Below are positions 1-64,000 of a DNA stretch of 64,000 nt, one piece after another; within the stretch, counting starts at the first letter, position 1; each line of letters opens with the position of its first letter. The stretch is from Agrobacterium larrymoorei (GTDB lineage Bacteria > Pseudomonadota > Alphaproteobacteria > Rhizobiales > Rhizobiaceae): NCBI RefSeq assembly GCF_013322225.1, contig NZ_JAAMFB010000031.1, positions 186,001-250,000 on the forward strand, in the 5' to 3' direction. Position numbers and translations under genes: made by a program. The notes beneath the pieces were generated by a model that worked only from the letters and a program-made list of their open reading frames with translations, was not told the origin of the DNA and searched no databases.

Positions 1-878
1 GCGTCATCGGTGAGCCGCTGGACGCGACTAAATTCGCAGGCGTTCTGGGACAGATGAACACGGATGCGACTGGCGATTTCTGGCATGAAGCCGCAAAGGC
101 CATCATGACGACGGATACCTATCCGAAGGTCGCAACCCGCATGAGCGAAATCGGCGGCGTAAAAGTAACGATCAACGGCATCGCCAAAGGTGCGGGCATG
201 ATTGCGCCCGACATGGCGACGATGCTGTCTTATGTGGTGACGGATGCGGATATCTCGCCGTCTGCCTTGCAGGTACTGCTTTCCGCCGGCGTCGGCCCTA
301 CATTCAATTCGGTCACGGTCGACAGCGATACATCCACCTCCGATACGCTAATGCTTTTTGCTACCGGTGCTGCCAAAGCTGATGGTCAGGCTCGCATTGA
401 AAACGCTGACGATCCGAGGCTGGAAGGATTTCGTGCCGAACTGAACGATCTTCTCAAAGATCTCGCGCTTCAGGTCGTGCGGGACGGTGAGGGTGCCCGC
501 AAGATGGTCGAAGTCACGGTGACGGGTGCTGAAAGCGATGCCGCTGCGAAGAAAATCGCGCTCTCCATTGCCAATTCGCCTTTGGTGAAGACTGCCGTTG
601 CCGGTGAGGATGCCAACTGGGGCCGTGTTGTCATGGCCGTGGGCAAGTCCGGCGAACTGGCTGACCGTGATCGTCTGGCGATCTGGTTCGGCCATGTGCG
701 CGTTGCCGTGAATGGCGAACGGGACCCAGCCTACTCCGAAGCCGAAGCGTCTGCGGTGATGAAAGAGCAGGACATTCCCGTCAAAGTCGATATCGGGCTT
801 GGCAATGGTACGGCCACCGTCTGGACTTGCGATCTGACGAAGGAATACGTCGAAATCAACGGCGACTACCGGAGCTGA
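1..878 (+). CDS. argJ: Glutamate N-acetyltransferase / amino-acid acetyltransferase ArgJ (5' end outside window)
   Basis: Bifunctional ornithine acetyltransferase of arginine biosynthesis. It moves the acetyl group from N-acetylornithine to glutamate, so the acetyl cycle is not wasted. The reading frame is open from base 3 and lacks an N-terminus, so the gene starts to the left. The ArgJ self-cleavage site is visible as DMATML (about bases 210-230). The precursor is cut between Ala and Thr, and the Thr becomes the nucleophile of the beta subunit. The conserved end of the family is also present ([15 protein letters not shown]). The acetyltransferase gene follows after a few bases, which suggests co-transcription. 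Identification is firm. Confidence 0.95.
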
Positions 879-896
879 TCGGTGGAGGCCAACGAC

Positions 897-1667
897 ATGC
901 ACAGCAGCGCCATAAACCTTCCGCTTGTTCGCCGTCTTGAAGCTGTGGGTTTTCGCGCATGGCCAGCCTCATCGGTCATCTACGACGGCAGCTGGCAGTT
1001 ACGCCTGACGGGTTCCCATCCATCGAAGCGGATCAACTGCGTTGTCCCGCTGGACCCCTCCGATTATGGAAATTGCGGTTTGCGGCTGGAGAAGGCGCGT
1101 AAACGTTTCGAAGATTTCGGTCGCCCGCTGATCATTCGCGAGACGACGTTAATGCCTGCAGAACTGCGGGCTCATCTTTACGATAACGGCTGGACCGTGT
1201 TCGAGGAAGTCAAGGTGATGACCTCCGATCTCATTCGCGCCGAACTGCCGGAAACAATTGCTCATCTGCCCAGTCACGATATCGGACGCTTTGTTGAAGC
1301 CAGCCTTAAGGTGAGCGGTGACGATCCGGCATTGCGCCCTGCTATTGCTGAAATCGTCAGCTCCATCAAGCCGACGCTAGGGCTCTTCATCAAGGAAGAG
1401 ATAGAGGGCGATCCGCAGGCGACCGTAATCTGCGTACAGGATAATGACCTTGCGGGAATTCTATCGCTCGATGTGGCCGAGACTGCGCGCCGACGCGGAA
1501 CGGGCAGTGAGATTCTGACTTCGGCGCTGCGCTGGGCTCGTATCAGCGGGGCGAAGACTGCCTGGCTGCAAGTCGTTTCCACAAACCTGCCTGCCCTGGC
1601 GCTTTATGAAAAATTCGGTTTTTCTGAAGCATACACCTACCGCTACTGGGGCAAGGACAATAGCTGA
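897..1667 (+). CDS. GNAT-family N-acetyltransferase
   Basis: Protein of 256 residues. The C-terminal half carries the GNAT acetyl-CoA loop (ARRRGTGSEIL, fitting R/Q-x-x-G-x-G/A) followed by the usual helix and a LALYEKFGF motif typical of the fold's last strand. The substrate cannot be told. ATG 897 is preferred over the in-frame GTG at 882 because GGTGGAGG lies about 8 bases before it. The gene sits between argJ and mutT and overlaps mutT by one base (TGATG), so the three probably form one transcript. The N-terminal half has no motif I recognise. Confidence 0.85.
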   Translation: MHSSAINLPLVRRLEAVGFRAWPASSVIYDGSWQLRLTGSHPSKRINCVVPLDPSDYGNCGLRLEKARKRFEDFGRPLIIRETTLMPAELRAHLYDNGWTVFEEVKVMTSDLIRAELPETIAHLPSHDIGRFVEASLKVSGDDPALRPAIAEIVSSIKPTLGLFIKEEIEGDPQATVICVQDNDLAGILSLDVAETARRRGTGSEILTSALRWARISGAKTAWLQVVSTNLPALALYEKFGFSEAYTYRYWGKDNS

Positions 1668-2080
1668 TGGAGGAGGCTGGCAAAAAAATCTTGCTCGTCG
1701 CGGCCTGTGCGCTGATCGATCAAGACGGGCGAATTTTGCTTGCGCAGAGGCCGGAAGGCAAGTCGCTTGCCGGCTTGTGGGAATTTCCCGGCGGAAAGGT
1801 CGAGGCCGGGGAAACTCCGGAAGAGACCCTTGTTCGTGAACTCGAAGAAGAACTCGGAATTAAAACGAAGGTCGCGTGCCTTGCTCCATTGACCTTTGCA
1901 AGCCACACTTACGAGACCTTTCATCTCCTGATGCCGCTCTACGTCTGCCGACGCTATGAAGGTATTCCGCACGGAAGGGAAGGGCAGGCCATCAGGTGGG
2001 TGAAACCGAAGGCATTGCGGGATTACCCCATGCCACCCGCAGACGAGCCGCTTATTCCTTACTTGCAGGATCTTTTATAA
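1667..2080 (+). CDS. mutT: Nudix hydrolase, MutT type (8-oxo-dGTP diphosphatase)
   Basis: Hydrolyses 8-oxo-dGTP to the monophosphate and so keeps oxidised guanine out of DNA. The full Nudix box G-x5-E-x7-REUxEExGU spans residues 43-65: G43, E49, R57-E58, E61-E62 and G64 are all in place. It is preceded by the LAGLWEFPGG strand typical of MutT. Length (137 residues) is normal. The start ATG overlaps the stop of the upstream acetyltransferase gene, which points to translational coupling. Other small Nudix substrates are possible, but MutT is the best fit. Confidence 0.9.
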   Translation: MEEAGKKILLVAACALIDQDGRILLAQRPEGKSLAGLWEFPGGKVEAGETPEETLVRELEEELGIKTKVACLAPLTFASHTYETFHLLMPLYVCRRYEGIPHGREGQAIRWVKPKALRDYPMPPADEPLIPYLQDLL

Positions 2081-2222
2081 ACAGTTTGTGAAAAAGCCCG
2101 AAAATCTGGTTTTTCCATAGCCTTGTCTGCCTCAAAACGGGTCGCCATTAACTGATCGTTTAGTAAGCTCTGGCAAATTCTAGGGCTGAAGATTTGGTAA
2201 ATGGCGCGTAGCGAGGCCGAGC

Positions 2223-2537
2223 ATGAATGAGGATTTCTGGAAAACTGTCGAGGATCGCCAGTCTTATTCTGCCAAGTCGCGAAGGATCGGCGTTCTCAAT
2301 GTCGCGCTGCTATTTGGTATGGTGGCAGTCGCTCTTTCGCTGATCGTTACGCCGATGCTTGCGGGCAAAACATCTCCCACACGCTTCGCTCAAAATCCCG
2401 AAACCTTTGACATGATCAGCACCGGTTCGATCAATCGTGGTGAACAGCCGAAGAGCTACAGCATTCGCCGTAGCATAACGCAGCCGATGCCTGGTTCGGT
2501 GTGCATAGTCGACGGGTATTCTAGCCGCGATTGCTAG
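2223..2537 (+). CDS. Small single-span membrane protein of unknown function
   Basis: Not recognised. The 104-residue product has a charged N-terminus, one hydrophobic span at about residues 24-46 (VLNVALLFGMVAVALSLIV) and a polar tail that ends with two cysteines (SVCIVDGYSSRDC). The layout suggests a cytoplasmic N-terminus and a periplasmic tail of about 55 residues. It stands alone between mutT and a decayed dioxygenase fragment. Codon use and GC look like its neighbours. No function is proposed. Confidence 0.65.
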   Translation: MNEDFWKTVEDRQSYSAKSRRIGVLNVALLFGMVAVALSLIVTPMLAGKTSPTRFAQNPETFDMISTGSINRGEQPKSYSIRRSITQPMPGSVCIVDGYSSRDC

Positions 2538-2636
2538 GTCGCGTTACCATTCGCCGCGGAACTTTGGATGAAGCGCATGCCGCTAGAAACGGTGCCGGTC
2601 GCTGACCAGCACCCTACCAGTTGATATCAGGTCACG

Positions 2637-2817
2637 TCAGGGTTTCACGAGTGCAACACTCCGGCGTCCGTCCACGCCGACAGGTATATCGCCATCCAGC
2701 GTCACGCGCCTTACGACGCGATGAGCGTTGCCATAGTCATTTACTGCGTAATGCTGGGTCGCTCTATTGTCCCAAATGATCACGTTGCCCTGCTGCTATT
2801 GCCACCGCAAACCGAGC
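2637..2817 (-). pseudogene. Remnant of a TauD/TfdA-family 2-oxoglutarate dioxygenase
   Basis: On the minus strand this stretch translates as LRWQ, an in-frame TAG, then [20 protein letters not shown] and onwards through [18 protein letters not shown] to a natural TGA at 2639-2637. This is the C-terminal 50-60 residues of a taurine/2,4-D dioxygenase, including the [10 protein letters not shown] strand, the last metal-binding His and the Arg that binds 2-oxoglutarate. The rest of the enzyme is missing and a nonsense codon interrupts what remains, so it is a dead fragment. It fills most of the otherwise gene-free stretch 2538-2988. Confidence 0.8.
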
Positions 2818-2988
2818 AGTTAGAGAAAGACTATCCGCGGGTCATTGGCGTTGTGACGTCGGCGCTGATTGCTTGGCTTCCATAAAGTTATGGGGTTTCC
2901 GTAACGAATTGAACATTTTATTGCCGTACAGTTAGAGAGTGTATCCACTGTGGCAGGCCTGCGCGTGCCTCCCGTCCAGAAGGTTTCC

Positions 2989-3186
2989 ATGTTGCGCAAC
3001 AAAACCGGAATTCAGCAACGGCTGTGGGCCCTCTTGGGCGACAATAGGGGCGCTACCGCTATCGAGTACGGACTGATCATTGCTCTTATTTCCGGCGCGA
3101 TGATACTGGGTCTCGAGAGCGTGAGAGACAATCTACTGGCGATCTTCCAGGTTATAGCCGACACGCTTGCTGGCGCTATTGCGTAA
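2989..3186 (+). CDS. Flp/Fap-type pilin subunit (orphan)
   Basis: Pilin of the tight-adherence (type IVb) kind, 65 residues. The class III prepilin signature is clear: RGATAIEYGLIIALIS, with the peptidase site after the Gly, the Glu at +5 and the Tyr at +6 that define Flp, then a hydrophobic helix. ATG 2989 was chosen over the in-frame GTG at 2950 because AGAAGG lies just before it and the product then has normal Flp length. No tad/cpa assembly genes are present here, so any pilus machinery must be encoded elsewhere. Confidence 0.85.
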   Translation: MLRNKTGIQQRLWALLGDNRGATAIEYGLIIALISGAMILGLESVRDNLLAIFQVIADTLAGAIA

Positions 3187-3218
3187 TACAGCCCGAAACT
3201 TTTCCAGCCGATTGAAGG

Positions 3219-4088
3219 TTACGTCAGCCCTTTGAGGGCGTCCGCCAGCCTCACTTTTGCAGATCCGGGCTTTAGCGGCTTTTGCTGGCTTTGATGTGGA
3301 GCCCAACCGGAAACATAGATGATCGAGAACGTTGCGCGAATACGTCCATCAGGGTCGCTATAACGCTCGGCATAGAGCTCGGCCGCACGCATGAAGAACC
3401 GCCTCGTCAAGGGTGTTCTGCTGCGCCCGATCAGTGGATTTGCCATTCCCATGGCGCGTAGATCTCGCATCAGCGGAAAGATGGAATCGTATCGAACCGT
3501 GTAGGTTTCGGTGTCCGTTACGGGCAGGGCGAAGCCAGCTCTCTGTAAAAGCGCGCCAACATCGCGAACATCCGCGAATGGAATGATGCGCGGGCTGGCG
3601 CCGCCCAGCAGTTCTGCCTCCGCCATCAGGAGAACGTCCCGAAGCTCTTGCAATGTACCGCTGCCGGGAATTGCCGCCAGGAATAGGCCATCCGGCTTCA
3701 GGGTTTTCCTGATCTGGATCAGGGTGCCGGGTGTATCATTCGTCAGATGCAGGGAAAGCGGTGAAACGACGAGATTCATGGAGGCGGGCTCCAGAGGCAG
3801 GTCTTCTATAGGGGCGACCAAAGGAGCGACGCCATCCAGAGTGAAGTCAGCGCGCGTTTCCACACGGATCATGGAACCGACCTTGCCGGTTGCCAGGATA
3901 CGTTGCGCGGTGATACCGGTCGCGCCGTGCAGTTCTACGGCTGTCTCAAACTGGCGCTCGACGATTGCGATCCGGTCCGCCAGCTCTTCCGCCGCCAGGT
4001 CGAGCAGGAAAAGCGCCTTGCGATCTCCCATCTGCCATGCGCGTTTACGATTTTGCTCTACGAGCGCCCGGTCGAAAAGAATGTCCAT
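3219..4088 (-). CDS. SAM-dependent methyltransferase, NDUFAF5/BioC-like
   Basis: Protein of 289 residues beginning MDILFDRALVEQNRKRA, the usual opening of the alphaproteobacterial NDUFAF5/BioC-like class I methyltransferase group. The post-I region (LEPASMNLVVSPLSLHLTND) and a following VLxPDGxFL-type strand (KTLKPDGLFLAAIPG) support the fold. Its glycine-rich motif I is weak, so the substrate is open. Mitochondrial relatives hydroxylate an Arg of a complex I subunit, and BioC methylates malonyl thioesters. The start at 4088 is preferred over an upstream in-frame ATG at 4145 that would add 19 unlikely residues. The gene is divergent from comF. Confidence 0.8.
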   Translation of the reverse strand: MDILFDRALVEQNRKRAWQMGDRKALFLLDLAAEELADRIAIVERQFETAVELHGATGITAQRILATGKVGSMIRVETRADFTLDGVAPLVAPIEDLPLEPASMNLVVSPLSLHLTNDTPGTLIQIRKTLKPDGLFLAAIPGSGTLQELRDVLLMAEAELLGGASPRIIPFADVRDVGALLQRAGFALPVTDTETYTVRYDSIFPLMRDLRAMGMANPLIGRSRTPLTRRFFMRAAELYAERYSDPDGRIRATFSIIYVSGWAPHQSQQKPLKPGSAKVRLADALKGLT

Positions 4089-4166
4089 GCCGTGACCTAC
4101 CAAAACTTTGCAGTCGCAAAGGCACCTCTTTGCCTTTAAAGTCAATGCGATGCGTGAGGAGAAGTC

Positions 4167-4925
4167 ATGTTTTCAAGGCAGAGCGTTGCGCAACCCATCG
4201 GCTGGTTTCTTCGCCATGCACGTGACTTCGTCTATCCGCCCTCCTGTGCCGGATGCGGACGCGCTACAGGTGGCGCCGGTGGTTTCTGCATTCAATGCTG
4301 GTCGGGTATCAAATTCATCGAACGGCCCTATTGCGAGATACTTGGTATTCCCTTTGCCTATCACCACGGCGATGGTTCCATTAGCGCCGAAGCTATCGCA
4401 AATCCGCCGCCCTTTGACCGTCTGAGGTCGGCCACCTTGCACGATGGCCCGGCTCGAAAGCTCGTCCATCAACTGAAATATCTGGACCGAACCGATCTCG
4501 CCCGGCAGATGGCATCGTGGATGCTAAGAGCAAGCGACGATACGGTGGCGAATTGCGACTTTATCATGCCGGTGCCACTGCACCGCCGCCGCTTTTTAAG
4601 TCGCCGCTTCAACCAATCCGCAGAACTGGCACGGCATCTATCTGCTATGTCCGGGAAAGCTTTTCTTCCTTCCACGCTGGTGCGCGTGAAGCCGACCAGC
4701 CGACAGGTGGGGCTTTCCGCGCGCGCAAGAAAGGACAACGTTCGCGGGGCATTTGCCATTTCACCTGGACGGGAAACCGATGTCATGGGCAAACGGATTG
4801 TGCTTGTCGATGATGTTTATACGACTGGCGCGACGGTCGCCGCAGCCGCCAAACGGCTGAAGAAATCCGGTGCCGCAGATGTCACCGTTTTGACCTTTGC
4901 AATGGCGATTTCCGGGCCTATATGA
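4167..4925 (+). CDS. comF: ComF-family amidophosphoribosyltransferase-like protein
   Basis: Protein of 252 residues. The N-terminus has the CxxC...CxxC zinc knuckle of ComF (YPPSCAGCGR and FCIQCW). The C-terminus holds the phosphoribosyl-pyrophosphate loop RIVLVDDVYTTGATV. Between them lies the family signature VPLHRRRFLSRRFNQSAELA. ComF is needed for DNA uptake in competent bacteria and is present in many species not known to be competent, so its role here is uncertain. GAGGAG at about 4156 precedes the ATG. grxC and an amidase gene follow closely. Confidence 0.9.
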   Translation: MFSRQSVAQPIGWFLRHARDFVYPPSCAGCGRATGGAGGFCIQCWSGIKFIERPYCEILGIPFAYHHGDGSISAEAIANPPPFDRLRSATLHDGPARKLVHQLKYLDRTDLARQMASWMLRASDDTVANCDFIMPVPLHRRRFLSRRFNQSAELARHLSAMSGKAFLPSTLVRVKPTSRQVGLSARARKDNVRGAFAISPGRETDVMGKRIVLVDDVYTTGATVAAAAKRLKKSGAADVTVLTFAMAISGPI

Positions 4926-4970
4926 CAGTTAGAAGCTGGACGTTTCCAAGCATTTGCGAGGTTTATACAT

Positions 4971-5225
4971 ATGGCATCCGTAACAATCTACACGCGTGAT
5001 TTTTGTGGCTACTGCGCTCGCGCCAAAGCATTGCTGGAAGGCAAAAGCGTAGACTTCAAGGAATACAATGCGACCGAAAATCCAGATTATCGTCAGGAAA
5101 TGATGGAAAAATCTGGTCGAAACACATTCCCGCAAATCTTTATTGGCGCACAGCATGTCGGCGGTTGTGACGACCTCCATGCGCTTGACCGCGACGGAAA
5201 GCTGGACGCGCTTCTGGCCGGGTAA
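4971..5225 (+). CDS. grxC: Glutaredoxin 3
   Basis: Small dithiol glutaredoxin (84 residues) that reduces disulfides and glutathione mixed disulfides at the expense of glutathione. The active site is C12-G-Y-C15. The TFPQIFI cis-proline strand and the HVGGCDDL glutathione-binding loop follow in the right order. It lies between comF and the nitrilase-family gene with short spacers, so co-transcription is likely. Identification is firm. Confidence 0.95.
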   Translation: MASVTIYTRDFCGYCARAKALLEGKSVDFKEYNATENPDYRQEMMEKSGRNTFPQIFIGAQHVGGCDDLHALDRDGKLDALLAG

Positions 5226-5262
5226 TGTGCAGTAACTGACTATGAACATTGGAAACAGAGAC

Positions 5263-6123
5263 ATGAGCTTCAAGGCCGCAGCAATTCAGATGTGCTCCGG
5301 GGTTGACCCAAGGAAGAACGCCGCCGACATGGAGCGTCTTGTTCGGCAGGCGGCCGCTGAGGGCGCTGTTTATGTTCAGACACCGGAAATGACCGGTGCC
5401 CTGCAACGGGATCGTTCTGCTCTTCGTGCTGTGTTGAAAGATGAAAAGGGCGATGTGATTGTCTCAACCGCCGCCAAGCTTGCGCGGGAACTCGGCATCT
5501 ATATCCATGTCGGCTCTACTGCGATTGCGCGCGCAGACGGAAAAATTGCGAATCGTGGTTTTCTGTTTGCACCGGATGGCGATCGAATCTGTACCTACGA
5601 CAAAATCCATATGTTCGACGTCGATTTGGACAACGGTGAAAGTTGGCGCGAGAGTGCAGCCTACGAGCCGGGCAACGAAGCGCGTATCGTTGAATTGCCA
5701 CTCGCTACCTTCGGCTTTGCCATCTGCTATGATGTCCGTTTCCCGTCACTTTTCCGCACGGAGGCGGTGGCTGGCGCTCAGGTGCTGACGGTCCCTGCGG
5801 CCTTCACGAAACAGACTGGAGAAGCCCATTGGGAAATCCTCCTTCGCGCCCGTGCGATTGAAAACGGTGCATTTCTCATCGCTGCCGCACAAGGCGGCAC
5901 GCATGAAGACGGTCGTGTGACCTATGGTCACTCCATGATGATCGACCCGTGGGGAAAAATTATTGCTGCTGCTGGAGGGGATGGCGAGGAGATTATCTAT
6001 GCGGATATCGATCCCTCGCTCGTCGCTTCCGTTCGGGGCAAAATCCCTAATCTCAAGAATGCTCGTGAGTTTCAGCTCGATTCCGTCACCGCTGCCACGA
6101 TTAAGGGGAGTGCCGTGGCGTGA
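5263..6123 (+). CDS. Carbon-nitrogen hydrolase (Nit1 / omega-amidase branch of the nitrilase superfamily)
   Basis: Amidase of 286 residues. The catalytic triad of the superfamily is complete: E42 (TPEMTG), K114 (YDKIHMFDVD) and C155 (FAICYDVRFP). The YDVRFP sequence after the Cys marks the Nit1/Nit2 branch, whose members hydrolyse deaminated glutathione or alpha-keto-omega-amides such as 2-oxoglutaramate. A repair role for a glutathione by-product would fit the neighbouring glutaredoxin gene, but this is inference. ATG 5263 is chosen over an upstream ATG at 5242 because alignment to the family starts at MSFKAAAIQM. It overlaps the next gene by 4 bases (GTGA). Confidence 0.88.
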   Translation: MSFKAAAIQMCSGVDPRKNAADMERLVRQAAAEGAVYVQTPEMTGALQRDRSALRAVLKDEKGDVIVSTAAKLARELGIYIHVGSTAIARADGKIANRGFLFAPDGDRICTYDKIHMFDVDLDNGESWRESAAYEPGNEARIVELPLATFGFAICYDVRFPSLFRTEAVAGAQVLTVPAAFTKQTGEAHWEILLRARAIENGAFLIAAAQGGTHEDGRVTYGHSMMIDPWGKIIAAAGGDGEEIIYADIDPSLVASVRGKIPNLKNAREFQLDSVTAATIKGSAVA

Positions 6124-6548
6124 TCCGTTATTCGCTCAGTTGCGAACGTACGCATGAGTTCGAAGGTTGGTTTTCAGGCAGTGCGGATTATGACAGCCAG
6201 CTTGCGCGCGGGTTGATCGGCTGCCCCGTCTGTGGATCGCAAAATGTGTCCAAGACGCTGATGGCACCGTCGCTTTCAACGTCGAGAACGAAAGAAGCCA
6301 TGCGTACCTTGGCGATGGACACTGCGCAGAAAGAGGCCTTCGCCAAAATCAAGGAAACGTTGGCCAATATTCGTGCCAATGCCGAGGACGTTGGCGACAA
6401 ATTTGCCGAGGAAGCCCGTAAGATTCATTATGGCGAGACGGAAGAACGCGGTATCATCGGCCAAGCTTCTATTGAAGAAGCCAAAGCGCTGCTGGATGAG
6501 GGCATAGAGGTCGCAGCATTGCCAGTGCTCCCGGATGACGTAAATTGA
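6120..6548 (+). CDS. DUF1178 family protein
   Basis: Protein of 142 residues starting at a GTG that overlaps the amidase stop codon. It opens with the family's MIRYSLSCERTHEFEGWF and has a CPVCGS cysteine pair, giving a likely small zinc knuckle with the earlier Cys-x-x-x-His. The rest is helical and acidic. DUF1178 proteins have no established function. Their constant position after this amidase in rhizobia suggests a shared task, which is inference. Confidence 0.85.
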   Translation: MIRYSLSCERTHEFEGWFSGSADYDSQLARGLIGCPVCGSQNVSKTLMAPSLSTSRTKEAMRTLAMDTAQKEAFAKIKETLANIRANAEDVGDKFAEEARKIHYGETEERGIIGQASIEEAKALLDEGIEVAALPVLPDDVN

Positions 6549-6636
6549 GGTACTGGGAGTAGCACTGGAATCGGCAGGCTCCGCCTTGGTTATGTTACCT
6601 CATCAGTCGTGAATTTCCGGCCAGAGGAGGACCAAC

Positions 6637-7080
6637 ATGCCAAGCACCGTTACGTTTCACCGGGTTCTATCCACCAAGCCGGAGAAAGTTTATCGAGCAT
6701 TTCTCGAACCGGATGCGATGGCGAAATGGTTGCCACCAAACGGCTTTCTGTGCACCGTTCATCTGTTCGAACCGAAAGTAGGCGGCATTTTCAAGATGTC
6801 GTTTCGTAATTTCACGACAAACGAAATTCACAGCTTTGGCGGTGAATATGTCGAGCTCATTCCGAATGAGTTGATCCGCTACACCGATAAGTTCGATGAT
6901 CCGGATCTGCCCGGCGAAATGAGCGTAACGGTCCGCTTAAGGCAGGTATCGGTCGGGACGGAACTGACGATAGAGCAAGCTGGAATTCCAGACGTTATCC
7001 CCGCCGAAGCCTGTTATCTCGGCTGGCAGGAATCGTTGCGAAACCTTGCCCGTGTCGTGGAGCCCGATATTCAAGGATGA
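6637..7080 (+). CDS. SRPBCC (AHSA1/START-like) domain protein
   Basis: Protein of 147 residues that fills a single Bet v1-like ligand-binding fold. The order is typical: an N-terminal HRVLSTKPEKVYRAFLEPDAMAKWLPP, a central GGxYxELxPNE strand, TVRLRQVSVGTELTIEQAG, and a closing GWQESLRNLARVVE helix. It could bind a hydrophobic small molecule, but nothing shows which. A strong AGAGGAGG lies before the ATG. It stands apart from the upstream gene and converges with ubiG. Confidence 0.85.
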   Translation: MPSTVTFHRVLSTKPEKVYRAFLEPDAMAKWLPPNGFLCTVHLFEPKVGGIFKMSFRNFTTNEIHSFGGEYVELIPNELIRYTDKFDDPDLPGEMSVTVRLRQVSVGTELTIEQAGIPDVIPAEACYLGWQESLRNLARVVEPDIQG

Positions 7081-7087
7081 TGGTTCG

Positions 7088-7837
7088 TTACGCCGGGCGC
7101 TTGGCGAGAACCATATAGTTGACATCCATGTCCGGAGAAAGGTTCCAGCGATCCTGAACCAGGTTGTAGAACACACCGGTACGGTGAATGACATCCATAC
7201 CGCTGGCTACGATCGGTTTCTCCAACTCATCCGGTCGCACCAGCTTTTCGTACTGGTGCGTTCCGCGCGGCAACCATTTGAGTACGTTTTCAGCCGCAAA
7301 GATCGCAAGCGCACGCGCCTTCAGTGTTCGATTGATTGTTGCTGCAAACATCAGCCCGCCCGGCCGCACCATTTGCGCACAAGTGCGGACGAACAAATCG
7401 ACATCGGCGACGTGTTCCACCACTTCCATGTTAAGTATGACGTCGAAGGTTTCGCCGGCTTCCTGCAATTGTTCGGCAGTCACTGCGCGGTAATCCACTG
7501 TTACGCCGCTTTCACGAGCATGGGTGGTGGCGATTCCGATATTCTTTTCGGAAGGATCGGCGCCCACGACATCGGCGCCCATGCGTGCCACAGGTTCGGA
7601 AAGTAGTCCGCCGCCGCAGCCGATATCAAGAACGCGCAAGCCCTCTAGCGGGCGATGCGCTTTAGGGTCGCGGACGAAATTTTCGCACACGCGATTACGG
7701 ATATATTCGAGCCTGACAGGATTGAACTTGTGAAGCGGGCGGAACTTCCCGGTCGGGCTCCACCACTCTGCCGCCATCGCGGAGAAACGGTCTACCTCGC
7801 TCTGGTCGACGGTCGTTTTCGCGGTCTCGCTCATCAT
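7088..7837 (-). CDS. ubiG: Ubiquinone biosynthesis O-methyltransferase UbiG
   Basis: Carries out both O-methylation steps of ubiquinone synthesis, at the demethylubiquinol and polyprenyl-catechol stages. The UbiG opening ([31 protein letters not shown]) is followed by the SAM loop [20 protein letters not shown], motif II with [10 protein letters not shown], and the C-terminal [11 protein letters not shown] segment that is almost diagnostic for UbiG. Length is 249 residues. The first two codons are both ATG, so the start may be 7834. The gene stands alone and converges with the SRPBCC gene. Confidence 0.95.
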
Positions 7838-7942
7838 CCTGCTCCATCTTCGCTATAGGTCTGAAGTCGGATGATTGACCTTCGAAGTCAAGGGCAGGGC
7901 TTAATATCCTTTACGGAAACGGCCATGCACTGGGGACGGCAG

Positions 7943-7968
7943 GGAACTGATATGAGCCAATTTCCGTT
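7943..7968 (+). promoter_or_regulatory. EcfG-type general stress promoter of the SH3 protein gene
   Basis: GGAAC at 7943-7947 and CGTT at 7965-7968 are separated by exactly 17 bases. This matches the promoter consensus of the alphaproteobacterial general stress sigma factor EcfG/RpoE2. Transcription would begin near 7975 and give a leader of about 80 bases before the GTG at 8056. The match is exact, but only experiment can show that it is used. Confidence 0.65.
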
Positions 7969-8055
7969 TCATGCTGCGTTCATGAAGGCAGGCGTATTTT
8001 CCAAATCAGACGCCGAAAATAATCGGCGCGCGAGCCTTTGCTTGAGGAGAATGAA

Positions 8056-8868
8056 GTGAAGAATAAACTGTTTGGTGCAATTGCGCTGCTCGCGCTTGTT
8101 GCTGCTCCGGCCTTGGCCGAAGCCGCGACGAGAGGCTTTGCCACCGCTAATGTGAATATGCGTTCGGGACCAAGCACGGCATATCCAGCCGTCGTCGTTA
8201 TCCCCAACGGTGCGCCGCTGACTATCCATGGATGCCTGTCCGATACGCCGTGGTGCGACGTGTCCTTCAGCTACGGTCGTGGTTGGGTCGCCGGTCGTTA
8301 TGTTCAGGCGATGTATCGCCAGAACCGCGTTTACGTGGAACCACGTTACTATCGCGATCTCGGCGTTCCAATCGTCACATTTGAAGTCGGCCGTTACTGG
8401 GATCAGAATTACCGTGACCGCGATTTCTACCGCGAGCGTGATCGCTGGCGTCGCCCCCCTCCCTCTGGTGGTTACTGGAATGCGCCTCCGCCGTGGGCCG
8501 ACAGGGATCGTCCGCGTCCTCGCGAAGAGTGGCGCGATCCCCGTGGTCGCGGCCCGAATGACGGTCGCTGGGAGCGGCAGTACGGTAATTGGGACCAAAA
8601 TGATCGTGACCGTCGAGACGGCGACCGCGATCGTGCGGACAGAGACCGCCGCGATGGCGACCGGGAGCGTTGGGAACGCGACCGCGACCGTAATAGAGAT
8701 CAGGATCGCGCATGGCGTGAACAGCGCTCCAATGATGACCGCCGTCAATGGGATGTTGACCGTCGGGATGGCGACCGCAATCGTGACGGCGAACGCGCTC
8801 CGCGCCCACCACGTGATGGACAGCAGTTTGGCTGCATCGTGGGTTCACCGGGTTGCCCTAACCCGTAA
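8056..8868 (+). CDS. Secreted SH3-domain protein with an Arg/Asp-rich tail
   Basis: Start is GTG 8056, with GAGGAG at 8044-8049. The product (270 residues) opens with a signal peptide (KNKLFGAIALLALVAAPALA), then one bacterial SH3 domain at about residues 27-85 (TANVNMRSGPSTAYPAVVV, then the GWVAGRYV strand). After a Tyr/Arg-rich linker, the last 130 residues are a low-complexity run of R-D-G-D-R and D-R-D-R units with Trp scattered in it. SH3_3 domains often bind peptidoglycan. The highly charged tail could bind phosphate, nucleic acid or polysaccharide. An EcfG promoter lies upstream and a terminator downstream. Confidence 0.85.
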   Translation: MKNKLFGAIALLALVAAPALAEAATRGFATANVNMRSGPSTAYPAVVVIPNGAPLTIHGCLSDTPWCDVSFSYGRGWVAGRYVQAMYRQNRVYVEPRYYRDLGVPIVTFEVGRYWDQNYRDRDFYRERDRWRRPPPSGGYWNAPPPWADRDRPRPREEWRDPRGRGPNDGRWERQYGNWDQNDRDRRDGDRDRADRDRRDGDRERWERDRDRNRDQDRAWREQRSNDDRRQWDVDRRDGDRNRDGERAPRPPRDGQQFGCIVGSPGCPNP

Positions 8869-8890
8869 CCCTGTGAGTAAGCGAATAAAA

Positions 8891-8917
8891 AAACCGGCGG
8901 ATTGCTCCCGCCGGTTT
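8891..8917. terminator. Bidirectional rho-independent terminator
   Basis: AAACCGGCGG (8891-8900) pairs with CCGCCGGTTT (8908-8917) across a 7-base loop. There is a run of A before it and T after it, so it can end both the SH3 protein transcript (plus strand) and the helicase transcript (minus strand), whose genes converge here. Confidence 0.9.
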
Positions 8918-8924
8918 TTCAATT

Positions 8925-10781
8925 TTAGTGGTCTTTTTTCTTAGGAGTGCGCTTTTCGAAGGGCTTGTCTTTCTTTCCTTCGAATTTCGCAGGCCGATCT
9001 CCACGAGGCGCATCGTTGCCCGGCTTCGACTTTTTCTTCCAGGGCTTTTCGTCGGTGCGGCGCTCGCCGCCGAAATCTGCCTTGGCGCCGAATTTCTTCT
9101 GGGCTTTCGGCGGGCGGGTGTCTTCGCGTGGCTTGCCGGTCATATCCGGCTTGCCTTCCATGGCCTTGACGCGAATGCCCTTTTCCAGAGCCATATCCTT
9201 GCCAAGCGCCGATTCAAAACGGTCGACCGCATCAGCCGCCAATTCGACGTAGGTCTCGGTCTGCTGCATACGGATCGCGCCAATGTCCTGGCGGGTCAGC
9301 TTACCGAAGCGGCATAGCATGGGGATGAGCCAGCGCGGCTCGGCATTCTGCTTGCGGCCCACGGAAAGCGTGAACCAAGCGCTATCGGCAAAGTCGGAGC
9401 GTTCGCGGCGCGGTGCATTGTTTTCCACATGCTCGAAGCTGTCGCGGCGTGGCTTGCGGCCATCGAGAGAGACTTCGGAAATGTCTTCCGGCGCAGAGCG
9501 ACCGGCGTGGAACAGGCGCACGAATGCAGCTGCAACTTTCTCGGCACCATGCTGCTCCAGCAGCTTGGCCACGAAATCGCGCTCATCATCACTGACATCT
9601 TCGTTAAGCGAAGGATCGGCCAGCAGTCGTACGCCATCGCGCTCGACGATTTCTTCGACGGTTGGTGGGCGAACCCATGCCGGGCTAACCTTTGCACCGT
9701 CAAGCAGGCGTTCTGCCTTGCGGCGCTGGCTGACCGGAACCACGATGGCACTTACGCCCTTCTGACCGGCGCGGCCAGTACGGCCCGAACGGTGCAGAAG
9801 CGTTTCGGAATTGGTCGGCAGATCGGCGTGGATGACGAGCTCAAGACCGGGAAGGTCTATACCACGAGCGGCAACGTCTGTTGCCACGCAAACGCGGGCG
9901 CGACCGTCACGCATCGCCTGGAGCGCGTGTGTCCGCTCATTCTGGCTGAGTTCGCCGGACAGCGCCACGACGGAGAAGCCGCGATTGTTCAAGCGGGCTG
10001 TCAGATGGTTTACCGCTGCACGGGTGGAGCAGAACACGATGGCGTTGCGTGCTTCGTAATAACGCAGGGCATTTATGATCGCGTTTTCGCGGTCCGATGG
10101 CGTGACGAGCAAGGCACGATATTCAATATCGACGTGCTGCTTCTGCTCGGATGCGGTAGCGACGCGAACGGCGTTCTTCTGATAGCTCTCGGCGAGCTTT
10201 GCAATGCTGCGCGAAACGGTGGCCGAGAACATCAGCGTGCGACGATCTTCCGGCGATTCTTCGAGAATGAATTCGAGGTCTTCGCGGAAGCCGAGATCAA
10301 GCATCTCGTCGGCTTCATCCAGCACCACGGCGCGAATGGCGGAGAGGTCCAGCGCGTTGCGCTTGATGTGATCGCAAAGACGGCCGGGTGTGCCGACGAT
10401 GATATGCGCGCCACGTTCCAGCGCACGGCGCTCGGTGCGGATATCCATGCCACCAACGCAGGAAGCGATGGAAACGCCGGTAAATTCATAAAGCCATTCC
10501 AGCTCGCGCTTCACCTGCATGGCAAGCTCGCGGGTAGGGGCAATTGCAATGGCGAGCGGGGCCCCAGCGGAGCCGAAACGGCCGCTTTCCGGGAGAACCG
10601 TTGGAGCAATGGCAATACCGAAAGCCACGGTTTTGCCGGAGCCGGTCTGGGCGGAAACGAGTGCGTCCTTCCCTTCCAGTTCGGGCGCAAGCATCGCCTT
10701 CTGAACCGGAGTCAAATCTTTATAGCCGCGTTTTTCCAACGCCTGTGCAATCGCCGGGGCGATACCCTGGGTGTCTGTCAT
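8925..10781 (-). CDS. DEAD-box ATP-dependent RNA helicase with DbpA-type RNA-binding domain
   Basis: RNA helicase of 618 residues, likely in ribosome assembly or cold-stress RNA remodelling. All family motifs are present in order: Q motif (KDLTPVQ), Walker A AQTGSGKT at 44-51, PTRELA, TPGR, DEAD at 155-158, SAT, and HRSGRTGRAG. At roughly 470-540 there is a DbpA-like RNA-binding domain (WFTLSVGRKQNAEPRWLIPM). The final 70 residues are a Lys/Arg-rich tail that probably adds non-specific RNA affinity. It is closer to DeaD/CsdA-DbpA hybrids than to RhlE. Confidence 0.92.
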   Translation of the reverse strand: MTDTQGIAPAIAQALEKRGYKDLTPVQKAMLAPELEGKDALVSAQTGSGKTVAFGIAIAPTVLPESGRFGSAGAPLAIAIAPTRELAMQVKRELEWLYEFTGVSIASCVGGMDIRTERRALERGAHIIVGTPGRLCDHIKRNALDLSAIRAVVLDEADEMLDLGFREDLEFILEESPEDRRTLMFSATVSRSIAKLAESYQKNAVRVATASEQKQHVDIEYRALLVTPSDRENAIINALRYYEARNAIVFCSTRAAVNHLTARLNNRGFSVVALSGELSQNERTHALQAMRDGRARVCVATDVAARGIDLPGLELVIHADLPTNSETLLHRSGRTGRAGQKGVSAIVVPVSQRRKAERLLDGAKVSPAWVRPPTVEEIVERDGVRLLADPSLNEDVSDDERDFVAKLLEQHGAEKVAAAFVRLFHAGRSAPEDISEVSLDGRKPRRDSFEHVENNAPRRERSDFADSAWFTLSVGRKQNAEPRWLIPMLCRFGKLTRQDIGAIRMQQTETYVELAADAVDRFESALGKDMALEKGIRVKAMEGKPDMTGKPREDTRPPKAQKKFGAKADFGGERRTDEKPWKKKSKPGNDAPRGDRPAKFEGKKDKPFEKRTPKKKDH

Positions 10782-10930
10782 CTACCGTCTTTCGGATATG
10801 GGGCTGCCTGCATCCGCCCAAAACCCAATAAAACCCGAGGTCATAGAGCAGCCGATACCGGCCTTTTCGGCCATCTGGCCGGTTGAATTGCCGCGCTCTT
10901 ACTGCGAATGGCGCGGTTTGTACAGGCCAC

Positions 10931-10963
10931 TGCGGTACGGTCGCGCTTGAAAGACGTACCGCA
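10931..10963. repeat. Inverted repeat in the helicase-lysC intergenic stretch
   Basis: TGCGGTACG (10931-10939) and CGTACCGCA (10955-10963) are perfect complements with a 15-base loop. They lie in the 322-base gap between the divergent helicase and lysC genes. No T-run follows, so it is not a standard terminator. It could be an operator or part of the lysC leader. I see no lysine riboswitch signature or leader peptide in this gap, and nothing else I can name. Confidence 0.4.
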
Positions 10964-11103
10964 TGGTTCAGAATCGGCATTGCGTGGCTGATACCTTTTC
11001 GCTAAGAGACCCGCAACTTGAGGCCTTCATAACTAGGCCGACTGGTTTGTGCTCTTGCTCTGCCGCATAAGCGCGGCAAAATGGGATGGTACTGGTCAAA
11101 ACT

Positions 11104-12384
11104 ATGGCTCGCATTGTCATGAAATTCGGCGGCACGTCCGTCGCCAATCTGGAACGCATTCACAATGTCGCTCGGCATGTGAAACGTGAAGTGGATGCAG
11201 GCCATGAAGTGGCCGTCGTCGTTTCGGCCATGTCCGGAAAAACCAATGAGCTGGTCGATTGGGTTCAAAACACGCCTAAAGTTGCCGGTGCCGCGGGCGC
11301 TGCTTCCTTTTATGATGCGCGCGAATATGACGCCATCGTCGCGTCCGGCGAGCAGGTGACCTCGGGTCTTCTGGCTGTTGCGTTGCAGTCCCTGGGTGTC
11401 AATGCCCGTTCGTGGCAGGGTTGGCAGATCCCCATCCGTACCGATAACGCACATGGTGCTGCCCGCATTCTCGATATCGACGGCTCCGATATTATTCGCC
11501 GCATGGGCGAAGGCCAGGTCGCCGTGGTAGCAGGTTTCCAGGGCCTCGGCCCGGATAACCGTATTGCTACGCTCGGTCGTGGCGGCTCGGACACCTCTGC
11601 TGTCGCCATCGCTGCTGCCGTCAAGGCGGATCGCTGCGATATTTATACAGACGTCGATGGCGTCTACACCACAGACCCGCGCATCGTACCCAAGGCACGC
11701 CGCTTGAAGAAGGTCGCCTTCGAGGAAATGCTCGAAATGGCGTCGCTCGGCGCAAAGGTCTTGCAGGTTCGCTCGGTCGAACTTGCCATGGTGCACAAGG
11801 TTCGTACCTTCGTGCGCTCTAGCTTTGAGGATCCCGATGCACCGGGCATGGGCGACCTCATCAACCCGCCCGGTACTTTGATTTGTGACGAGGAAGAAAT
11901 CGTGGAACAGGAAGTCGTAACCGGCATTGCCTATGCCAAGGATGAAGCACAAATCTCACTGCGCCGCCTGTCGGATCGCCCGGGTGTTTCGGCTGCCATC
12001 TTCGGACCGCTGGCCGAGGCGCACATCAATGTCGACATGATCGTGCAGAATATCTCGGAAGATGGTTCGCGCACCGATATGACCTTCACTGTCCCTTCGG
12101 GCGATGCTCCCAAGGCGCTGAAGGTCTTGGAAGACAACAAGGCACAGATCGGCTTCGACGTCGTTCAGAACGAAACAGGCCTTGCCAAGGTTTCGGTCAT
12201 CGGTATCGGCATGCGCAGCCATGCGGGCGTTGCCGCAAGCGCGTTCAAGGCGCTGGCTGAAAAGAATATCAACATCAAGGCCATTACCACCTCGGAAATC
12301 AAGATTTCGATACTTATCGACGGTGCCTATGCGGAACTTGCAGTTCGCACTTTGCATTCTGCCTATGGTCTGGATAAGAGTTGA
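11104..12384 (+). CDS. lysC: Aspartate kinase
   Basis: Phosphorylates aspartate, the first step to lysine, threonine and methionine. The 426-residue protein begins MARIVMKFGGTSV with the KFGGTS nucleotide loop. It has the kinase core (TLGRGGSDTSAVAIAAAV, DIYTDVDGVYTTDPR) and ends with two ACT domains (about residues 270-420) that usually bind lysine or threonine for feedback control. ATG 11104 is chosen over an in-frame ATG at 11086 because the family starts there. ptsP follows after 165 bases. Confidence 0.96.
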   Translation: MARIVMKFGGTSVANLERIHNVARHVKREVDAGHEVAVVVSAMSGKTNELVDWVQNTPKVAGAAGAASFYDAREYDAIVASGEQVTSGLLAVALQSLGVNARSWQGWQIPIRTDNAHGAARILDIDGSDIIRRMGEGQVAVVAGFQGLGPDNRIATLGRGGSDTSAVAIAAAVKADRCDIYTDVDGVYTTDPRIVPKARRLKKVAFEEMLEMASLGAKVLQVRSVELAMVHKVRTFVRSSFEDPDAPGMGDLINPPGTLICDEEEIVEQEVVTGIAYAKDEAQISLRRLSDRPGVSAAIFGPLAEAHINVDMIVQNISEDGSRTDMTFTVPSGDAPKALKVLEDNKAQIGFDVVQNETGLAKVSVIGIGMRSHAGVAASAFKALAEKNINIKAITTSEIKISILIDGAYAELAVRTLHSAYGLDKS

Positions 12385-12549
12385 TTTGTTGAACCTCGGC
12401 ACATGTCATCCGATTCTTCAAAACGGTGTAATGTCTCGATAAGACGTCGTTAATACGCTTGTTAGTTGTGTTGTCGACGCTATAGTTTTGATTGAGCCTT
12501 CCGTGCGGGCCATGTCGGCTCGCACGTTCGGTATTCGGGAGCATACGCG

Positions 12550-14817
12550 ATGAGAGACCTTTCCGCAGGTCCGCGCGTCCTCCTCAGGCGGCTTCGCGAA
12601 ATGATGGCGGAGCATCTTGAGCCGCAGGAGCGCCTCGACCAGATTGTCCGGCAAATTGCCAGCAACATGGTGGCAGAGGTGTGTTCCGTCTATGTGTTGC
12701 GTTCTGACAGTATACTCGAGCTTTATGCCACTGAAGGCCTGAACAAGGATGCCGTTCACCTCGCCCAGCTGAAAATGGGGCAAGGTCTTGTCGGTACTAT
12801 TGCCGCGTCTGCCCAACCACTCAATCTTTCCGATGCGCAGGCGCATCCTGCCTTCCGCTATCTCCCTGAAACGGGAGAGGAAATTTATCATTCCTTCCTC
12901 GGTGTGCCGATTTTAAGATCCGGTCGCACTCTTGGCGTTCTTGTCGTTCAGAACAAGACCAGCCGAACATACCGGGAGGATGAAGTTGAAGCGCTTGAAA
13001 CAACCGCGATGCTTATTGCGGAAATAGTGGCGAGCGGCGAATTGAAGAAAATCACCCGTCCCGGCGTGGAACTGGATTTGACAAGGGCTGTCTCCATCGA
13101 TGGCGACGCCTATGGTGAAGGCATCGGCCTTGGCCATGTCGTTCTGCACGATCCACGCATCGTCGTCACCAACCTGCTGAACGAAGACGCAGACACCGAA
13201 ATTCGGCGGCTCGCCGAAGCGATCGGCTCGTTGCGCCTGTCCATCGACGACATGCTGCAACGGCGCGATGTCGCAACGGAAGGTGAGCATCGCGAGGTGC
13301 TAGAAACCTATCGCATGTTCGCGCACGACCAGGGCTGGGTTCGCCGCATGGAAGAGGCGATCCGCAATGGTTTGACGGCGGAAGCGGCGGTCGAGAAGGT
13401 TCAGAGCGATACCAAGGCGCGCATGATGCGCCTGACCGATCCCTATCTTCGGGAGCGGATGCATGATTTCGACGATCTTGCAAACCGGCTTCTGCGCCAG
13501 TTGATCGGTTTCGGCGGACGCGGGCCGGAAGAGGATTTTCCCGCAGACGCTATCGTTCTCGCACGTGCCATGGGCGCTGCCGAGCTTTTGGACTACCCCC
13601 GTGAGAAGCTGCGCGGTCTGGTACTGGAAGACGGTGCGGTAACGAGCCACGTCGTCATCGTTGCGCGTGCAATGGGCATACCTGTTATCGGTCAGGCAAC
13701 CGGCATTGTTGCGCTGGCCGAAAACAATGATGCGATCATCATCGATGGCGATGACGGCCAAGTGCATCTTCGTCCAATGACGGATTTGCAGCGCGCTTAT
13801 GAAGAAAAAGTTCGCCTGCGCGCCCGGCGTCAGGAGCAGTTCCGTGCGCTGAAGAACGTCGAATCTCTGACCCGGGACGGTCAGAAGGTCAGCCTTAACA
13901 TGAATGCTGGTCTCTTGGTCGATCTGCCGCAGCTGGAAGAATCCGGTGCGGAGGGCATCGGCCTGTTCCGTACCGAGCTTCAGTTCATGATTGCTTCCAA
14001 CATGCCTAAGGGTGAGGAGCAGGAAGCGTTTTACCGAAGCGTGCTTCGCAATGCGAAGGGCAAGCCTGTTACTTTCCGCACGCTGGATATCGGCGGCGAT
14101 AAAGTCGTGTCTTACATGCGGGGACAGGAAGAGGAAAATCCGGCACTCGGCTGGAGAGCGATCCGCTTGTCGCTGGATCGTCCAGGGCTGATGCGTACGC
14201 AGATGCGCGCGTTGCTGCGTGCTGCATCCGGTGCCGAATTGCGCATCATGCTGCCGATGATTACCGAGGTGGCGGAAATCCGTGCTGCTCGAGATCTGCT
14301 ACAAAAGGAAGTCCAGCACCTTTCGAAGTTCGGCCATTCCTTGCCAAGGAAACTGCAATTCGGCGCGATGCTGGAGGTTCCTGCCCTTCTTTGGCAGTTA
14401 GACGAGTTGATGGCAGAGGCCGACTTCGTCTCGGTCGGTTCAAACGATCTGTTCCAGTTCACGATGGCAGTGGACAGGGGCAATGCGCGCGTGTCGGATC
14501 GTTTCGACAATCTTGGCAAGCCGTTCCTGCGCATTCTTCGTGATGTTGTGCGGGCTGGCGAGCGCAATAATACGTCCGTTACATTATGCGGCGAAATGGC
14601 GAGCAAGCCTCTGTCGGCCATGGCATTGATAGGGCTTGGTTTCCGCTCGGTTTCCATGTCCCCGACTGCAATCGGTCCGGTCAAGGCAATGCTGCTGGGG
14701 CTGGACGCGGGTTTGCTTGCAGAAGAATTGAATGCAGCGCTGGACGATCGAAAATCGACCGAAAGTCCGCGGGATTTGCTCTTACGTTTTGCCGCGGCCC
14801 ATTCGATCCCTATCTAA
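12550..14817 (+). CDS. ptsP: Enzyme I of the nitrogen-related phosphotransferase system (PtsP)
   Basis: First phosphotransferase of the PTS-Ntr chain: it takes phosphate from PEP and passes it to NPr and EIIA-Ntr, which regulate rather than transport. Residues about 20-165 form a GAF domain (MVAEVCSVYVLRSDS, YHSFLGVPILRSGRTLGVLV) that senses a small ligand, glutamine and 2-oxoglutarate in related proteins. The phospho-accepting His is H367 in GAVTSHVVIVARAMG. The C-terminal PEP-binding barrel follows (GIGLFRTELQFM, TFRTLDIGGDK, VGSNDLFQFTMAVDR, TLCGEMA). Full length at 755 residues, followed closely by prfA. Confidence 0.96.
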   Translation: MRDLSAGPRVLLRRLREMMAEHLEPQERLDQIVRQIASNMVAEVCSVYVLRSDSILELYATEGLNKDAVHLAQLKMGQGLVGTIAASAQPLNLSDAQAHPAFRYLPETGEEIYHSFLGVPILRSGRTLGVLVVQNKTSRTYREDEVEALETTAMLIAEIVASGELKKITRPGVELDLTRAVSIDGDAYGEGIGLGHVVLHDPRIVVTNLLNEDADTEIRRLAEAIGSLRLSIDDMLQRRDVATEGEHREVLETYRMFAHDQGWVRRMEEAIRNGLTAEAAVEKVQSDTKARMMRLTDPYLRERMHDFDDLANRLLRQLIGFGGRGPEEDFPADAIVLARAMGAAELLDYPREKLRGLVLEDGAVTSHVVIVARAMGIPVIGQATGIVALAENNDAIIIDGDDGQVHLRPMTDLQRAYEEKVRLRARRQEQFRALKNVESLTRDGQKVSLNMNAGLLVDLPQLEESGAEGIGLFRTELQFMIASNMPKGEEQEAFYRSVLRNAKGKPVTFRTLDIGGDKVVSYMRGQEEENPALGWRAIRLSLDRPGLMRTQMRALLRAASGAELRIMLPMITEVAEIRAARDLLQKEVQHLSKFGHSLPRKLQFGAMLEVPALLWQLDELMAEADFVSVGSNDLFQFTMAVDRGNARVSDRFDNLGKPFLRILRDVVRAGERNNTSVTLCGEMASKPLSAMALIGLGFRSVSMSPTAIGPVKAMLLGLDAGLLAEELNAALDDRKSTESPRDLLLRFAAAHSIPI

Positions 14818-14852
14818 AGCACAAAACAGTATGGAAATGGAGTACGTGACAG

Positions 14853-15932
14853 GTGGCGAAGCTTCCCGTCGAGAAAATGCGTGAGCTTGAACGTCGTTTC
14901 GGAGAGATAGAAGCGCGCATGTCTGCCGGTCCCGCTGCGGACGTCTATGTAAAGCTGGCATCCGAATATTCCGAGTTGCAGCCGGTCGTGACGACAATTC
15001 GCGAATTCGAAAAGGCGCAGGCAGAGGCTGCCGATCTGGAAGCTCTGCTCTCGGACAAGTCCACCGACCGCGACATGCGAGAACTGGCGGAAGCCGAGTT
15101 ACCAGAGATATCCGAGCGTATCGAAGCGCTCGAGAAGGAAATGCAGATCCTTTTGCTGCCAAAGGATGCGGCGGACGAGAAGAGCGCGATCCTTGAAATT
15201 CGTGCAGGCACCGGCGGCTCTGAAGCGGCGCTTTTCGCAGGCGATTTGTTTCGCATGTACGAGCGGTTTTCCAGTACGAAGGGCTGGAAAGTCGAGGTGT
15301 TGTCAGCAAGCGAAGGTGAAGCGGGCGGTTTCAAGGAAATTATTGCCACCATCACCGGACGCGGCGTGTTTTCCAAGCTCAAGTTCGAGTCTGGTGTGCA
15401 CCGCGTACAGCGCGTGCCGGAAACGGAAGCAGGCGGTCGTATCCATACATCCGCCGCCACCGTGGCGGTGCTGCCGGAAGCGGAAGATATCGATATCGAA
15501 ATCCGCGCCGAAGATATCCGTGTCGATACGATGCGCGCATCGGGTGCGGGTGGTCAGCACGTTAATACGACTGACTCTGCCGTTCGCATCACGCATCTAC
15601 CGACCGGTCTTATCGTAACCTCCTCCGAAAAGTCGCAGCACCAGAACCGTGCCAAGGCCATGCAGGTACTGCGCTCACGGCTTTACGATATCGAGCGCCA
15701 GAAGGTGGATAGCGAGCGTTCCGCTGATCGCAAAAGCCAAGTGGGCTCCGGTGATCGTTCAGAGCGTATCCGCACCTACAACTTCCCGCAGGGCCGCGTT
15801 ACGGATCATCGCATCAACCTCACGCTTTACAAGCTGGACCGGATGATTGAGGGCGATATCGATGAAATCGTCGATGCATTGATCGCCGATTATCAGGCCG
15901 GTCAGCTCGCGCAACTCGGCGAACAGCAGTGA
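14853..15932 (+). CDS. prfA: Peptide chain release factor 1
   Basis: Reads UAA and UAG stop codons and triggers peptide release. The GGQ motif is at residues 233-235 ([16 protein letters not shown]). The stop-codon recognition tripeptide in [10 protein letters not shown] is P-E-T, matching the P-x-T form of RF1 and not the SPF of RF2. Length (359) is standard. The start is GTG 14853 with GGAG about 10 bases upstream. It overlaps prmC, which methylates its GGQ glutamine, by 4 bases, a common and functionally sensible pairing. Confidence 0.97.
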
Positions 15933-16804
15933 CGGTCGGCCAGAAGACCGTTCAGACATATTTACTTGAGGCGCGTAAGCGCCTTGACGCTGCAGGTGTT
16001 TCCGATCCGACGACCGATGCGCGGTTGCTGATTGGAGAGGTGATCGGTTTTTCGCTAACGGACTTTATGTTGAAGGGCGAGCGGCCTTTGAGCAATGACG
16101 AGCTGGCCGGGATCGTTCCGATGATCGCCCGTCGGGAACGAGGAGAGCCGGTTCATCGCATCCTCGGACATCGCGAGTTTTACGGTCTCGATCTGCTGCT
16201 GTCTTCCGGGACGCTGGAGCCGCGCCCGGATACCGAGGTGCTGGTGGATGCTGTGTTGCCATATCTCCGCGGGTTCACCGAACGAAACGACACGGCACGC
16301 ATCCTTGATATGGGCATCGGCACTGGTGCCATCTGTCTTGCGTTGCTGCACAGCGTTCCAGAAGCTACTGGTGTCGGCAGCGATATTTCGCTCGACGCAC
16401 TGGCGACCGCAGCGCGAAATGCTGAGCGACATGGCCTGCGAGACAGGTTCGAAACTGTTGAAAGCAACTGGTTCGACAATATTTCCGGTAGCTTCGACAT
16501 AATCTTGTCGAATCCGCCCTATATCAGGACGGAAGTCATCGATAGCCTTGATCGCGAAGTTCGTGATTTCGATCCTTTAGCCGCACTTGACGGCGGCGAA
16601 GATGGCCTTCTTCCCTACAGAGCCATTGCCGAAAAAGCTGTTGATTTTCTGAATGATGGTGGAGTGATCGGCGTTGAAATCGGCTATGATCAAAAGGTTG
16701 ATGTCGCTGCCATATTCGCTTCGAACGGATATGATTGCGTCAAGAGCGTGAAAGATTATGGCGGTAATGATCGCGCATTGATCTTTTGCAGACAAATGAG
16801 ATGA
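15929..16804 (+). CDS. prmC: Release factor glutamine methyltransferase PrmC (HemK)
   Basis: Methylates the GGQ glutamine of RF1 and RF2. The 291-residue protein has the PrmC N-terminal helical domain ([36 protein letters not shown]), SAM motif I ([20 protein letters not shown]) and the catalytic NPPY at 195-198 (SNPPYIRTE) that holds the glutamine amide. It starts at a GTG whose bases overlap the prfA stop codon, so the two are translationally coupled. Confidence 0.96.
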
Positions 16805-16853
16805 CGCGCACATGCGTTTTGTTCAAGGATATTTTGCAAAGCAAAAGAAAAGG

Positions 16854-16882
16854 CTTGGATTTCCGCATGAAGCGGGCTAGTT
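16854..16882 (+). promoter_or_regulatory. Candidate housekeeping promoter before the structured RNA
   Basis: CTTGGA (16854-16859) and CTAGTT (16877-16882) are spaced by 17 bases, close to the CTTGAC-N17-CTATAT form of rhizobial housekeeping promoters. A start 6-7 bases downstream falls at about 16889, exactly where the 10-base closing stem of the candidate RNA begins. The hexamers are imperfect, so the call rests partly on that coincidence. Confidence 0.45.
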
Positions 16883-16888
16883 TGCGGC

Positions 16889-16994
16889 CACATGCCGGGT
16901 GGCTGAGGGCGAAAGAAGATTCGCCAGAGTTTGGATCAGTCCCGAAGCGGGTTCCCTTTAAGAGCCCTGAAAGGCTGGGCATTTCCGGCATGTG
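16889..16994 (+). ncRNA. Candidate structured RNA between prmC and the DUF4167 gene
   Basis: CACATGCCGG (16889-16898) pairs perfectly with CCGGCATGTG (16985-16994) and encloses three more hairpins: GGCGAA/TTCGCC (16908-16913 with 16920-16925), CCCG/CGGG (16941-16944 with 16948-16951) and AGCC/GGCT (16963-16966 with 16973-16976). A promoter-like element lies just upstream. The layout suggests a small RNA of about 105 bases or a structured leader of the downstream gene. It does not match the SRP RNA tetraloop region, tRNA or any riboswitch I know. The rest of the 377-base gap 16805-17181 shows no other feature. Confidence 0.45.
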
Positions 16995-17181
16995 ATTCAG
17001 GAAACTTCGTTCGCAGGCGGCTTGATGCAGCATTTGCGCATCCGGTCCGTTAAACGCGAGGTCTTGTCTTTAAATCAAGGCGCGTGATGGGCGCAGTTCA
17101 GAAAAGTCCCCTTGGGTTCTTGTCCGGACTGCTTCGAAATAATGAGAATTGTCAGCACAACAGAATTCAGGTGAGCAATTG

Positions 17182-17994
17182 ATGAGGCCAGGACAGCAAA
17201 ACAAGCGCGGCCGGGGGCGTGGTACTAACAACAACAATAACAATGGCGGCGGCAACAACAACAATTTCAACCGCAAGGGTGGAAATCCGCTAACCAGAAC
17301 CTACGACAGTTCCGGCCCCGATGTTAAAATTCGCGGTACTGCCCAGCACATAGCGGAAAAATACGCAACACTGGCGCGGGATGCTCAAAGCTCCGGCGAC
17401 CGTGTTATCGCTGAAAACTATCTCCAGCACGCCGAGCACTACAACCGCATCATAGCGTCGGCACAGGCGCAGATGCAGGAACGCTTCCAGCAGGCCGATC
17501 GTGATTATGGTAGCGACCGCGATGCTGACGATATGGATGGAAACGAAAATGACGATAATGTCGTCGTGATGCCTGTTGCTCATGAGCAGCACGAGCAGCG
17601 CGCGCCTCGTCAGGATCAGCCAGAGCGCCAGGATAGACAGGAACGGCAGGACAGAAACGAGCGTCGCGACCGTCGTGAGCGCCCGAACCGTCCAGAGCGT
17701 CAGCCGCGTGAAGCTCAGGCCGAAGATGGTTCCGCACCAGTCCCCGTAGCGCCACCTGCCGCACCTGTTTACGATGCAAGCTCTGCTCCGCAGCCCGTCA
17801 TCGAAGGTACGCCGAAGGAAGTTGCGGTTGAAGAAGAGGCCCAGGCCGAATCCGCTACGACAGAACGCGCGCCCCGCCGTGCCCGAAGCGCAACGCCACG
17901 CCCACGTCGCCCGCGCCGTTCGACATCTGCGGAAGAGGGTGAAGGCGCTGCCGAAGGTGGCGAACCAGTAACTCTGGAAAATGCCGCAGAATAA
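17182..17994 (+). CDS. DUF4167 domain protein with disordered, charged tail
   Basis: Protein of 270 residues. The N-terminus is basic and Asn/Gly-rich (MRPGQQNKRGRGRG, then runs of N and G). It is followed by the conserved DUF4167 core at about residues 35-90 (GTAQHIAEKYATLARDAQSSGD, NYLQHAEHYNRIIASA). After that come long low-complexity stretches rich in R, E, Q, then P and A, and an Arg/Pro segment near 240. The RGRGRG opening is reminiscent of RNA-binding tails, which is inference. ATG 17182 is chosen over an in-frame upstream start because AGGTGAG precedes it. Confidence 0.85.
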   Translation: MRPGQQNKRGRGRGTNNNNNNGGGNNNNFNRKGGNPLTRTYDSSGPDVKIRGTAQHIAEKYATLARDAQSSGDRVIAENYLQHAEHYNRIIASAQAQMQERFQQADRDYGSDRDADDMDGNENDDNVVVMPVAHEQHEQRAPRQDQPERQDRQERQDRNERRDRRERPNRPERQPREAQAEDGSAPVPVAPPAAPVYDASSAPQPVIEGTPKEVAVEEEAQAESATTERAPRRARSATPRPRRPRRSTSAEEGEGAAEGGEPVTLENAAE

Positions 17995-18024
17995 GTTCGC
18001 GGTACAGTTCAGCTTGAATCAAAA

Positions 18025-18048
18025 ACGGCGGCCGGCAACGGCCGCCGT
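18025..18048 (+). terminator. Rho-independent terminator with GCAA tetraloop
   Basis: ACGGCGGCCG (18025-18034) and CGGCCGCCGT (18039-18048) form a perfect 10-base stem closed by the loop GCAA, a stable GNRA tetraloop, followed by TTTTTATTTAT. It ends the DUF4167 gene transcript. The A-run on the other side may also let it work for the converging gene at 18129. Confidence 0.92.
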
Positions 18049-18128
18049 TTTTATTTATCTTGAGCGGAAACAGGTTATCAGCAGGTGGTCGCTATCTGGC
18101 TGAGTCCGAGCGAGCGCTTTTTGAGAGG

Positions 18129-19403
18129 TCAAGCAGTACCCTTACGCCCTATAGACCTTATCCGTTCACGCAGCATTTTGGCTAGATTTCTGGTGTTGCG
18201 GTACATGTGAGCTTGTGCGGCAACCTGGCGAACGTCGCGGTCGCTGTTCTGTGACAGGCCGACGACCAAGGTGCCCATTTCGCTCGATTGATTCCAGAAT
18301 TCATGCAGTGGGAGGTCTTCCTCCGCGGCACAGCTGTCCGTCTTCAACGTGTTGGCATCGTCCAGTTGCCACTCGGTCAAACGGTGCGCCAGCAGGCGAT
18401 CGGTCATGTAGCTGGCAAAGCTTTCATTAAAGGCGGCTTTCCAGATATAGGCTTCGCCCATTGCCATGAAAATTACCATCGAGGCGATGGCTTCGCCGTT
18501 GAAGTCGATGGTGTGAATGCGCACCGCATCGATTTCCGCAAGATTGGTGATAGCCTCCCGGGCAAAGGCTGCGCGGTAGCGGTCGTTGACGAGTGCAGCG
18601 CGTCTGCGGCCCTTCACACCATTCGCTTCCAGCGCAAGAAACTCCTCCATCCGCAAGCGCACGTCCTGCGGCTGACGGGCGATCTCGTAAGTCAGCGAGC
18701 CGGTTTGTTCAAGCTCGCGCCACTTTTTCTGCAGAATTTGCAAATCACCGGCTGGCACTTTTTCCTTTAGATAGGCATCGGCGTCCGTGCCGCTTTCCAG
18801 CATCACGCGACGGTGCGGTTCCGAAGTCGTCAACGGAAGGTTCCGGCTGAGTGCGATGGCCTTGATCATCCGCACGAAAGGCCCGTCGAGCCGGAGGAAT
18901 GGAAGCACCAGAACATTGGGAAGGCGCAATTCCGGCTGGGCCAGAGCATCGAGAAGATTGTCGATGGTTTCGGCAGCACCCTCATTATCGACCAAGGGCG
19001 TGCCCAGTGGGCCAAAGGGGTTTGCCCAGGCGCGAAGAATAGATGGGCCGACGGAAAACCCAGGTTTTTCAACCGTGAAGGGCATAAGGAAGCGCATGCG
19101 ACTACGCTTTCCATTTTCATCGCGCATCAGAGCAAAGCGAACAGACCGATCATCGATGCGCGGCATGGCGGGCGCAAGCAGGCGACCGGTGAAGAAAATA
19201 TTCGGCTCCATGACCCGGTTTGAAAGAAAATCCAGTTCTTCCTGAAGGTCATAACCCAACTGTGCGGGATAAATGCAGAATTCACGGCCTTCCCGGCCCA
19301 CGCGAATGCTGCTGTCGGCGGCTGGCCGTTCCAGTTCGGCAGATGCCAGAAGCATCGCAAAGCGGTTGTCGCGCAAATCTGGATCGTTGGGATCGCTAGC
19401 CAT
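18129..19403 (-). CDS. GNAT-fold protein of the CelD/BcsL type
   Basis: Protein of 424 residues with the double-GNAT (BioF2-like) layout of CelD/BcsL and FemAB-like proteins. The C-terminal half shows the acyl-transfer fold in the segment RAAFAREAITNLAEIDAVRIH, IDFNGEAIASMVIFMAMGEAYIWKAAFNESFASY. CelD homologues occur beside cellulose and other exopolysaccharide genes, where an acyl-transfer role is suspected. The cellulose operon of this window is about 20 kb away, so a link is only possible. The substrate is unknown. Confidence 0.75.
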   Translation of the reverse strand: MASDPNDPDLRDNRFAMLLASAELERPAADSSIRVGREGREFCIYPAQLGYDLQEELDFLSNRVMEPNIFFTGRLLAPAMPRIDDRSVRFALMRDENGKRSRMRFLMPFTVEKPGFSVGPSILRAWANPFGPLGTPLVDNEGAAETIDNLLDALAQPELRLPNVLVLPFLRLDGPFVRMIKAIALSRNLPLTTSEPHRRVMLESGTDADAYLKEKVPAGDLQILQKKWRELEQTGSLTYEIARQPQDVRLRMEEFLALEANGVKGRRRAALVNDRYRAAFAREAITNLAEIDAVRIHTIDFNGEAIASMVIFMAMGEAYIWKAAFNESFASYMTDRLLAHRLTEWQLDDANTLKTDSCAAEEDLPLHEFWNQSSEMGTLVVGLSQNSDRDVRQVAAQAHMYRNTRNLAKMLRERIRSIGRKGTA

Positions 19404-19525
19404 GCTCGCCTATACAATTTTCCGCTGCATTTTATTCTCAACTGCCACGCGATGGATCATATACTGTTAAAACGTGAATGTTGAGAGCAATTAAATAGAG
19501 AAAAGCTAAAATGCTGCCTATCATT

Positions 19526-20425
19526 CTATCCGTGAACATCCGGCAGGGTGCCTGCGCTTTTTCGCTTCGGCACAAGCCCAAGCACCAGGGCACAGCCAAT
19601 GATGATAATCGCCGCGCCCGTGAACTGAGCTGATGACAGAGGCTCATCAAGCACGATCGCACCGATGAAAACGGCGATCACGGTGACGACGAATTCGACG
19701 CTGATGGTTTTTGTTGCTCCAATTGTCGCGATGAGCCGGAAGTAGGTAATGTATGTCAACGCGCTCATGACAACGGCGAGGGCGAAAAGATAACCGATAT
19801 CGGCAAGGCTTGGCGTGCCGGGGATAGGCACGACGAAGAGGAAGGGCAACGTCATAATGCCGCCTGCAAGGAATGAGCCGATGGTGATTTCCCAGGAGCC
19901 GGTCCCCTTGAGGCTGCGACTGGCATAATTGCTGCCGAATGCCGCGCATATGCAGCCGAACAGGCAGGCGAGACAGCCGAGAACGAAGGATTGCGTCACC
20001 GGAACAGCGGGGAAACCGACAAGTATGACGATGCCGCTGAAACCGAAGGCCAGTCCCAGCAGACTTTGTGCCGAAATCTTCTCCAGTCCCCAGAACTGAC
20101 CGATCAGCATGGAAAAAAGAGGAATGCTGGCGACAAGAATTGCCGCCATGGCCGTGCCGATCAATGGCGTGGCATAGGACAAGCCGATCAACTGACCTGC
20201 CACTGTCGTCGCGCCAACGACCGCAAAGGCCCTCCAGCCCGCCGAGAAATCCAGCTTGCGCTTCGTGGCCCTTGCGATGAGGTAAAGCGTGATGCTGGCC
20301 ATGAAACACCGCAGTGACACGGCACCGACCCAGCCAAACGCCTCAACAGCGTGAAGCACGAGAAGAAACGAAAGCCCCCAGGCTACGGCGAGGAACATAT
20401 AGGCGGCGAGTTCACCCGGTTTCAT
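19526..20425 (-). CDS. EamA/DMT-family transporter
   Basis: Integral membrane protein of 299 residues with about ten hydrophobic spans arranged as two EamA repeats. Typical family segments are LAVAWGLSFLLVLHA near the start and EPLSSAQFTGAAIIIIGCALV near the end of the second repeat. Members export amino acids, nucleotides or other metabolites, and this one cannot be assigned a substrate. It lies 196 bases downstream of the ATP-grasp gene on the same strand, so it could export that operon's product, which is speculative. Confidence 0.85.
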   Translation of the reverse strand: MKPGELAAYMFLAVAWGLSFLLVLHAVEAFGWVGAVSLRCFMASITLYLIARATKRKLDFSAGWRAFAVVGATTVAGQLIGLSYATPLIGTAMAAILVASIPLFSMLIGQFWGLEKISAQSLLGLAFGFSGIVILVGFPAVPVTQSFVLGCLACLFGCICAAFGSNYASRSLKGTGSWEITIGSFLAGGIMTLPFLFVVPIPGTPSLADIGYLFALAVVMSALTYITYFRLIATIGATKTISVEFVVTVIAVFIGAIVLDEPLSSAQFTGAAIIIIGCALVLGLVPKRKSAGTLPDVHG

Positions 20426-20621
20426 GATGGTGGTTATCCCGGCAAGAGCGAAGTATTGCCTGTACGCACAACTCTACTGCGGTTCAGAGGCGACGACATG
20501 TGCAATGTGAACTGGAGCACCTGCCTAGGCTCGAAAAAGGGCATGTACTTCAGTTCACAGTTATGAAAGGCCGGGCTTGCCGTCAATGGAATTTTCAATG
20601 GTGTCTGAGCGACCGAGTATC

Positions 20622-21668
20622 TTACAGTGTTGCGAGCAGCCTGTTGCTTAATGTCCCTGCGGAAGCGAGCTGCATGGCGACTTTCTTTTCTATCGCTTCG
20701 ATAACCGTATCCGTGAAATCGACATTGGTGAGTTCACGGATGTGCCCGAGGCCGCCGGGTGAAAAAACGTTGACTTCCAGTATCTTGTCGCCGACGATGT
20801 CGAGCCCGACGAGGAACATGCCATCTTCCACCAGCTTCGGGCGCATCATTTCCGCAAGCGCGATCACTTCGTCGGTTACAGTCACCGCCTCGGCAGTACC
20901 AGACGCGTGGATGTTGGAGCGCAGATCGCCCTTTGCGGGTACACGCCTAAGGGCGGCGTAAGCACCGTCACGCATCAGCGGCTCGCCATTCATCATGAAG
21001 AAACGGATATCTCCGTTCTTTGCGGCGGGCAGATAAGCTTGGGCGATGAGGTAGCCCTCTATGCTGATAGCCTCGAAAATCTGATTGAGATTGGTCTCTT
21101 TCGAAGAGCCAATCTTGAAAACGTTCTTGCCGCCCGAGCCTTGCAATGGTTTGACGATGACGCCTTTTGGATGTGCGTCTGCAAAGGCGCGGATTTCTTC
21201 AACATTGCGGGAAATCAGGGTCGTCGGCCGCACGATTTCCGGAAAGCTCTGGAAGTAGAGCTTGTTTTGCGCCAGCGCCAGTCCCTCGGGGTCGTTCAGC
21301 ACCAGCACGCCGCGCTGTTCCGCCAAACGGCCGAACAGGATGCCGGAATGGACCGCCCAAGGCCTCGCGGTTTGATCCAGCGAGGGGTCGTTGCGCAGCA
21401 TCAGAGCGTCGATGTCCTCAATGTTGATGGTCTCGCGCTGGAGCGCGCGCTCCTGCAATGCTGCGTGGAAAGCTTCCATCTTTTTGTATTTCTGCCGAGG
21501 CATGACGAGGCCGTGCACGACCAGCGTATCATCGCGGCGAAGCGTGAAATCGCCGGGTGTGAGATAGACGACCTCGTGGCCCCGGTTCAGCGCAGCCATT
21601 GCCAGCAGTCCGGTGGCGAAGCTTGGAAGTTCGCCTTCGATGGAATTGACGAAGAATGCCAAACGCAT
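20622..21668 (-). CDS. GshB-like ATP-grasp ligase of the QEGLA operon
   Basis: ATP-dependent carboxylate-amine ligase fold of 348 residues. The nucleotide loop (GVIVKPLQGSGGKNVFKIG) and the metal-binding E-x-N strand (KILEVNVFSPGGL) match glutathione synthetase-type ATP-grasp enzymes. The N-terminus (MRLAFFVNSIEGELPSFATG) differs from the canonical proteobacterial GshB opening, so this is probably a paralogue with another substrate. ATG 21668, with AAGGAGCGG just before it, is chosen over in-frame starts up to 21989. It follows the DUF1704 gene by about 10 bases and is surely in the same transcript. Confidence 0.82.
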   Translation of the reverse strand: MRLAFFVNSIEGELPSFATGLLAMAALNRGHEVVYLTPGDFTLRRDDTLVVHGLVMPRQKYKKMEAFHAALQERALQRETINIEDIDALMLRNDPSLDQTARPWAVHSGILFGRLAEQRGVLVLNDPEGLALAQNKLYFQSFPEIVRPTTLISRNVEEIRAFADAHPKGVIVKPLQGSGGKNVFKIGSSKETNLNQIFEAISIEGYLIAQAYLPAAKNGDIRFFMMNGEPLMRDGAYAALRRVPAKGDLRSNIHASGTAEAVTVTDEVIALAEMMRPKLVEDGMFLVGLDIVGDKILEVNVFSPGGLGHIRELTNVDFTDTVIEAIEKKVAMQLASAGTLSNRLLATL

Positions 21669-21678
21669 GGTCCGCTCC

Positions 21679-23553
21679 TTATAGTGTTGCCATTTCGGCG
21701 ATTGATAGTCCGGCTTTGATCTTTTCCAGCCGCTCGCTGGATTTTGCCGGTGAAAGAAAAGCGGGGCGAATACCCGGCGGACGCAGTAACCCACGAAGTG
21801 CGAGTTCCTGCATAACCGGAAAATGTGCAGCTGAAATCTTACCCATCCAGAACGGATCGAGCGCGCCACCCTTTTGCAGGTGCTCGACAATTTCGCCGAG
21901 GCCGCGCAGATAAATCGCGTCTTTCGAAAGCCCGCCGCCTCGATAGATACGCAATACCATGTTGAAGGCACTCGCGTCGTCGAAGCCATGCTCTTCCGTC
22001 ACGATACGGAAAGTTTCGACAAAGTCCGCGCCATCGAGCATTGCATCGCAACCGACCACACGACCAGCGATCAGGCGCAGGCGTTCCCGTGTCATACCGC
22101 CCGCCAGATGTTCGGCAAGAACGGCTAGACCCTCCTGTACGCCTTCGTACCCGGAAAGCCCACTGCGGAAGAGACGTAAACCTTGGGCAGAGCCGTTGAA
22201 ATAGGTCAGTAGATGAACACCGATCTCGTGGTGCAACAGAGCGTCGACACGACGTCGTTCCATGATGGTGTGGCGGGAGATCAGGAGTTTCTCGCTGGTC
22301 ACCATCAGTCCGGGGGGAAGGTCGTCGCGGATTTCGATGCGGGCCTTGAATTCCGGGTTCTCCAAGCGGTAGGCGTCCACCATCGCACGCGCCCTTTCGG
22401 CCACTTCGTAGCATGTGACCATTGGGATGTCGTCTTCACCCTCCGGGCGTTTGCAGCGTGCCAGCACATCCAGCGCCTGTCCGAGCAGATGGCTTTCAAC
22501 TGAACCATAAAGCGCGCGGCTGAAATCTGTAAATTGGCGGCGATGCAGGTGAGCAAGCATCGTCAGTTGGAGATCTATTTCCTGCTGCTTTTCGCGATAG
22601 AGATGGTAAAGGACAGGATCTTCAAGCCGGTCGAAGGCGACGGAGTAAAGTTTGCGCTTCTGCTCCTCCACGTCGACACCCAGGGGCCGATAAAGGAAAT
22701 GAGGCGCATATTGAAAGCCGCTCTCCTTGAATTCCTCGAATGCCTGCCGAGCGTTGATAGGCGTCACGGAAAGCAGGAAGTCAAAGGATAAGGATATGTC
22801 GTCGATGGAGCGATCCGCGCGCCGTACCGCATCGACAAACGCCTTTCGACCGAGAGCACGGTGGGTACTGACCTGCAGCGCATTTTTATCCGTGGCAAAG
22901 GCTGCAAAGGCACGCAATCCGGCATCCAAAAGGTCGGCGATCATCGTCTCCCGTAAACCGGGGTAATCACTGCCGGATTCCGGCTGACGGTAAATAGGTG
23001 CAAATCGCACGCTGATGCAGGGGAATGAAAGGCCTGCTGCCCGCAGCTTCGCTACCGGATCTGCATCCAGTTCGGGCTTGGTTATCCTGGGCGTTCGAAA
23101 GCGGATATCCGCATCGCAAACGGCTTTTATGAAAACCCGTTTAGCGTTCTGCGTCTCAGGTTCCGGCGTAGCCGAAACGGAGACCTCGTAATGCGGCAGG
23201 AACGGGGAGTCGTCGGCAAGCAGGATATCGTGCTCGAGTTCGCCAACGTCCAGCACGATAAATGAGCCGAAGCGCGCCTGCATCTCATGCCCCACGGCCT
23301 CGATCAGTGGGGCGGCTTCAGAGAGATTCGAGGCGATAAGATAGGAAGCATGGGCCGATGCAATGTCTCGCGCAGCCAGGTTTTTGGTGCCGCCTGTCAG
23401 GTGAACACATAGGAATGGCAGTGGCCGGTCTATGTGAAGGCGACCGTCCTTGCCTATATCCTGCCGTATCGCTTTGCCAGCGGTTAGAGCCGCCATAATA
23501 TCCGTGTATTGACTGGCTGTAGCCTCGGCTTTTGTCGCTACCGTGTGCGTCAT
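21679..23553 (-). CDS. QEGLA-motif (DUF1704) zinc metallopeptidase-like protein
   Basis: Protein of 624 residues, known in databases under the uninformative name 'flavohemoglobin expression-modulating QEGLA motif protein'. It has an H-E-x-x-x-H zinc site, HEIGVH at residues 442-447, followed about 26 residues later by Q473-E-G-L-A477, whose Glu is the likely third zinc ligand. The same arrangement defines the eukaryotic MATCAP tyrosine carboxypeptidases, so a carboxypeptidase-like activity is a fair inference. It overlaps the upstream amidohydrolase gene by 4 bases and is followed directly by the ATP-grasp gene. Confidence 0.85.
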   Translation of the reverse strand: MTHTVATKAEATASQYTDIMAALTAGKAIRQDIGKDGRLHIDRPLPFLCVHLTGGTKNLAARDIASAHASYLIASNLSEAAPLIEAVGHEMQARFGSFIVLDVGELEHDILLADDSPFLPHYEVSVSATPEPETQNAKRVFIKAVCDADIRFRTPRITKPELDADPVAKLRAAGLSFPCISVRFAPIYRQPESGSDYPGLRETMIADLLDAGLRAFAAFATDKNALQVSTHRALGRKAFVDAVRRADRSIDDISLSFDFLLSVTPINARQAFEEFKESGFQYAPHFLYRPLGVDVEEQKRKLYSVAFDRLEDPVLYHLYREKQQEIDLQLTMLAHLHRRQFTDFSRALYGSVESHLLGQALDVLARCKRPEGEDDIPMVTCYEVAERARAMVDAYRLENPEFKARIEIRDDLPPGLMVTSEKLLISRHTIMERRRVDALLHHEIGVHLLTYFNGSAQGLRLFRSGLSGYEGVQEGLAVLAEHLAGGMTRERLRLIAGRVVGCDAMLDGADFVETFRIVTEEHGFDDASAFNMVLRIYRGGGLSKDAIYLRGLGEIVEHLQKGGALDPFWMGKISAAHFPVMQELALRGLLRPPGIRPAFLSPAKSSERLEKIKAGLSIAEMATL

Positions 23554-24368
23554 GGTCGGCTCTCGAGCATTCTCTCGAGTACGACCTCCAGCGACGCCAG
23601 CGTCTCGGATATGTCGCTTAGCATGTCGGTGTCTGGTTCACCGGTCCACTCGTCCATGAATATCTTCTTGAATTCGACCGCGATTGCGCACCCGTTCTGG
23701 CGAAACTTTTCGTGGATGAACTTCGTCTGCTCGCCTCGTCCCTGAAACGCAATATTTTCACGAACGTCGAGATGGCGTCCACCGATTTTGGCTTGGGCGA
23801 AGTGGTCGATTACGCCATCTACAATATATGCCCAGCGGTCACGGTCCATCGAGGAGGTGCCGATATTGATATCCGGTGCATCGCTCGCCGTGGTTGGTGC
23901 TGCATCTGGGCCGCTTCTGCGGTGATTATAGGTATGGATATCCAGCACGACGAATTGACCGAAGCGAATTTCGATACCAGCCAGATAATTTTCCAGCATG
24001 GAATAGTACTGTTGATGCGAGGTTAGCGAACGCCTCAGTGCCTCGTCATCTGGACGATCTTTCCAGACCTCCAATCCCCAGGACTGCTCGGGTGTCAGAT
24101 AAATCGCCTGTTCCCGAGCGCGGTTGAGGTCAATTTCGAAGCGGGAACGGTGGAATGCGATCTTGTTCGTCAATCCCGAAATCATCTGCGCGGTGAACGG
24201 ATCTTCTTCGTAAAGACGCTGCTGGTCTGAAAGGTTCATCAGCGGCAACAGTTCATCGCGAACGTGATGACCGTCATGGATCGCGGTACCGATCACTGGC
24301 GAATGCCCGTAAGTCAGTGACCAGAGTTGCCTTGGCCTCGTAATAGTGCGTCTCGTGAAATCGTCCAT
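23550..24368 (-). CDS. N-formylglutamate amidohydrolase-like protein
   Basis: Protein of 272 residues of the N-formylglutamate amidohydrolase fold, a zinc-dependent relative of carboxypeptidases. Supporting segments are VIGTAIHDGHHVRDEL (candidate metal ligands), AFHRSRFEIDLNRAREQAIYL and FVVLDIHTYNHRR. No histidine-utilisation genes are nearby, so the usual role in histidine breakdown is unlikely. ATG 24368, preceded by GAGGG, is preferred over in-frame starts at 24380 and 24458. It is the first gene of the three-gene operon and overlaps the next by ATGA. Confidence 0.82.
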   Translation of the reverse strand: MDDFTRRTITRPRQLWSLTYGHSPVIGTAIHDGHHVRDELLPLMNLSDQQRLYEEDPFTAQMISGLTNKIAFHRSRFEIDLNRAREQAIYLTPEQSWGLEVWKDRPDDEALRRSLTSHQQYYSMLENYLAGIEIRFGQFVVLDIHTYNHRRSGPDAAPTTASDAPDINIGTSSMDRDRWAYIVDGVIDHFAQAKIGGRHLDVRENIAFQGRGEQTKFIHEKFRQNGCAIAVEFKKIFMDEWTGEPDTDMLSDISETLASLEVVLERMLESRP

Positions 24369-24481
24369 TTGCCCTCGCATTTTCACGGGGCAAACAGAAA
24401 CGGCGGAGACTTGGTTCCAGCTGCTTGTGGCACTCTGGTACGAAAGTTTTACCTGCAAGTTCGTGGAGGCGGGGAGATCAA

Positions 24482-24715
24482 TCAGCCTTTGCGTATGCGG
24501 AAGCGGTGTCCGTCCTGCGTCGCGATCTTTTCGATCAGCGTGTGGCCTTCTTCATTGCACATATGCGGAATGTCGATGACGGCCAGCGGATCGGTGGTGT
24601 CAACGAGCAGTTCGTCACCCACGGTCATGGCGGATAGTTTTTTGCGGCTTCTCATGGCGGGAAGAGGGCATTTGAGCCCTCTTAGATCGTAAAGAACCGC
24701 CGACCGTACGGTCAT
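24482..24715 (-). CDS. TusA-family sulfur carrier protein
   Basis: Protein of 77 residues with the TusA signature: C16-P-L-P near the N-terminus (DLRGLKCPLPAMRSRKKL), where the Cys carries the persulfide, followed by the beta-alpha-beta fold (GDELLVDTTDPLAVIDIPHMC). TusA-like proteins deliver sulfur to tRNA, molybdenum cofactor and other acceptors. The start codon overlaps the stop of the upstream L,D-transpeptidase gene by 4 bases, an unexpected coupling of a cytoplasmic sulfur carrier with a cell-wall enzyme. Confidence 0.88.
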   Translation of the reverse strand: MTVRSAVLYDLRGLKCPLPAMRSRKKLSAMTVGDELLVDTTDPLAVIDIPHMCNEEGHTLIEKIATQDGHRFRIRKG

Positions 24716-25998
24716 TCCTTCGCCCAGAACTTCCAGAAAGGCTTCTTTGCTGCCTGTTCGTCTGAAGGTGCGGAGGCGCTGAAGGCGAGCGGATTGACCG
24801 CAGGAACCGGAATGCCCTGAGATGCATTCGCCTGTGGGGTTTGGGTGGCAGATGCCACCATAACCGAGGCTGGACGTGCCTGCGCCGCCGGTTGCCCTAC
24901 AGTTGGCTGTGGTGCAACGATCCTCGGGGTAGAAGCAGACGCGATTGCTGTTGCAGCCGGTGCGGAAAGGCCTTTTGCTGCCTTCTTTTCAAGCAGCGCA
25001 GCAAACTCGGTTTCCTTCATCAGCTTTCCAGCCTTCAGGGCGGAGCCGGTCGGCGCATATGCCGGTTCGCGACCCTTTCGCTTGTCGGCAACCAGCACCT
25101 TGCGCTCTGCCTCACTCGGGTCATACCAAACCATGCCGTCAAACTTCTTCATCGCCTTGTCATAGGCAACGTCATAGGTCTTGTCATAGCTGGAGAGCGC
25201 ACTGACGAGCGCAGGCGGCGTACTCATCGCGGGGCAAGCGGCAGCGGCGTTGAACTGTCCGCCCTGTGTTTGCTGATTGAACGTGTACTTCTTTTCACAG
25301 ACGTTGACTTCCGGCGGACGCTTCGTGACTTCGAAATGGTCGTAGCCGACCTTCAGCATTTTCCAGAATTCGTAATTCTCGCTCTTGTGATGGCGTGCCA
25401 TGTTTTCCGCCGTCATGCGGAAAGGTAAAGCCTGAAGCTGGATTGCCTTTTGCCCGCCCTTGAAGGCGTCGCGCGCAAAGCCGTAAATTTCCAGCATCTG
25501 CGCATCGGTCATGGAGTAGCAGCCGGAGGAAGAGCAGGCACCGTGGATCATCAGGTTGGTGCCGTTACGCCCATTGGCCTGATCGTAGCGGTTGGGAAAG
25601 CCGGTATTGATGGAAAGGTAGTAGCTGGAATAGGGGTTCATATGGCCGGGCGAAAGGTTATAGAAACCTTCCGGCGCCTGCCTGTCACCTTCTTTGACCT
25701 TGGGGCCGAGTTTACCCGACCATGCGCAAATATCATAGGAAGCGATGACCTCGAAGCGGTTGTCTCGCTTAGCTTTCCAGACTTCGAGCTTTCCCTCTTC
25801 CTTCAGAATACGGATCATGATCGGCGCATTGCGATCCATATTCTTCTTGTCCATCTCCGCAAGGATGGCAGGAGAAAGAGGATAATCGACCTTGTTCTTG
25901 ACGTGAGAAACATCGCGCTCGACGGTTTCGAGCGTTTCGTTGCAGCCCACGAGCACGAACGCCGTGCAGGCAAGAAGAGCAATTTGTCTCAAACGCAT
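24712..25998 (-). CDS. Lipoprotein L,D-transpeptidase (YafK-like YkuD domain)
   Basis: Envelope enzyme of 428 residues. The N-terminus is a lipoprotein signal with LVGC as the lipobox (Cys at about residue 19). The YkuD domain spans about 55-240. Its active-site segment is HGACSSSGCYSMTD, with the His and catalytic Cys of L,D-transpeptidases, in the YafK/DpaA branch that includes enzymes detaching lipoproteins from peptidoglycan. A long Pro/Ala-rich C-terminal region is probably disordered. ATG 25998 is chosen because it gives the signal peptide. An in-frame ATG at 26103 would bury it. Confidence 0.87.
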   Translation of the reverse strand: MRLRQIALLACTAFVLVGCNETLETVERDVSHVKNKVDYPLSPAILAEMDKKNMDRNAPIMIRILKEEGKLEVWKAKRDNRFEVIASYDICAWSGKLGPKVKEGDRQAPEGFYNLSPGHMNPYSSYYLSINTGFPNRYDQANGRNGTNLMIHGACSSSGCYSMTDAQMLEIYGFARDAFKGGQKAIQLQALPFRMTAENMARHHKSENYEFWKMLKVGYDHFEVTKRPPEVNVCEKKYTFNQQTQGGQFNAAAACPAMSTPPALVSALSSYDKTYDVAYDKAMKKFDGMVWYDPSEAERKVLVADKRKGREPAYAPTGSALKAGKLMKETEFAALLEKKAAKGLSAPAATAIASASTPRIVAPQPTVGQPAAQARPASVMVASATQTPQANASQGIPVPAVNPLAFSASAPSDEQAAKKPFWKFWAKE

Positions 25999-26123
25999 GG
26001 CTGGCGCACCAATTTGCAGGATGTCGAATGGTGGTATGATAAATCGAAATTGATTACAAGAGTGTTGTTTTTTCACCTTATTCGTAAAGTTGCAGGTAAC
26101 CATGGGATGATTATATTTCGAAT

Positions 26124-27584
26124 ATGATAGATCTGTTTCATGCCTACTGGCCGCATGTGCTGGCGCTCCTCTCCGTAATCATGGGGACAGGCGCTGCGGT
26201 TCACGCCACCATGACGAAACAGGAAGTGCGCTCGGCACTCGGTTGGGTGGGTGTCATCGTGCTTTCTCCCATCATCGGCGCAGTCATTTATGCCATCGCT
26301 GGCATCAACCGCATCAGGCGCAGTACCGTTGGTCAGCAGCGGTCATTGATGCACGGCACTATCATGGATCGGGTTGCCCGTTTCGATGCGGAAAATTCGA
26401 TCGTGATCGAGCGGTTTGGACGGCGTTTCGTCTCGATGAAGACGGTCGGCGACCGTGTGACCCGCACGGCGCTGACGACCGGCAATAACATTCAAACACT
26501 TTCCGATGGAGATCAGGCCTACGCCGCAATGCTGGAAGCGATTGGGCAGGCGAGGCGCTCCATCATTCTCGAAACCTACATTTTCGACCATGACCGTATC
26601 GGTCTGCGTTTCGTGGAAGCATTGTGCGAAGCCAAGGAACCCGGCGTGGAGGTGCGTGTGCTGGTAGATGCGGTGGGCGCGCGATATTCGGTTCCGAGTA
26701 TCCTGAGTAGCCTGCAAAAGCGAGGCATCACCTCCGCAGTCTTCAATGGCAACGTCATCATGGGGTTGCGTCTGCCCTATGCAAACCTGCGCACGCACCG
26801 GAAAATTCTTGTCGTTGACGGGAAGATCGCGTTCACCGGCGGAATGAATATTCGAGAAGGCTTCACGCGCGAGTTCAACGGCGACAAACAGTCCCATGAC
26901 ACGCACTTTCGCGTGCTGGGGCCGGTCGTGGCGGATCTTTTTACCGTGGCCGCAGAGGACTGGAGGTTCACAACGCGCGAACGGCTGGATGGGCCGGTCT
27001 GGGACATTACCCTGCCTGAAGGAACACCCGGTTCGCCAATCCTGTCGCGCGCGGTCGCTTCAGGCCCCGACAATGCCGTCGAAACCAGCCACAAGATGTT
27101 GATGGGAGCGTTTTCAGTGGCGCGGTCCTCTATCCGCATCATGTCTCCCTACTTCCTTCCGGACAGGGAACTTATTTCCGCCCTGGCGACCGCGGCACGA
27201 AGGGGTGTCAGCGTCGATATCATCGTGCCTGCCACGAACAATCTCATGCTGGTGGACCGCGCCATGACCGCGCAGTTCGATCAAATCCTGAAAAGCTACT
27301 GCCGGATATGGCGGGCGACCGGGCCGTTCAATCACTCGAAGCTCCTCGTGATCGACGATCGATGGTCCTACGTGGGATCATCCAATATGGACCCGCGTTC
27401 ATTGCGATTGAACTTTGAGGTGGATCTGGAAGTTCTGGACGAAGGATTTGCACGATCCGTTTCAAAGCGCATTGCCGCCGCCATGGAAAATGCAACGCCG
27501 GTGAAGCTGGATGAATTAAGGGCGAGGCCGTTCTTGGTGCGCCTGACGGAGCGTGTGCTGTGGCTGGCTTCGCCTTATCTTTGA
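26124..27584 (+). CDS. cls: Cardiolipin synthase (phospholipase D family)
   Basis: Membrane enzyme of 486 residues that makes cardiolipin from two phosphatidylglycerols. Two N-terminal hydrophobic spans (about residues 8-28 and 38-60) are followed by two HKD motifs: HRKILVVDGKIAFTGG and HSKLLVIDDRWSYVGSSN. This is the classic ClsA layout. An endonuclease/exonuclease/phosphatase-family gene follows after 15 bases. Confidence 0.93.
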   Translation: MIDLFHAYWPHVLALLSVIMGTGAAVHATMTKQEVRSALGWVGVIVLSPIIGAVIYAIAGINRIRRSTVGQQRSLMHGTIMDRVARFDAENSIVIERFGRRFVSMKTVGDRVTRTALTTGNNIQTLSDGDQAYAAMLEAIGQARRSIILETYIFDHDRIGLRFVEALCEAKEPGVEVRVLVDAVGARYSVPSILSSLQKRGITSAVFNGNVIMGLRLPYANLRTHRKILVVDGKIAFTGGMNIREGFTREFNGDKQSHDTHFRVLGPVVADLFTVAAEDWRFTTRERLDGPVWDITLPEGTPGSPILSRAVASGPDNAVETSHKMLMGAFSVARSSIRIMSPYFLPDRELISALATAARRGVSVDIIVPATNNLMLVDRAMTAQFDQILKSYCRIWRATGPFNHSKLLVIDDRWSYVGSSNMDPRSLRLNFEVDLEVLDEGFARSVSKRIAAAMENATPVKLDELRARPFLVRLTERVLWLASPYL

Positions 27585-27599
27585 CCTGAGGCTGGGGTG

Positions 27600-28445
27600 A
27601 TGAAAACGTGGATGCTAAGGGACAGGAAATTGATGCGAGCCAAAAACAACAGCCTTCCCGCCGCACTTATGAGATCACTCCGAAACCGGAAAAATCGCGG
27701 GGATCTGACTGCTGATACCGAAAAGCAGGGCAGTCCCATCATCGCATCCTACAATGTCCACAAATGCGTCGGTCGTGACCGTAAGTTCGACCCGGAGCGT
27801 ACCAGCCGTGTCATTCAGGAGATCGGTGCGGACATCATCGCTTTACAGGAAGCGGACAGCCGTTTCGGTGAACGCACAGGTCTGCTCGATCTTGCGCGGC
27901 TGGAGCGGGAGTGTGGGCTGGTGCCGGTTCCTATCGTTCCAGGTGCGAAGGCGCACGGATGGCACGGTAATGTCGTCCTCTTCAAGGAGGGGGCTGTGCG
28001 TGACGTTCACCCTTTGAAGCTTCCTGGTCTTGAGCCCCGCGGCGCGCTTGTGGTTGAGCTTGATCTGAAAAACGGCGGGACGCTTCGCGTCATCGCCGCT
28101 CACTTCGGACTTTTGCGTCATTCCCGGGCTCAGCAGGCGAGGGCGCTTGTCGAACTGCTCAATACGCGCGATCAGCAACCGACAGTGCTGATGGGGGATC
28201 TCAATGAATGGCGGTTGGGCAACGGTTCATCCCTGAACACCTTCAGGGATGCGTTCGGTCCCCTTCCTCCTGCCGTACCGAGCTTTCCCTCCGGGCTTCC
28301 GGTGCTTGCGTTGGATCGCATTATTGCCAATCGCGAAGGGCTGGTGGTAGGCGTGGAGGTGCATGACAGCGTGCTCGCCCGCATCGCTTCAGATCACCTT
28401 CCGCTCAAGGCTTCGATTTGCACCGAAATTCTGCAGTCATCGTAA
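27600..28445 (+). CDS. Endonuclease/exonuclease/phosphatase-family hydrolase
   Basis: Metal-dependent phosphodiesterase or phosphatase fold of 281 residues. Motifs in order: IIASYNVHKCVG (the Asn strand), ADIIALQEAD (catalytic Glu), VIAAHFGLLRHSRAQQ, VLMGDLNEWRLG (D-x-N) and IASDHLPLKAS (closing S-D-H). The preceding 40 residues are basic. It directly follows the cardiolipin synthase gene, a pairing that suggests a phospholipid headgroup or nucleic-acid substrate, but I cannot tell which. GTG 27597 immediately precedes ATG 27600 in frame. Confidence 0.87.
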   Translation: MKTWMLRDRKLMRAKNNSLPAALMRSLRNRKNRGDLTADTEKQGSPIIASYNVHKCVGRDRKFDPERTSRVIQEIGADIIALQEADSRFGERTGLLDLARLERECGLVPVPIVPGAKAHGWHGNVVLFKEGAVRDVHPLKLPGLEPRGALVVELDLKNGGTLRVIAAHFGLLRHSRAQQARALVELLNTRDQQPTVLMGDLNEWRLGNGSSLNTFRDAFGPLPPAVPSFPSGLPVLALDRIIANREGLVVGVEVHDSVLARIASDHLPLKASICTEILQSS

Positions 28446-28662
28446 ACGAAGATCGGTACACGCCTCGCGACAGATCAACTGCCCTTATCCCGCCAAAATG
28501 GCTGAATATCTCCATGAGGTATTCTTTAACCACGCGCGGAATTTCAAACGTGATCGTCATTTTCGGATCAATTCGAGGGAACAAACGTTAGTCGTGCGCA
28601 ATTGAATGCCCAAGAAGAAAAATGGGTGCTGCCGGTTAAAAGTTAAAACAGGAGAAGACAAA

Positions 28663-29196
28663 ATGAAAAAGACGATTGCCGTAACCTTTGCAGCAGTGAC
28701 GCTCGGTTTGGCTGGAACGGCCAGCGCCATTGCAGCCGACATGGCGACATATCAGGAAACCTATCAGGCGCCTGAGGACGACCGTAATGGCGTCAAGATT
28801 GGTTATTTGACATGTGATGTCGGCGGCGGCGTAGGTTACGTGATCGGTTCTGCAAAGGAGCTCGACTGCGTATTCCAATCAACACTCGGCGCGCGCCGTA
28901 CGGATCACTACACCGGCGCGATTCGCAAAATGGGTGTCGACCTGGGCTTCACGACCCAAGGCAAGTTGGTCTGGGCAGTATTTGCTCCGACCGCAGGCTA
29001 CCATTCCGGTTCGCTCGGTGGTCTCTACCAGGGCGCAACTGCTGAGGCGACTGTCGGTGTTGGCGTAGGTGCCAATGTTCTCGTGGGCGGTACCTCTGGC
29101 TCCATCCAGCTTCAAACCGTGAGCGTTACCGGTCAGGTCGGCTTGAACCTCGCAGCAACGGGTACATCCGTTACGCTGACGCCTAATCGCGGCTGA
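28663..29196 (+). CDS. DUF992 secreted protein
   Basis: Protein of 177 residues with a clear signal peptide (KKTIAVTFAAVTLGLAGTASAIA). The DUF992 body has two conserved cysteines (IGYLTCDVGGGVGYVIGSA and LDCVFQS), probably a disulfide, then Gly/Val-rich strands near the end. It is a periplasmic or outer-membrane-associated family restricted mainly to Rhizobiales, of unknown function. ATG 28663 has CAGGAG just before it. No operon partner. A stem-loop terminator follows at 29236. Confidence 0.88.
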   Translation: MKKTIAVTFAAVTLGLAGTASAIAADMATYQETYQAPEDDRNGVKIGYLTCDVGGGVGYVIGSAKELDCVFQSTLGARRTDHYTGAIRKMGVDLGFTTQGKLVWAVFAPTAGYHSGSLGGLYQGATAEATVGVGVGANVLVGGTSGSIQLQTVSVTGQVGLNLAATGTSVTLTPNRG

Positions 29197-29235
29197 TCGG
29201 TTCTATCGGTGTAGGCCGAACCTTCGCATTATATT

Positions 29236-29269
29236 GCACCCTTTCCGTTTTGAACGACGGGGAGGGTGC
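29236..29269 (+). terminator. Probable terminator of the DUF992 gene
   Basis: GCACCCT (29236-29242) pairs with AGGGTGC (29263-29269), with a further CCGT/ACGG pairing inside, followed by TTTATTAT. The T-tail is short, so efficiency is uncertain. Confidence 0.5.
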
Positions 29270-29319
29270 TTTATTATGGAAGTGAAACAGATCGTTTCGA
29301 ATGGGTCGTGTCACACGTT

Positions 29320-29712
29320 ATGAAAACAATGCTTTTCGTTCTGTTGCTCTGGGTGCTCGCATTAGCCGCTCCGGCCATGGCGGAGGGCGATGCGGTGCGA
29401 GGGGAGCGCTCCTTTGCGAAATGCTCGGTTTGTCATGACGTCGATCATCCCCGCACACGCATGGGCCCCCATCTGATGGGCGTGGTCGGACGACCTGCCG
29501 GGATCGTTGTGGACTTTGCGAGCTACTCGGATGCAATGAAGGCTGCCCAGGCGAACGGCGTCGTCTGGAACGAGAATGAATTGAGCCAGTTCCTCGCCAG
29601 CCCGCGAAAGTTCTTGCCCGGAACTTCAATGCGTTTTTTTGGGTTGTGGAGCCAGTCTGAAATAGACGACATCATCGCCTATCTGAAAACCATTCCAGCT
29701 ACCCAAAAATAA
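29320..29712 (+). CDS. Periplasmic class I cytochrome c
   Basis: Small c-type cytochrome of 130 residues. A signal peptide (KTMLFVLLLWVLALAAPAMA) is followed by the haem-binding C35-S-V-C38-H39 and the sixth-ligand Met M104 in FLPGTSMRFFG. The order and spacing match mitochondrial-type cytochrome c/c552. It carries electrons in the periplasm, but the partner cannot be told. ATG 29320 is chosen over an in-frame start at 29266 because it begins the signal peptide. Confidence 0.92.
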   Translation: MKTMLFVLLLWVLALAAPAMAEGDAVRGERSFAKCSVCHDVDHPRTRMGPHLMGVVGRPAGIVVDFASYSDAMKAAQANGVVWNENELSQFLASPRKFLPGTSMRFFGLWSQSEIDDIIAYLKTIPATQK

Positions 29713-29727
29713 CAACGATGTTGCTTT

Positions 29728-30186
29728 TTACAGCCGTGCAAGGATTTCTTCGGCCTCCTCAAGCTCCATGGCGAGGACCCGGTTGGCAATGTCAAAGCTA
29801 TAGCCATTACGCGCCAATGCAGCCATTTCCTTGGACAGGCTCTTTGCATCGCTGCTTTCATCTCGCCTGAAAGGCCCAAGTCGCCTTTTGCGTGCCAGAA
29901 CCACTGCGGAAGAGAGATCATCCGCCTCCTCGAGGGCTGCGGCAGTCACCTCCCTGTCGACGCCTTTCATGCTTAGCTTTTGCGCGATTGCTCTTTTGGA
30001 CTTGCCGTTACGAAGTGCGGTGCGTGTCGCGCTTTCAGCGAAGGCTACGTCATCCAGTGCCTTGATCTCATAGGCGAAATTTACTGCCGCCTCTGCAAGA
30101 CTCTTGATCTGGGTGGGAGAGATGTCATCGAATTTGGATTTCGCTTTTTTCGTTATTGCGTCGAAAAGCTGCTTTTCCGTCATCAT
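29728..30186 (-). CDS. RecX-like regulatory protein
   Basis: Protein of 152 residues resembling alphaproteobacterial RecX, an inhibitor of RecA filaments. The best segments are LRNGKSKRAIAQKLSMKGVD and VVLARKRRLGPFR, followed by LSKEMAALARNGYSFDIANRVL. They match the three-helix repeats of the family. ATG 30186, preceded by GGAGAG, is preferred over the in-frame start at 30366, which lies inside the TetR gene. recA is not in the window. Confidence 0.75.
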   Translation of the reverse strand: MMTEKQLFDAITKKAKSKFDDISPTQIKSLAEAAVNFAYEIKALDDVAFAESATRTALRNGKSKRAIAQKLSMKGVDREVTAAALEEADDLSSAVVLARKRRLGPFRRDESSDAKSLSKEMAALARNGYSFDIANRVLAMELEEAEEILARL

Positions 30187-30272
30187 CCGTCTCTCCAACC
30201 GATAGATGGTGGAGTTTCGAGCCCAACTCAACATGCGTTTCGATGGTTCGTCCTGCTCAGCATTCTTGGATG

Positions 30273-30896
30273 TCACGGCTTGGGCGCTTCTATCGTTTCT
30301 ATCAAACGGTGGATATAGTCGGAAAAGACCGAGAGCATATCGAATTGTTGTGGTTTGCGCAGCCAAAGCATTTGCAGGCCATCCATGATCGCGATGAGTT
30401 CGGCGGCGATGTGATCTGGCTCGATTTCCGATCGAAGCTCACCGGATTTGATTCCCGCCTTCAGGACAGTGGAAATATAACCGGTTGTCTTTGCTACCCT
30501 ATCGGCAAACCAGTTTTCTGCCGGATGATCTTTGGTGATGCTTTCAGCATTGAGGATAGCGAAGGTGCGAATGACGCCCGGTATCGTCTGATTATGCTCC
30601 ACAATGGAGATCAGACCAAGGAGGCACAGCCGCCAGCCATCGCTCTCTTTCGTCAGATCTTTTACGATTTCCTCGTCCCTCTTGCTCAAAACAGCGAGAA
30701 GGAGGTCAACTTTGGTCGGAAAATAATGCAGCAGTCCAGGTAATGTCAGACCGACGTCTTCCGCTATCGCTGCAAAGGATGAGCTTTGATATCCATCATT
30801 GGCAAAGTGGCGCATGGCGGCGTTCAGGATTTCTTCTCGCCGCCGCTCCCCTTTGGGAGATTTGCGGCGCCGTATCCCGTCTTCGGCCTTCTTCAA
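30273..30896 (-). CDS. TetR/AcrR-family transcriptional regulator
   Basis: Repressor-type protein of 207 residues. The N-terminal helix-turn-helix is clear (REEILNAAMRHFANDGYQSS, FAAIAEDVGLTLPGLLHYFP, TKVDLLLAVL). The remaining 140 residues form the variable ligand-binding domain. The RecX-like gene lies downstream on the same strand. Two inverted repeats lie just upstream of its start and suggest self-repression. The ligand is unknown. Confidence 0.9.
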   Translation of the reverse strand: MKKAEDGIRRRKSPKGERRREEILNAAMRHFANDGYQSSSFAAIAEDVGLTLPGLLHYFPTKVDLLLAVLSKRDEEIVKDLTKESDGWRLCLLGLISIVEHNQTIPGVIRTFAILNAESITKDHPAENWFADRVAKTTGYISTVLKAGIKSGELRSEIEPDHIAAELIAIMDGLQMLWLRKPQQFDMLSVFSDYIHRLIETIEAPKP

Positions 30897-30928
30897 TACT
30901 CTCTCCGTTTCTCTTGATCTTCCACAAC

Positions 30929-30960
30929 TAAGCGTTCCGCTTACGTTCTAACCGAGAACG
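30929..30960. promoter_or_regulatory. Candidate TetR operators upstream of the TetR gene
   Basis: Two inverted repeats stand side by side: TAAGCG-TTC-CGCTTA (30929-30943) and CGTTCT-AACCG-AGAACG (30944-30960). They begin about 33 bases before the TetR start codon. The 15-base first element is a typical TetR-family operator size. Binding is untested. Confidence 0.5.
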
Positions 30961-31043
30961 AAGGCTTTGTCATCTTTAGCGCCGTCTAAATCGTGCAGGC
31001 GCGGCATCGATCGACATTAGCGGGGACTGTCCGATCCCACGCT

Positions 31044-32279
31044 CTATTGCGACGATGGCTCGCGCATCGAGAAGACATGGATTGGCTGCTCAAGTCCACG
31101 TAGATGTTGCATTCCCTCAGATTGAAATGCCGCTTGGTCTTTGGCCAGATGGACAAACGCCTCGGAGAACAGCACCTGCTTTCCAAGCGATTTCGTCAGC
31201 GTTTCCAGTCTGGATGCGATGTTTACGGCGGGGCCGATAACGGTGAAGTCCAGGCGACTCTTGGAGCCGATGTTACCGTACATCACATCGCCCACATGGA
31301 CGCCGATACCGTAGCCTAGTGGCTCATGACCGTTTTGTATGTTTCGCTGATTGAGGCGCTCCAACTCAACCTGTGCTTCCCGGATGGCAGACATGAGGTT
31401 GGAACTCGCTCCCTCATCGCTTGTTGGGAAAATCGCCAGTAACCCGTCTCCCATGAATTTCAGTATCTCGCCACCATATCGCTCGATGGGTTCTGACATG
31501 GCATCGAAATAGTCGTTCAGAAGCTCGATGACATCGTCCCTCGGCCAAAGGTCGGATATGCGCGTGAAGTCCCTGAGGTCGCAGATCAGGATGGCTGCGC
31601 CGACGCTTGCCCCGCTGCCGCGCCTTGTCGCCCCGTCCAGAATTTCCTGGCTCGCGTGGGGTCCGACATAGGTTTCGAGAAGCGTCCTCGCCATGCGGTT
31701 CTTGAGCCGGATTTCCGATACCAGTGAAATCGCAGGAATGAGACTGCGGAGAACCGCGATCTCATCGGAAGAGAACCCGCCGGAACGGTCGCTTGCAAAA
31801 GAAATGACATGACGCTTGCCAAACGTATGCTGAAGCGGCCAAGCGGCATATTCAGTCAATCCCTCGGCTGCCAGATCATCGTAGATCTCATACTGCTGGT
31901 CCCGTGACGGAGGTACATCCAGCCTGTGCCTTATCTCGTTCATCCCCGTCAGAATATCGTGGACGGGACTGTTGAGGTATTCCGTGGAGGTCTCCGTTCC
32001 ATAGGCATAAGTCGTGAACTCGGCTTCAGTCTGCCCCACCCGCCACAAAATACGTGCACCCCTCCATTGCGGGTGTTGCACCAGAAAACTGAGAGAACCT
32101 CGTGCGACGGAAATGTTCTGGCTGTGCAGTCGCATGCACATTTCGACAAAGATATTGTCGATGTAGCGGTTGTTGCTGGTATCCGTGACAAGCCATTCCA
32201 GCACATCACTTCGTTCCGAAGGCCACAATTCCTCTTCGATAGGAATGTGCGATGCTGTTTCGCGATCGGTAGCGGCCAT
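31044..32279 (-). CDS. Class III adenylate cyclase with N-terminal sensor domain
   Basis: Protein of 411 residues that makes cyclic AMP. The C-terminal catalytic domain (about 210-405) shows the metal-binding aspartates (LICDLRDFTRISD and FMGDGLLAIFP). The base-selecting residues are Lys (ILKFMGD) and Asp (LDFTVIGPAVNIASR), the adenylate rather than guanylate combination, and the transition-state Asn and Arg lie in NIASR. Residues 1-200 look like a GAF/autoinducer-binding-like sensor (HVISFASDRSGGFSSDEIAVLRSLIPAISL) with no membrane span. It stands alone on the minus strand. Confidence 0.9.
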   Translation of the reverse strand: MAATDRETASHIPIEEELWPSERSDVLEWLVTDTSNNRYIDNIFVEMCMRLHSQNISVARGSLSFLVQHPQWRGARILWRVGQTEAEFTTYAYGTETSTEYLNSPVHDILTGMNEIRHRLDVPPSRDQQYEIYDDLAAEGLTEYAAWPLQHTFGKRHVISFASDRSGGFSSDEIAVLRSLIPAISLVSEIRLKNRMARTLLETYVGPHASQEILDGATRRGSGASVGAAILICDLRDFTRISDLWPRDDVIELLNDYFDAMSEPIERYGGEILKFMGDGLLAIFPTSDEGASSNLMSAIREAQVELERLNQRNIQNGHEPLGYGIGVHVGDVMYGNIGSKSRLDFTVIGPAVNIASRLETLTKSLGKQVLFSEAFVHLAKDQAAFQSEGMQHLRGLEQPIHVFSMREPSSQ

Positions 32280-32383
32280 TGCTTTGCCCCATGAACAAAC
32301 GCCGCTGTGCTCGTATTGGCAGCGGTACAGAGCCGTAAGTGGGTATTGCCCGCTCGTTTTTAAGGGGTGAGAAAATGCCTGAT

Positions 32384-32446
32384 AAATATTGGCCGGTGGC
32401 CGTTAGCTGTCAGAGCCCACGCCATGGTAATTTCCGGCCAATATTT
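32384..32446. repeat. Long inverted repeat between the XRE gene and the cyclase gene
   Basis: AAATATTGGCCGG (32384-32396) and CCGGCCAATATTT (32434-32446) are perfect 13-base complements separated by 37 bases. It lies just past the XRE gene stop and upstream of the cyclase gene on the minus strand. No T-run follows on either side, so it is not a classical terminator. It may be a processed 3' end, an operator for the cyclase gene or a small repeat element. Confidence 0.5.
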
Positions 32447-32457
32447 TCGCGTTAGCG

Positions 32458-32688
32458 TCAGATGACGCTTGCCAGCGGAATTTGCAGCGCTGCCGCGACG
32501 CGTTTGACGCGCAACGGATCGCTGTCGTCACCGTTTTCCAGTGCAGTAATTTCCTGGCTTGTCAGGCCGCATGTCAATGCGAGCTGTTCGATCGTGTAAC
32601 CTGCCGCCTGACGCGCAGCCGTAATGTTGCGCGCGAATGGAGCGCTTGTCGCGTTACCGGAGGTCGGTGTGGAGACGGATATCGTCAT
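32458..32688 (-). CDS. Small XRE-family DNA-binding protein
   Basis: Protein of 76 residues that is little more than a helix-turn-helix. The segment NITAARQAAGYTIEQLALTC followed by GLTSQEITALENGDDSDPLRVKRVA is a standard XRE fold with the recognition helix at SQEITALENG. ATG 32688 is preceded by AGGGAGA. In-frame starts up to 32844 would add an implausible Cys-rich leader. An exact EcfG promoter lies about 185 bases upstream. Confidence 0.85.
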   Translation of the reverse strand: MTISVSTPTSGNATSAPFARNITAARQAAGYTIEQLALTCGLTSQEITALENGDDSDPLRVKRVAAALQIPLASVI

Positions 32689-32870
32689 AAGAATCTCCCT
32701 GAAATATGGACACTGAATATGCCGGCATTGGAGACTTAGCCGGAAATGAATGCGACCGCGCCGCAGAGGAGATGTGCATGTTGCAGCGCAGCGGAGAAAA
32801 TAGTCATCTTTGGCCTGCAAGCAACAGTTAATTCTTGGTAACAATTGCAGATCGCCCGGCGCGAGGCATT

Positions 32871-32895
32871 AACGGCCTTGTTTGCGGTAGGTTCC
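32871..32895 (-). promoter_or_regulatory. EcfG-type general stress promoter of the small XRE gene
   Basis: Read on the minus strand, GGAAC (32895-32891) and CGTT (32874-32871) are separated by exactly 16 bases, an exact match to the EcfG/RpoE2 consensus. It points at the XRE gene and would give a leader of roughly 175 bases. The gap 32689-33142 holds this promoter and, near its right end, the CtrA box of minC. Nothing else in it is recognised. Confidence 0.6.
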
Positions 32896-33085
32896 GTGAC
32901 TTCAAAGCGGATGATTTTGCTGCCCAGCCGAGCAACTTAATCGCTGTACCCAACGTAGACCTGCCCATCGGTGAGTCGCTGTTGTCACGGGTTGAATGCG
33001 CCGTTTGACTGCTCGAACCAGTAAAAGACGGCTTGCCGTCAAGGGTGGCGATGAAGTTAATTTTGAGGGTTCGCGACCTGGTGCG

Positions 33086-33101
33086 TTAACCATTTGTTAA
33101 C
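33086..33101 (+). promoter_or_regulatory. CtrA-binding box upstream of minC
   Basis: TTAA (33086-33089), seven bases, then TTAAC (33097-33101) is an exact copy of the full CtrA site TTAA-N7-TTAAC. It ends 41 bases before the minC start codon, where it could overlap the -35 or -10 region of the min operon promoter. CtrA is the master cell-cycle regulator of alphaproteobacteria. Confidence 0.75.
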
Positions 33102-33142
33102 CAAATCAGCAGTACCTCTTTATCAACGATTTGTTTACCTAG

Positions 33143-33874
33143 ATGACCAAAGTGCTAACAGATTCCCGCTCGATCCGTATCAAAGGCCGCTCCTTTCTGG
33201 CGGTCGTTCTCTCCCCCGAGTCGCCGCTGGATGTCTGGCTAGAGCGACTTGACGATCTGGCAGCGCGATCTGCCGGGTTCTTTCTGTCACGTCCCGTTGT
33301 GTTGGACGTGGCGGATCTGAAGCTCGACAAGGCTGGGCTGAAGACCCTTTTAGCCGAGCTTTACAAACGCAATGTCGCGATCATGGGCATCGAGGGCGCA
33401 CGTCCGTCCATGATCGAGACTGGAATGCCACCTGCATTGAAGGGCGGTAAGCCAGCGTCTGATGTGGAGGTGGAGCCTGTTTCGCTCGCTCAGGCCGAAA
33501 CACCGGAAGAGCCTGAAAAGGCTTCGGTGACAGAAATACGAAGCGTCGTTCAGTCCCTGATGATCAGTGAACCTGTTCGCTCCGGCCAATCCATCGTCTT
33601 TCCGGAAGGGGATGTAACGATCGTTGGTTCAGTTGCGTCTGGTGCGGAAGTGATCGCTGGTGGATCGATCCACATTTACGGTGCGTTGCGCGGTCGCGCC
33701 ATGGCGGGTGCGCTCGGCAATGCCTCGGCGCGCATCTTTTGCAAGAAGCTTGAGGCAGAGCTTCTGGCTATCGACGGTGTTTACAAGGTTGCGGAAGATA
33801 TCGACCCGAAGCTTCGGGGGCAGGCCGTCCAGCTGTGGCTGGAAGACGATACGATCAGAGCGGATAAACTTTAA
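33143..33874 (+). CDS. minC: Septum-site inhibitor MinC
   Basis: Inhibits FtsZ ring assembly away from midcell. The 243-residue protein has an N-terminal FtsZ-binding domain (SIRIKGRSFLAVVLSPESPLD, PVVLDVADLKLDKAGLKTLL), a Pro/Glu-rich linker (about 120-140), and a C-terminal right-handed beta-helix (SGQSIVFPEGDVTIVGSVAS, AGGSIHIYGALRGRAMAG) that binds MinD. The ATG has no clear ribosome-binding site upstream. First gene of minCDE, with minD 33 bases downstream. Confidence 0.96.
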   Translation: MTKVLTDSRSIRIKGRSFLAVVLSPESPLDVWLERLDDLAARSAGFFLSRPVVLDVADLKLDKAGLKTLLAELYKRNVAIMGIEGARPSMIETGMPPALKGGKPASDVEVEPVSLAQAETPEEPEKASVTEIRSVVQSLMISEPVRSGQSIVFPEGDVTIVGSVASGAEVIAGGSIHIYGALRGRAMAGALGNASARIFCKKLEAELLAIDGVYKVAEDIDPKLRGQAVQLWLEDDTIRADKL

Positions 33875-33907
33875 TTAGGCCGTAGGTGGCAGGAACAGGA
33901 GATCAGG

Positions 33908-34720
33908 ATGGGGAAGGTAGTTGTCGTTACCTCCGGCAAGGGAGGCGTTGGCAAGACGACGTCCACCGCAGCCCTCGGCGCAGCGCTGGCGCAGAGAAAA
34001 GAAAAAGTCGTCGTCGTGGATTTCGATGTCGGCCTGCGTAACCTCGATCTCGTCATGGGCGCGGAACGCCGCGTTGTTTACGATCTGGTCAATGTCATTC
34101 AGGGCGATGCCAAGCTGACGCAGGCGCTGATCCGCGACAAGCGTCTTGACACGCTCTTCCTGCTTCCCGCGTCGCAGACGCGCGACAAGGACAATTTGAC
34201 GCCGGAAGGTGTCGAGTGGGTCATCGGCGAACTCAAGAAGCATTTCGACTGGGTCATCTGCGATAGTCCTGCCGGTATCGAGCGCGGCGCGACGCTTGCC
34301 ATGCGCCATGCGGATGTTGCCGTTGTCGTTACAAATCCGGAAGTTTCCTCCGTTCGCGATTCCGACCGTATCATCGGCCTGCTCGACTCCAAGACGCTGA
34401 AGGCAGAGCGCGGCGAGCGTATGGAAAAGCACCTGCTGCTGACCCGTTACGACAGCGCACGGGCTGAACGCGGCGATATGCTGAAGGTGGATGACGTTCT
34501 GGAAATCCTGTCCATTCCGCTGATCGGCATCATTCCCGAAAGCATGGATGTTCTGCGCGCGTCCAACGTTGGTGCGCCAGTTACGCTTGCCGATGCCAAG
34601 TCTGCTCCGGCCATGGCTTATTTCGATGCGGCACGCCGTCTTTGCGGTGAAGACATTCCTGTTGCCGTACCGGGCGAAAAGCGCGGCATCTTCGCCAAGA
34701 TTTTCGGGAGGGCTGCATGA
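33908..34720 (+). CDS. minD: Septum-site ATPase MinD
   Basis: Membrane-bound ATPase that carries MinC to the poles. The deviant Walker A motif KGGVGKTT has both the signature K11 and the catalytic K16. [17 protein letters not shown] and [15 protein letters not shown] follow as Walker A' and B. The last residues ([13 protein letters not shown]) form the amphipathic membrane-targeting helix. Length is 270 residues. It overlaps minE by 4 bases. Confidence 0.97.
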
Positions 34721-34977
34721 GCATCTTCAGCCTTTTCCGCAAACAGAAGTCGGCACCCGTCGCGCGCGAACGGCTGCAGGTTCTGCTTGCGCACGAGCGG
34801 ACGAACATGGGATCGGATCTCGTCGCGGTTCTGCGCGAGGAAATTCTGGCTGTCATCGCCAAGCATGTGCAGATCGACAACGACAAGGTTCATGTCAAGA
34901 TGGACAGCGACGAACATGTTTCGCTGCTGGAAATCGATGTGGAAATTCCGCTCAGCGCTTCGCTGCGCGCGGCATAA
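34717..34977 (+). CDS. minE: Cell division topological specificity factor MinE
   Basis: Releases MinD from the membrane and so sets the Min oscillation. The 86-residue protein has the family opening ([20 protein letters not shown]), the MinD-binding segment with [10 protein letters not shown], and the C-terminal dimerisation strands ([20 protein letters not shown]). Coupled to minD by ATGA overlap. A terminator follows at once, closing the operon. Confidence 0.96.
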
Positions 34978-34990
34978 TCAGTTTACGACA

Positions 34991-35014
34991 AACGCCGGGC
35001 ATCATCCCGGCGTT
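34991..35014 (+). terminator. Terminator of minCDE
   Basis: AACGCCGGG (34991-34999) and CCCGGCGTT (35006-35014) form a perfect stem with a 6-base loop, followed by TTTCTTT. It lies directly after minE. Confidence 0.88.
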
Positions 35015-35092
35015 TTTCTTTGCGCCGTTTGAACTTCGCTCGCAGGTTGGTTATGCAATGTCTTCTTACAGCCAGTCGCGAAGGATGGTTTC

Positions 35093-35812
35093 ATGGCGAA
35101 TGCGGAGAAAGTGGACGAGAAAGAAAAACAGACCCATCGCAGAGGGTTTGGCGTCTCCACCGTCTATGAAACGCTTCGCAACGAAATCATCGAGCTGAAG
35201 CTCGAACCCGGCAGCCCAATCGATGAGCTGCAACTCTCTGAACGCTTCTCCCTATCGCGTACGCCCATTCGCGAAGCGCTGGTCCGGCTCTCGGCGGAGG
35301 GGCTGATCACGACGTTGACGAACCGCGCGACCATCGTTTCGCAGATCGATTTTCTGGGCCTGCCGGAATTCTTCGACGCGCTGACGCTGATGTATCGCGT
35401 CACGACAAGGCTTGCCGCCGCCAGGCACACGGACGCAGATATCGCACAGATTCGCGCGCTCCAGCGAGAGTTCGAAGAGGCCGTCGAAAAGCGCGATGCG
35501 CTGGCGATGATCGCGACCAACCGCGATTTCCATGTGGCTATCGCTCAGGCCGGTGGCAACCAGCACTATGTGGAACTCTTCACCCGGCTCTTGGATGAGG
35601 GGCGGCGTATTCTGCGGCTCTACTATTCGTCCTTCAACGATGTGCTGCCCAAGCAATATGTCGGTGAGCATGAGGAGATGATCCAGACGATCATCAGCCG
35701 TGATGTCGAAAAGGCGGATCGGATCGCCAAGGCTCATGCGGACCAGATCGTGACGCAGATCCGTTCCTATATCACTGCCGATGCGCGGCACTGCTCAAGC
35801 CTTGTTCTTTAG
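35093..35812 (+). CDS. GntR-family (FadR subfamily) transcriptional regulator
   Basis: Protein of 239 residues. The winged helix at about 20-90 is typical (VYETLRNEIIELKLEPGSPI, LSERFSLSRTPIREALVRLS). The C-terminal FCD domain has the ligand/metal residues in FHVAIAQAGGN and HEEMIQTIISRD, HADQI. It lies 146 bases upstream of the DapA-like gene on the same strand, with a matching palindromic operator in between, so it very likely controls that gene in response to its substrate. Confidence 0.92.
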   Translation: MANAEKVDEKEKQTHRRGFGVSTVYETLRNEIIELKLEPGSPIDELQLSERFSLSRTPIREALVRLSAEGLITTLTNRATIVSQIDFLGLPEFFDALTLMYRVTTRLAAARHTDADIAQIRALQREFEEAVEKRDALAMIATNRDFHVAIAQAGGNQHYVELFTRLLDEGRRILRLYYSSFNDVLPKQYVGEHEEMIQTIISRDVEKADRIAKAHADQIVTQIRSYITADARHCSSLVL

Positions 35813-35877
35813 TCGATGGGCTGAATGAACGCCTCCAGCAAGCGGTGGCTCATCTGCAGATCGACTCTTTGTATTTT

Positions 35878-35891
35878 ATTTGTCGACAAAT
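35878..35891. promoter_or_regulatory. Candidate GntR operator before the DapA-like gene
   Basis: ATTTGTCGACAAAT is a perfect 14-base palindrome. Its core TTGTCGACAA fits the t-GT-(N)-AC-a pattern bound by FadR-subfamily GntR regulators. It lies 66 bases before the ATG of the aldolase-family gene. Confidence 0.65.
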
Positions 35892-35957
35892 TTGGACCGC
35901 GGTGCTAATTCTCATCCCATGACAAGCGGGTTGGATACCGCGAAAGGATTGGGAACC

Positions 35958-36893
35958 ATGGCAAGTACGATTTTCACCGGCTGCATTCCGGCCCTCATGA
36001 CACCCTGCAGTGCGGATCGGACACCTGATTTCGATGCTCTCGTGAAGAAGGGCAAGGAATTGATTGCAGCTGGAATGTCGGCTGTCGTCTATTGCGGTTC
36101 GATGGGCGACTGGCCTCTGTTGACGGATGAACAGCGGCAGGAAGGCGTGCGACGTCTTGCGGAAGCAGGTGTTCCGGTCATAGTAGGAACTGGCGCGATC
36201 AACACCAAATCTGCCGTCAGCCATGCAGCCCATGCTGCAAAGGTTGGAGCCAAGGGTCTGATGGTCATTCCGCGCGTGCTTTCGCGCGGGTCTTCGGTTT
36301 CTGCACAGAAGGCACATTTCTCCGCCATTCTGGAAGCGGCAAATGGCCTTCCGGCGGTTATCTACAACAGCCCTTATTACGGCTTTGCTACCCGCGCCGA
36401 CCTGTTCTTCGATCTCCGCTCGCGCTACGCAAACCTGATCGGCTTCAAGGAATTCGGCGGCAAGCAGGACATGACCTATGCCGCAGAAAACATCACGGCG
36501 GGCGATGACGATCTGACCCTGATGGTCGGCGTCGACACCGGCGTTTATCATGGCTTCGTCAATTGCGGTGCTGGCGGTGCCATCACCGGCATCGGCAACG
36601 CCTTGCCGAAGGAAGTTCTGCATCTCGTTGCGCTATGTGAGAAGGCGGCAAAGGGCGACGCTTCTGCCCGTGCTGAAGCACGGGAGTTGGAAGAGGCGCT
36701 GACCGTGCTCTCAACCTACGACGAAGGCCCTGACCTCGTTTTGCACTACAAATATCTGATGGTGTTGAATGGTGATGCGGAATACACGCTGCACTTTAAC
36801 GAAACGGATGAACTCAGCGCTTCCCAGCGTTGCCATCTGGAAAACCAGTACGCCCTGTTCCGCAACTGGTATGCGTCTCGCTACCCAGCTTGA
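35958..36893 (+). CDS. Dihydrodipicolinate synthase-family aldolase/dehydratase
   Basis: Schiff-base lyase of 311 residues. The catalytic Lys is K164 (LIGFKEFGG) and the partner Tyr is Y136 (AVIYNSPYYG). The usual substrate loop GTTGE is replaced by G47-SMGDW52, so it is probably not DapA itself but one of the sugar-acid, hydroxyproline or pyruvate-condensing members. ATG 35958 is chosen over an in-frame start at 35880 because the conserved TGCIPALMTP opening follows it and the operator would otherwise be inside the gene. Regulated presumably by the adjacent GntR protein. Confidence 0.85.
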   Translation: MASTIFTGCIPALMTPCSADRTPDFDALVKKGKELIAAGMSAVVYCGSMGDWPLLTDEQRQEGVRRLAEAGVPVIVGTGAINTKSAVSHAAHAAKVGAKGLMVIPRVLSRGSSVSAQKAHFSAILEAANGLPAVIYNSPYYGFATRADLFFDLRSRYANLIGFKEFGGKQDMTYAAENITAGDDDLTLMVGVDTGVYHGFVNCGAGGAITGIGNALPKEVLHLVALCEKAAKGDASARAEARELEEALTVLSTYDEGPDLVLHYKYLMVLNGDAEYTLHFNETDELSASQRCHLENQYALFRNWYASRYPA

Positions 36894-36964
36894 TTGTCGG
36901 GCATGTGAATTAAGGCAAGCCATGCGGCTGTCTCCAGCCGCATCGCTTTTTCGTTTGTTCAGGC

Positions 36965-37942
36965 TCAGCCCTTGATGAAGGCCAGCAGGTCTGCATTCAG
37001 CACATCGGCGTTGACGGTCAGCATGCCATGCGAGAAGCCCGGATAGGTCTTGAGCGTGCCGTTCTTCAACAGCTTGACCGACTTGTGAGCCGAGTCCGCG
37101 ATTGGGACGATCTGGTCGTCTTCGCCGTGCAGAACCAGCGTCTGGACGCTGATGTTCTTCAGGTCTTCGGTCTGGTCGGTTTCGGAGAAAGCCTTGATAC
37201 CATCATAGTGGGCCTTTGCGCCGCCCATCATGCCCTGACGCCACCAGTTCTGGATCACGCCTTCATGCACAGTCGCGCCATCGCGGTTGAAGCCGTAGAA
37301 GGGGCCAGCCGGAACATCGCGGAAGAACTGCGCGCGGTTGGCGGCAAGGGCCGAGCGGAAGCCGTCGAAGACTTCCATCGGCAGACCTTCCGGGTTGGCG
37401 TCTGTCTTGACCATGATCGGCGGAACGGCGGAGACGAGAACCGCCTTTGCAACACGACCGGCAGGTTCGCCATGCTTTGCCACGTAGCGGGCAACTTCGC
37501 CGCCGCCTGTGGAGTGACCGATATGGACGGCATTCTTCAGGTCCAGCGCTTCAACGACGGCGAAGGCGTCGGAAGCGTAATGATCCATATCGTGGCCTTC
37601 CGAAACCTGGGCGGAGCGACCATGACCACGACGGTCATGCGCGACCACACGGTAGCCCTTGGAAACGAAGAACAGCATCTGCGCGTCCCAATCATCGGAG
37701 GACAGCGGCCAGCCGTGGTGGAAAACGATCGGCTGTGCGTCCTTTGGACCCCAGTCCTTGTAAAAGATTTCAACGCCGTCTTTTGTCGTTACAAAACCCA
37801 TGTCCTTGTCTCCTTTAGTGAGGTTAATGGAAGAAGTCTGTGTTGCTGCAAGCGTTGTGCGGGTTGGGAAGGCCGCCGAAGCTGCAAGTGCTGCGCCTGC
37901 CAACATGGCAGCGCGACGGCTGATTGGAAATATGCTATTCAT
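36965..37942 (-). CDS. Alpha/beta hydrolase (non-haem chloroperoxidase/esterase type) with Tat signal
   Basis: Enzyme of 325 residues. The nucleophile is S144 in GHSTGGG, the acid lies in GEDDQIVP and the His in [18 protein letters not shown] and DRRGHGRS match the cofactor-free haloperoxidase/esterase group. The first 35 residues are a twin-arginine signal ([19 protein letters not shown]). A second in-frame ATG at 37801 (residue 48) has a near-perfect AAGGAG before it, so a cytoplasmic form may also be made. The substrate is unknown. Confidence 0.88.
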
Positions 37943-38000
37943 CTAAAGCTCCATCAGTCATTCTTTGTAGTGTTGTTCGGTGTCTGATGAAGACATAATG

Positions 38001-38015
38001 CGCAGATTATCTGCG
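38001..38015. promoter_or_regulatory. Palindrome upstream of the alpha/beta hydrolase gene
   Basis: CGCAGAT-T-ATCTGCG has perfect 7-base arms and sits in the AT-rich stretch about 59 bases before the hydrolase start codon. It looks like a repressor operator, but no cognate regulator is adjacent. Confidence 0.4.
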
Positions 38016-38154
38016 AACGATAATTGTAATAATAATTGTCAATTAATTTCTATTTTTGAAATAATGTCTCACTCAGTCCGCTGGCCGTTGGGAGGGGGGG
38101 GAGGCATCGCCTGCTCAACAAACAGCGCGATGCCCTCAAACCACCGGTGTGAGT

Positions 38155-39339
38155 TCAGGCAAGCGATTCCAACGCCTCCTCGGCTTCGTAGATCGCGCAA
38201 ACAATGTGATAAAATGTGCTGGCGGGTGCCGGTTCGTTCAACATCGGCGCATCGTCAGGCCATTTGTCGAACCACAAGCCGCTAACTGGTGTATCCAAGA
38301 ATGGTTGAAGTGCGCCGACTGCGCGCATGGCGGAGTTGAGATATTCGTGACGCTCTTCGCCAGTCGTTATGGCCGCAAGACGAACAGCAGCCTTTAGCCA
38401 TTCTGTTTGAGGCCAAAGGCGAGCAAGCGGGTCCCGAACAGAAAAATCGTCATTGAGGCTCATCACTGCGACCTTGCGGCGGGCGCAGATGCCGTGCTTC
38501 ACCCCGATGTCGAAAAGTCGTTTCGCCGCTGTAATCGCTTCCAGACTGTTGCGAAGAATGCCCCATCGTACGAGAAGCCAAGCCCATTCGAACTGGTGTC
38601 CGGGCTCCATGATGCGACCTTTATCGGAGGGATGTGTAGCCCAGTCACGGTCGAAAAATTCCCGCAGCCCCCCATTTTCGGCATCGATGAACTTTGTCAT
38701 CGCAAGTTTCGCGATCTCATCCGCGACCGTTGTCCATGGACCTTGCGGATCTATCTCTTCCCAGGCGAGCATTGCTTCAAACAGGTGCATATGCGGGTTG
38801 GAGCAAAGTGGTTCTTTTGGAGGGCTATCCTCCTCGAAACCGGCGTATGGATGAGCATATTCACTTTTCAGAAGAGCAAGAATCTCAATCGCCCGGCTAT
38901 TCAGTTTGTCCCGGTCGTCCGGGAAAACGCTTGCAGCCTGCGACAATGCAAACAGGGCAAATGCCTGATTGTAGAGATCGAAGGAGGGGTCGATCAATTT
39001 GCCGGAGGAGTTGGCAAGGTTGCCGTAAAGCTTCGTATCGAGCAGGTAAACCTTGTCGAACCAGTTCAGTCCGTGGTGGGCCGCCTTATTCCAGTCACCC
39101 GCCCAGCCGCGCCTGCCCGCCGCCGCATAACAATAGGCCTGACGCGGTTGCACACGCGCTCTGCGATCATCGCCAATCATCGGCTTGGCGTCCTGGTCGA
39201 TCCGTTCGTAAAACCCGCCCTCTGGTTTTGCCGCTCCGACCTCCCACCATAACGGGAGTGCATGTTCGTGAAGCCATCGGCGCAAATTTGCGATTTCTTT
39301 GGAGAGAGGGCTCATTACACTCATCGATAGGTCTGCCAC
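38155..39339 (-). CDS. N-acylglucosamine 2-epimerase (AGE) family isomerase
   Basis: Protein of 394 residues with the (alpha/alpha)6-barrel signature of the AGE/mannose isomerase family. Conserved segments include ARVQPRQAYCYAAAG, FDLYNQAFALFALSQA, NPHMHLFEAMLAWEE (catalytic His candidate), GHQFEWAWLLVRWG (second His) and RLWPQTEWLKAA. Members interconvert mannose and fructose/glucose or epimerise N-acylglucosamine, and the exact sugar cannot be told. It is divergent from bcsN, so a role near polysaccharide metabolism is possible. Confidence 0.88.
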   Translation of the reverse strand: MADLSMSVMSPLSKEIANLRRWLHEHALPLWWEVGAAKPEGGFYERIDQDAKPMIGDDRRARVQPRQAYCYAAAGRRGWAGDWNKAAHHGLNWFDKVYLLDTKLYGNLANSSGKLIDPSFDLYNQAFALFALSQAASVFPDDRDKLNSRAIEILALLKSEYAHPYAGFEEDSPPKEPLCSNPHMHLFEAMLAWEEIDPQGPWTTVADEIAKLAMTKFIDAENGGLREFFDRDWATHPSDKGRIMEPGHQFEWAWLLVRWGILRNSLEAITAAKRLFDIGVKHGICARRKVAVMSLNDDFSVRDPLARLWPQTEWLKAAVRLAAITTGEERHEYLNSAMRAVGALQPFLDTPVSGLWFDKWPDDAPMLNEPAPASTFYHIVCAIYEAEEALESLA

Positions 39340-39486
39340 GCTGGTTCCTGCTTCTGTTGAATAATATGGTCGAGTTGAAGAATTCGCTCAATCCGAAATC
39401 CAACGGTTGCGGCAAAGTTCCCACTCCCACCTCAAATAGTCTTTCTCTCAATATCCGGGAGCAAGATTTTACATTGCTAATTCGCG

Positions 39487-40551
39487 ATGCTCACGTATTC
39501 CATGGCCATGGTCATGTCGTACGTGATTCGCTATGGGCGCAAACCTCTTTGGGGGCGTAATGCGGTGGGTAGTATTTCCGCCGTTGCGTCACTGTGTGCC
39601 GTGGTTCTGGGCCTTGCAGGGTGCAATACGCCCGCAGGCGTGCAGCCCTCCGGCGCGCCCAAGATGCTTACTCCCGAACAGGCGCTGATTTTCCCCCCTC
39701 CGGGTGGGCCCGAAGTTCTGACCGTGATCGACCGAACTTTTTCCAATGCCGTGCAGCAGGAAGTCATCTTGCGCTCGGATGCCGCCACGCCCGGCCAAAA
39801 CTATATCAAGGTTCAGCTCTACGGGCCTCAGAAAGCTGGCGATGAGGATAGAGGTGGGCTGTCGAATAGCAGTTTGCGCGTCTCATCCATAGCGCGTGAA
39901 ATCCGCTCTGCATTTCCCGGTGTGGCGATGTCCACCACATCGGAATATCTGCAAAACAGCTATGGCTCCTTCTCCTATGCTTCCGGCAAGGGATATGGTC
40001 AGGACACCTGTCTTTACGGCTGGCAGCAAATCCGCTCCGCTGAAAGCATGCGGCAGGGCTTCAGAAATCTCGGGCGAATCAACGTGACACTGCGCTTGTG
40101 CCAATCGGGTGCGACTGTTCGAGACCTGCTTTCCGTCATGTATAATTATACGATTACGGGCAGCTACAAGTCTCCGAACTGGAACCCCTATGGCACGGCG
40201 CAGCCGCCGGATGCTGGTCTCGGGCGGGCCGGGAACCCGATGTACCCGCATGAAGCCTCCCAATTGCCGATGCAGCCTGGTCTCCAGACAGTGGTAAGGC
40301 CCGCGGTAGCGGCGAGGCCGAGGGTGGTCCGTGCTGCCGTGATCGACACGGCGCCCATGCAGGAACAACCGCCGGTTCCGCGCACGCCGAGCGGCGCGCC
40401 TGTCATTATCCCGCCGCCTTCGTCGAGTGCACCAACGGCGTCCCGCCCCGCTAGCGTGCCGCTTCCGTCACGCAGTGCCGAAAGAACACAGATTTCCATA
40501 CCACCTCCAGGCTGTGCCGCAGGCGGCACGGCGAATGGTGGATGTGATTAA
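39487..40551 (+). CDS. bcsN: Cellulose biosynthesis protein BcsN
   Basis: Envelope protein of up to 354 residues found in the cellulose operons of rhizobia. After a basic leader comes a lipoprotein-like signal ending in LGLAGC (Cys at about residue 46). The conserved BcsN core follows (YGSFSYASGKGYGQDTCLYGWQQI), then a long Pro-rich tail. The exact start is unsure: ATGs at 39487, 39502, 39508 and 39514 are all in frame and none has a good ribosome-binding site. Its biochemical role is not established. Confidence 0.85.
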   Translation: MLTYSMAMVMSYVIRYGRKPLWGRNAVGSISAVASLCAVVLGLAGCNTPAGVQPSGAPKMLTPEQALIFPPPGGPEVLTVIDRTFSNAVQQEVILRSDAATPGQNYIKVQLYGPQKAGDEDRGGLSNSSLRVSSIAREIRSAFPGVAMSTTSEYLQNSYGSFSYASGKGYGQDTCLYGWQQIRSAESMRQGFRNLGRINVTLRLCQSGATVRDLLSVMYNYTITGSYKSPNWNPYGTAQPPDAGLGRAGNPMYPHEASQLPMQPGLQTVVRPAVAARPRVVRAAVIDTAPMQEQPPVPRTPSGAPVIIPPPSSSAPTASRPASVPLPSRSAERTQISIPPPGCAAGGTANGGCD

Positions 40552-40560
40552 CCGTTTCAG

Positions 40561-40598
40561 GACTATCTGCGCTTGCCTCTGGCGGATCACGGATAGTC
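40561..40598 (+). repeat. Hairpin between bcsN and bcsA
   Basis: GACTATC (40561-40567) and GATAGTC (40592-40598) are complementary, with a smaller CGC/GCG pairing inside. It sits in the 112-base gap between bcsN and bcsA. No T-run follows, so it may adjust message stability rather than end transcription. Confidence 0.35.
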
Positions 40599-40663
40599 TC
40601 ATGCGTAGCAGCATCGATGCCAAGGGCGTCTAGCCCGCACTTAGACGAATTAAAGGTTAGCCA

Positions 40664-42859
40664 ATGAGCAAGGCCGTCACATTCATTATCTGGTTGTTTG
40701 TGTCGGCCTGCGTATTGGTCATCATAACGCTTCCCGTCAGTCTGCAGACTCACCTCATCGCCACGGCGATTTCTCTGGTCCTTCTTGCCACTATCAAGTC
40801 ATTGAACGGCAAGGGCGCATGGCGGCTGATAGGTCTTGGTTTCGGCACTGCCATCGTTCTCCGCTATGTCTATTGGCGCACCACCAGCACGCTTCCGCCC
40901 GTCAACCAGCTTGAGAACTTCATTCCCGGTTTCCTGCTTTATCTTGCGGAAATGTATAGCGTGTTGATGCTGGCGCTCAGCCTTGTCATTGTTTCCATGC
41001 CTCTGCCGTCGCGCACGAGCAGACCGGGCAGCCCCGGCTATGTTCCGACCGTCGATATTTTCGTGCCGACCTATAACGAGGATGCGGAGCTTCTTGCCAA
41101 TACGCTCGCGGCGGCCAAGAACATGGACTATCCCGCGGACAGGTTCACGGTTTGGCTGCTGGACGATGGTGGCACCGTGCAGAAACGGAATGCCTCGAAT
41201 GTGCCAGAGGCGCAGGCTGCCGCACGACGTCATCAGGACTTGAGGAAGCTTTGCGACGATCTTGGCGTCAACTACCTGACGCGCGAGAAAAACGCGCACG
41301 CCAAGGCAGGCAATCTGAATAACGGTCTGGAACACTCTACCGGTGAACTCGTCACCGTGTTCGATGCCGACCACGCGCCTGCACGTGATTTTCTTCTCGA
41401 AACTGTCGGCTATTTCGAAGAGGACGAGCGCCTGTTCCTCGTTCAGACACCGCATTTTTTCGTCAATCCCGACCCCATCGAGCGCAACCTGCGCACGTTC
41501 GAAACGATGCCGAGCGAGAACGAAATGTTCTACGGCATCATCCAGCGCGGTCTGGACAAGTGGAATGGTGCATTCTTCTGTGGCTCTGCAGCAGTGTTGC
41601 GCCGTAGCGCGCTGAAGGAAACCGATGGGTTCAGCGGCGTCAGCATTACCGAGGACTGTGAAACAGCCCTGGCGCTTCATTCGCGCGGCTGGAACAGTCT
41701 ATACGTCGACAAGCCGCTGATTGCCGGTCTGCAACCCGCCACTTTCGCAAGCTTCATTGGACAGCGAAGCCGGTGGGCGCAGGGAATGATGCAGATCCTC
41801 ATCTTCCGTCAACCGCTGTTCCGAAGAGGCCTCTCGTTCACACAGCGGCTCTGCTACATGTCGTCGACGCTGTTTTGGCTATTCCCCTTCCCACGTACAA
41901 TTTTCTTGTTCGCGCCTCTCTTCTATCTGTTTTTCGATTTGCAGATATTCGTGGCATCCGGTGGAGAGTTTTTGGCCTACACCGCCGCATACATGCTGGT
42001 TAATCTCATGATGCAGAACTTTCTTTACGGAAACTTCCGCTGGCCGTGGATCTCGGAACTTTATGAATATGTGCAGACGGTCCACCTTCTGCCTGCCGTG
42101 GTGTCCGTGCTTTTCAATCCCAGCAAGCCGACTTTCAAGGTCACCGCCAAGGATGAATCAATCAGCGAGGCGAGACTTTCAGAGATCAGCCGCCCGTTTT
42201 TCGTGATTTTCGGCGTTCTCATTATCGCGATGATCTTCGCGATATATCGTATCTATGCTGAGCCCTACAAAGCAGATGTTACGCTCGTTGTAGGTGGTTG
42301 GAACCTGCTCAATATCATTTTCGCAGGCTGTGCGCTAGGCGTGGTGTCTGAGCGCGGAGAGAAATCCGCCTCTCGGCGTATTACCGTCAAGCGCCGATGC
42401 GAACTACAACTCGAAAATGACGGCCCGTGGTTGCCTGCTACCGTCGAAAACGTCTCGGTCCACGGAATGTTGATCAACATCTTCGACAAGGATATTCGTG
42501 CGGTCGCAAAGGGAAGTTCGGCTCTCATTCGCATCAAGCCGCACAGCGAAGGCGTGCCGGATACAATGACGATCAACGTCGTGCGCGACGTGCGGCACGA
42601 TGGCTTCATGTCAGTCGGCTGTACCTTCTCTCCGAAGGAAGCGGTGGAACATCGCCTGATCGCGGATCTGATTTTTGCCAATTCGGAGCAATGGAGCGAG
42701 TTCCAACGAGTTCGCCGCAAAAATCCGGGCTTGATCAAGGGGACAGCTACGTTCCTGGCCATTGCCGTGTACCAGACCCAACGAGGTCTCTTTTATCTGC
42801 TCCGGTCGTTCCGGCCCAAAGCGCGGCAAAAGGTTGCGTCGGGAGCGGTCAAGGGATGA
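40664..42859 (+). CDS. bcsA: Cellulose synthase catalytic subunit (UDP-forming)
   Basis: Inner-membrane GT2 enzyme of 731 residues that polymerises glucose from UDP-glucose and extrudes the chain. The D,D,D,Q(Q/R)xRW signature is complete: D167-D168, D234-A-D236, T329-E-D331 and Q367-R-S-R-W371. Four hydrophobic spans precede and at least four follow the catalytic loop. A C-terminal PilZ domain (about 565-660: ITVKRRCEL, NVSVHGML) should bind cyclic di-GMP and relieve inhibition. Overlaps bcsB by 4 bases. Confidence 0.97.
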   Translation: MSKAVTFIIWLFVSACVLVIITLPVSLQTHLIATAISLVLLATIKSLNGKGAWRLIGLGFGTAIVLRYVYWRTTSTLPPVNQLENFIPGFLLYLAEMYSVLMLALSLVIVSMPLPSRTSRPGSPGYVPTVDIFVPTYNEDAELLANTLAAAKNMDYPADRFTVWLLDDGGTVQKRNASNVPEAQAAARRHQDLRKLCDDLGVNYLTREKNAHAKAGNLNNGLEHSTGELVTVFDADHAPARDFLLETVGYFEEDERLFLVQTPHFFVNPDPIERNLRTFETMPSENEMFYGIIQRGLDKWNGAFFCGSAAVLRRSALKETDGFSGVSITEDCETALALHSRGWNSLYVDKPLIAGLQPATFASFIGQRSRWAQGMMQILIFRQPLFRRGLSFTQRLCYMSSTLFWLFPFPRTIFLFAPLFYLFFDLQIFVASGGEFLAYTAAYMLVNLMMQNFLYGNFRWPWISELYEYVQTVHLLPAVVSVLFNPSKPTFKVTAKDESISEARLSEISRPFFVIFGVLIIAMIFAIYRIYAEPYKADVTLVVGGWNLLNIIFAGCALGVVSERGEKSASRRITVKRRCELQLENDGPWLPATVENVSVHGMLINIFDKDIRAVAKGSSALIRIKPHSEGVPDTMTINVVRDVRHDGFMSVGCTFSPKEAVEHRLIADLIFANSEQWSEFQRVRRKNPGLIKGTATFLAIAVYQTQRGLFYLLRSFRPKARQKVASGAVKG

Positions 42860-45300
42860 AGAAGTCTATAACATTCTCCGCGTTCCTGATTTTGGTCTCT
42901 ACGGCTGTTTTTGCGCAGACGCCGTTCGACATGTCACCAGAGCGACCGTCCACGCCGCCGTCTGCTCCAGCGTCGCAACCGCAGCGCCAACCCCAACCCA
43001 GCTTGCCGTCGCCATCGACCAGCCCGCTTGCTCCTGCGGCACCACCGCAAATTGCCCCTGCGCGTCCACCCGCCGTCGTGGCTCCACCCGTCCAGTCTCG
43101 CCCTGCTTCTGCTGCGTCGGCGGGACCGGCAGCTTCGGCCCCTCCGGTGCTGGATGACAGTAAACGATACATTCTTCCATTTCCTGAATTGAGCCTCTCC
43201 GGTGAGGTGGATCAGAAGCAATGGACGATTTATCTGACACCGGAACAGGCGCAGGCGGCGACTGCGTTGAATATCGGCTACCAGAACGCAATCGTCGTCG
43301 CGCCTGAAAGCTCGAACCTTGAGGCGACGATCAACAACGTGCCGCTGGAGCGCAAAAGCATAGCCTCTCCCGATGCCGAGAGTGCGACGTCCATGGCAAT
43401 CCCGGCAGGGACGCTCCAATCCGGTGCCAATGTCATCACCTTGGGGGTACGGCAGCGCCACAGGACTGATTGTACCGTCGAGTCGACGTACGACCTGTGG
43501 ACTGACGTCAATCCTGCCAGCACATATCTTTCGTTCAGTTCGAACGTGAGTAATCGATATGAAAATGTCGAAGACATTCAAGCTGTAGGCGTTGACGACG
43601 CGGCGATCACCACGATCGATATCGTGGCACCGGGCCTGGCAAATCCCGTTTTTGCGGGACCATTGTTGCGTCTGTCACAGGCGCTTGCGCTCAGAACGCA
43701 AATGCCGAACCAGCAGGTAATTTTCCATACGACCATGCCGCAAGAGCGGAAGGCTGGCGGGCTTGTGGTTCTCGTCGGAACCTCTCGGGAGATAGCGAGC
43801 GTCGTCGGTTCCGTACCGCCGGAGGTGCTGGCCGGCTCGTTTGCGGGCTTCGAAAGCGATCTCGTCAGCGGGTTCACGCCCCTCGTTGTGGGTGGTCCTA
43901 CGCCTCAGGCAGTGCAGAATGCCATCGATACCCTGTTTTCTTCCATCGAGCGACCTGCTGGAACATCGCGCGCAACGCTGACCACCCGAACCTGGCATGC
44001 ACCTGATACGCCCCTGATCATGTCCGACAGGCGCATTGCACTATCGACGCTGGGCGTAAAAAGCACAGAGTTTTCAGGGCGTCGTTTCCGTACGGAATTT
44101 ACACTCGGCATGCCAGCCGATTTCTATGCGGCTGCTTACGGGGAGGCCACGTTTCTGTTGGATGCCGCATATGCCGGAGACGTCATACCTGGCAGCAATA
44201 TCGACATCTATGTCAATGGCAACATTGCCTCGACCGTTCCCATTTCCAACCGGGGCGGCGGAATTTTCAGGCATCTGCCGATTAACGTCACCCTTCGCCA
44301 TTTCGTGCCGGGAGTGAACACGGTCGTCATCGAGGCAATTTTAAAAACGGAGGCGGATACGGCTTGCCTGCCCGGTACCTCTGCCAATCAGACGCCGCGT
44401 TTTGCGTTATTCGACACCTCTGAAATTCACATTCCAAATTTTGCGATGATCAGCCGCGCACCAGACCTCGCTGCGACGAGCGGTGTCGCACAGCCTTATC
44501 GTGTCAGCGGTCAGACCGTTGCCGTGTCGCTGGATCGTTCGGATACGGACACGCTTTCGTCCGCAGCGACCCTGCTAGCCCGACTGGCGGTAGCTGCGGG
44601 TCATCCTGTCGACGTCGATGTGGTGGCATCGCCTGCGGCGGTCGGGGAGCGAAATGCGCTCTTCATAGGAACTTTGGCGCAGATGCCTCCTGCGCTGGTG
44701 TCACAGTTCAATCTCGCACCTGCCAGCCAGACGGCTTGGAACGAGAGGCCTGGTGAAGTCGCTGGTGTCGAGCAAACGGACCGGTTGTTTGCGGATTGGC
44801 GGGAGCGTGTGGATGGCGGGGTATGGCAGGGGCAGATTTCCTCTTTCGAGGAATGGATGCGGCGTAACTTCGACATAAGCTCGGAAACTCTTCGCTTCCT
44901 GCCCGGCTCGGAAGAGGTATTCACTCCCTCACCAAACGTTTCCTTCATGCTGGCGCAGGGTCTAAGCCCCGGTGGAGAGGGCGTTTGGACCATGGCCACA
45001 GCGCCGACGTCTGCTGATCTTCGCACGGGCACGTTTGCCATGACAGAGCAGAAGAGGTGGGCGGCGCTATCGGGGCGGGTAGCGACCTATGATGCAGCCA
45101 CTGACAAGGTGGAAATCATATCGGCGCAACAGCAAAGTTTCTTTGTGACGAGACCCTTCAGCTTCGCCAACTGGCGTCTCATCGCTGCCAACTGGCTGTC
45201 CACCAATACGCTGTCCTATTCGCTGGTATTCATAGGCTTTCTGTCTTTGCTAGGAATGGCGACATTCATCATGTTGCGTGGCATAGGGCGCAAAAAATGA
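42856..45300 (+). CDS. bcsB: Cellulose synthase periplasmic subunit
   Basis: Periplasmic partner of BcsA, 814 residues, that guides the glucan across the periplasm. A signal peptide (KKSITFSAFLILVSTAVFA) is followed by an unusually long Pro/Ala/Ser-rich stretch (about 25-100), the carbohydrate-binding and flavodoxin-like repeats (FPELSLSGEVDQKQWTIYL, GRRFRTEFTLGMPADFYAAA), and a single C-terminal membrane helix (LVFIGFLSLLGMATFIML) that packs on BcsA. ATG 42856 overlaps the bcsA stop. An in-frame extension back to 42427 lies inside bcsA and is rejected. Confidence 0.96.
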   Translation: MKKSITFSAFLILVSTAVFAQTPFDMSPERPSTPPSAPASQPQRQPQPSLPSPSTSPLAPAAPPQIAPARPPAVVAPPVQSRPASAASAGPAASAPPVLDDSKRYILPFPELSLSGEVDQKQWTIYLTPEQAQAATALNIGYQNAIVVAPESSNLEATINNVPLERKSIASPDAESATSMAIPAGTLQSGANVITLGVRQRHRTDCTVESTYDLWTDVNPASTYLSFSSNVSNRYENVEDIQAVGVDDAAITTIDIVAPGLANPVFAGPLLRLSQALALRTQMPNQQVIFHTTMPQERKAGGLVVLVGTSREIASVVGSVPPEVLAGSFAGFESDLVSGFTPLVVGGPTPQAVQNAIDTLFSSIERPAGTSRATLTTRTWHAPDTPLIMSDRRIALSTLGVKSTEFSGRRFRTEFTLGMPADFYAAAYGEATFLLDAAYAGDVIPGSNIDIYVNGNIASTVPISNRGGGIFRHLPINVTLRHFVPGVNTVVIEAILKTEADTACLPGTSANQTPRFALFDTSEIHIPNFAMISRAPDLAATSGVAQPYRVSGQTVAVSLDRSDTDTLSSAATLLARLAVAAGHPVDVDVVASPAAVGERNALFIGTLAQMPPALVSQFNLAPASQTAWNERPGEVAGVEQTDRLFADWRERVDGGVWQGQISSFEEWMRRNFDISSETLRFLPGSEEVFTPSPNVSFMLAQGLSPGGEGVWTMATAPTSADLRTGTFAMTEQKRWAALSGRVATYDAATDKVEIISAQQQSFFVTRPFSFANWRLIAANWLSTNTLSYSLVFIGFLSLLGMATFIMLRGIGRKK

Positions 45301-46343
45301 AAAAGCCCTTCCTATCTGTACTTGGAATGATGTTGGTGCTGGTAACGATGATATTACCGTTTCCTGCCACAGCCGCATCCGTAACCTCTGCCGATTGGGA
45401 AACATACAAAGCCGCATTTCTGGACAGTTCAGGCAGGATCATCGACACTGCCAATAAAAATATCAGTCATAGTGAAGGTCAGGGATATGGCATGTGGCTG
45501 GCCGTATTGGCAGACAACATTGCTGATTTCGAACTGATCTGGTCCTTCACGAAAACAGAACTGCTCGTGCGGGACGATGGGCTCGCGGCCTGGAAGTGGG
45601 ACCCAGCATCCGACCCGCATGTGACAGACATCAACAACGCAACCGATGGCGACATATTGATCGCCTACGCTCTGGCAAAAGCCGCCAAGCAATGGGGCAG
45701 GGACGATTATGCCCAGTCCGCTCGCGCCATTGCTGAAACCGTGCTCCGCAAGGCCGTCCTGGAACGAGGCGGAAAAACACTGCTTTTACCAGCCGTCAGC
45801 GGTTTTGGACCAAACGACAGGCCGGACGGACCGGTCATCAATCCATCCTATTTCATCTTCGAAGCTTTTCCTGCTCTAAATGAGCTCTCGCCTTCTCCCT
45901 TGTGGGAAAAGCTCGTGAAAGATGGCATCTCGGCGATCAGTTCAGATAGCTTCGGCCCACGTAAGCTTCCTGCAGATTGGGTATCCTTAAAAACACGAAC
46001 GAAACCCGCCGAGGGCTTTCCGTCCGAGTTTGGCTATAATGCCATCAGGATACCGCTATACCTCGCCATGGCCGGCGTCGGCACGCCTGAACTCTACGAA
46101 AGGCTTGTCACAGGCATGTCTGTCGAAGGCGGAAACATCGGAACTTTCGAACTGCAATCCGGTGCGGTGAAAGACATGCTCTCGGATCCGGGCTATCGCA
46201 TGATACCTGCTTTGGTTGCTTGCCGCTCCAACGGTACGCCCATTCCAGACGACTTAAGACGCTTCACGTCAACACTTTATTATCCATCTACGCTGCATCT
46301 CTTGGGCTTGTCCTCGGCGCAAACGAATCAGGAGTGCCTATGA
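45297..46343 (+). CDS. bcsZ: Periplasmic endo-1,4-beta-glucanase of the cellulose operon (GH8)
   Basis: Cellulase of 348 residues that trims nascent cellulose and affects fibre quality. It has a signal peptide (about 1-26), the catalytic acid E60 in SHSEGQGYGM and the second acidic residue D117 in NNATDGDILIAYAL, both characteristic of glycoside hydrolase family 8. Corresponds to CelC of agrobacteria by position and family. Overlaps bcsB and the following gene by 4 bases each. Confidence 0.94.
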   Translation: MKKPFLSVLGMMLVLVTMILPFPATAASVTSADWETYKAAFLDSSGRIIDTANKNISHSEGQGYGMWLAVLADNIADFELIWSFTKTELLVRDDGLAAWKWDPASDPHVTDINNATDGDILIAYALAKAAKQWGRDDYAQSARAIAETVLRKAVLERGGKTLLLPAVSGFGPNDRPDGPVINPSYFIFEAFPALNELSPSPLWEKLVKDGISAISSDSFGPRKLPADWVSLKTRTKPAEGFPSEFGYNAIRIPLYLAMAGVGTPELYERLVTGMSVEGGNIGTFELQSGAVKDMLSDPGYRMIPALVACRSNGTPIPDDLRRFTSTLYYPSTLHLLGLSSAQTNQECL

Positions 46344-48613
46344 ACAGCAAGCCTCTACTCGTTTCAGCCGCCGTTCTGGTTCTTTGCGGGTTCAGCGTTT
46401 TCCACTGGCGTGACGATATGCTGGGACGTGTCGCAGAAATCCATACGGGTTCGACCGAGAAGGCATCCTCCCCCAGCGCGACAGCGAGCAATGCCAACGG
46501 CGTCTCGCTGAACGGGAATTTGCAGTCTCCAGCCCGCTCTGATCTTTCGGAAGAAAAGCCTGGCCAGCCTCTGCCGCTTCTTTCGCAGGCGCAACCCCTG
46601 CCACAGCCTGCATCGCAGCCTCCATCTACAACGCAGAACCAGGGCGCGCAGTCGGGGCAGACTCCCGTCGTGGACGAAAGTGCATTGCGCTACTTTGCGG
46701 CGCGAGGCGATACGGCAAGACTTCAGGCCGAGATTGCCCGCCTCAAGGCACTCTACCCGAACTGGACACCTCCTGCTGATCCAACGGCGGTTCCCCAGTC
46801 CGGCGACGCGCAGCTTGAAGCCATGTGGCAACTCTATGCCAATGGACGTTATGCGGAGGTGAGGAAAGCTATTGCCGACCGGCAATCTGCCGAGGCCGGG
46901 TGGCAGCCTCCATCCAACCTGACAGACTTGCTTAATCTGGCAGAAGCCCGTCAGCGGCTGGTGAACTCTTCCGACCTCAAGCAATATTCTGCCGTCATCG
47001 ATGTCGCAGCACAAAACCCCGGTTTGCTGACGTGTAGCGAAGTGGATGTGCTTTGGCGTGTGGCCGAAGCTTTTGCGCGAACAGAGAAACCGGAACGCGC
47101 GCGCGACGCCTACATCTATATTCTCGCGAATTGTAACGATGCGGCCCAAAGGCTTGCAACGGTTCAGAAAGCATCCACGCTGATCCCCGTGCCGATGGTG
47201 GAGGATTTGCTGGCGCGTGAGAAGCCTGGCTCAGATGGACAGCTTGAGTTTGAACCTGTCAAAGACGATTTGGCCCGTCAGTTTGTTGCCAAGGGTGGCG
47301 AAGACAAGGACGTTATCGTACCGCAGCCCTATGTCCTGCGGCTGGAGCGGCTCGCAGAAAGCAACGACCTGGCCAGCGATGCTTTGCTGCTCGGCTGGTA
47401 CAATATTCGCCGTAACAACATGCAAGACGCGGAAAAGTGGTTTCGAAAGGCAATTGCCGCCGAAGATTCCGCATCTGCCGCACAAGGACTTGGGCTGGCC
47501 CTGATCGCTCGTGAAGAACCGCGCGAAGCGGAGAATGTGCTGTTCAAATGGCGGACATCGTCTGACGATGCGCATGCCACCTATCTCGCCGCCGCGGCCA
47601 ACCTACTGGCGCTTGACCCGCCTGTCCCTCTGGACCCTCCGGTCCTTCAGCGTATCGCCGCAGATGCCATGGCACAGAAAGACGCCGCTACTGCGCAGGA
47701 ATTCGGATGGTACTCTCGCGCATTTCAGCAGCCGCAAATGGCGCAGCAATGGTTCGAGACTGCTTTGCAATGGAAGGCCGATGATGAAGCTTCGGCCTAT
47801 GGTCTCGCTCTGACGTATCAACAACTGAACAATGCCGGCCAATTGCGTCAGATCCAGCGTGAATGGGGTGATAGGTCACAGAGAATTGCTGAGGTAGGAC
47901 GTGCGACACCTGCCGGTGCGCAAGCGCGCGCCTCTGTGGGGCAGGCACAGGCGACCGGCGTGTCATCACAATCTGTTTCGGTGAGGGATGACTTCGCTCC
48001 TTCTGCTACATCCCGTTCATCCCAGCCCGCCGTTTCTCAGCGTCAGCCCACCGCCGGAAGGCAGACGCAATTGCAACAGCGTGCGGGTCGATGCTCGATC
48101 AGCGCCCATGTCGAAAGCCTGCCGCCCCAAGCAGCACTTCAACAGGGCTGGTGCCTCATGGATATCAACCGACCGGTGGAAGCACTCAAGGCGTTCGGCG
48201 TCGCATTGAAGGGCGGCCAGAGCGATCTTCGTAGCGATGCAGCGTACGGCCAGAGCCTGGCCTATCTTCGTATGGGCCTGACCGACAACGCGGCTGCGTC
48301 TGCAACGTCATCCGCGATGGACCGTCAGAAGGCGACCGAGCTACAGGTAGCGATATTGACGGATCGCGCGCTGGCCGCCTATCAGGCTAAACGTTACGAG
48401 GAAGCCCTTATCCTGCTGGATCAGCGCGCGCGGCTGGCAACAGAGCGGGTCGATCTTATGGTCATCCGTGGTTACGCCTATCTCAACATGCAGCGCTATG
48501 GCGAAGCCATCCAGATTTTTGAGGGTGCCGCCGCGACCGGAAATACCGATGCCATTCGCGGGCTTGCCAATGCAAGGGATGCCCGTCCAAGTCTAGGACC
48601 CCGAGGCGGCTGA
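46340..48613 (+). CDS. TPR-repeat cellulose-operon protein (BcsK/BcsC-like, no beta-barrel)
   Basis: Protein of 757 residues with a non-cleaved N-terminal anchor (LLVSAAVLVLCGFSVFHW), a Pro/Gln-rich linker, then tetratricopeptide-like repeats over much of the rest (for example WYNIRRNNMQDAEKWFRKAIAAEDSASAAQG and GYAYLNMQRYGEAIQIFEGAAATGNTDAI near the end). It takes the place that BcsC holds in enterobacteria but ends after the repeats. No outer-membrane beta-barrel domain is present. ATG 46340 with AGGAG before it overlaps the bcsZ stop. It probably scaffolds the periplasmic complex. Confidence 0.85.
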   Translation: MNSKPLLVSAAVLVLCGFSVFHWRDDMLGRVAEIHTGSTEKASSPSATASNANGVSLNGNLQSPARSDLSEEKPGQPLPLLSQAQPLPQPASQPPSTTQNQGAQSGQTPVVDESALRYFAARGDTARLQAEIARLKALYPNWTPPADPTAVPQSGDAQLEAMWQLYANGRYAEVRKAIADRQSAEAGWQPPSNLTDLLNLAEARQRLVNSSDLKQYSAVIDVAAQNPGLLTCSEVDVLWRVAEAFARTEKPERARDAYIYILANCNDAAQRLATVQKASTLIPVPMVEDLLAREKPGSDGQLEFEPVKDDLARQFVAKGGEDKDVIVPQPYVLRLERLAESNDLASDALLLGWYNIRRNNMQDAEKWFRKAIAAEDSASAAQGLGLALIAREEPREAENVLFKWRTSSDDAHATYLAAAANLLALDPPVPLDPPVLQRIAADAMAQKDAATAQEFGWYSRAFQQPQMAQQWFETALQWKADDEASAYGLALTYQQLNNAGQLRQIQREWGDRSQRIAEVGRATPAGAQARASVGQAQATGVSSQSVSVRDDFAPSATSRSSQPAVSQRQPTAGRQTQLQQRAGRCSISAHVESLPPQAALQQGWCLMDINRPVEALKAFGVALKGGQSDLRSDAAYGQSLAYLRMGLTDNAAASATSSAMDRQKATELQVAILTDRALAAYQAKRYEEALILLDQRARLATERVDLMVIRGYAYLNMQRYGEAIQIFEGAAATGNTDAIRGLANARDARPSLGPRGG

Positions 48614-48790
48614 GTTAAGAGAGACGTCGCCAAACTCGGCAGTTCAGTCAGACATTATGATGTTCAGGAAGCGTTGCGCTTCGCCGCCCATCCCAACTTT
48701 TTGTCCAGCGGTCTCCTGACATGCGCATCGGTGAAGCCAACCGATAGACCTTCGTGTTGATTTAATCGTCGTTTTGGGAGCGGATGATGT

Positions 48791-48828
48791 AACTTTCTTC
48801 AGTGTTTCAATGGAATTCATTGAAAGTT
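48791..48828. promoter_or_regulatory. Candidate Rrf2-family operator
   Basis: TTTCAATG-GAATT-CATTGAAA (48805-48825) has perfect 8-base arms. A wider pair, AACTTTC (48791-48797) and GAAAGTT (48822-48828), is also complementary. It lies 48-82 bases before the Rrf2 gene start, where self-regulation would be expected. Confidence 0.55.
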
Positions 48829-48872
48829 CATGTGGCGGTCTATATGTCGGTTGCAAACACTCATATCGAAAG

Positions 48873-49322
48873 ATGCCAATGCTTACGAAGAAGGGTAAAT
48901 ACGGGCTGAAAGCGATGATCGACCTTGCCGGACTTGCGCAAGGTGAGACAGCTTTCGTCAGCGAGATCGCATCTCGCAACAATATTCCGAAGAAGTTCCT
49001 GGATGCTATACTGCTGGAACTGCGCAATGAGGGCATGCTTCGCTCTAAAAAGGGTCCCGGTGGCGGTTATGCCCTGTCGAAGCCTGCGTCAGACATCTAC
49101 ATCGGGCAGGTCATCCGCGCTCTGGATGGTCCTCTTGCTCCGATCCGTTGCGCCAGCCGCACGGCCTTCGAGGCCTGTGAAGACTGTTCCGATCCAGAAG
49201 CCTGTCAGGTCCGCCGGTCCATGACCGACGTTCGGGACGCCATGGCTGCTGTTTTGGACAATATGACCTTGGAGCAGTTTGCTGCTAACAAGTCAGCCTC
49301 GGCCGTCGAGCAGACAGCCTGA
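48873..49322 (+). CDS. Rrf2-family transcriptional regulator with Cys cluster
   Basis: Winged-helix regulator of about 149 residues. The DNA-binding part (GKYGLKAMIDLAGLAQGE, NNIPKKFLDAILLELRNEG, KKGPGGGYALSKP) is typical Rrf2. The C-terminal half has four cysteines with spacing C-x8-C-x2-C-x5-C (about residues 93, 102, 105, 111), able to hold an iron-sulfur cluster as in IscR and RirA. It is not close enough to the RirA N-terminus to use that name. Start may be 48873 or 48879. The in-frame start at 48774 would swallow the operator. Confidence 0.88.
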   Translation: MPMLTKKGKYGLKAMIDLAGLAQGETAFVSEIASRNNIPKKFLDAILLELRNEGMLRSKKGPGGGYALSKPASDIYIGQVIRALDGPLAPIRCASRTAFEACEDCSDPEACQVRRSMTDVRDAMAAVLDNMTLEQFAANKSASAVEQTA

Positions 49323-49329
49323 GCTTTCG

Positions 49330-49866
49330 TCAGGCCGAAATCTGGGCGTAGCGTCCACTGTGATAGAGCAGGGGAGAACCTTCTCCCTGCACAACGGATA
49401 ATACGCGCCCAATGACGATTGCATGGGTGTGGCGCTCAATGACGTCTTCGACGGCGCAATCTATTACGGAAAGTGCGCCTTTTAGACCTGATGCGCCGCT
49501 GTCCAGCTCGAACCACTCTGCTCCAGCGTACCGCTCTGCGCCCTTCAAGCCGCCTTGACCGGCAAATCTCGAAGCAATGTCCTGCTGCTCTGCGGCAAGA
49601 ATGTTGACGCAAAAATGATTGTAGCGGGCGATGATCGGCCATGTCGATGACGACCGGTTGATGTTGACGATCATCGTCGGCGGGTTCATGGACAGGGCTG
49701 TAGCGGACGTTACTGTCGCGCCAACCCGGTTGACACCGGTGCCTGCGGTTATCACTGAAACGCCGCCTGCGACATTTCGCATGGCTGCCTTCAGTTCATC
49801 CGAATTGAACCTGTCCTGCACTGGCTCCTCGTGAAGGTAGGTCACTGTCGCCGTCATTGTGTCCAC
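49330..49866 (-). CDS. Flavin reductase-like domain protein
   Basis: FMN-binding split-barrel protein of 178 residues. Characteristic strands are ELKAAMRNVAGGVSVITAGT, GATVTSATALSMNPPTMIVNINRSSSTW and FCVNILAAEQQDIASRFAG, ending in GSPLLYHSGRYAQI. It probably supplies reduced FMN or FAD to a partner monooxygenase, but none is encoded beside it. The start may be 49866 or 49857. It converges with the Rrf2 gene and diverges from the thiolase-like gene. Confidence 0.9.
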   Translation of the reverse strand: MDTMTATVTYLHEEPVQDRFNSDELKAAMRNVAGGVSVITAGTGVNRVGATVTSATALSMNPPTMIVNINRSSSTWPIIARYNHFCVNILAAEQQDIASRFAGQGGLKGAERYAGAEWFELDSGASGLKGALSVIDCAVEDVIERHTHAIVIGRVLSVVQGEGSPLLYHSGRYAQISA

Positions 49867-50066
49867 CTCTCAACATTTATTCGCCCACTGCCAAACACTA
49901 TCAATGGCCATACGCGCCTAGTAGCCAAAACGTTTCTTTGTTTATCGTTTTTGTAGAATAAATCCGTCTTCGGTTGCGCAGTTGTGTACGGGATGCCCAA
50001 CGCTGTGAGAAATGCTAGAGTGATGTGCTGACGCAAGAGGCGATAGATCGTGGAGGAGACGATTGC

Positions 50067-51236
50067 ATGAGCAGAGCACACATTGTCGGATGGGCGCACT
50101 CTCCATTTGGAAAGTCGGCGCTGGAAAACACCGAGCAATTGATGGCTTCCGTCGTTGGACCGGCCGTGGAGCACGCGGGAATAAGTCACTCCGATATCGA
50201 CGGCATTTTTGTCGGCGTGATGAATAACGGCTTTTCCAAGCAGGATTTTCAAGGTGCACTGGTGGCCATGGGCGACGAGCGGCTGGCACACACACCGGCC
50301 GTCCGGTTCGAAAATGCGTGTGCGACTGGTTCTGCTGCGCTTTATGGAGCTATGGATTTCATCGAGGCAGGGCGAGGGCGGATCGCGCTTGTGGTCGGCG
50401 CTGAAAAAATGACGGCATTACCGACCGCAGACGTGGGAGATATTCTGCTTGGAGCCTGCTACCGGGCGGAGGAAGCAGACATTACAGGCGGTTTTGCCGG
50501 TCAATTCGGTCGGATAGCACGAGCCTATTTCCAGCGCTACGGCGACCGCTCGGAAGAACTGGCGATGATTGCAGCGAAGAACCACGCCAATGGTGTGCAT
50601 AATCCCTTCGCTCACGTGCAAAAGGATTTTGGTTTCGACTTTTGCAATGCCGTTTCAGACAAAAACCCTTATGTCGCGCCGCCCCTTCGCCGAACGGATT
50701 GCTCCCTTATCTCTGACGGTGCAGCAGCGATAATCTTGGCTGACGAAGAAACGGCAGCGACGCTCAGTCGCGCTGTAGGCTTTCGTGCGCGGGTGCAGGT
50801 CAATGATATCATAGCGCTCAGTCGTCGTGATCCTCTCGCATTCGAAGGTGCGCGCCGCGCCTGGGCTGGCGCACTGGAAAAGGCCGACGTGACCTTGGAC
50901 GATCTCTCATTCGTTGAAACGCATGACTGCTTCACCATCGCTGAGCTGATCGAATATGAAGCGGTGGGTTTGGCAAAGCCGGGTGAAGGATACCGCGTGG
51001 TTCGTGAAGGTCTCACGCAGAAAGACGGTCGCCTTCCGGTAAATCCGTCAGGTGGGCTGAAGGCCAAAGGCCATCCAATCGGCGCAACGGGCGTCTCCAT
51101 GCACGTCATGGCCGCCATGCAGCTTTGCTCGGATGCAGGAAACATGCAGGTGCAAGACGCCAGCCTCGCCGGAGTGTTCAACATGGGCGGTACCGCGGTC
51201 GCAAACTATGTATCGATCATGGAACGAGTGAAATAG
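50067..51236 (+). CDS. Thiolase-superfamily acetyl-CoA acetyltransferase
   Basis: Protein of 389 residues resembling SCP2-type thiolases. The nucleophile is C85 (ENACATGSAAL). The second catalytic region is THDCFTIAEL with its His and Cys, and the third is NPSGGLKAKGHPIGATG. ATG 50067, behind GGAGGAG, is chosen over an in-frame start at 50025. Substrate chain length is unknown and no beta-oxidation genes surround it. The divergent flavin reductase gene shares its intergenic region. Confidence 0.88.
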   Translation: MSRAHIVGWAHSPFGKSALENTEQLMASVVGPAVEHAGISHSDIDGIFVGVMNNGFSKQDFQGALVAMGDERLAHTPAVRFENACATGSAALYGAMDFIEAGRGRIALVVGAEKMTALPTADVGDILLGACYRAEEADITGGFAGQFGRIARAYFQRYGDRSEELAMIAAKNHANGVHNPFAHVQKDFGFDFCNAVSDKNPYVAPPLRRTDCSLISDGAAAIILADEETAATLSRAVGFRARVQVNDIIALSRRDPLAFEGARRAWAGALEKADVTLDDLSFVETHDCFTIAELIEYEAVGLAKPGEGYRVVREGLTQKDGRLPVNPSGGLKAKGHPIGATGVSMHVMAAMQLCSDAGNMQVQDASLAGVFNMGGTAVANYVSIMERVK

Positions 51237-51355
51237 ACGTTGTAGGCAAAGCTAAGATTCGCTCCTCCGTTCGACGCGATAAGCTTTGGTGCTTCGATAC
51301 TTTCTAAAAGACTTCCTAATGGACTCGACATAGGCATAGGCCTGCACTAATGTGG

Positions 51356-51367
51356 TTAAACGTTTAA
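51356..51367. promoter_or_regulatory. LacI-type operator of the nucleoside operon
   Basis: TTAAACGTTTAA is a perfect 12-base palindrome centred on CG, as is usual for LacI/PurR-family operators. It ends 15 bases before the ATG of the LacI-family gene, so binding would block the whole downstream operon, including the regulator itself. Confidence 0.7.
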
Positions 51368-51382
51368 TCATTGGTAGGGTAA

Positions 51383-52444
51383 ATGGCCTCTTCACGGTCC
51401 GCAGCAAATCTTGGCGCGATTGCCGCAGCGCTCGGTGTATCGAGCGCTACCGTGTCCAATGCCCTGTCGGGAAAAGGTCGGGTCTCTGCCGACTTGACCG
51501 ACAGGATTCGTCAGAAGGCTGCCGAACTTGGATATGTGCCAAGCTCCGCTGGGCGGGCGCTTCGCACCGGGCGAAGCGGTGTGCTGGGTCTTGTGCTTCC
51601 CGATATTGCCAATCCTCTTTTCCCGCAGATCGCACAGGCCATCGAGAAAGCGGCTGCCGCTGCCGGTTATGGCGTGCTGATTGCAGATTCGCATGGCGAT
51701 GTCGCGAAACAGACCGAAGCCATCACCCGTCTGATAGAGCGTGGCGTCGAGGGTATGGTGATCGTTCCTCGTCGCGGCACGCGCATCTCGGATGTCGACT
51801 GTCCAGTTGCGGTGATCGATTCTCCCTCCACACCGGGCAACACGGTTGCAGCAGATCATTGGGGTGGCGGCGAACAGATCGGTCGCCATCTGGCAGCACT
51901 CGGCCACGACCGCGTGCTGATCGTTGGCAACAACCCCGATTCCAACGTCCAGAATGACCGCGTCGGCGGTATCCGAGCCGGGCTTGCGGCGTCTGCATTC
52001 ACCGAAACGCTCTGGGTCACGCCGCTTGAGCAACGCAGCGGCAAAGGCTGCCGTCTGGGTGTCGCTGAAAAGGTGAGACAGGGTTTTACGGCCTTCGCAA
52101 CGGTATCCGATCTCCACGCTCTGCGGGTTTTGACTGAGTTACAGCGTGACGGCATCGAAGTGCCGGAAAAGGCGAGCGTGACCGGTTTCGACGATCTCAT
52201 CTGGGCGCCGGTCGTCTCTCCAGCACTGACGACGGTTCGCATGGATATGGCGCGCATTGCCGATCTGGCAATTGAAGCGCTGGTTCGTGGGGTCGATGGC
52301 GGTGAACGTCCGGTCAGCGGCGGCGTACTGGCCGATATCTCGAAAGTGGAAATGGAGCTGGTGGTGAGAGCCTCCAGCATGAGGCCCCATCACGAGCAGC
52401 AGAACGAAGATAAAACCTCGACAGCAGGAGAACTCGCATCATGA
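51383..52444 (+). CDS. LacI-family transcriptional regulator of the purine-nucleoside operon
   Basis: Repressor of 353 residues. The LacI helix-turn-helix and hinge are clear (LGAIAAALGVSSATVSNALS, GYVPSSAGRALRTGRS), followed by a periplasmic-binding-protein-like sensor (GVLGLVLPDIANPLFPQIAQ, GFDDLIWAPVVSPALTTVR). Its last codon overlaps the start of the binding-protein gene (ATGA), so it is the first gene of the operon it probably controls. The effector is likely a purine nucleoside or base, by context. Confidence 0.92.
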   Translation: MASSRSAANLGAIAAALGVSSATVSNALSGKGRVSADLTDRIRQKAAELGYVPSSAGRALRTGRSGVLGLVLPDIANPLFPQIAQAIEKAAAAAGYGVLIADSHGDVAKQTEAITRLIERGVEGMVIVPRRGTRISDVDCPVAVIDSPSTPGNTVAADHWGGGEQIGRHLAALGHDRVLIVGNNPDSNVQNDRVGGIRAGLAASAFTETLWVTPLEQRSGKGCRLGVAEKVRQGFTAFATVSDLHALRVLTELQRDGIEVPEKASVTGFDDLIWAPVVSPALTTVRMDMARIADLAIEALVRGVDGGERPVSGGVLADISKVEMELVVRASSMRPHHEQQNEDKTSTAGELAS

Positions 52445-53463
52445 AAAAGATCATTCTGGCATCCGGGACGGCCCTGATGCTTTCGATGGGCCTCGCCCAC
52501 GCGCAGGACAAGACCCTTACGATTTCGGTCTACGCTTTCGCGCAGGATGAATTCAAGGAACTGGTCTACACGCCGTTCGAAGAAAAATGCGGTTGCAAGC
52601 TAGTGGTCGAAACGGGCAACAGTGTCGAGCGACTGGCCAAGATGGAGGCCAACAAAGCCAATCCGGTTGTCGATCTCGCCATTGTCTCCATGCCGGATGC
52701 TTTGTCTGCCGCGCGCAAGGACCTGATTCAGAAGATCGATGCATCGAAGGTTCCGAATATCGAAAAGCTTTACGATATCGCCAAGGATCCGAACGGCGAT
52801 GGCATGAGTGTTGGCGTCAATTTCTACGCCACCTCCATCGTTTATCGTACCGACAAGATGAAGATTGAGAGTTGGGCCGATCTTCTCAAGGACGGTATTG
52901 TCGATCACGTCGCCTTCCCGAATGTGACGACCAACCAGGGCCCACCTGCGCTCTACATGCTTGGAAAGGCCGTTGGCAAGGACACGCCTGACCTTTCCGG
53001 TGCCATCGAGGCTGTTGGCGAGAAAAAGGACGAGATTGTCACCTTCTACGTCAAGTCTTCGCAGCTTGTGCAGTTGATGCAGCAGGAAGAGATCTGGGCA
53101 GCGCCGATCGGCCGTTTCTCCTGGGCGCCGTTTACCAAGCTGGACCTGCCGCTGGCATGGGCCACGCCGAAGGAAGGACAGACCGGTGGCATGAACGTGC
53201 TCGTCGTGCCGAAGGGCACCAAGAATGAGGATCTCGCCTTACAGTTCATGGATTTCTGGCTCTCCACCGATGTGCAGAAGGCACTGGCCGAAAAGTTGGT
53301 AGATAGCCCCACCAACAGCCAGGTGAAGGTTTCCGACGCGGTGGCCAACAACATCACCTATGGCGAGGAAACCGCCAAGAGCTTGCAGCTCATTCCATCC
53401 GACGTCACGCTCGACAACCGCGACAAGTGGTTGTCGGAGTGGAATGCGAAGGTAGGGCAGTAA
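52441..53463 (+). CDS. ABC transporter substrate-binding protein, polyamine/thiamine type
   Basis: Periplasmic receptor of 340 residues with signal peptide (KKIILASGTALMLSMGLAHA). The fold is that of the spermidine/putrescine, iron and thiamine receptors (TGNSVERLAKMEANKANPVV, DLAIVSMPDALSAARKD, GVNFYATSIVYRTDKM). The ligand cannot be read from sequence. The operon's two purine enzymes suggest a nucleoside or base, which would be unusual for this receptor family. A repeat element separates it from the permease genes. Confidence 0.85.
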   Translation: MKKIILASGTALMLSMGLAHAQDKTLTISVYAFAQDEFKELVYTPFEEKCGCKLVVETGNSVERLAKMEANKANPVVDLAIVSMPDALSAARKDLIQKIDASKVPNIEKLYDIAKDPNGDGMSVGVNFYATSIVYRTDKMKIESWADLLKDGIVDHVAFPNVTTNQGPPALYMLGKAVGKDTPDLSGAIEAVGEKKDEIVTFYVKSSQLVQLMQQEEIWAAPIGRFSWAPFTKLDLPLAWATPKEGQTGGMNVLVVPKGTKNEDLALQFMDFWLSTDVQKALAEKLVDSPTNSQVKVSDAVANNITYGEETAKSLQLIPSDVTLDNRDKWLSEWNAKVGQ

Positions 53464-53513
53464 CAGATTTACTGAGGCAGCGAGTGATTGTTGCGTTGTA
53501 CCCTCCCTCGACG

Positions 53514-53599
53514 TCATCATCGGGCTTGTCCCGAGGATCCAACCCCGTCGAAGATTTTGCAATGTAGACAGATGCTTGGGACAAGCCCGAGCATGATGA
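53514..53599. repeat. Intergenic palindromic element (RIME-like) within the ABC operon
   Basis: TCATCATCGGGCTTGTCCC (53514-53532) is matched by GGGACAAGCCCGA plus GCATGATGA (53578-53599) as an inverted repeat with a 45-base middle. GC-rich elements built on CGGGCTTGTCCC occur in many copies between rhizobial genes. Here it fills the 181-base gap between binding-protein and permease genes and would fold into a strong hairpin in the mRNA, protecting the upstream message and lowering downstream expression. Confidence 0.7.
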
Positions 53600-53644
53600 G
53601 CGGGTAGGTTCCGAAAAGCGTGCCGACGGTCAAAGGATAGAGTG

Positions 53645-54472
53645 ATGTTTCAAAATAGGGCCGAAGCTCTGGCGTTAGCCTTGCCCGCTGCAATCTTTGC
53701 GGCTGCGGTCTTTCTCGTGCCGGTGTTCATTCTGTTATCGGAAGGATTTCGCACTTCGGATGGCTGGACGTTTCAAGCCTATACGAGCTTCTTTTCCGAT
53801 CCACTGAACCAGACTGTATTTTTGCGCACACTGAAACTCGGCGCAATCGTAACCGCAGTTTCCGCTGTTATCGGTTATGTTGCGGCCTTCGCCATCGTCA
53901 GTCTGCCGCCAGGCTCGAAGGGCCACATGATCAATCTGGTCATTTTGCCGCTGATGATATCGCCGGTCGCGCGAACCTATGCGTGGATCGTCATCCTTGG
54001 GCGCACTGGCATCGTTAACGAGGCGCTACAGGCGGTGGGGCTGACGGATGCGCCATTTCGTATCCTGTTTAGCGAAACGGCAGTCTTCATTGGGCTTCTC
54101 CAGCTCTTCCTGCCGCTTATGATCATTTCACTGATCAGCGCACTGGAAAACATGCCACGCGATGTCGTTGCCGCATCCCGCGTTCTGGGAGCCAATTGGT
54201 TTCAGGTGTTCTGGAAGGTCATCGTTCCGCTGACCAAGGAAGGGCTTGTTGTGGGCGGTACGCTGGTCTTCACCGGTTCGCTCACGGCCTATATCACCCC
54301 CGCCATTCTCGGCGGTTCCAAGGTACTGATGCTCGAAACGCTGTTGTACCAGCAGGTCACGGTCTCCAACAATTTCGTTGCCGCAAGCGTTATCGCATTC
54401 ATTCTTATCGTCATGAGCTTTGCCGCAAACATTTTGCTCAAGCGCATCGCAACGGCGAGGAACAAGAAATGA
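53645..54472 (+). CDS. ABC transporter permease (PotB-like)
   Basis: Inner-membrane subunit of 275 residues with about six spans. The coupling loop that contacts the ATPase is recognisable as the EAA motif region (PRDVVAASRVLGANWFQVFWK). The first span is LPAAIFAAAVFLVPVFILLS. ATG 53645 follows an in-frame GTG at 53642. It overlaps the second permease gene by 4 bases. Confidence 0.9.
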   Translation: MFQNRAEALALALPAAIFAAAVFLVPVFILLSEGFRTSDGWTFQAYTSFFSDPLNQTVFLRTLKLGAIVTAVSAVIGYVAAFAIVSLPPGSKGHMINLVILPLMISPVARTYAWIVILGRTGIVNEALQAVGLTDAPFRILFSETAVFIGLLQLFLPLMIISLISALENMPRDVVAASRVLGANWFQVFWKVIVPLTKEGLVVGGTLVFTGSLTAYITPAILGGSKVLMLETLLYQQVTVSNNFVAASVIAFILIVMSFAANILLKRIATARNKK

Positions 54473-55248
54473 CCCGCCAGCTTTATTCTCCGCTCATACT
54501 GCTTGTCGTTCTCGGATTCCTGATCGGACCGTTTCTGATCATCGTCGCAGCATCGTTTTCGGCAGGCGATACGCTTGCATTCCCGCCGCAGGGCTTCTCG
54601 CTGAAGTGGATCGCCAAGGTCTTCACGGTTGAAAGCTTTCGCGAAAGCTTTGCCATGTCGATGTTCCTTGCCATCGGCGGTACACTGGTGGCACTCATTC
54701 TCGGCATTCCCGCTGCCTACGCAATGTCACGTTACAAGCTGCCGTTTTCAGAAACGATCCGTACAATCGTTTCCGCACCGATCATCGTGCCGGGCATCAT
54801 CGTCGGTCTGGCGTTGCTTCGATACATTGTAGTGCCGTTCGGTGTCGGCATAACGTTGGCGCTGTTTCTGGCGCATACGGCGCTGATATTGCCCTATGCC
54901 GTGCGTGTGGTGTCGGCCAGCCTCACCAATCTTCGCTCTGATATCGAAGAAGCGGCGGTGCTGCTCGGTTCATCCCGAACAGGTGCATTTTTCCGTGTCG
55001 TGCTGCCGAATATTCGCGGCGGGATTCTCTCGGCCTTCATCCTCGGTTTCGTCACCAGTTTCAATCAGGTGCCGGTGTCGCTGTTTCTCTCCGGTCCGGG
55101 CGTGCGCACGCTACCAATCGATATGCTGGGCTACATGGAAATCGTCTTCGATCCTTCCGTTGCAGCGCTGTCTTCGCTTCTCGCCTTCCTGTCCATCGGC
55201 ATTGTTTTCATGGCCGAACGTTTTCTGGGGTTCTCCCGCTATGTCTGA
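54469..55248 (+). CDS. ABC transporter permease (PotC-like)
   Basis: Second membrane subunit, 259 residues, about six spans, with its EAA loop in SDIEEAAVLLGSSRTGAFFR. The pairing of PotB- and PotC-type permeases is usual for polyamine-type importers. It starts inside the stop of the first permease gene and its own end overlaps the ATPase gene by 8 bases. Confidence 0.9.
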   Translation: MTRQLYSPLILLVVLGFLIGPFLIIVAASFSAGDTLAFPPQGFSLKWIAKVFTVESFRESFAMSMFLAIGGTLVALILGIPAAYAMSRYKLPFSETIRTIVSAPIIVPGIIVGLALLRYIVVPFGVGITLALFLAHTALILPYAVRVVSASLTNLRSDIEEAAVLLGSSRTGAFFRVVLPNIRGGILSAFILGFVTSFNQVPVSLFLSGPGVRTLPIDMLGYMEIVFDPSVAALSSLLAFLSIGIVFMAERFLGFSRYV

Positions 55249-56266
55249 TGCAAACTATCTCTCGCTCCAGAACCTCTCGCTTGCCTACGGCAATACGTTG
55301 GCGGTGAAGGAACTGAACCTGAATATCCGCAAGGGTGAACTTCTCGCTCTACTTGGCCCATCCGGCTGCGGCAAGACGACGACGATGCGTGCCATTGCCG
55401 GTCTGATGCCGGTTGCGGGTGGCAGGATCGATCTGGATGGTGTGGATGTCACCGGGGTGGCCGCCAACAAAAGGGCGGTTGGTCTGGTGTTTCAGTCCTA
55501 TGCGTTGTTTCCGCATCTCACAGTATACGAAAATGTCGCTTTTGGCCTGAAGCTGAAAGGCATGAAGGGGTCTGCGCTTGATGATAAGGTCGCCTCTGGC
55601 CTGAAGTCCGTGGGGCTCTCTTCTTTCGCCTCCCGCAAACCGGCAGAGCTTTCCGGCGGGCAGCAGCAGCGCGTGGCGCTGGCGCGCTCCATGGTCATGG
55701 ACCCGAAGGTGCTGCTGCTTGACGAACCTCTGTCCAACCTCGATGCCCGTCTTCGGCTGGAGATGCGCACGGAATTGCAGCGTGTGCAGAAGGCGACCGG
55801 CGTGACGATGATCTTCGTAACGCATGATCAGGTAGAGGCTCTGGCGCTGGCGGATCGCATAGTTGTGATGAACAGCGGTGCGATTGAGCAGATCGGAACG
55901 CCGGAGGAGATATATAATGCTCCTGCATCATCTTTCGTCGCCGATTTCGTCGGCTTCGAGAATATTTTCCGTCTGGAAGGCGAAGGCCTGAAGACGGAAA
56001 ACGGACATATCAAGCTTTCTGGCCAGGTTCCGAGTACGGCGGGACTGGCATGGAGGCCGCGCATGGTCACTCTCGGTTCAGGTCCTTTCGAGGGAACCGT
56101 GCGCGGCACGTCTTTTGCAGGCAGCACACGCGAATATTTGCTGGATACGCCGCTTGGGCCCATCAAGGCCGAGACGGATGCAGCCTTGCCTTCGCATGAC
56201 ATTGGCACGCAACTGGCGTTTGATCTTCCTGTCGATAAAGCAGCCAGCCTCAAGGTGTTCAACTAA
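55241..56266 (+). CDS. ABC transporter ATP-binding protein (PotA-like)
   Basis: ATPase of 341 residues. Walker A is GPSGCGKTTT, the signature LSGGQQQRVALAR, Walker B VLLLDEPLSNLD and the switch His in FVTHDQ. A C-terminal TOBE domain (about 270-340) is typical of the polyamine/iron/sugar importer class. ATG 55241 is chosen because the coding match begins MSDANYLSLQNLSLAYG. Open frame continues upstream inside the permease gene and is not used. Confidence 0.94.
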   Translation: MSDANYLSLQNLSLAYGNTLAVKELNLNIRKGELLALLGPSGCGKTTTMRAIAGLMPVAGGRIDLDGVDVTGVAANKRAVGLVFQSYALFPHLTVYENVAFGLKLKGMKGSALDDKVASGLKSVGLSSFASRKPAELSGGQQQRVALARSMVMDPKVLLLDEPLSNLDARLRLEMRTELQRVQKATGVTMIFVTHDQVEALALADRIVVMNSGAIEQIGTPEEIYNAPASSFVADFVGFENIFRLEGEGLKTENGHIKLSGQVPSTAGLAWRPRMVTLGSGPFEGTVRGTSFAGSTREYLLDTPLGPIKAETDAALPSHDIGTQLAFDLPVDKAASLKVFN

Positions 56267-56268
56267 CC

Positions 56269-57195
56269 ATGGGCATTTGGATCGATACGGATATGGGCTT
56301 CGATGACATCGCCGCAATCATGGTGGTGACAGCGTCGGGCGTTAAGATAGATGGCGTTTCGCTTGTTTTCGGCAATACACACTTGGAGCAGGTTAGGCAG
56401 AACGCTGCCAGCGCCGCCGCTGCATTTAACTGGGCGTTTCCGATGCATGTGGGGCGGAAGAGCCCGGTGCTGGGGCGGATCGAAACCGCACAGACTATAT
56501 TGGGTGAAACTGGCATCCCAACCGCCGGTTTGACCTTAGCCGCGGCACGCGAACTGCCTGCGGGCAATGCTTTCGCAGCGCTCTGCCGATGGCTTGCAGA
56601 GGATGAAAGTGAAAAACAAATTCTCGCGCTGGGGCCACTCACCAATATCGCAGCCGTCTGCCTTGCGCGGCCGGATCTGGCGTCGCGTATCACTGAGCTA
56701 ACGTGGATGGGTGGCGGCGTTACCTCCGGTAACCACACGGCATCTGCCGAGTTTAACGCCTTTGCCGATCCGGAAGCACTCGCTATCGTCATCGCTCATG
56801 CCCTGCCGCTGCGCATGGTCGATCTCGATCTTTGTCGGCAGGTTACCGCTGGCCTTATCGATGTGGCTCCAATTCGGGCCGCGAGTGGGAAGAATGCGGC
56901 GTTGATCGCTGACATGCTGGAGGGTTTCATCAACATCGCCATCAGTCGCGGACGTGATGCCATGGCGCTTTACGATCCTTGCGCGGCGGTTGCCATCGTC
57001 GCATCCGACTGTATCGGCTGGAAACATGCGCGGATCGATGTCGAGTTGCACGGTGGTTTCACGCGCGGGCGAACCGTGGTGGAAACGCGCGCGGCTCATA
57101 AAAACACGTTCAACGCCTGTTTCGCTGAAACGGTGAATGCTGAACGCGCCAGGACGATCATTCTCGATGCACTGCTGCAAGAGGCTAGCCGATGA
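56269..57195 (+). CDS. Inosine-uridine-type nucleoside hydrolase
   Basis: Splits the N-glycosidic bond of nucleosides to free base and ribose. The 308-residue protein opens with the calcium-binding D-T-D-x-G-x-D-D motif (IDTDMGFDDIAAI) and later has the ribose-binding segment AEFNAFADPEA. Both define the family. Base preference is not evident, but the adenine deaminase immediately downstream suggests purine nucleosides. It starts 2 bases after the ATPase stop and overlaps the deaminase gene by 4 bases. Confidence 0.93.
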   Translation: MGIWIDTDMGFDDIAAIMVVTASGVKIDGVSLVFGNTHLEQVRQNAASAAAAFNWAFPMHVGRKSPVLGRIETAQTILGETGIPTAGLTLAAARELPAGNAFAALCRWLAEDESEKQILALGPLTNIAAVCLARPDLASRITELTWMGGGVTSGNHTASAEFNAFADPEALAIVIAHALPLRMVDLDLCRQVTAGLIDVAPIRAASGKNAALIADMLEGFINIAISRGRDAMALYDPCAAVAIVASDCIGWKHARIDVELHGGFTRGRTVVETRAAHKNTFNACFAETVNAERARTIILDALLQEASR

Positions 57196-58985
57196 ACGAG
57201 CGACCGATTATCGTGGATCGTGACGGCTTGAACGACGATGCCTTGCGAAGCAGGGCAGTGGCGGCAGCACGGGGAGACCAGCCGTTCGACATTCTGATCT
57301 GCGGGGGGACGCTGGTGGATGTCGTGACCGGAGAACTCCGCCCCGCCGATATCGGCATCGTCGGCGCGCTGATCGCAAGCGTGCATGAGGCCGGAACGCG
57401 CACGGATGCGGTAAAGCTTCTAGACGCGACCGGGGGCTATGTATCGCCCGGGCTCATCGATACACATATGCATGTCGAAAGCTCCATGGTCACTCCGGCA
57501 AATTACGCTGCCGCAGTGGTTCCCCGTGGTGTGACCACTATCGTATGGGACCCGCATGAATTCGGGAATGTGCATGGGGTCGATGGTGTGGGCTGGGCGG
57601 TGCATGCCAGTCGCGGGCTTCCACTCCGATCGATCATTCTGGCACCTTCCAGCGTTCCCTCGGCTCCGGGACTGGAGCAAGCGGGCGCGGATTTCGACGC
57701 GTCCGTGCTTTCGGAATTGCTGTTGTGGCCTGAAGTAGGCGGCGTTGCCGAGGTCATGAACATGCGCGGCGTGATTGAGCGTGATCCGCGCATGAGCGCC
57801 ATCATTCAGGAAGGGTTGCATTCCGACAAGCTGATCTGCGGCCACGCGCGGGGATTGGTCGGAGCCGATCTCAACGCATTCATAGCAGCGGGCGTGACCT
57901 CCGACCACGAGCTGACCTCCGCCGCTGACCTGATGGAAAAGCTACGTGCAGGTCTGACGATCGAGCTACGTGGTTCGCACGATCATCTTCTGCCGGAGTT
58001 CGTGGAGGTGCTGAACAGGCTCGGACATCTGCCGCAAACATTGACGCTCTGCACGGACGATGTGTTTCCTGACGATCTTCTGAAAGGCGGTGGGCTGGAC
58101 GATGTGGTGCGGCGTCTGGTTCGCTATGGCCTGCGACCGGAATGGGCGCTGCGTGCGGCAACACTCAATGCAGCCATACGCCTGCAACGCAGCGATCTGG
58201 GGCTTGTTGCCGCAGGTCGTCGTGCAGATATCGTTGTGTTCGATGATCTCACGCAATTTGCTGTCCGACATGTTCTGGTCAGCGGTACGCCCGTTGCGGA
58301 GCGGGGCCAAATGCTGGTCGAGTTGCCGGAAACAGATAGTGCGCCGCTGCGTGGTTCGATGAAGCTTCCGCTGCGCTCGGGGGATGATTTTCGGGTCAAG
58401 GCCGATGGAAGGCGGGTTAAAGTCGCAACCATCGAGAGACCGCGCTTCACACAGTGGGGTGAGGCGGAAGCCTTGGTCAACAATGGATTCGTTGTTCCGC
58501 CGGAAGGCGCTACCATGATTTCCGTCACTCATCGCCACGGCAATGCCGATCCCACCACCAGAACCGGCTTCCTCACCGGTTGGGGCAAATGGGAAGGCGC
58601 TTTCGCGACGACGGTTTCCCATGACAGCCATAACCTGACCGTCTTCGGCGATAATGCGGATGATATGGCTGTTGCAGCCAGCGCCGTCATTGAATCCGGT
58701 GGTGGAATGGCGGTTGCCGCAGGCGGGCAAGTCACCGCGCTTCTGCCGCTGCCGCTCTCCGGTCTGGTGTCAGACGCGCCGCTTTCTGACGTCGCGGCCG
58801 GGTTCGAAATGCTTCGCGAAGCCGTCGGTAATATCGTTGAATGGCAGCCGCCTTACCTCGTTTTCAAGGCTTGTTTTGGTGCGACCCTCGCCTGCAATGT
58901 CGGTCCACATCAAACCGATATGGGTATCGCCGATGTATTGACTGGCCGGGTGATGGAAACACCTGTGATCGAAATTCTCGAGTAG
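57192..58985 (+). CDS. ade: Adenine deaminase
   Basis: Converts adenine to hypoxanthine and ammonia. The 597-residue protein is full length for the Ade (not the adenosine-deaminase-like) family. The metal-binding amidohydrolase strand GYVSPGLIDTHMHVESSMVTP is diagnostic, followed by TTIVWDPHEFGNVHGVDGV, CGHARGL and CTDDVFPDDLL. The C-terminal domain (VSHDSHNLTVFGDNADDM, GGMAVAAGGQV) is also typical. Last gene of the LacI-controlled operon. Together with the nucleoside hydrolase it turns imported adenosine into hypoxanthine and ribose. Confidence 0.95.
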   Translation: MNERPIIVDRDGLNDDALRSRAVAAARGDQPFDILICGGTLVDVVTGELRPADIGIVGALIASVHEAGTRTDAVKLLDATGGYVSPGLIDTHMHVESSMVTPANYAAAVVPRGVTTIVWDPHEFGNVHGVDGVGWAVHASRGLPLRSIILAPSSVPSAPGLEQAGADFDASVLSELLLWPEVGGVAEVMNMRGVIERDPRMSAIIQEGLHSDKLICGHARGLVGADLNAFIAAGVTSDHELTSAADLMEKLRAGLTIELRGSHDHLLPEFVEVLNRLGHLPQTLTLCTDDVFPDDLLKGGGLDDVVRRLVRYGLRPEWALRAATLNAAIRLQRSDLGLVAAGRRADIVVFDDLTQFAVRHVLVSGTPVAERGQMLVELPETDSAPLRGSMKLPLRSGDDFRVKADGRRVKVATIERPRFTQWGEAEALVNNGFVVPPEGATMISVTHRHGNADPTTRTGFLTGWGKWEGAFATTVSHDSHNLTVFGDNADDMAVAASAVIESGGGMAVAAGGQVTALLPLPLSGLVSDAPLSDVAAGFEMLREAVGNIVEWQPPYLVFKACFGATLACNVGPHQTDMGIADVLTGRVMETPVIEILE

Positions 58986-58988
58986 GTA

Positions 58989-60161
58989 TTACTCCGCAGC
59001 CAGTTCCTGTTCCACCAACACCGTCCAGAAGGCAACGCCGGAAGCTATCGCTTCATCGTTGAAATCATAGGCGGTGTTGTGATGCAGCGCACCGTCCACC
59101 GCGGGGCCATTACCGAGCCAGACATAGCATCCTGGCGCTTGCCCGGCAAAGAATGCGAAATCATCTCCAGCAGTCGATGGAGGAAAGGCAGTTCGGGCCT
59201 TTTCGCCAAAGACGGCTTTTGCCGCTTTCAAAGCGCGCGTTGTTGCATCGGCATCGTTGATGACAGGAGGAATGCGACGAATGAACTCATACTTCGCCTC
59301 GATGCCGAACATTGCGGCGGTGCCATGTGCCAGTCTTGCTATTTCCTCTTCCAGCTGGTTGCGCACATGCGCCGAATAAGCGCGTGCGGTTCCTCCGATT
59401 TCCACGATGTCCGGGATCACGTTCAAAGCCTTCGGGTCGCCGGCCTGCACCGAGCAGGCGCTGACGACGGCGGGCTGTAGGGGGTCGACAACGCGCCCGA
59501 CGATACTTTGCAGTGCGGCAAGGAAACTGCCAGCGGCCGTTACCGGGTCACGACCGAGATGCGGCTTTGCGCCATGGGTGCCGGTGCCTTTGAAGGTTGC
59601 GCGCCAGCTATCGGAAGAGGCAAGTTGCGGTCCTTGTACAACAGCCATTTCATCCGTATCCAGACCCGGCATATTGTGCAGCCCATAGACCGCATCACAT
59701 GGAAAAAGATCGAAGAAGCCGTCTTCCACCATTTGTTTTGCGCCGCCCCGACCTTCCTCCGCAGGCTGGAAAATGAAGTGGACGGTGCCGGAAAAGTTGC
59801 GGGTGGCTGCGAGGTGACGCGCTGCGCCGAGAAGCATCGTGGTGTGGCCATCATGGCCGCAGGCATGCATCTTGCCGGGAATTGTTGATTTATATGAACG
59901 CTCGGCCAGTTCCGGCATGGCGAGTGCATCCATGTCCGCCCGAAGTCCGATGCGACGGGTGCCATTTCCGATCTGGAGAGTGCCGACGACTCCGGTTTTA
60001 CCAAGTCCTCTGTGAACCGAAATACCGGCCTCTTCCAGATGTTTCGCAACGATTGCGCTCGTTCGCTCTTCTTCAAAGCCCAGTTCGGGATGGGCGTGCA
60101 AGTCCCGCCGAAGCGCCGTCAGGAAAGGGAGGTCATCGACGAACTCGTTCAGCGGCGTCAT
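58989..60161 (-). CDS. M20-family amidohydrolase (hippurate hydrolase/IAA-amino acid hydrolase type)
   Basis: Metal-dependent peptidase of 390 residues. Metal-binding signatures of the M20D group are present: LRRDLHAHPELGFEE, GLRADMDALAM, MHACGHDGHTTMLLGAA and FIFQPAEEGRGGAKQM, and PPSTAGDDFAFFAG near the end. Members remove acyl groups from amino acids (hippurate, N-acetyl amino acids, auxin conjugates). The substrate here is unknown. It converges with ade, with 3 bases between the stop codons. Confidence 0.92.
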   Translation of the reverse strand: MTPLNEFVDDLPFLTALRRDLHAHPELGFEEERTSAIVAKHLEEAGISVHRGLGKTGVVGTLQIGNGTRRIGLRADMDALAMPELAERSYKSTIPGKMHACGHDGHTTMLLGAARHLAATRNFSGTVHFIFQPAEEGRGGAKQMVEDGFFDLFPCDAVYGLHNMPGLDTDEMAVVQGPQLASSDSWRATFKGTGTHGAKPHLGRDPVTAAGSFLAALQSIVGRVVDPLQPAVVSACSVQAGDPKALNVIPDIVEIGGTARAYSAHVRNQLEEEIARLAHGTAAMFGIEAKYEFIRRIPPVINDADATTRALKAAKAVFGEKARTAFPPSTAGDDFAFFAGQAPGCYVWLGNGPAVDGALHHNTAYDFNDEAIASGVAFWTVLVEQELAAE

Positions 60162-60307
60162 TTCGAAATCATCCTTGGTACTGGCCTGTGCATAATCGTA
60201 GATAAGATCGATGCCGTGTGGATTAATATGATCGTTCTAGTGCAAAACACGGGAAGATTAACAGGGCTTTTGTACCTTGGCGTAACTTCTTACGGGAGAG
60301 GGCAGTA

Positions 60308-60967
60308 ATGAAGCCGCATGAATTCTGGCAGGATATCCATGTGCCGGATAGTCTTAGTTCGGAAGGCCCCCATGTCGATTTTTATCCTGCTCGGCTGGAT
60401 GACGGGCGGCAGATCAAATTGCCGATACGTTTACTGGCGGATGGAGAGCATGCGCTTGCATCGCTGATCGTCAATCAGGCTTCCTTTACCGTTCTCGAGG
60501 TGCTTGCTCAGGATATTGCAGCAAAAATCAGGGTGTTCGAGCCGGATGTCGTCGTCGGCCTTCCGACGCTTGGTCTCACCTTGGCGTCTGAAGTTGCACG
60601 CTGCCTCGGGCATAGCCGTTACGTTCCGCTCGGAACATCGCGGAAGTTCTGGTATCGGGAAGAACTCTCCGTGCCGCTGTCCTCCATCACCACGCAGCAG
60701 GAGAAACGGCTCTACATCGATCCGCGCATGTTGCCTCTTCTTGAAGGGCGGCGCGTTGCCCTCATCGATGACGTCATTTCCAGTGGAACTTCAATTTTAG
60801 CGGGTCTATCGCTTCTCGGTGCTTCGGGTGTCGAACCTGTCGTCATTGGTGCTGCGATGCTGCAATCGGAGCGCTGGCAGGAAAAGCTTGGGGCACGATG
60901 GAATGGAAAGGTTTGCGCAGCCTTCTCTACACCCATGTTGCGTAAGACGCAGGGCGGTTGGCTTTAG
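60308..60967 (+). CDS. Phosphoribosyltransferase-domain protein
   Basis: Protein of 219 residues with the PRPP-binding loop RRVALIDDVISSGTSILAGL and a hydrophobic strand DVVVGLPTLGLTLASEVARC earlier, the layout of type I phosphoribosyltransferases. No hood motif tells which base it uses. Lying just beyond the purine operon it could recycle hypoxanthine or adenine, but it is on a separate transcript. AGGGCAGTA precedes the ATG. Confidence 0.83.
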   Translation: MKPHEFWQDIHVPDSLSSEGPHVDFYPARLDDGRQIKLPIRLLADGEHALASLIVNQASFTVLEVLAQDIAAKIRVFEPDVVVGLPTLGLTLASEVARCLGHSRYVPLGTSRKFWYREELSVPLSSITTQQEKRLYIDPRMLPLLEGRRVALIDDVISSGTSILAGLSLLGASGVEPVVIGAAMLQSERWQEKLGARWNGKVCAAFSTPMLRKTQGGWL

Positions 60968-61063
60968 GTGTTTCGATTTCGCACCCTTGTCATCTGTCTG
61001 GGGAACTTCCGAAGTGTTTCGATAATTAGGAGGTATGAGACGAGTGCGTCGAGGAGTTAACCC

Positions 61064-61843
61064 ATGCCACGGCAAACGTTCTGGAAAGGCCATCTGCGCC
61101 TATCGCTTGTGACGGCCAAAGTGTCCCTCACGCCTGCGGTTTCCCAAAGCGGCAAAGTGCGATTCCATATCATCAATAGAGAAACTGGCAACCGTGTTGA
61201 AAGCCGGTATGTCGACAGCGTTACACATCGTCCGGTCGCGGATAAAAATCAGGTCAAAGGCTTTCCAAAGGAAGACGGAGATTTCGTTCTGCTGGAGGAT
61301 GACGAAATCGATGCAGTGGCGCTGGAAAGCACGCGCACCATCGATATCAAGACCTTCGTCCCTGCCGGTTCCATCGACTGGATTTGGTACGACCGCCCTC
61401 ACTTCCTAAAGCCCGAGGACAAGATCGGGGCTGAAGCCTTCAGCGTCATTCGCGAGGCCATGAAGGTCAACAAGGTTGTCGGCATTGCCCGTCTCGTCAT
61501 CTACAGGCGCGAACATGCGGTTCTGCTGGAGCCATCGGGCAAGGGTATCATTCTGTGGACGCTGCACTACGGTGAAGAGGTGCGTGATGCGGCGGAAACA
61601 TTCGACAAGAAGGTCAGTGTCGAGAAGGAACTCCGCCAGACACTGGACAACGAGATCGATAAGGCCATTACCGACTGGAAGCCCGCGCTTATGCAGGACG
61701 TGGTGCAGAAGAAAATCCAGAAGCTTCTGAAATCAAAGGCAAAAGACGTGCCGAAGACGAAGCCGAAGAAAGCGCCTGCAAGCAAGCAGGGTGGCAATGT
61801 CATCAATATCATGGATGCGCTGAAGAAAAGCCTTCAGGCTTAG
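61064..61843 (+). CDS. ku: Ku protein of bacterial non-homologous end joining
   Basis: DNA-end-binding homodimer subunit, 259 residues. The Ku core is clear from the opening (FWKGHLRLSLVTAKVSLTPA) through VRFHIINRETGNRVESRYVD and FLKPEDKIGAEAFSVIREAM. The C-terminal tail is Lys-rich (KSKAKDVPKTKPKKAPASKQ), as in Ku proteins that slide inward on DNA and recruit LigD. GAGGAG precedes the ATG. The ligD gene converges with only 5 bases between. Confidence 0.95.
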   Translation: MPRQTFWKGHLRLSLVTAKVSLTPAVSQSGKVRFHIINRETGNRVESRYVDSVTHRPVADKNQVKGFPKEDGDFVLLEDDEIDAVALESTRTIDIKTFVPAGSIDWIWYDRPHFLKPEDKIGAEAFSVIREAMKVNKVVGIARLVIYRREHAVLLEPSGKGIILWTLHYGEEVRDAAETFDKKVSVEKELRQTLDNEIDKAITDWKPALMQDVVQKKIQKLLKSKAKDVPKTKPKKAPASKQGGNVINIMDALKKSLQA

Positions 61844-61848
61844 GGCCC

Positions 61849-64000
61849 TCACATGGATAATGGTTTCGCTGAGGCGAAAAAGTCTTTCCACGGATCGTCT
61901 TTCAAAGCCGAAATTCGTTTCTGCGTGTTCGCGATGGTGAATTCAGCAGGCCCCTTGAGGTCACGCAATTCAGACCAATCCAAAGGCATTGAAACGGTTG
62001 CACCCGGTCTCGCGCGCGTGGAATAGGGTGCTACCGCCGTGCTGCCTCGTCCATTGCGCAGATAGTCGATGAATATTCTCCCCTCGCGCTTCGACTTCGT
62101 GGCGACGGCCAGATACTTGTCTGGCTCGCCTTTCGCCATGTCGGTTGCCAGCTTCTTTGCATAACTCTTCACCTTGGCCCAGCCCGCTTTGGGCTCTAGC
62201 GGAGCGACGACATGCAGACCTTTACCTCCGGAGGTTTTGACGAAGGCAATCAGCCCCGACGCTTCCATCCGTTCCTTCAGGGTGAAGGCTGCATCGATTA
62301 CCGCCGACCAAGGAACATCCTCACCGGGATCAAGATCCATGGTGATGATGTCGGGCTTTTCCCAGGCTTTGATCGAGGATCCCCATGGGTGGATCTCAAG
62401 AACGGCTGGCTGCACCAATGCCATCATGCCCTCGAAATCACCTATCGATATGAGCGGCTCGCCTTGACGATCCTTGGGGTCCTTCGGCGCTTCAATTGCC
62501 TTGTTCATGCCCCGCCAGGGATGCTTTTGAAAGAAACGCTGACCATCTATGCCTTCCGGGCAGCGAACCAGCGATAGCGCCCGGTTGGTCACATAGGGTT
62601 CGATATGGTCCCAGACAGCTTCATAGTAGTCTGCGAGACCCTGTTTCGTGATGCCTGCATCCGGCCAGTAAATCCGATCCGGGTGGGTGAATTTTATGCG
62701 GCTCTCACGCTTTACACCCGTTGTCACCGTATCTTCCTCCCGTCGAATGTCTTTTGGCGCCTTGTCTTCCCGCAAACCGTGAAATGAGGCATGGCGAAGA
62801 TTGCCATCGCCCGACCAGCCGCGAAACTCCACCTGCGCGACAAGTTCTGGTTCAACGAAGCGAAGACCCCGGCGGGCAAGCGAGCTGAGTTTATTGACGA
62901 AGGGGCTGTCCTTTTGCTCCAGCGAGCGCAACTGCTCGAGCAGTCTCTCCGCCGTTTCGACACTGAAACCGGTACCGACACGGCCGACATGCCGCAGTTT
63001 GCCGTTTTCGTAAACGCCAAGCGCAAGAGACCCGATAGCCTGATCCGAAGAGGATGAGTGTGTGAAACCTCCGACAACGAATTCCTGTCCGCTTGAACAT
63101 TTGGACTTGATCCATTCGCCATGACGACCGGATGTGTAGGGCGAAGTAGCGATCTTGGAGATCACGCCCTCCAGTCCCAGATCACAGGCATGTTGCAGCA
63201 CCCTGTCTCCGTCGTCTTCGAAATGCGTGCTGTATTGGAGCACCGCACCGTTGGATGGCAGCAGCTTTTCCAGCAAGGCTTTCCGGTCTCGCAAGGCTGC
63301 ATTTTGCAAGTCTCTCCCGTCGAGATGCAGGAGGTCGAAGGCGTAGTAGCGGAAGCGGTCATTGCGACCATCGCTCAAATCGGCCTGCAAGGCTGAGAAG
63401 TCTGATATGCCGGTTTCCTTCTCCACGACGATCTCGCCATCGATAATCGCGTTTTCTAATGGGAGATTGGCAAAGGCCTGCAGCACTGCGGGTCCGAATT
63501 TCTCGGTCCAGTCCAGACCGCTCCTGGTCAGCAAGGTGACGTCGCCCCGATCGATCCGTGCTTGGGTGCGGTAGCCGTCGAACTTGATTTCGTGAAGCCA
63601 GCGCTCGCCGCTCGGTGCTGTTTTCTTCAAAGTCGCTAAGGCGGGTTTGATAAACTTTGGAAGAGCCGCCTTGCGGCTTCCTTTCGGAAAATCGTGCGGT
63701 TGCTTATCAACCACTTTCGCCTTGGCAGCTTTGCTAGAGACCGGCTTGGAGTTCCATGTGTCGATGGGGTTCTTTTCTACCTCTTCAATCGTTCGCCCGG
63801 TTTTCACTGAGGTTTCTGCTTCTTCGGTAACGTCGGTTTCTTCGTTCGCCTGATCGTCATGGGCCTTGATGAGCAACCAATTTTCCCGCTTCTCGTCCGG
63901 CTTTCCCTTCATTCGCACCAGATGCCAGCGACCTTTCAGCTTCTTACCATCCAGTTCGAATTCCATGTGCCCCTTGCGATAGGCCTTCTTCGCATCTCCT
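61849..64000 (-). CDS. ligD: ATP-dependent multifunctional DNA ligase LigD (5' end outside window)
   Basis: Repairs double-strand breaks together with Ku. At the right edge the frame stays open and reads KKAYRKGHMEFELDGKKLKG, the end of the 3'-phosphoesterase domain, so the gene continues beyond 64000. After an acidic linker comes the ligase domain with the adenylated Lys in EIKFDGYRTQ (codon 63583-63585) and IIDGEIVV, then the primase/polymerase domain (IKFTHPDRIYWPDAGITKQG, ITMDLDPGEDVPW). The order phosphoesterase-ligase-polymerase is the form usual in rhizobia. Convergent with ku. Confidence 0.96.
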   Translation of the reverse strand, partial: GDAKKAYRKGHMEFELDGKKLKGRWHLVRMKGKPDEKRENWLLIKAHDDQANEETDVTEEAETSVKTGRTIEEVEKNPIDTWNSKPVSSKAAKAKVVDKQPHDFPKGSRKAALPKFIKPALATLKKTAPSGERWLHEIKFDGYRTQARIDRGDVTLLTRSGLDWTEKFGPAVLQAFANLPLENAIIDGEIVVEKETGISDFSALQADLSDGRNDRFRYYAFDLLHLDGRDLQNAALRDRKALLEKLLPSNGAVLQYSTHFEDDGDRVLQHACDLGLEGVISKIATSPYTSGRHGEWIKSKCSSGQEFVVGGFTHSSSSDQAIGSLALGVYENGKLRHVGRVGTGFSVETAERLLEQLRSLEQKDSPFVNKLSSLARRGLRFVEPELVAQVEFRGWSGDGNLRHASFHGLREDKAPKDIRREEDTVTTGVKRESRIKFTHPDRIYWPDAGITKQGLADYYEAVWDHIEPYVTNRALSLVRCPEGIDGQRFFQKHPWRGMNKAIEAPKDPKDRQGEPLISIGDFEGMMALVQPAVLEIHPWGSSIKAWEKPDIITMDLDPGEDVPWSAVIDAAFTLKERMEASGLIAFVKTSGGKGLHVVAPLEPKAGWAKVKSYAKKLATDMAKGEPDKYLAVATKSKREGRIFIDYLRNGRGSTAVAPYSTRARPGATVSMPLDWSELRDLKGPAEFTIANTQKRISALKDDPWKDFFASAKPLSM

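Follow-up and report, generated by a model that had tools for sequence, protein, structure and literature searches.

Three genes encoded head to tail in Agrobacterium larrymoorei, for an N-formylglutamate amidohydrolase (FGase)-like enzyme, a QEGLA/MATCAP metallopeptidase and an ATP-grasp ligase, raise the question of whether they act as one unit and, if so, on which bond. The window, by which we mean the whole stretch of 64,000 nucleotides that was analysed, carries them on its minus strand in the order FGase, peptidase, ligase (Table 1). Coordinates read from the sequence bear out the tight arrangement described earlier, a 4-base overlap followed by a gap of about 10 bases, and the distance from the peptidase stop to the ligase ATG is exactly 10 bases. 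The family calls of the original prediction were likewise confirmed, each over its cut-off: the FGase scores 82 bits against PF05013 (cut-off 28.9), the peptidase 329 bits against PF08014 (cut-off 27) and 437 bits against TIGR02421 (cut-off 338.65), and the ligase 186 bits against PF02955 (cut-off 23).

Table 1. Positions in the window of the three genes and of the domains and motifs discussed in the text
Feature	Positions	Strand	Basis
FGase-type amidohydrolase, the unit's first gene, 272 aa, predicted to be active	23550..24368	-	PF05013, shared residues, AF2/Foldseek
ATGA overlap of FGase stop and peptidase start, 4 nt	23550..23553	-	read from sequence
QEGLA/MATCAP metallopeptidase, long form, 624 aa	21679..23553	-	PF08014, TIGR02421, AF2
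Degenerate FGase domain, N-terminal ~245 residues of the peptidase	22819..23553	-	hhalign, Foldseek, lost residues
MATCAP catalytic domain	21715..22815	-	PF08014 (residues 273-613), TIGR02421 (residues 247-612)
HEIGVH metal-binding motif, residues 442-447	22213..22230	-	HE[IV]GVH in 73/73 class A sequences examined
QEGLA motif, residues 473-477	22123..22137	-	QEGLA in 73/73 class A sequences examined
GGAG, a ribosome-binding-like site for the ligase gene within the 10-nt gap	21675..21678	-	read from sequence
GshB-like ATP-grasp ligase, 348 aa, subfamily NF009110	20622..21668	-	NF009110, PF02955, core residues

The three genes form one real, conserved unit, as had been proposed. All 67 confirmed relatives of the peptidase keep the FGase, peptidase and ligase genes in the same order; these loci come from a scan that reached near relatives (51–84% identity, nearly all titled Rhizobiales, with one Rhodobacteraceae, L053) and are therefore not independent, and open frames are broken in two of them (L071 and L074). 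The ligase subfamily has 16 copies in 398 genomes sampled from the phylum, its scores being cleanly split from those of the next matches (436–488 versus at most 241 bits); 15 copies adjoin a MATCAP gene, 12 of these 15 an FGase gene as well, and the sixteenth lies at a contig end. Furthermore, six genomes encode FGase and MATCAP in a single open frame. These fused MATCAPs group with those of the unit in one clade with support of 100/100, which also contains three solitary short ones. Co-occurrence, suggested earlier as a check on the unit, holds from the side of the ligase subfamily, which in this sample was not seen apart from MATCAP where this can be judged, and the earlier objection that each gene might routinely occur alone fails for the window. 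It does not hold from the side of the partners: no ligase or FGase gene lies within 6 kb of 38 of the 53 MATCAP matches, and MATCAP is absent near 43 of the 55 FGase matches. Neither of these two families, taken as a whole, is bound to the pathway of the unit. Exceptions to the common layout were found at G113:C16, with no FGase near, in Vibrio sp. HDW18, with the fusion present and the ligase not adjacent, and at G093:C24, a long MATCAP with neither ligase nor FGase. Because the FGase half of one fusion (L111) is degenerate and that genome has no other FGase match, FGase activity would seem not always to be needed. A scan of 20 proteins encoded next to short MATCAP genes gave no common theme.

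Genes flanking the unit differ between the 67 related loci. In the symbiont Sinorhizobium meliloti, the unit is carried on pSymB. The EamA gene noted earlier does follow on the same strand, approximately 200 nt beyond the unit, but was rejected as a partner, with an orthologue at only two of the 67 loci. The upstream TusA and YkuD genes, for which the queries were the whole YkuD and an internal TusA fragment, were set aside as well, being present at the same two loci. In Rhizobium loci, an apparent further ATP-grasp gene downstream proved to be a cluster label produced by single linkage; the protein is methyltransferase-like by eye. The locus had no defence-system match, and none of 18 pattern matches to viral copies was confirmed.

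A degenerate FGase domain makes up the N-terminal third of the peptidase in the window, a finding that is new here. It aligns with the FGase profile at an hhalign probability of 92 (E 7e-7, 125 columns; five unrelated control pairs gave E 0.1–0.8), and FGases are among the Foldseek matches of the peptidase model (pLDDT 84.1, pTM 0.68), at weak E values of 0.09–0.23. The site of the second FGase His is occupied by Gly in 27, Asp in 23 and Ala in 1 of 51 sequences, and the Glu site by Arg in 50 of 51, the remaining one keeping Glu. Given this domain inside the peptidase, an FGase-MATCAP fusion probably came first. The remaining part matches the MATCAP1 chain 7z5g in a profile comparison (E 2.4e-5); this chain is absent from the 50 Foldseek matches listed for the whole model, and a PDB search with the single peptidase sequence gave chance matches only. 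The QEGLA motif probably supplies a further metal ligand. The peptidase shares the PF08014 family and HExxH with the tubulin carboxypeptidases MATCAP1/TMCP1 and TMCP2, but these act on eukaryotic tubulin, and the profile match of the bacterial enzyme is limited to its MATCAP part.

Active-site residues are kept in the separate FGase, as they are in the MATCAP domain and the ligase core. Its His, Asp, Arg, Asp, Asn, Arg, His, Glu and Glu positions are common to all five other FGases of the genome that were compared, a sixth frame (L001, plus strand) being left out as spurious antisense. The AlphaFold2 model (pLDDT 90.7) has the FGases 2q7s and 2odf as top PDB matches in Foldseek, followed by carboxypeptidases; a sequence search of the PDB gave chance matches only with the single FGase sequence and none with the FGase profile. 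In fold and active-site-type residues, the protein thus resembles HutG-type N-formylglutamate amidohydrolases of PF05013, but its family score is lower (82–83 bits, against 143–248 bits for the five other FGases). The absence of any NCBIfam match, together with the absence of a hut gene among the unit's examined neighbours, speaks against N-formylglutamate hydrolysis in histidine degradation, which appears an unlikely role.

We propose, with a probability of about 0.4, that these genes encode one enzyme unit, an amide-forming ligase and a two-headed metallohydrolase, that works in a RimK/RimB-like manner in adaptation to low osmolarity. The ligase would spend ATP on forming an amide bond between an amino acid and a carboxylate of a small acidic peptide or protein tail, and the metallohydrolase, with an FGase-type head and a MATCAP-type carboxypeptidase head, would cut such bonds. 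Six other sampled genomes, those with the fusion, carry both heads on a single protein; in the lineage of the window, the separate gene would supply the working FGase head, and the fused copy, having lost active-site residues, probably binds substrate or docks the free FGase. We infer that the bond made is also the bond cut, as we do the nature of the substrate and the docking on the degenerate domain. RimK and RimB, of RpsF polyglutamylation in Pseudomonas, are an ATP-grasp ligase and a peptidase that share an operon and respectively attach and take off residues (PMC12239564), and the unit would be a writer-and-eraser pair of this kind. It differs in that RimB is a retropepsin-like aspartic peptidase, whereas the unit has FGase- and MATCAP-type metalloenzymes, in that its ligase is closer to GshB, and in that RimK and RimB target RpsF.

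The link to osmolarity comes from a published transcriptome of Photobacterium damselae, a single species distant from the window's lineage. In that study (PMC10308900), genes named 'GshB' and 'QEGLA', with adjacent tags, rise 38.4-fold and 27.5-fold at low salinity, and RimK, likewise induced at low salt, rises 52-fold. Judging from these names, the adjacent tags and a congener, Photobacterium sp. DA100, in which the ligase gene adjoins an FGase::MATCAP fusion, the induced pair appears to be the equivalent of the unit's ligase and peptidase. Low osmolarity may be relevant in rhizobia too.

A somewhat unlikely alternative is a one-way pathway, in which the ligase makes a small peptide, either acylated or of the gamma-glutamyl type (such as a tripeptide resembling glutathione, or a peptide metabolite), and the hydrolases strip the N-acyl group and the C-terminal residue later or in salvage. 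The residues that the unit's FGase shares with the other FGases of its genome would suit this pathway, as would an AstE/AspA gene, of another N-acyl amino acid hydrolase family, that stands beside MATCAP at G093:C24 in the place expected of FGase. Six ligases, compared with one sequence of each enzyme, are closer to GshB (29–32% identity) than to RimK (24–26%), and no conserved gene for a protein substrate or carrier was found beside the unit in Rhizobiales. However, the 67 loci speak against a one-way pathway: a conserved companion of the three genes with a role in biosynthesis, transport or tailoring was not found among them.

That the ligase serves as an additional or substitute glutathione synthetase, with the hydrolases turning over glutathione or gamma-glutamyl peptides, is quite improbable. 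The name itself favours such a role, since the ligase matches NF009110 (PRK12458) at 480.6 bits, over the cut-off of 408, and this family is named glutathione synthetase. The ligase nevertheless falls under both GshB equivalog cut-offs (203 versus 299.05 bits for TIGR01380; 221 versus 272 bits for NF003573), and it reads SPGG where GshB has SPT in the SPT(x)IRE segment, a mark based on two GshB sequences; Gly replaces the Thr in all 17 ligases compared. Moreover, a regular GshB accompanies the unit's ligase in eight of 14 ligase-bearing genomes, the window's and seven others, and the window genome's own separate GshB, at 244 bits, scores better. The database names are thus misleading, as had been suspected, and the objection that the ligase might simply be the cell's glutathione synthetase fails for the window, as it is not the only GshB of its genome. 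In the other six genomes (G006, G037, G093, G113, G173 and G109), a GCS2 (GshA-like) gene is present without a second GshB-type match above 60 bits, so the ligase might make glutathione there; a PF08886 (GshA) search gave no match, and none in its controls either. Family, ATP and Mg residues and approximately 30% identity are common to ligase and GshB. K136, K173, D290, E298 and N300, to which we assign ATP/Mg roles on the model of E. coli GshB, occur in the genome's own GshB and in RimK. The GshB arginines, considered as a sign of a gamma-glutamyl substrate, are also kept in the ligase, but the three RimK sequences compared have them too, one with Lys at one site, and they are therefore uninformative.

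A LysW/LysX-type pathway, in which the ligase loads a small amino-group carrier protein and the peptidase frees the product, is highly unlikely. LysX is an ATP-grasp relative, the ligase reaching 45 bits against TIGR02144, under the cut-off of 275.6, and six non-Rhizobiales loci have a gene for a small protein close to the unit or to its FGase; yet that small protein has a signal-peptide-like start. In the 900-bp flanks of 68 Rhizobiales-type loci, the largest small-ORF groups had 15 members upstream (a TetR gene) and 14 downstream, with no widely shared small ORF among the six largest groups listed per side. Mere hitch-hiking of neighbours with no joint function, for which the many solitary MATCAP and FGase matches might speak, is scarcely conceivable against the linkage in 67/67 loci and for 15/16 ligases, the gene fusions and the FGase-derived domain.

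ATP-grasp/peptidase neighbourhoods were reportedly surveyed by Iyer and colleagues in 2009, who are said to have linked amide ligases with peptidases and to have traced TTL-type enzymes to a bacterial origin; the unit fits this general idea. No paper in the open-licence literature searched treats the three genes as a unit. If our proposal is true, the annotations 'glutathione synthetase', 'N-formylglutamate amidohydrolase' and 'flavohemoglobin expression-modulating' stand for members of one peptide-editing unit, and labels would need correction in many alpha- and gammaproteobacteria. It would also offer a bacterial setting for finding the original substrate of the MATCAP family, for which tubulin was the only one in the literature searched. 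The published low-salinity study, which reads the ligase as glutathione synthetase (PMC10308900), would probably be corrected as well. A bolder version, speculative and very doubtful, sees a bacterial writer-and-eraser code on an acidic tail, set by osmolarity and built from the same three folds as on tubulin tails (the ligase resembling TTL/TTLL, the FGase/M14-like hydrolase CCP deglutamylases, and MATCAP), with the dead FGase domain as a docking platform; eukaryotic tail editing may then have drawn on such bacterial parts.

A further osmotic connection is offered by the rloABC operon of Pseudomonas aeruginosa, which combines an ATP-grasp enzyme and a peptidase with an osmotic theme, as proposed for the unit; hypo-osmotic growth of this species requires the RloA proteases (PMC12239564). 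It differs in that RloA peptidases are secreted aspartic enzymes, and neither the rloA nor the rloB family has a match in the genome of the window. In G113, two further ligase copies lack rlo neighbours. The retropepsin-like peptidase PF05618 has no match in the window's genome and occurs in nine of the 14 ligase-bearing genomes, adjacent to the ligase in genus g131 only. In this genus, rloA- and rloB-family genes directly follow one ligase copy in all four ligase-bearing genomes; a tripartite transporter, suspected there from gene lengths, was dismissed on finding these genes rlo-like. At L122, in the same genus, an ATPgrasp_ST gene comes next after them.

The FGase, the QEGLA/MATCAP metallopeptidase and the GshB-like ATP-grasp ligase constitute one unit. 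Their coordinates confirm the head-to-tail arrangement first noticed, with a 4-nt overlap between FGase and peptidase and a 10-nt gap between peptidase and ligase that contains GGAG in the window sequence, and all three proteins pass the Pfam cut-offs. In the NCBIfam search, the ligase fell below both GshB equivalog models and the FGase matched no model. When genome contigs were scanned with the peptidase, 67 of 95 pattern matches proved to be relatives, at 51–84% identity; these are near kin whose loci are not independent. They are titled as Agrobacterium, Rhizobium, Mesorhizobium, Devosia, Shinella, Ensifer and related genera, with one Rhodobacteraceae. Gene order and strand were kept in 67/67 confirmed loci, the distance from peptidase stop to ligase start was 8–12 nt in 59 of them, and broken frames occurred in two loci of the scan set. 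By crude clustering, the commonest flanking gene cluster was present at 14/67 loci upstream and 10/67 downstream. The EamA exporter gene that follows on the same strand stood at only 2/67 loci and is not part of the unit. Upstream of the FGase lies a TusA gene, found at the equivalent place in only 2/67 relatives, which shares an ATGA overlap with the YkuD stop; the YkuD product has a lipoprotein-like start by eye.

Table. Coordinates of the unit, its relatives and neighbouring features (window, positions within the window; L, loci compared; G and C, genome and contig of the phylum sample)
Feature	Location	Positions	Strand	Remark
FGase	window	24368-23550	minus	PF05013 above Pfam cut-off
QEGLA/MATCAP peptidase, 624 residues	window	23553-21679	minus	Pfam and TIGR02421 cut-offs passed
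Degenerate FGase domain of peptidase	window	22819-23553	minus	E105, D109, D115
ATP-grasp ligase, 348 residues	window	21668-20622	minus	Pfam and NF009110 cut-offs passed
TusA sulfur-carrier gene	window	24482-24715	minus	PF01206, 69 bits
L,D-transpeptidase-like (YkuD) protein	window	24712-25998	minus	30.6 bits
Long MATCAP overlapping AstE/AspA-family gene	L118 (G093:C24)	6658-9610		PF24827, 127 bits
FGase::MATCAP fusion	L111 (G304)	5998-7980		
FGase::MATCAP fusion, Vibrio sp. HDW18	L151	4539-6965		
Second FGase, same subtype	L147 (G368:C1)	5244-7275		
Solitary MATCAP	L137 (G290:C135)	3043-5617		
Small protein	L119	2737-3009		near unit or its FGase
Small protein	L123	9036-9338		locus without FGase
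Small protein	L149	958-1269		near unit or its FGase
Small protein, two copies	L125	11174-11895		near unit or its FGase
Small protein	L148	3292-3522		near unit or its FGase
Small protein	L110	9566-9748		no Pfam match

Across 398 genomes spread over the phylum, with a neighbourhood limit of 6 kb, the ligase subfamily exceeded its cut-off at 16 places in 14 genomes (436–488 bits); the next-best match, at 241 bits, lies within the ordinary GshB range. Fifteen of the 16 ligases adjoin a MATCAP and the remaining one starts 48 bases from a contig end, which, together with the constant order among near relatives, bears out the prediction that the three genes belong together. An FGase lies within 6 kb in 12 of these 15 cases; two of the other three have a MATCAP cut by the contig end (G113:C47, G173), and G113:C16 seems truly to lack an FGase. 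MATCAP itself matched at 53 places in 47 genomes, 38 of them with neither FGase nor ligase within 6 kb. Six genomes encode FGase and MATCAP in one open frame of 660–703 residues after the ligase.

Two kinds of MATCAP can be distinguished, kind A (window type), accompanying a separate FGase, and kind B, the fusion, while other MATCAPs stand alone. In a tree of 41 sequences selected from those fetched (22 A, 6 B, 13 solitary), kind A formed a single clade (support 100/99), and A, B and three solitary MATCAPs formed another (100/100). These three sit among the fusions (93/90, not a starred branch); FGase and ligase may thus have been lost from some solitary forms. The other ten lie apart on long branches carrying a program warning. 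Next to the A-type MATCAP of G093:C24 lies an AstE/AspA gene; its vicinity lacks an FGase and its contig a subfamily ligase. A fragment at the end of G113:C132 falls outside this classing. The Vibrio fusion follows a DUF413/maoP gene with no ligase beside it; a DUF413 gene adjoins the ligase in L114.

The peptidase carries a decayed FGase domain. Its first 245 residues (73 sequences) were compared with an FGase profile, alongside five control pairs of unrelated profiles, giving probability 92 and E 7e-7 over 125 columns; against fused FGase domains E was 1e-6, and the controls gave 0.1–0.8. The AlphaFold2 model (pLDDT 84, pTM 0.68) matched the FGases 2q7s and 2odf with probability 0.96–0.99 yet weak E (0.09–0.23), as well as poly-gamma-glutamate hydrolase 3a9l, amidases and carboxypeptidases; among the last are several M32 enzymes, matches that presumably stem from the MATCAP part, the listing giving no ranges. 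By profile-alignment positions in 51 A-type sequences, the second FGase His is replaced by Gly (27), Asp (23) or Ala (1), and the Glu by Arg in 50, with Glu in one. Residues E105, D109 and D115 beside the lost His are invariant (51/51), which suggests that the degenerate domain may have taken on a new binding function. The separate FGase shares nine active-site-type positions with each of the genome's five other FGases, and 71 or 72 of the 72 sequences of this FGase kind retain them; its model (pLDDT 91) matched FGases first, then carboxypeptidases weakly. The most parsimonious account is that FGase and MATCAP were fused ancestrally and that the fused FGase half degenerated once a second FGase had arisen. 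The fusion in G304 has an FGase half without the second His and Glu, and that genome gave no other FGase match. In L147, a second FGase lies beside a gene matching the T6SS Tle1-like phospholipase family.

Our preferred reading, to which we assign a probability of roughly 40%, is that the ligase would form an amide on a carboxylate and the two-headed metallohydrolase would cut it, the two working as a RimK/RimB-like pair that serves adjustment to low osmolarity. An ATP-grasp ligase with opposing peptidases is a known kind of system; a one-way peptide pathway is a rather unlikely alternative. No description of the FGase–MATCAP pairing, the fusion or the decayed domain was found in the literature searched; Iyer et al. 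2009, reportedly a survey likely to be relevant to this neighbourhood, lay outside it. The tubulin-like cycling originally proposed would be a parallel of shared folds, in which TTL and CCP would be the eukaryotic counterparts of the ligase and hydrolase. A profile comparison matched the peptidase to the MATCAP1 chain 7z5g (E 2.4e-5); this solved chain was not among the 50 matches listed for the peptidase model. TMCP enzymes act on tubulin tails, according to an excerpt of PMC10499314.

Low-osmolarity adjustment is suggested by expression and neighbourhood. As excerpted, PMC10308900 reports that Photobacterium damselae at low salinity (1% NaCl) upregulates A0J47_RS17020, a 'glutathione synthase GshB' that its authors read as glutathione synthetase, 38.4-fold, the QEGLA gene A0J47_RS17025 27.5-fold and RimK 52-fold. 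Because the tags are adjacent and Photobacterium sp. DA100 carries ligase and fusion as a pair, these two genes are very probably a kind B unit, and the induced 'GshB' is probably the unit ligase rather than glutathione synthetase. Genes of the rloA and rloB families directly follow one ligase copy in all four ligase-bearing genomes of genus g131 (G093, G113, G173, G109); in a fifth genome of the genus, G121, no ligase exceeds the cut-off, and G113 carries two more ligase copies with no rlo genes beside them. In L122, an ATPgrasp_ST (rloC-like) gene comes next, with same-cluster members in L124 and L126. Pseudomonas aeruginosa lacking three RloA proteases fails to grow at low osmolarity, a defect relieved when rloB or rloC is lost as well (PMC12239564, in excerpt). 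The rlo adjacency was absent from other genera among the 14 ligase-bearing genomes, and the window genome matched neither the rloA nor the rloB family. In 4/4 non-Rhizobiales loci checked by Pfam (L110, L116, L121, L122), the upstream side carries divergent LysR genes.

A glutathione role of the ligase is improbable. In the window genome a separate GshB scores 244 bits vs 188 for the unit ligase, which is not simply the cell's glutathione synthetase there. The ligase keeps the ATP/Mg residues, with SPGG in place of the GshB SPT, and its arginines common to GshB also occur in RimK and therefore do not identify the substrate. On the other side, a GshA-like gene is present in each of the 14 ligase-bearing genomes (GCS2 in nine, Glu_cys_ligase in five). 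Six, three of them 99% complete, show no second GshB-type match above 60 bits (27–58 bits in five; in G109 the ligase is the only match), and there the ligase could make glutathione.

A RimK gene lies divergently beside the solitary MATCAP of L137; this pairing was not seen in two further genomes from the genus (L134, L135), and in L129 the distance is about 5 kb. Finally, a small protein family, judged by eye to have two Cys and a signal-peptide-like start, occurs at six non-Rhizobiales loci and is a possible partner or substrate of the unit.
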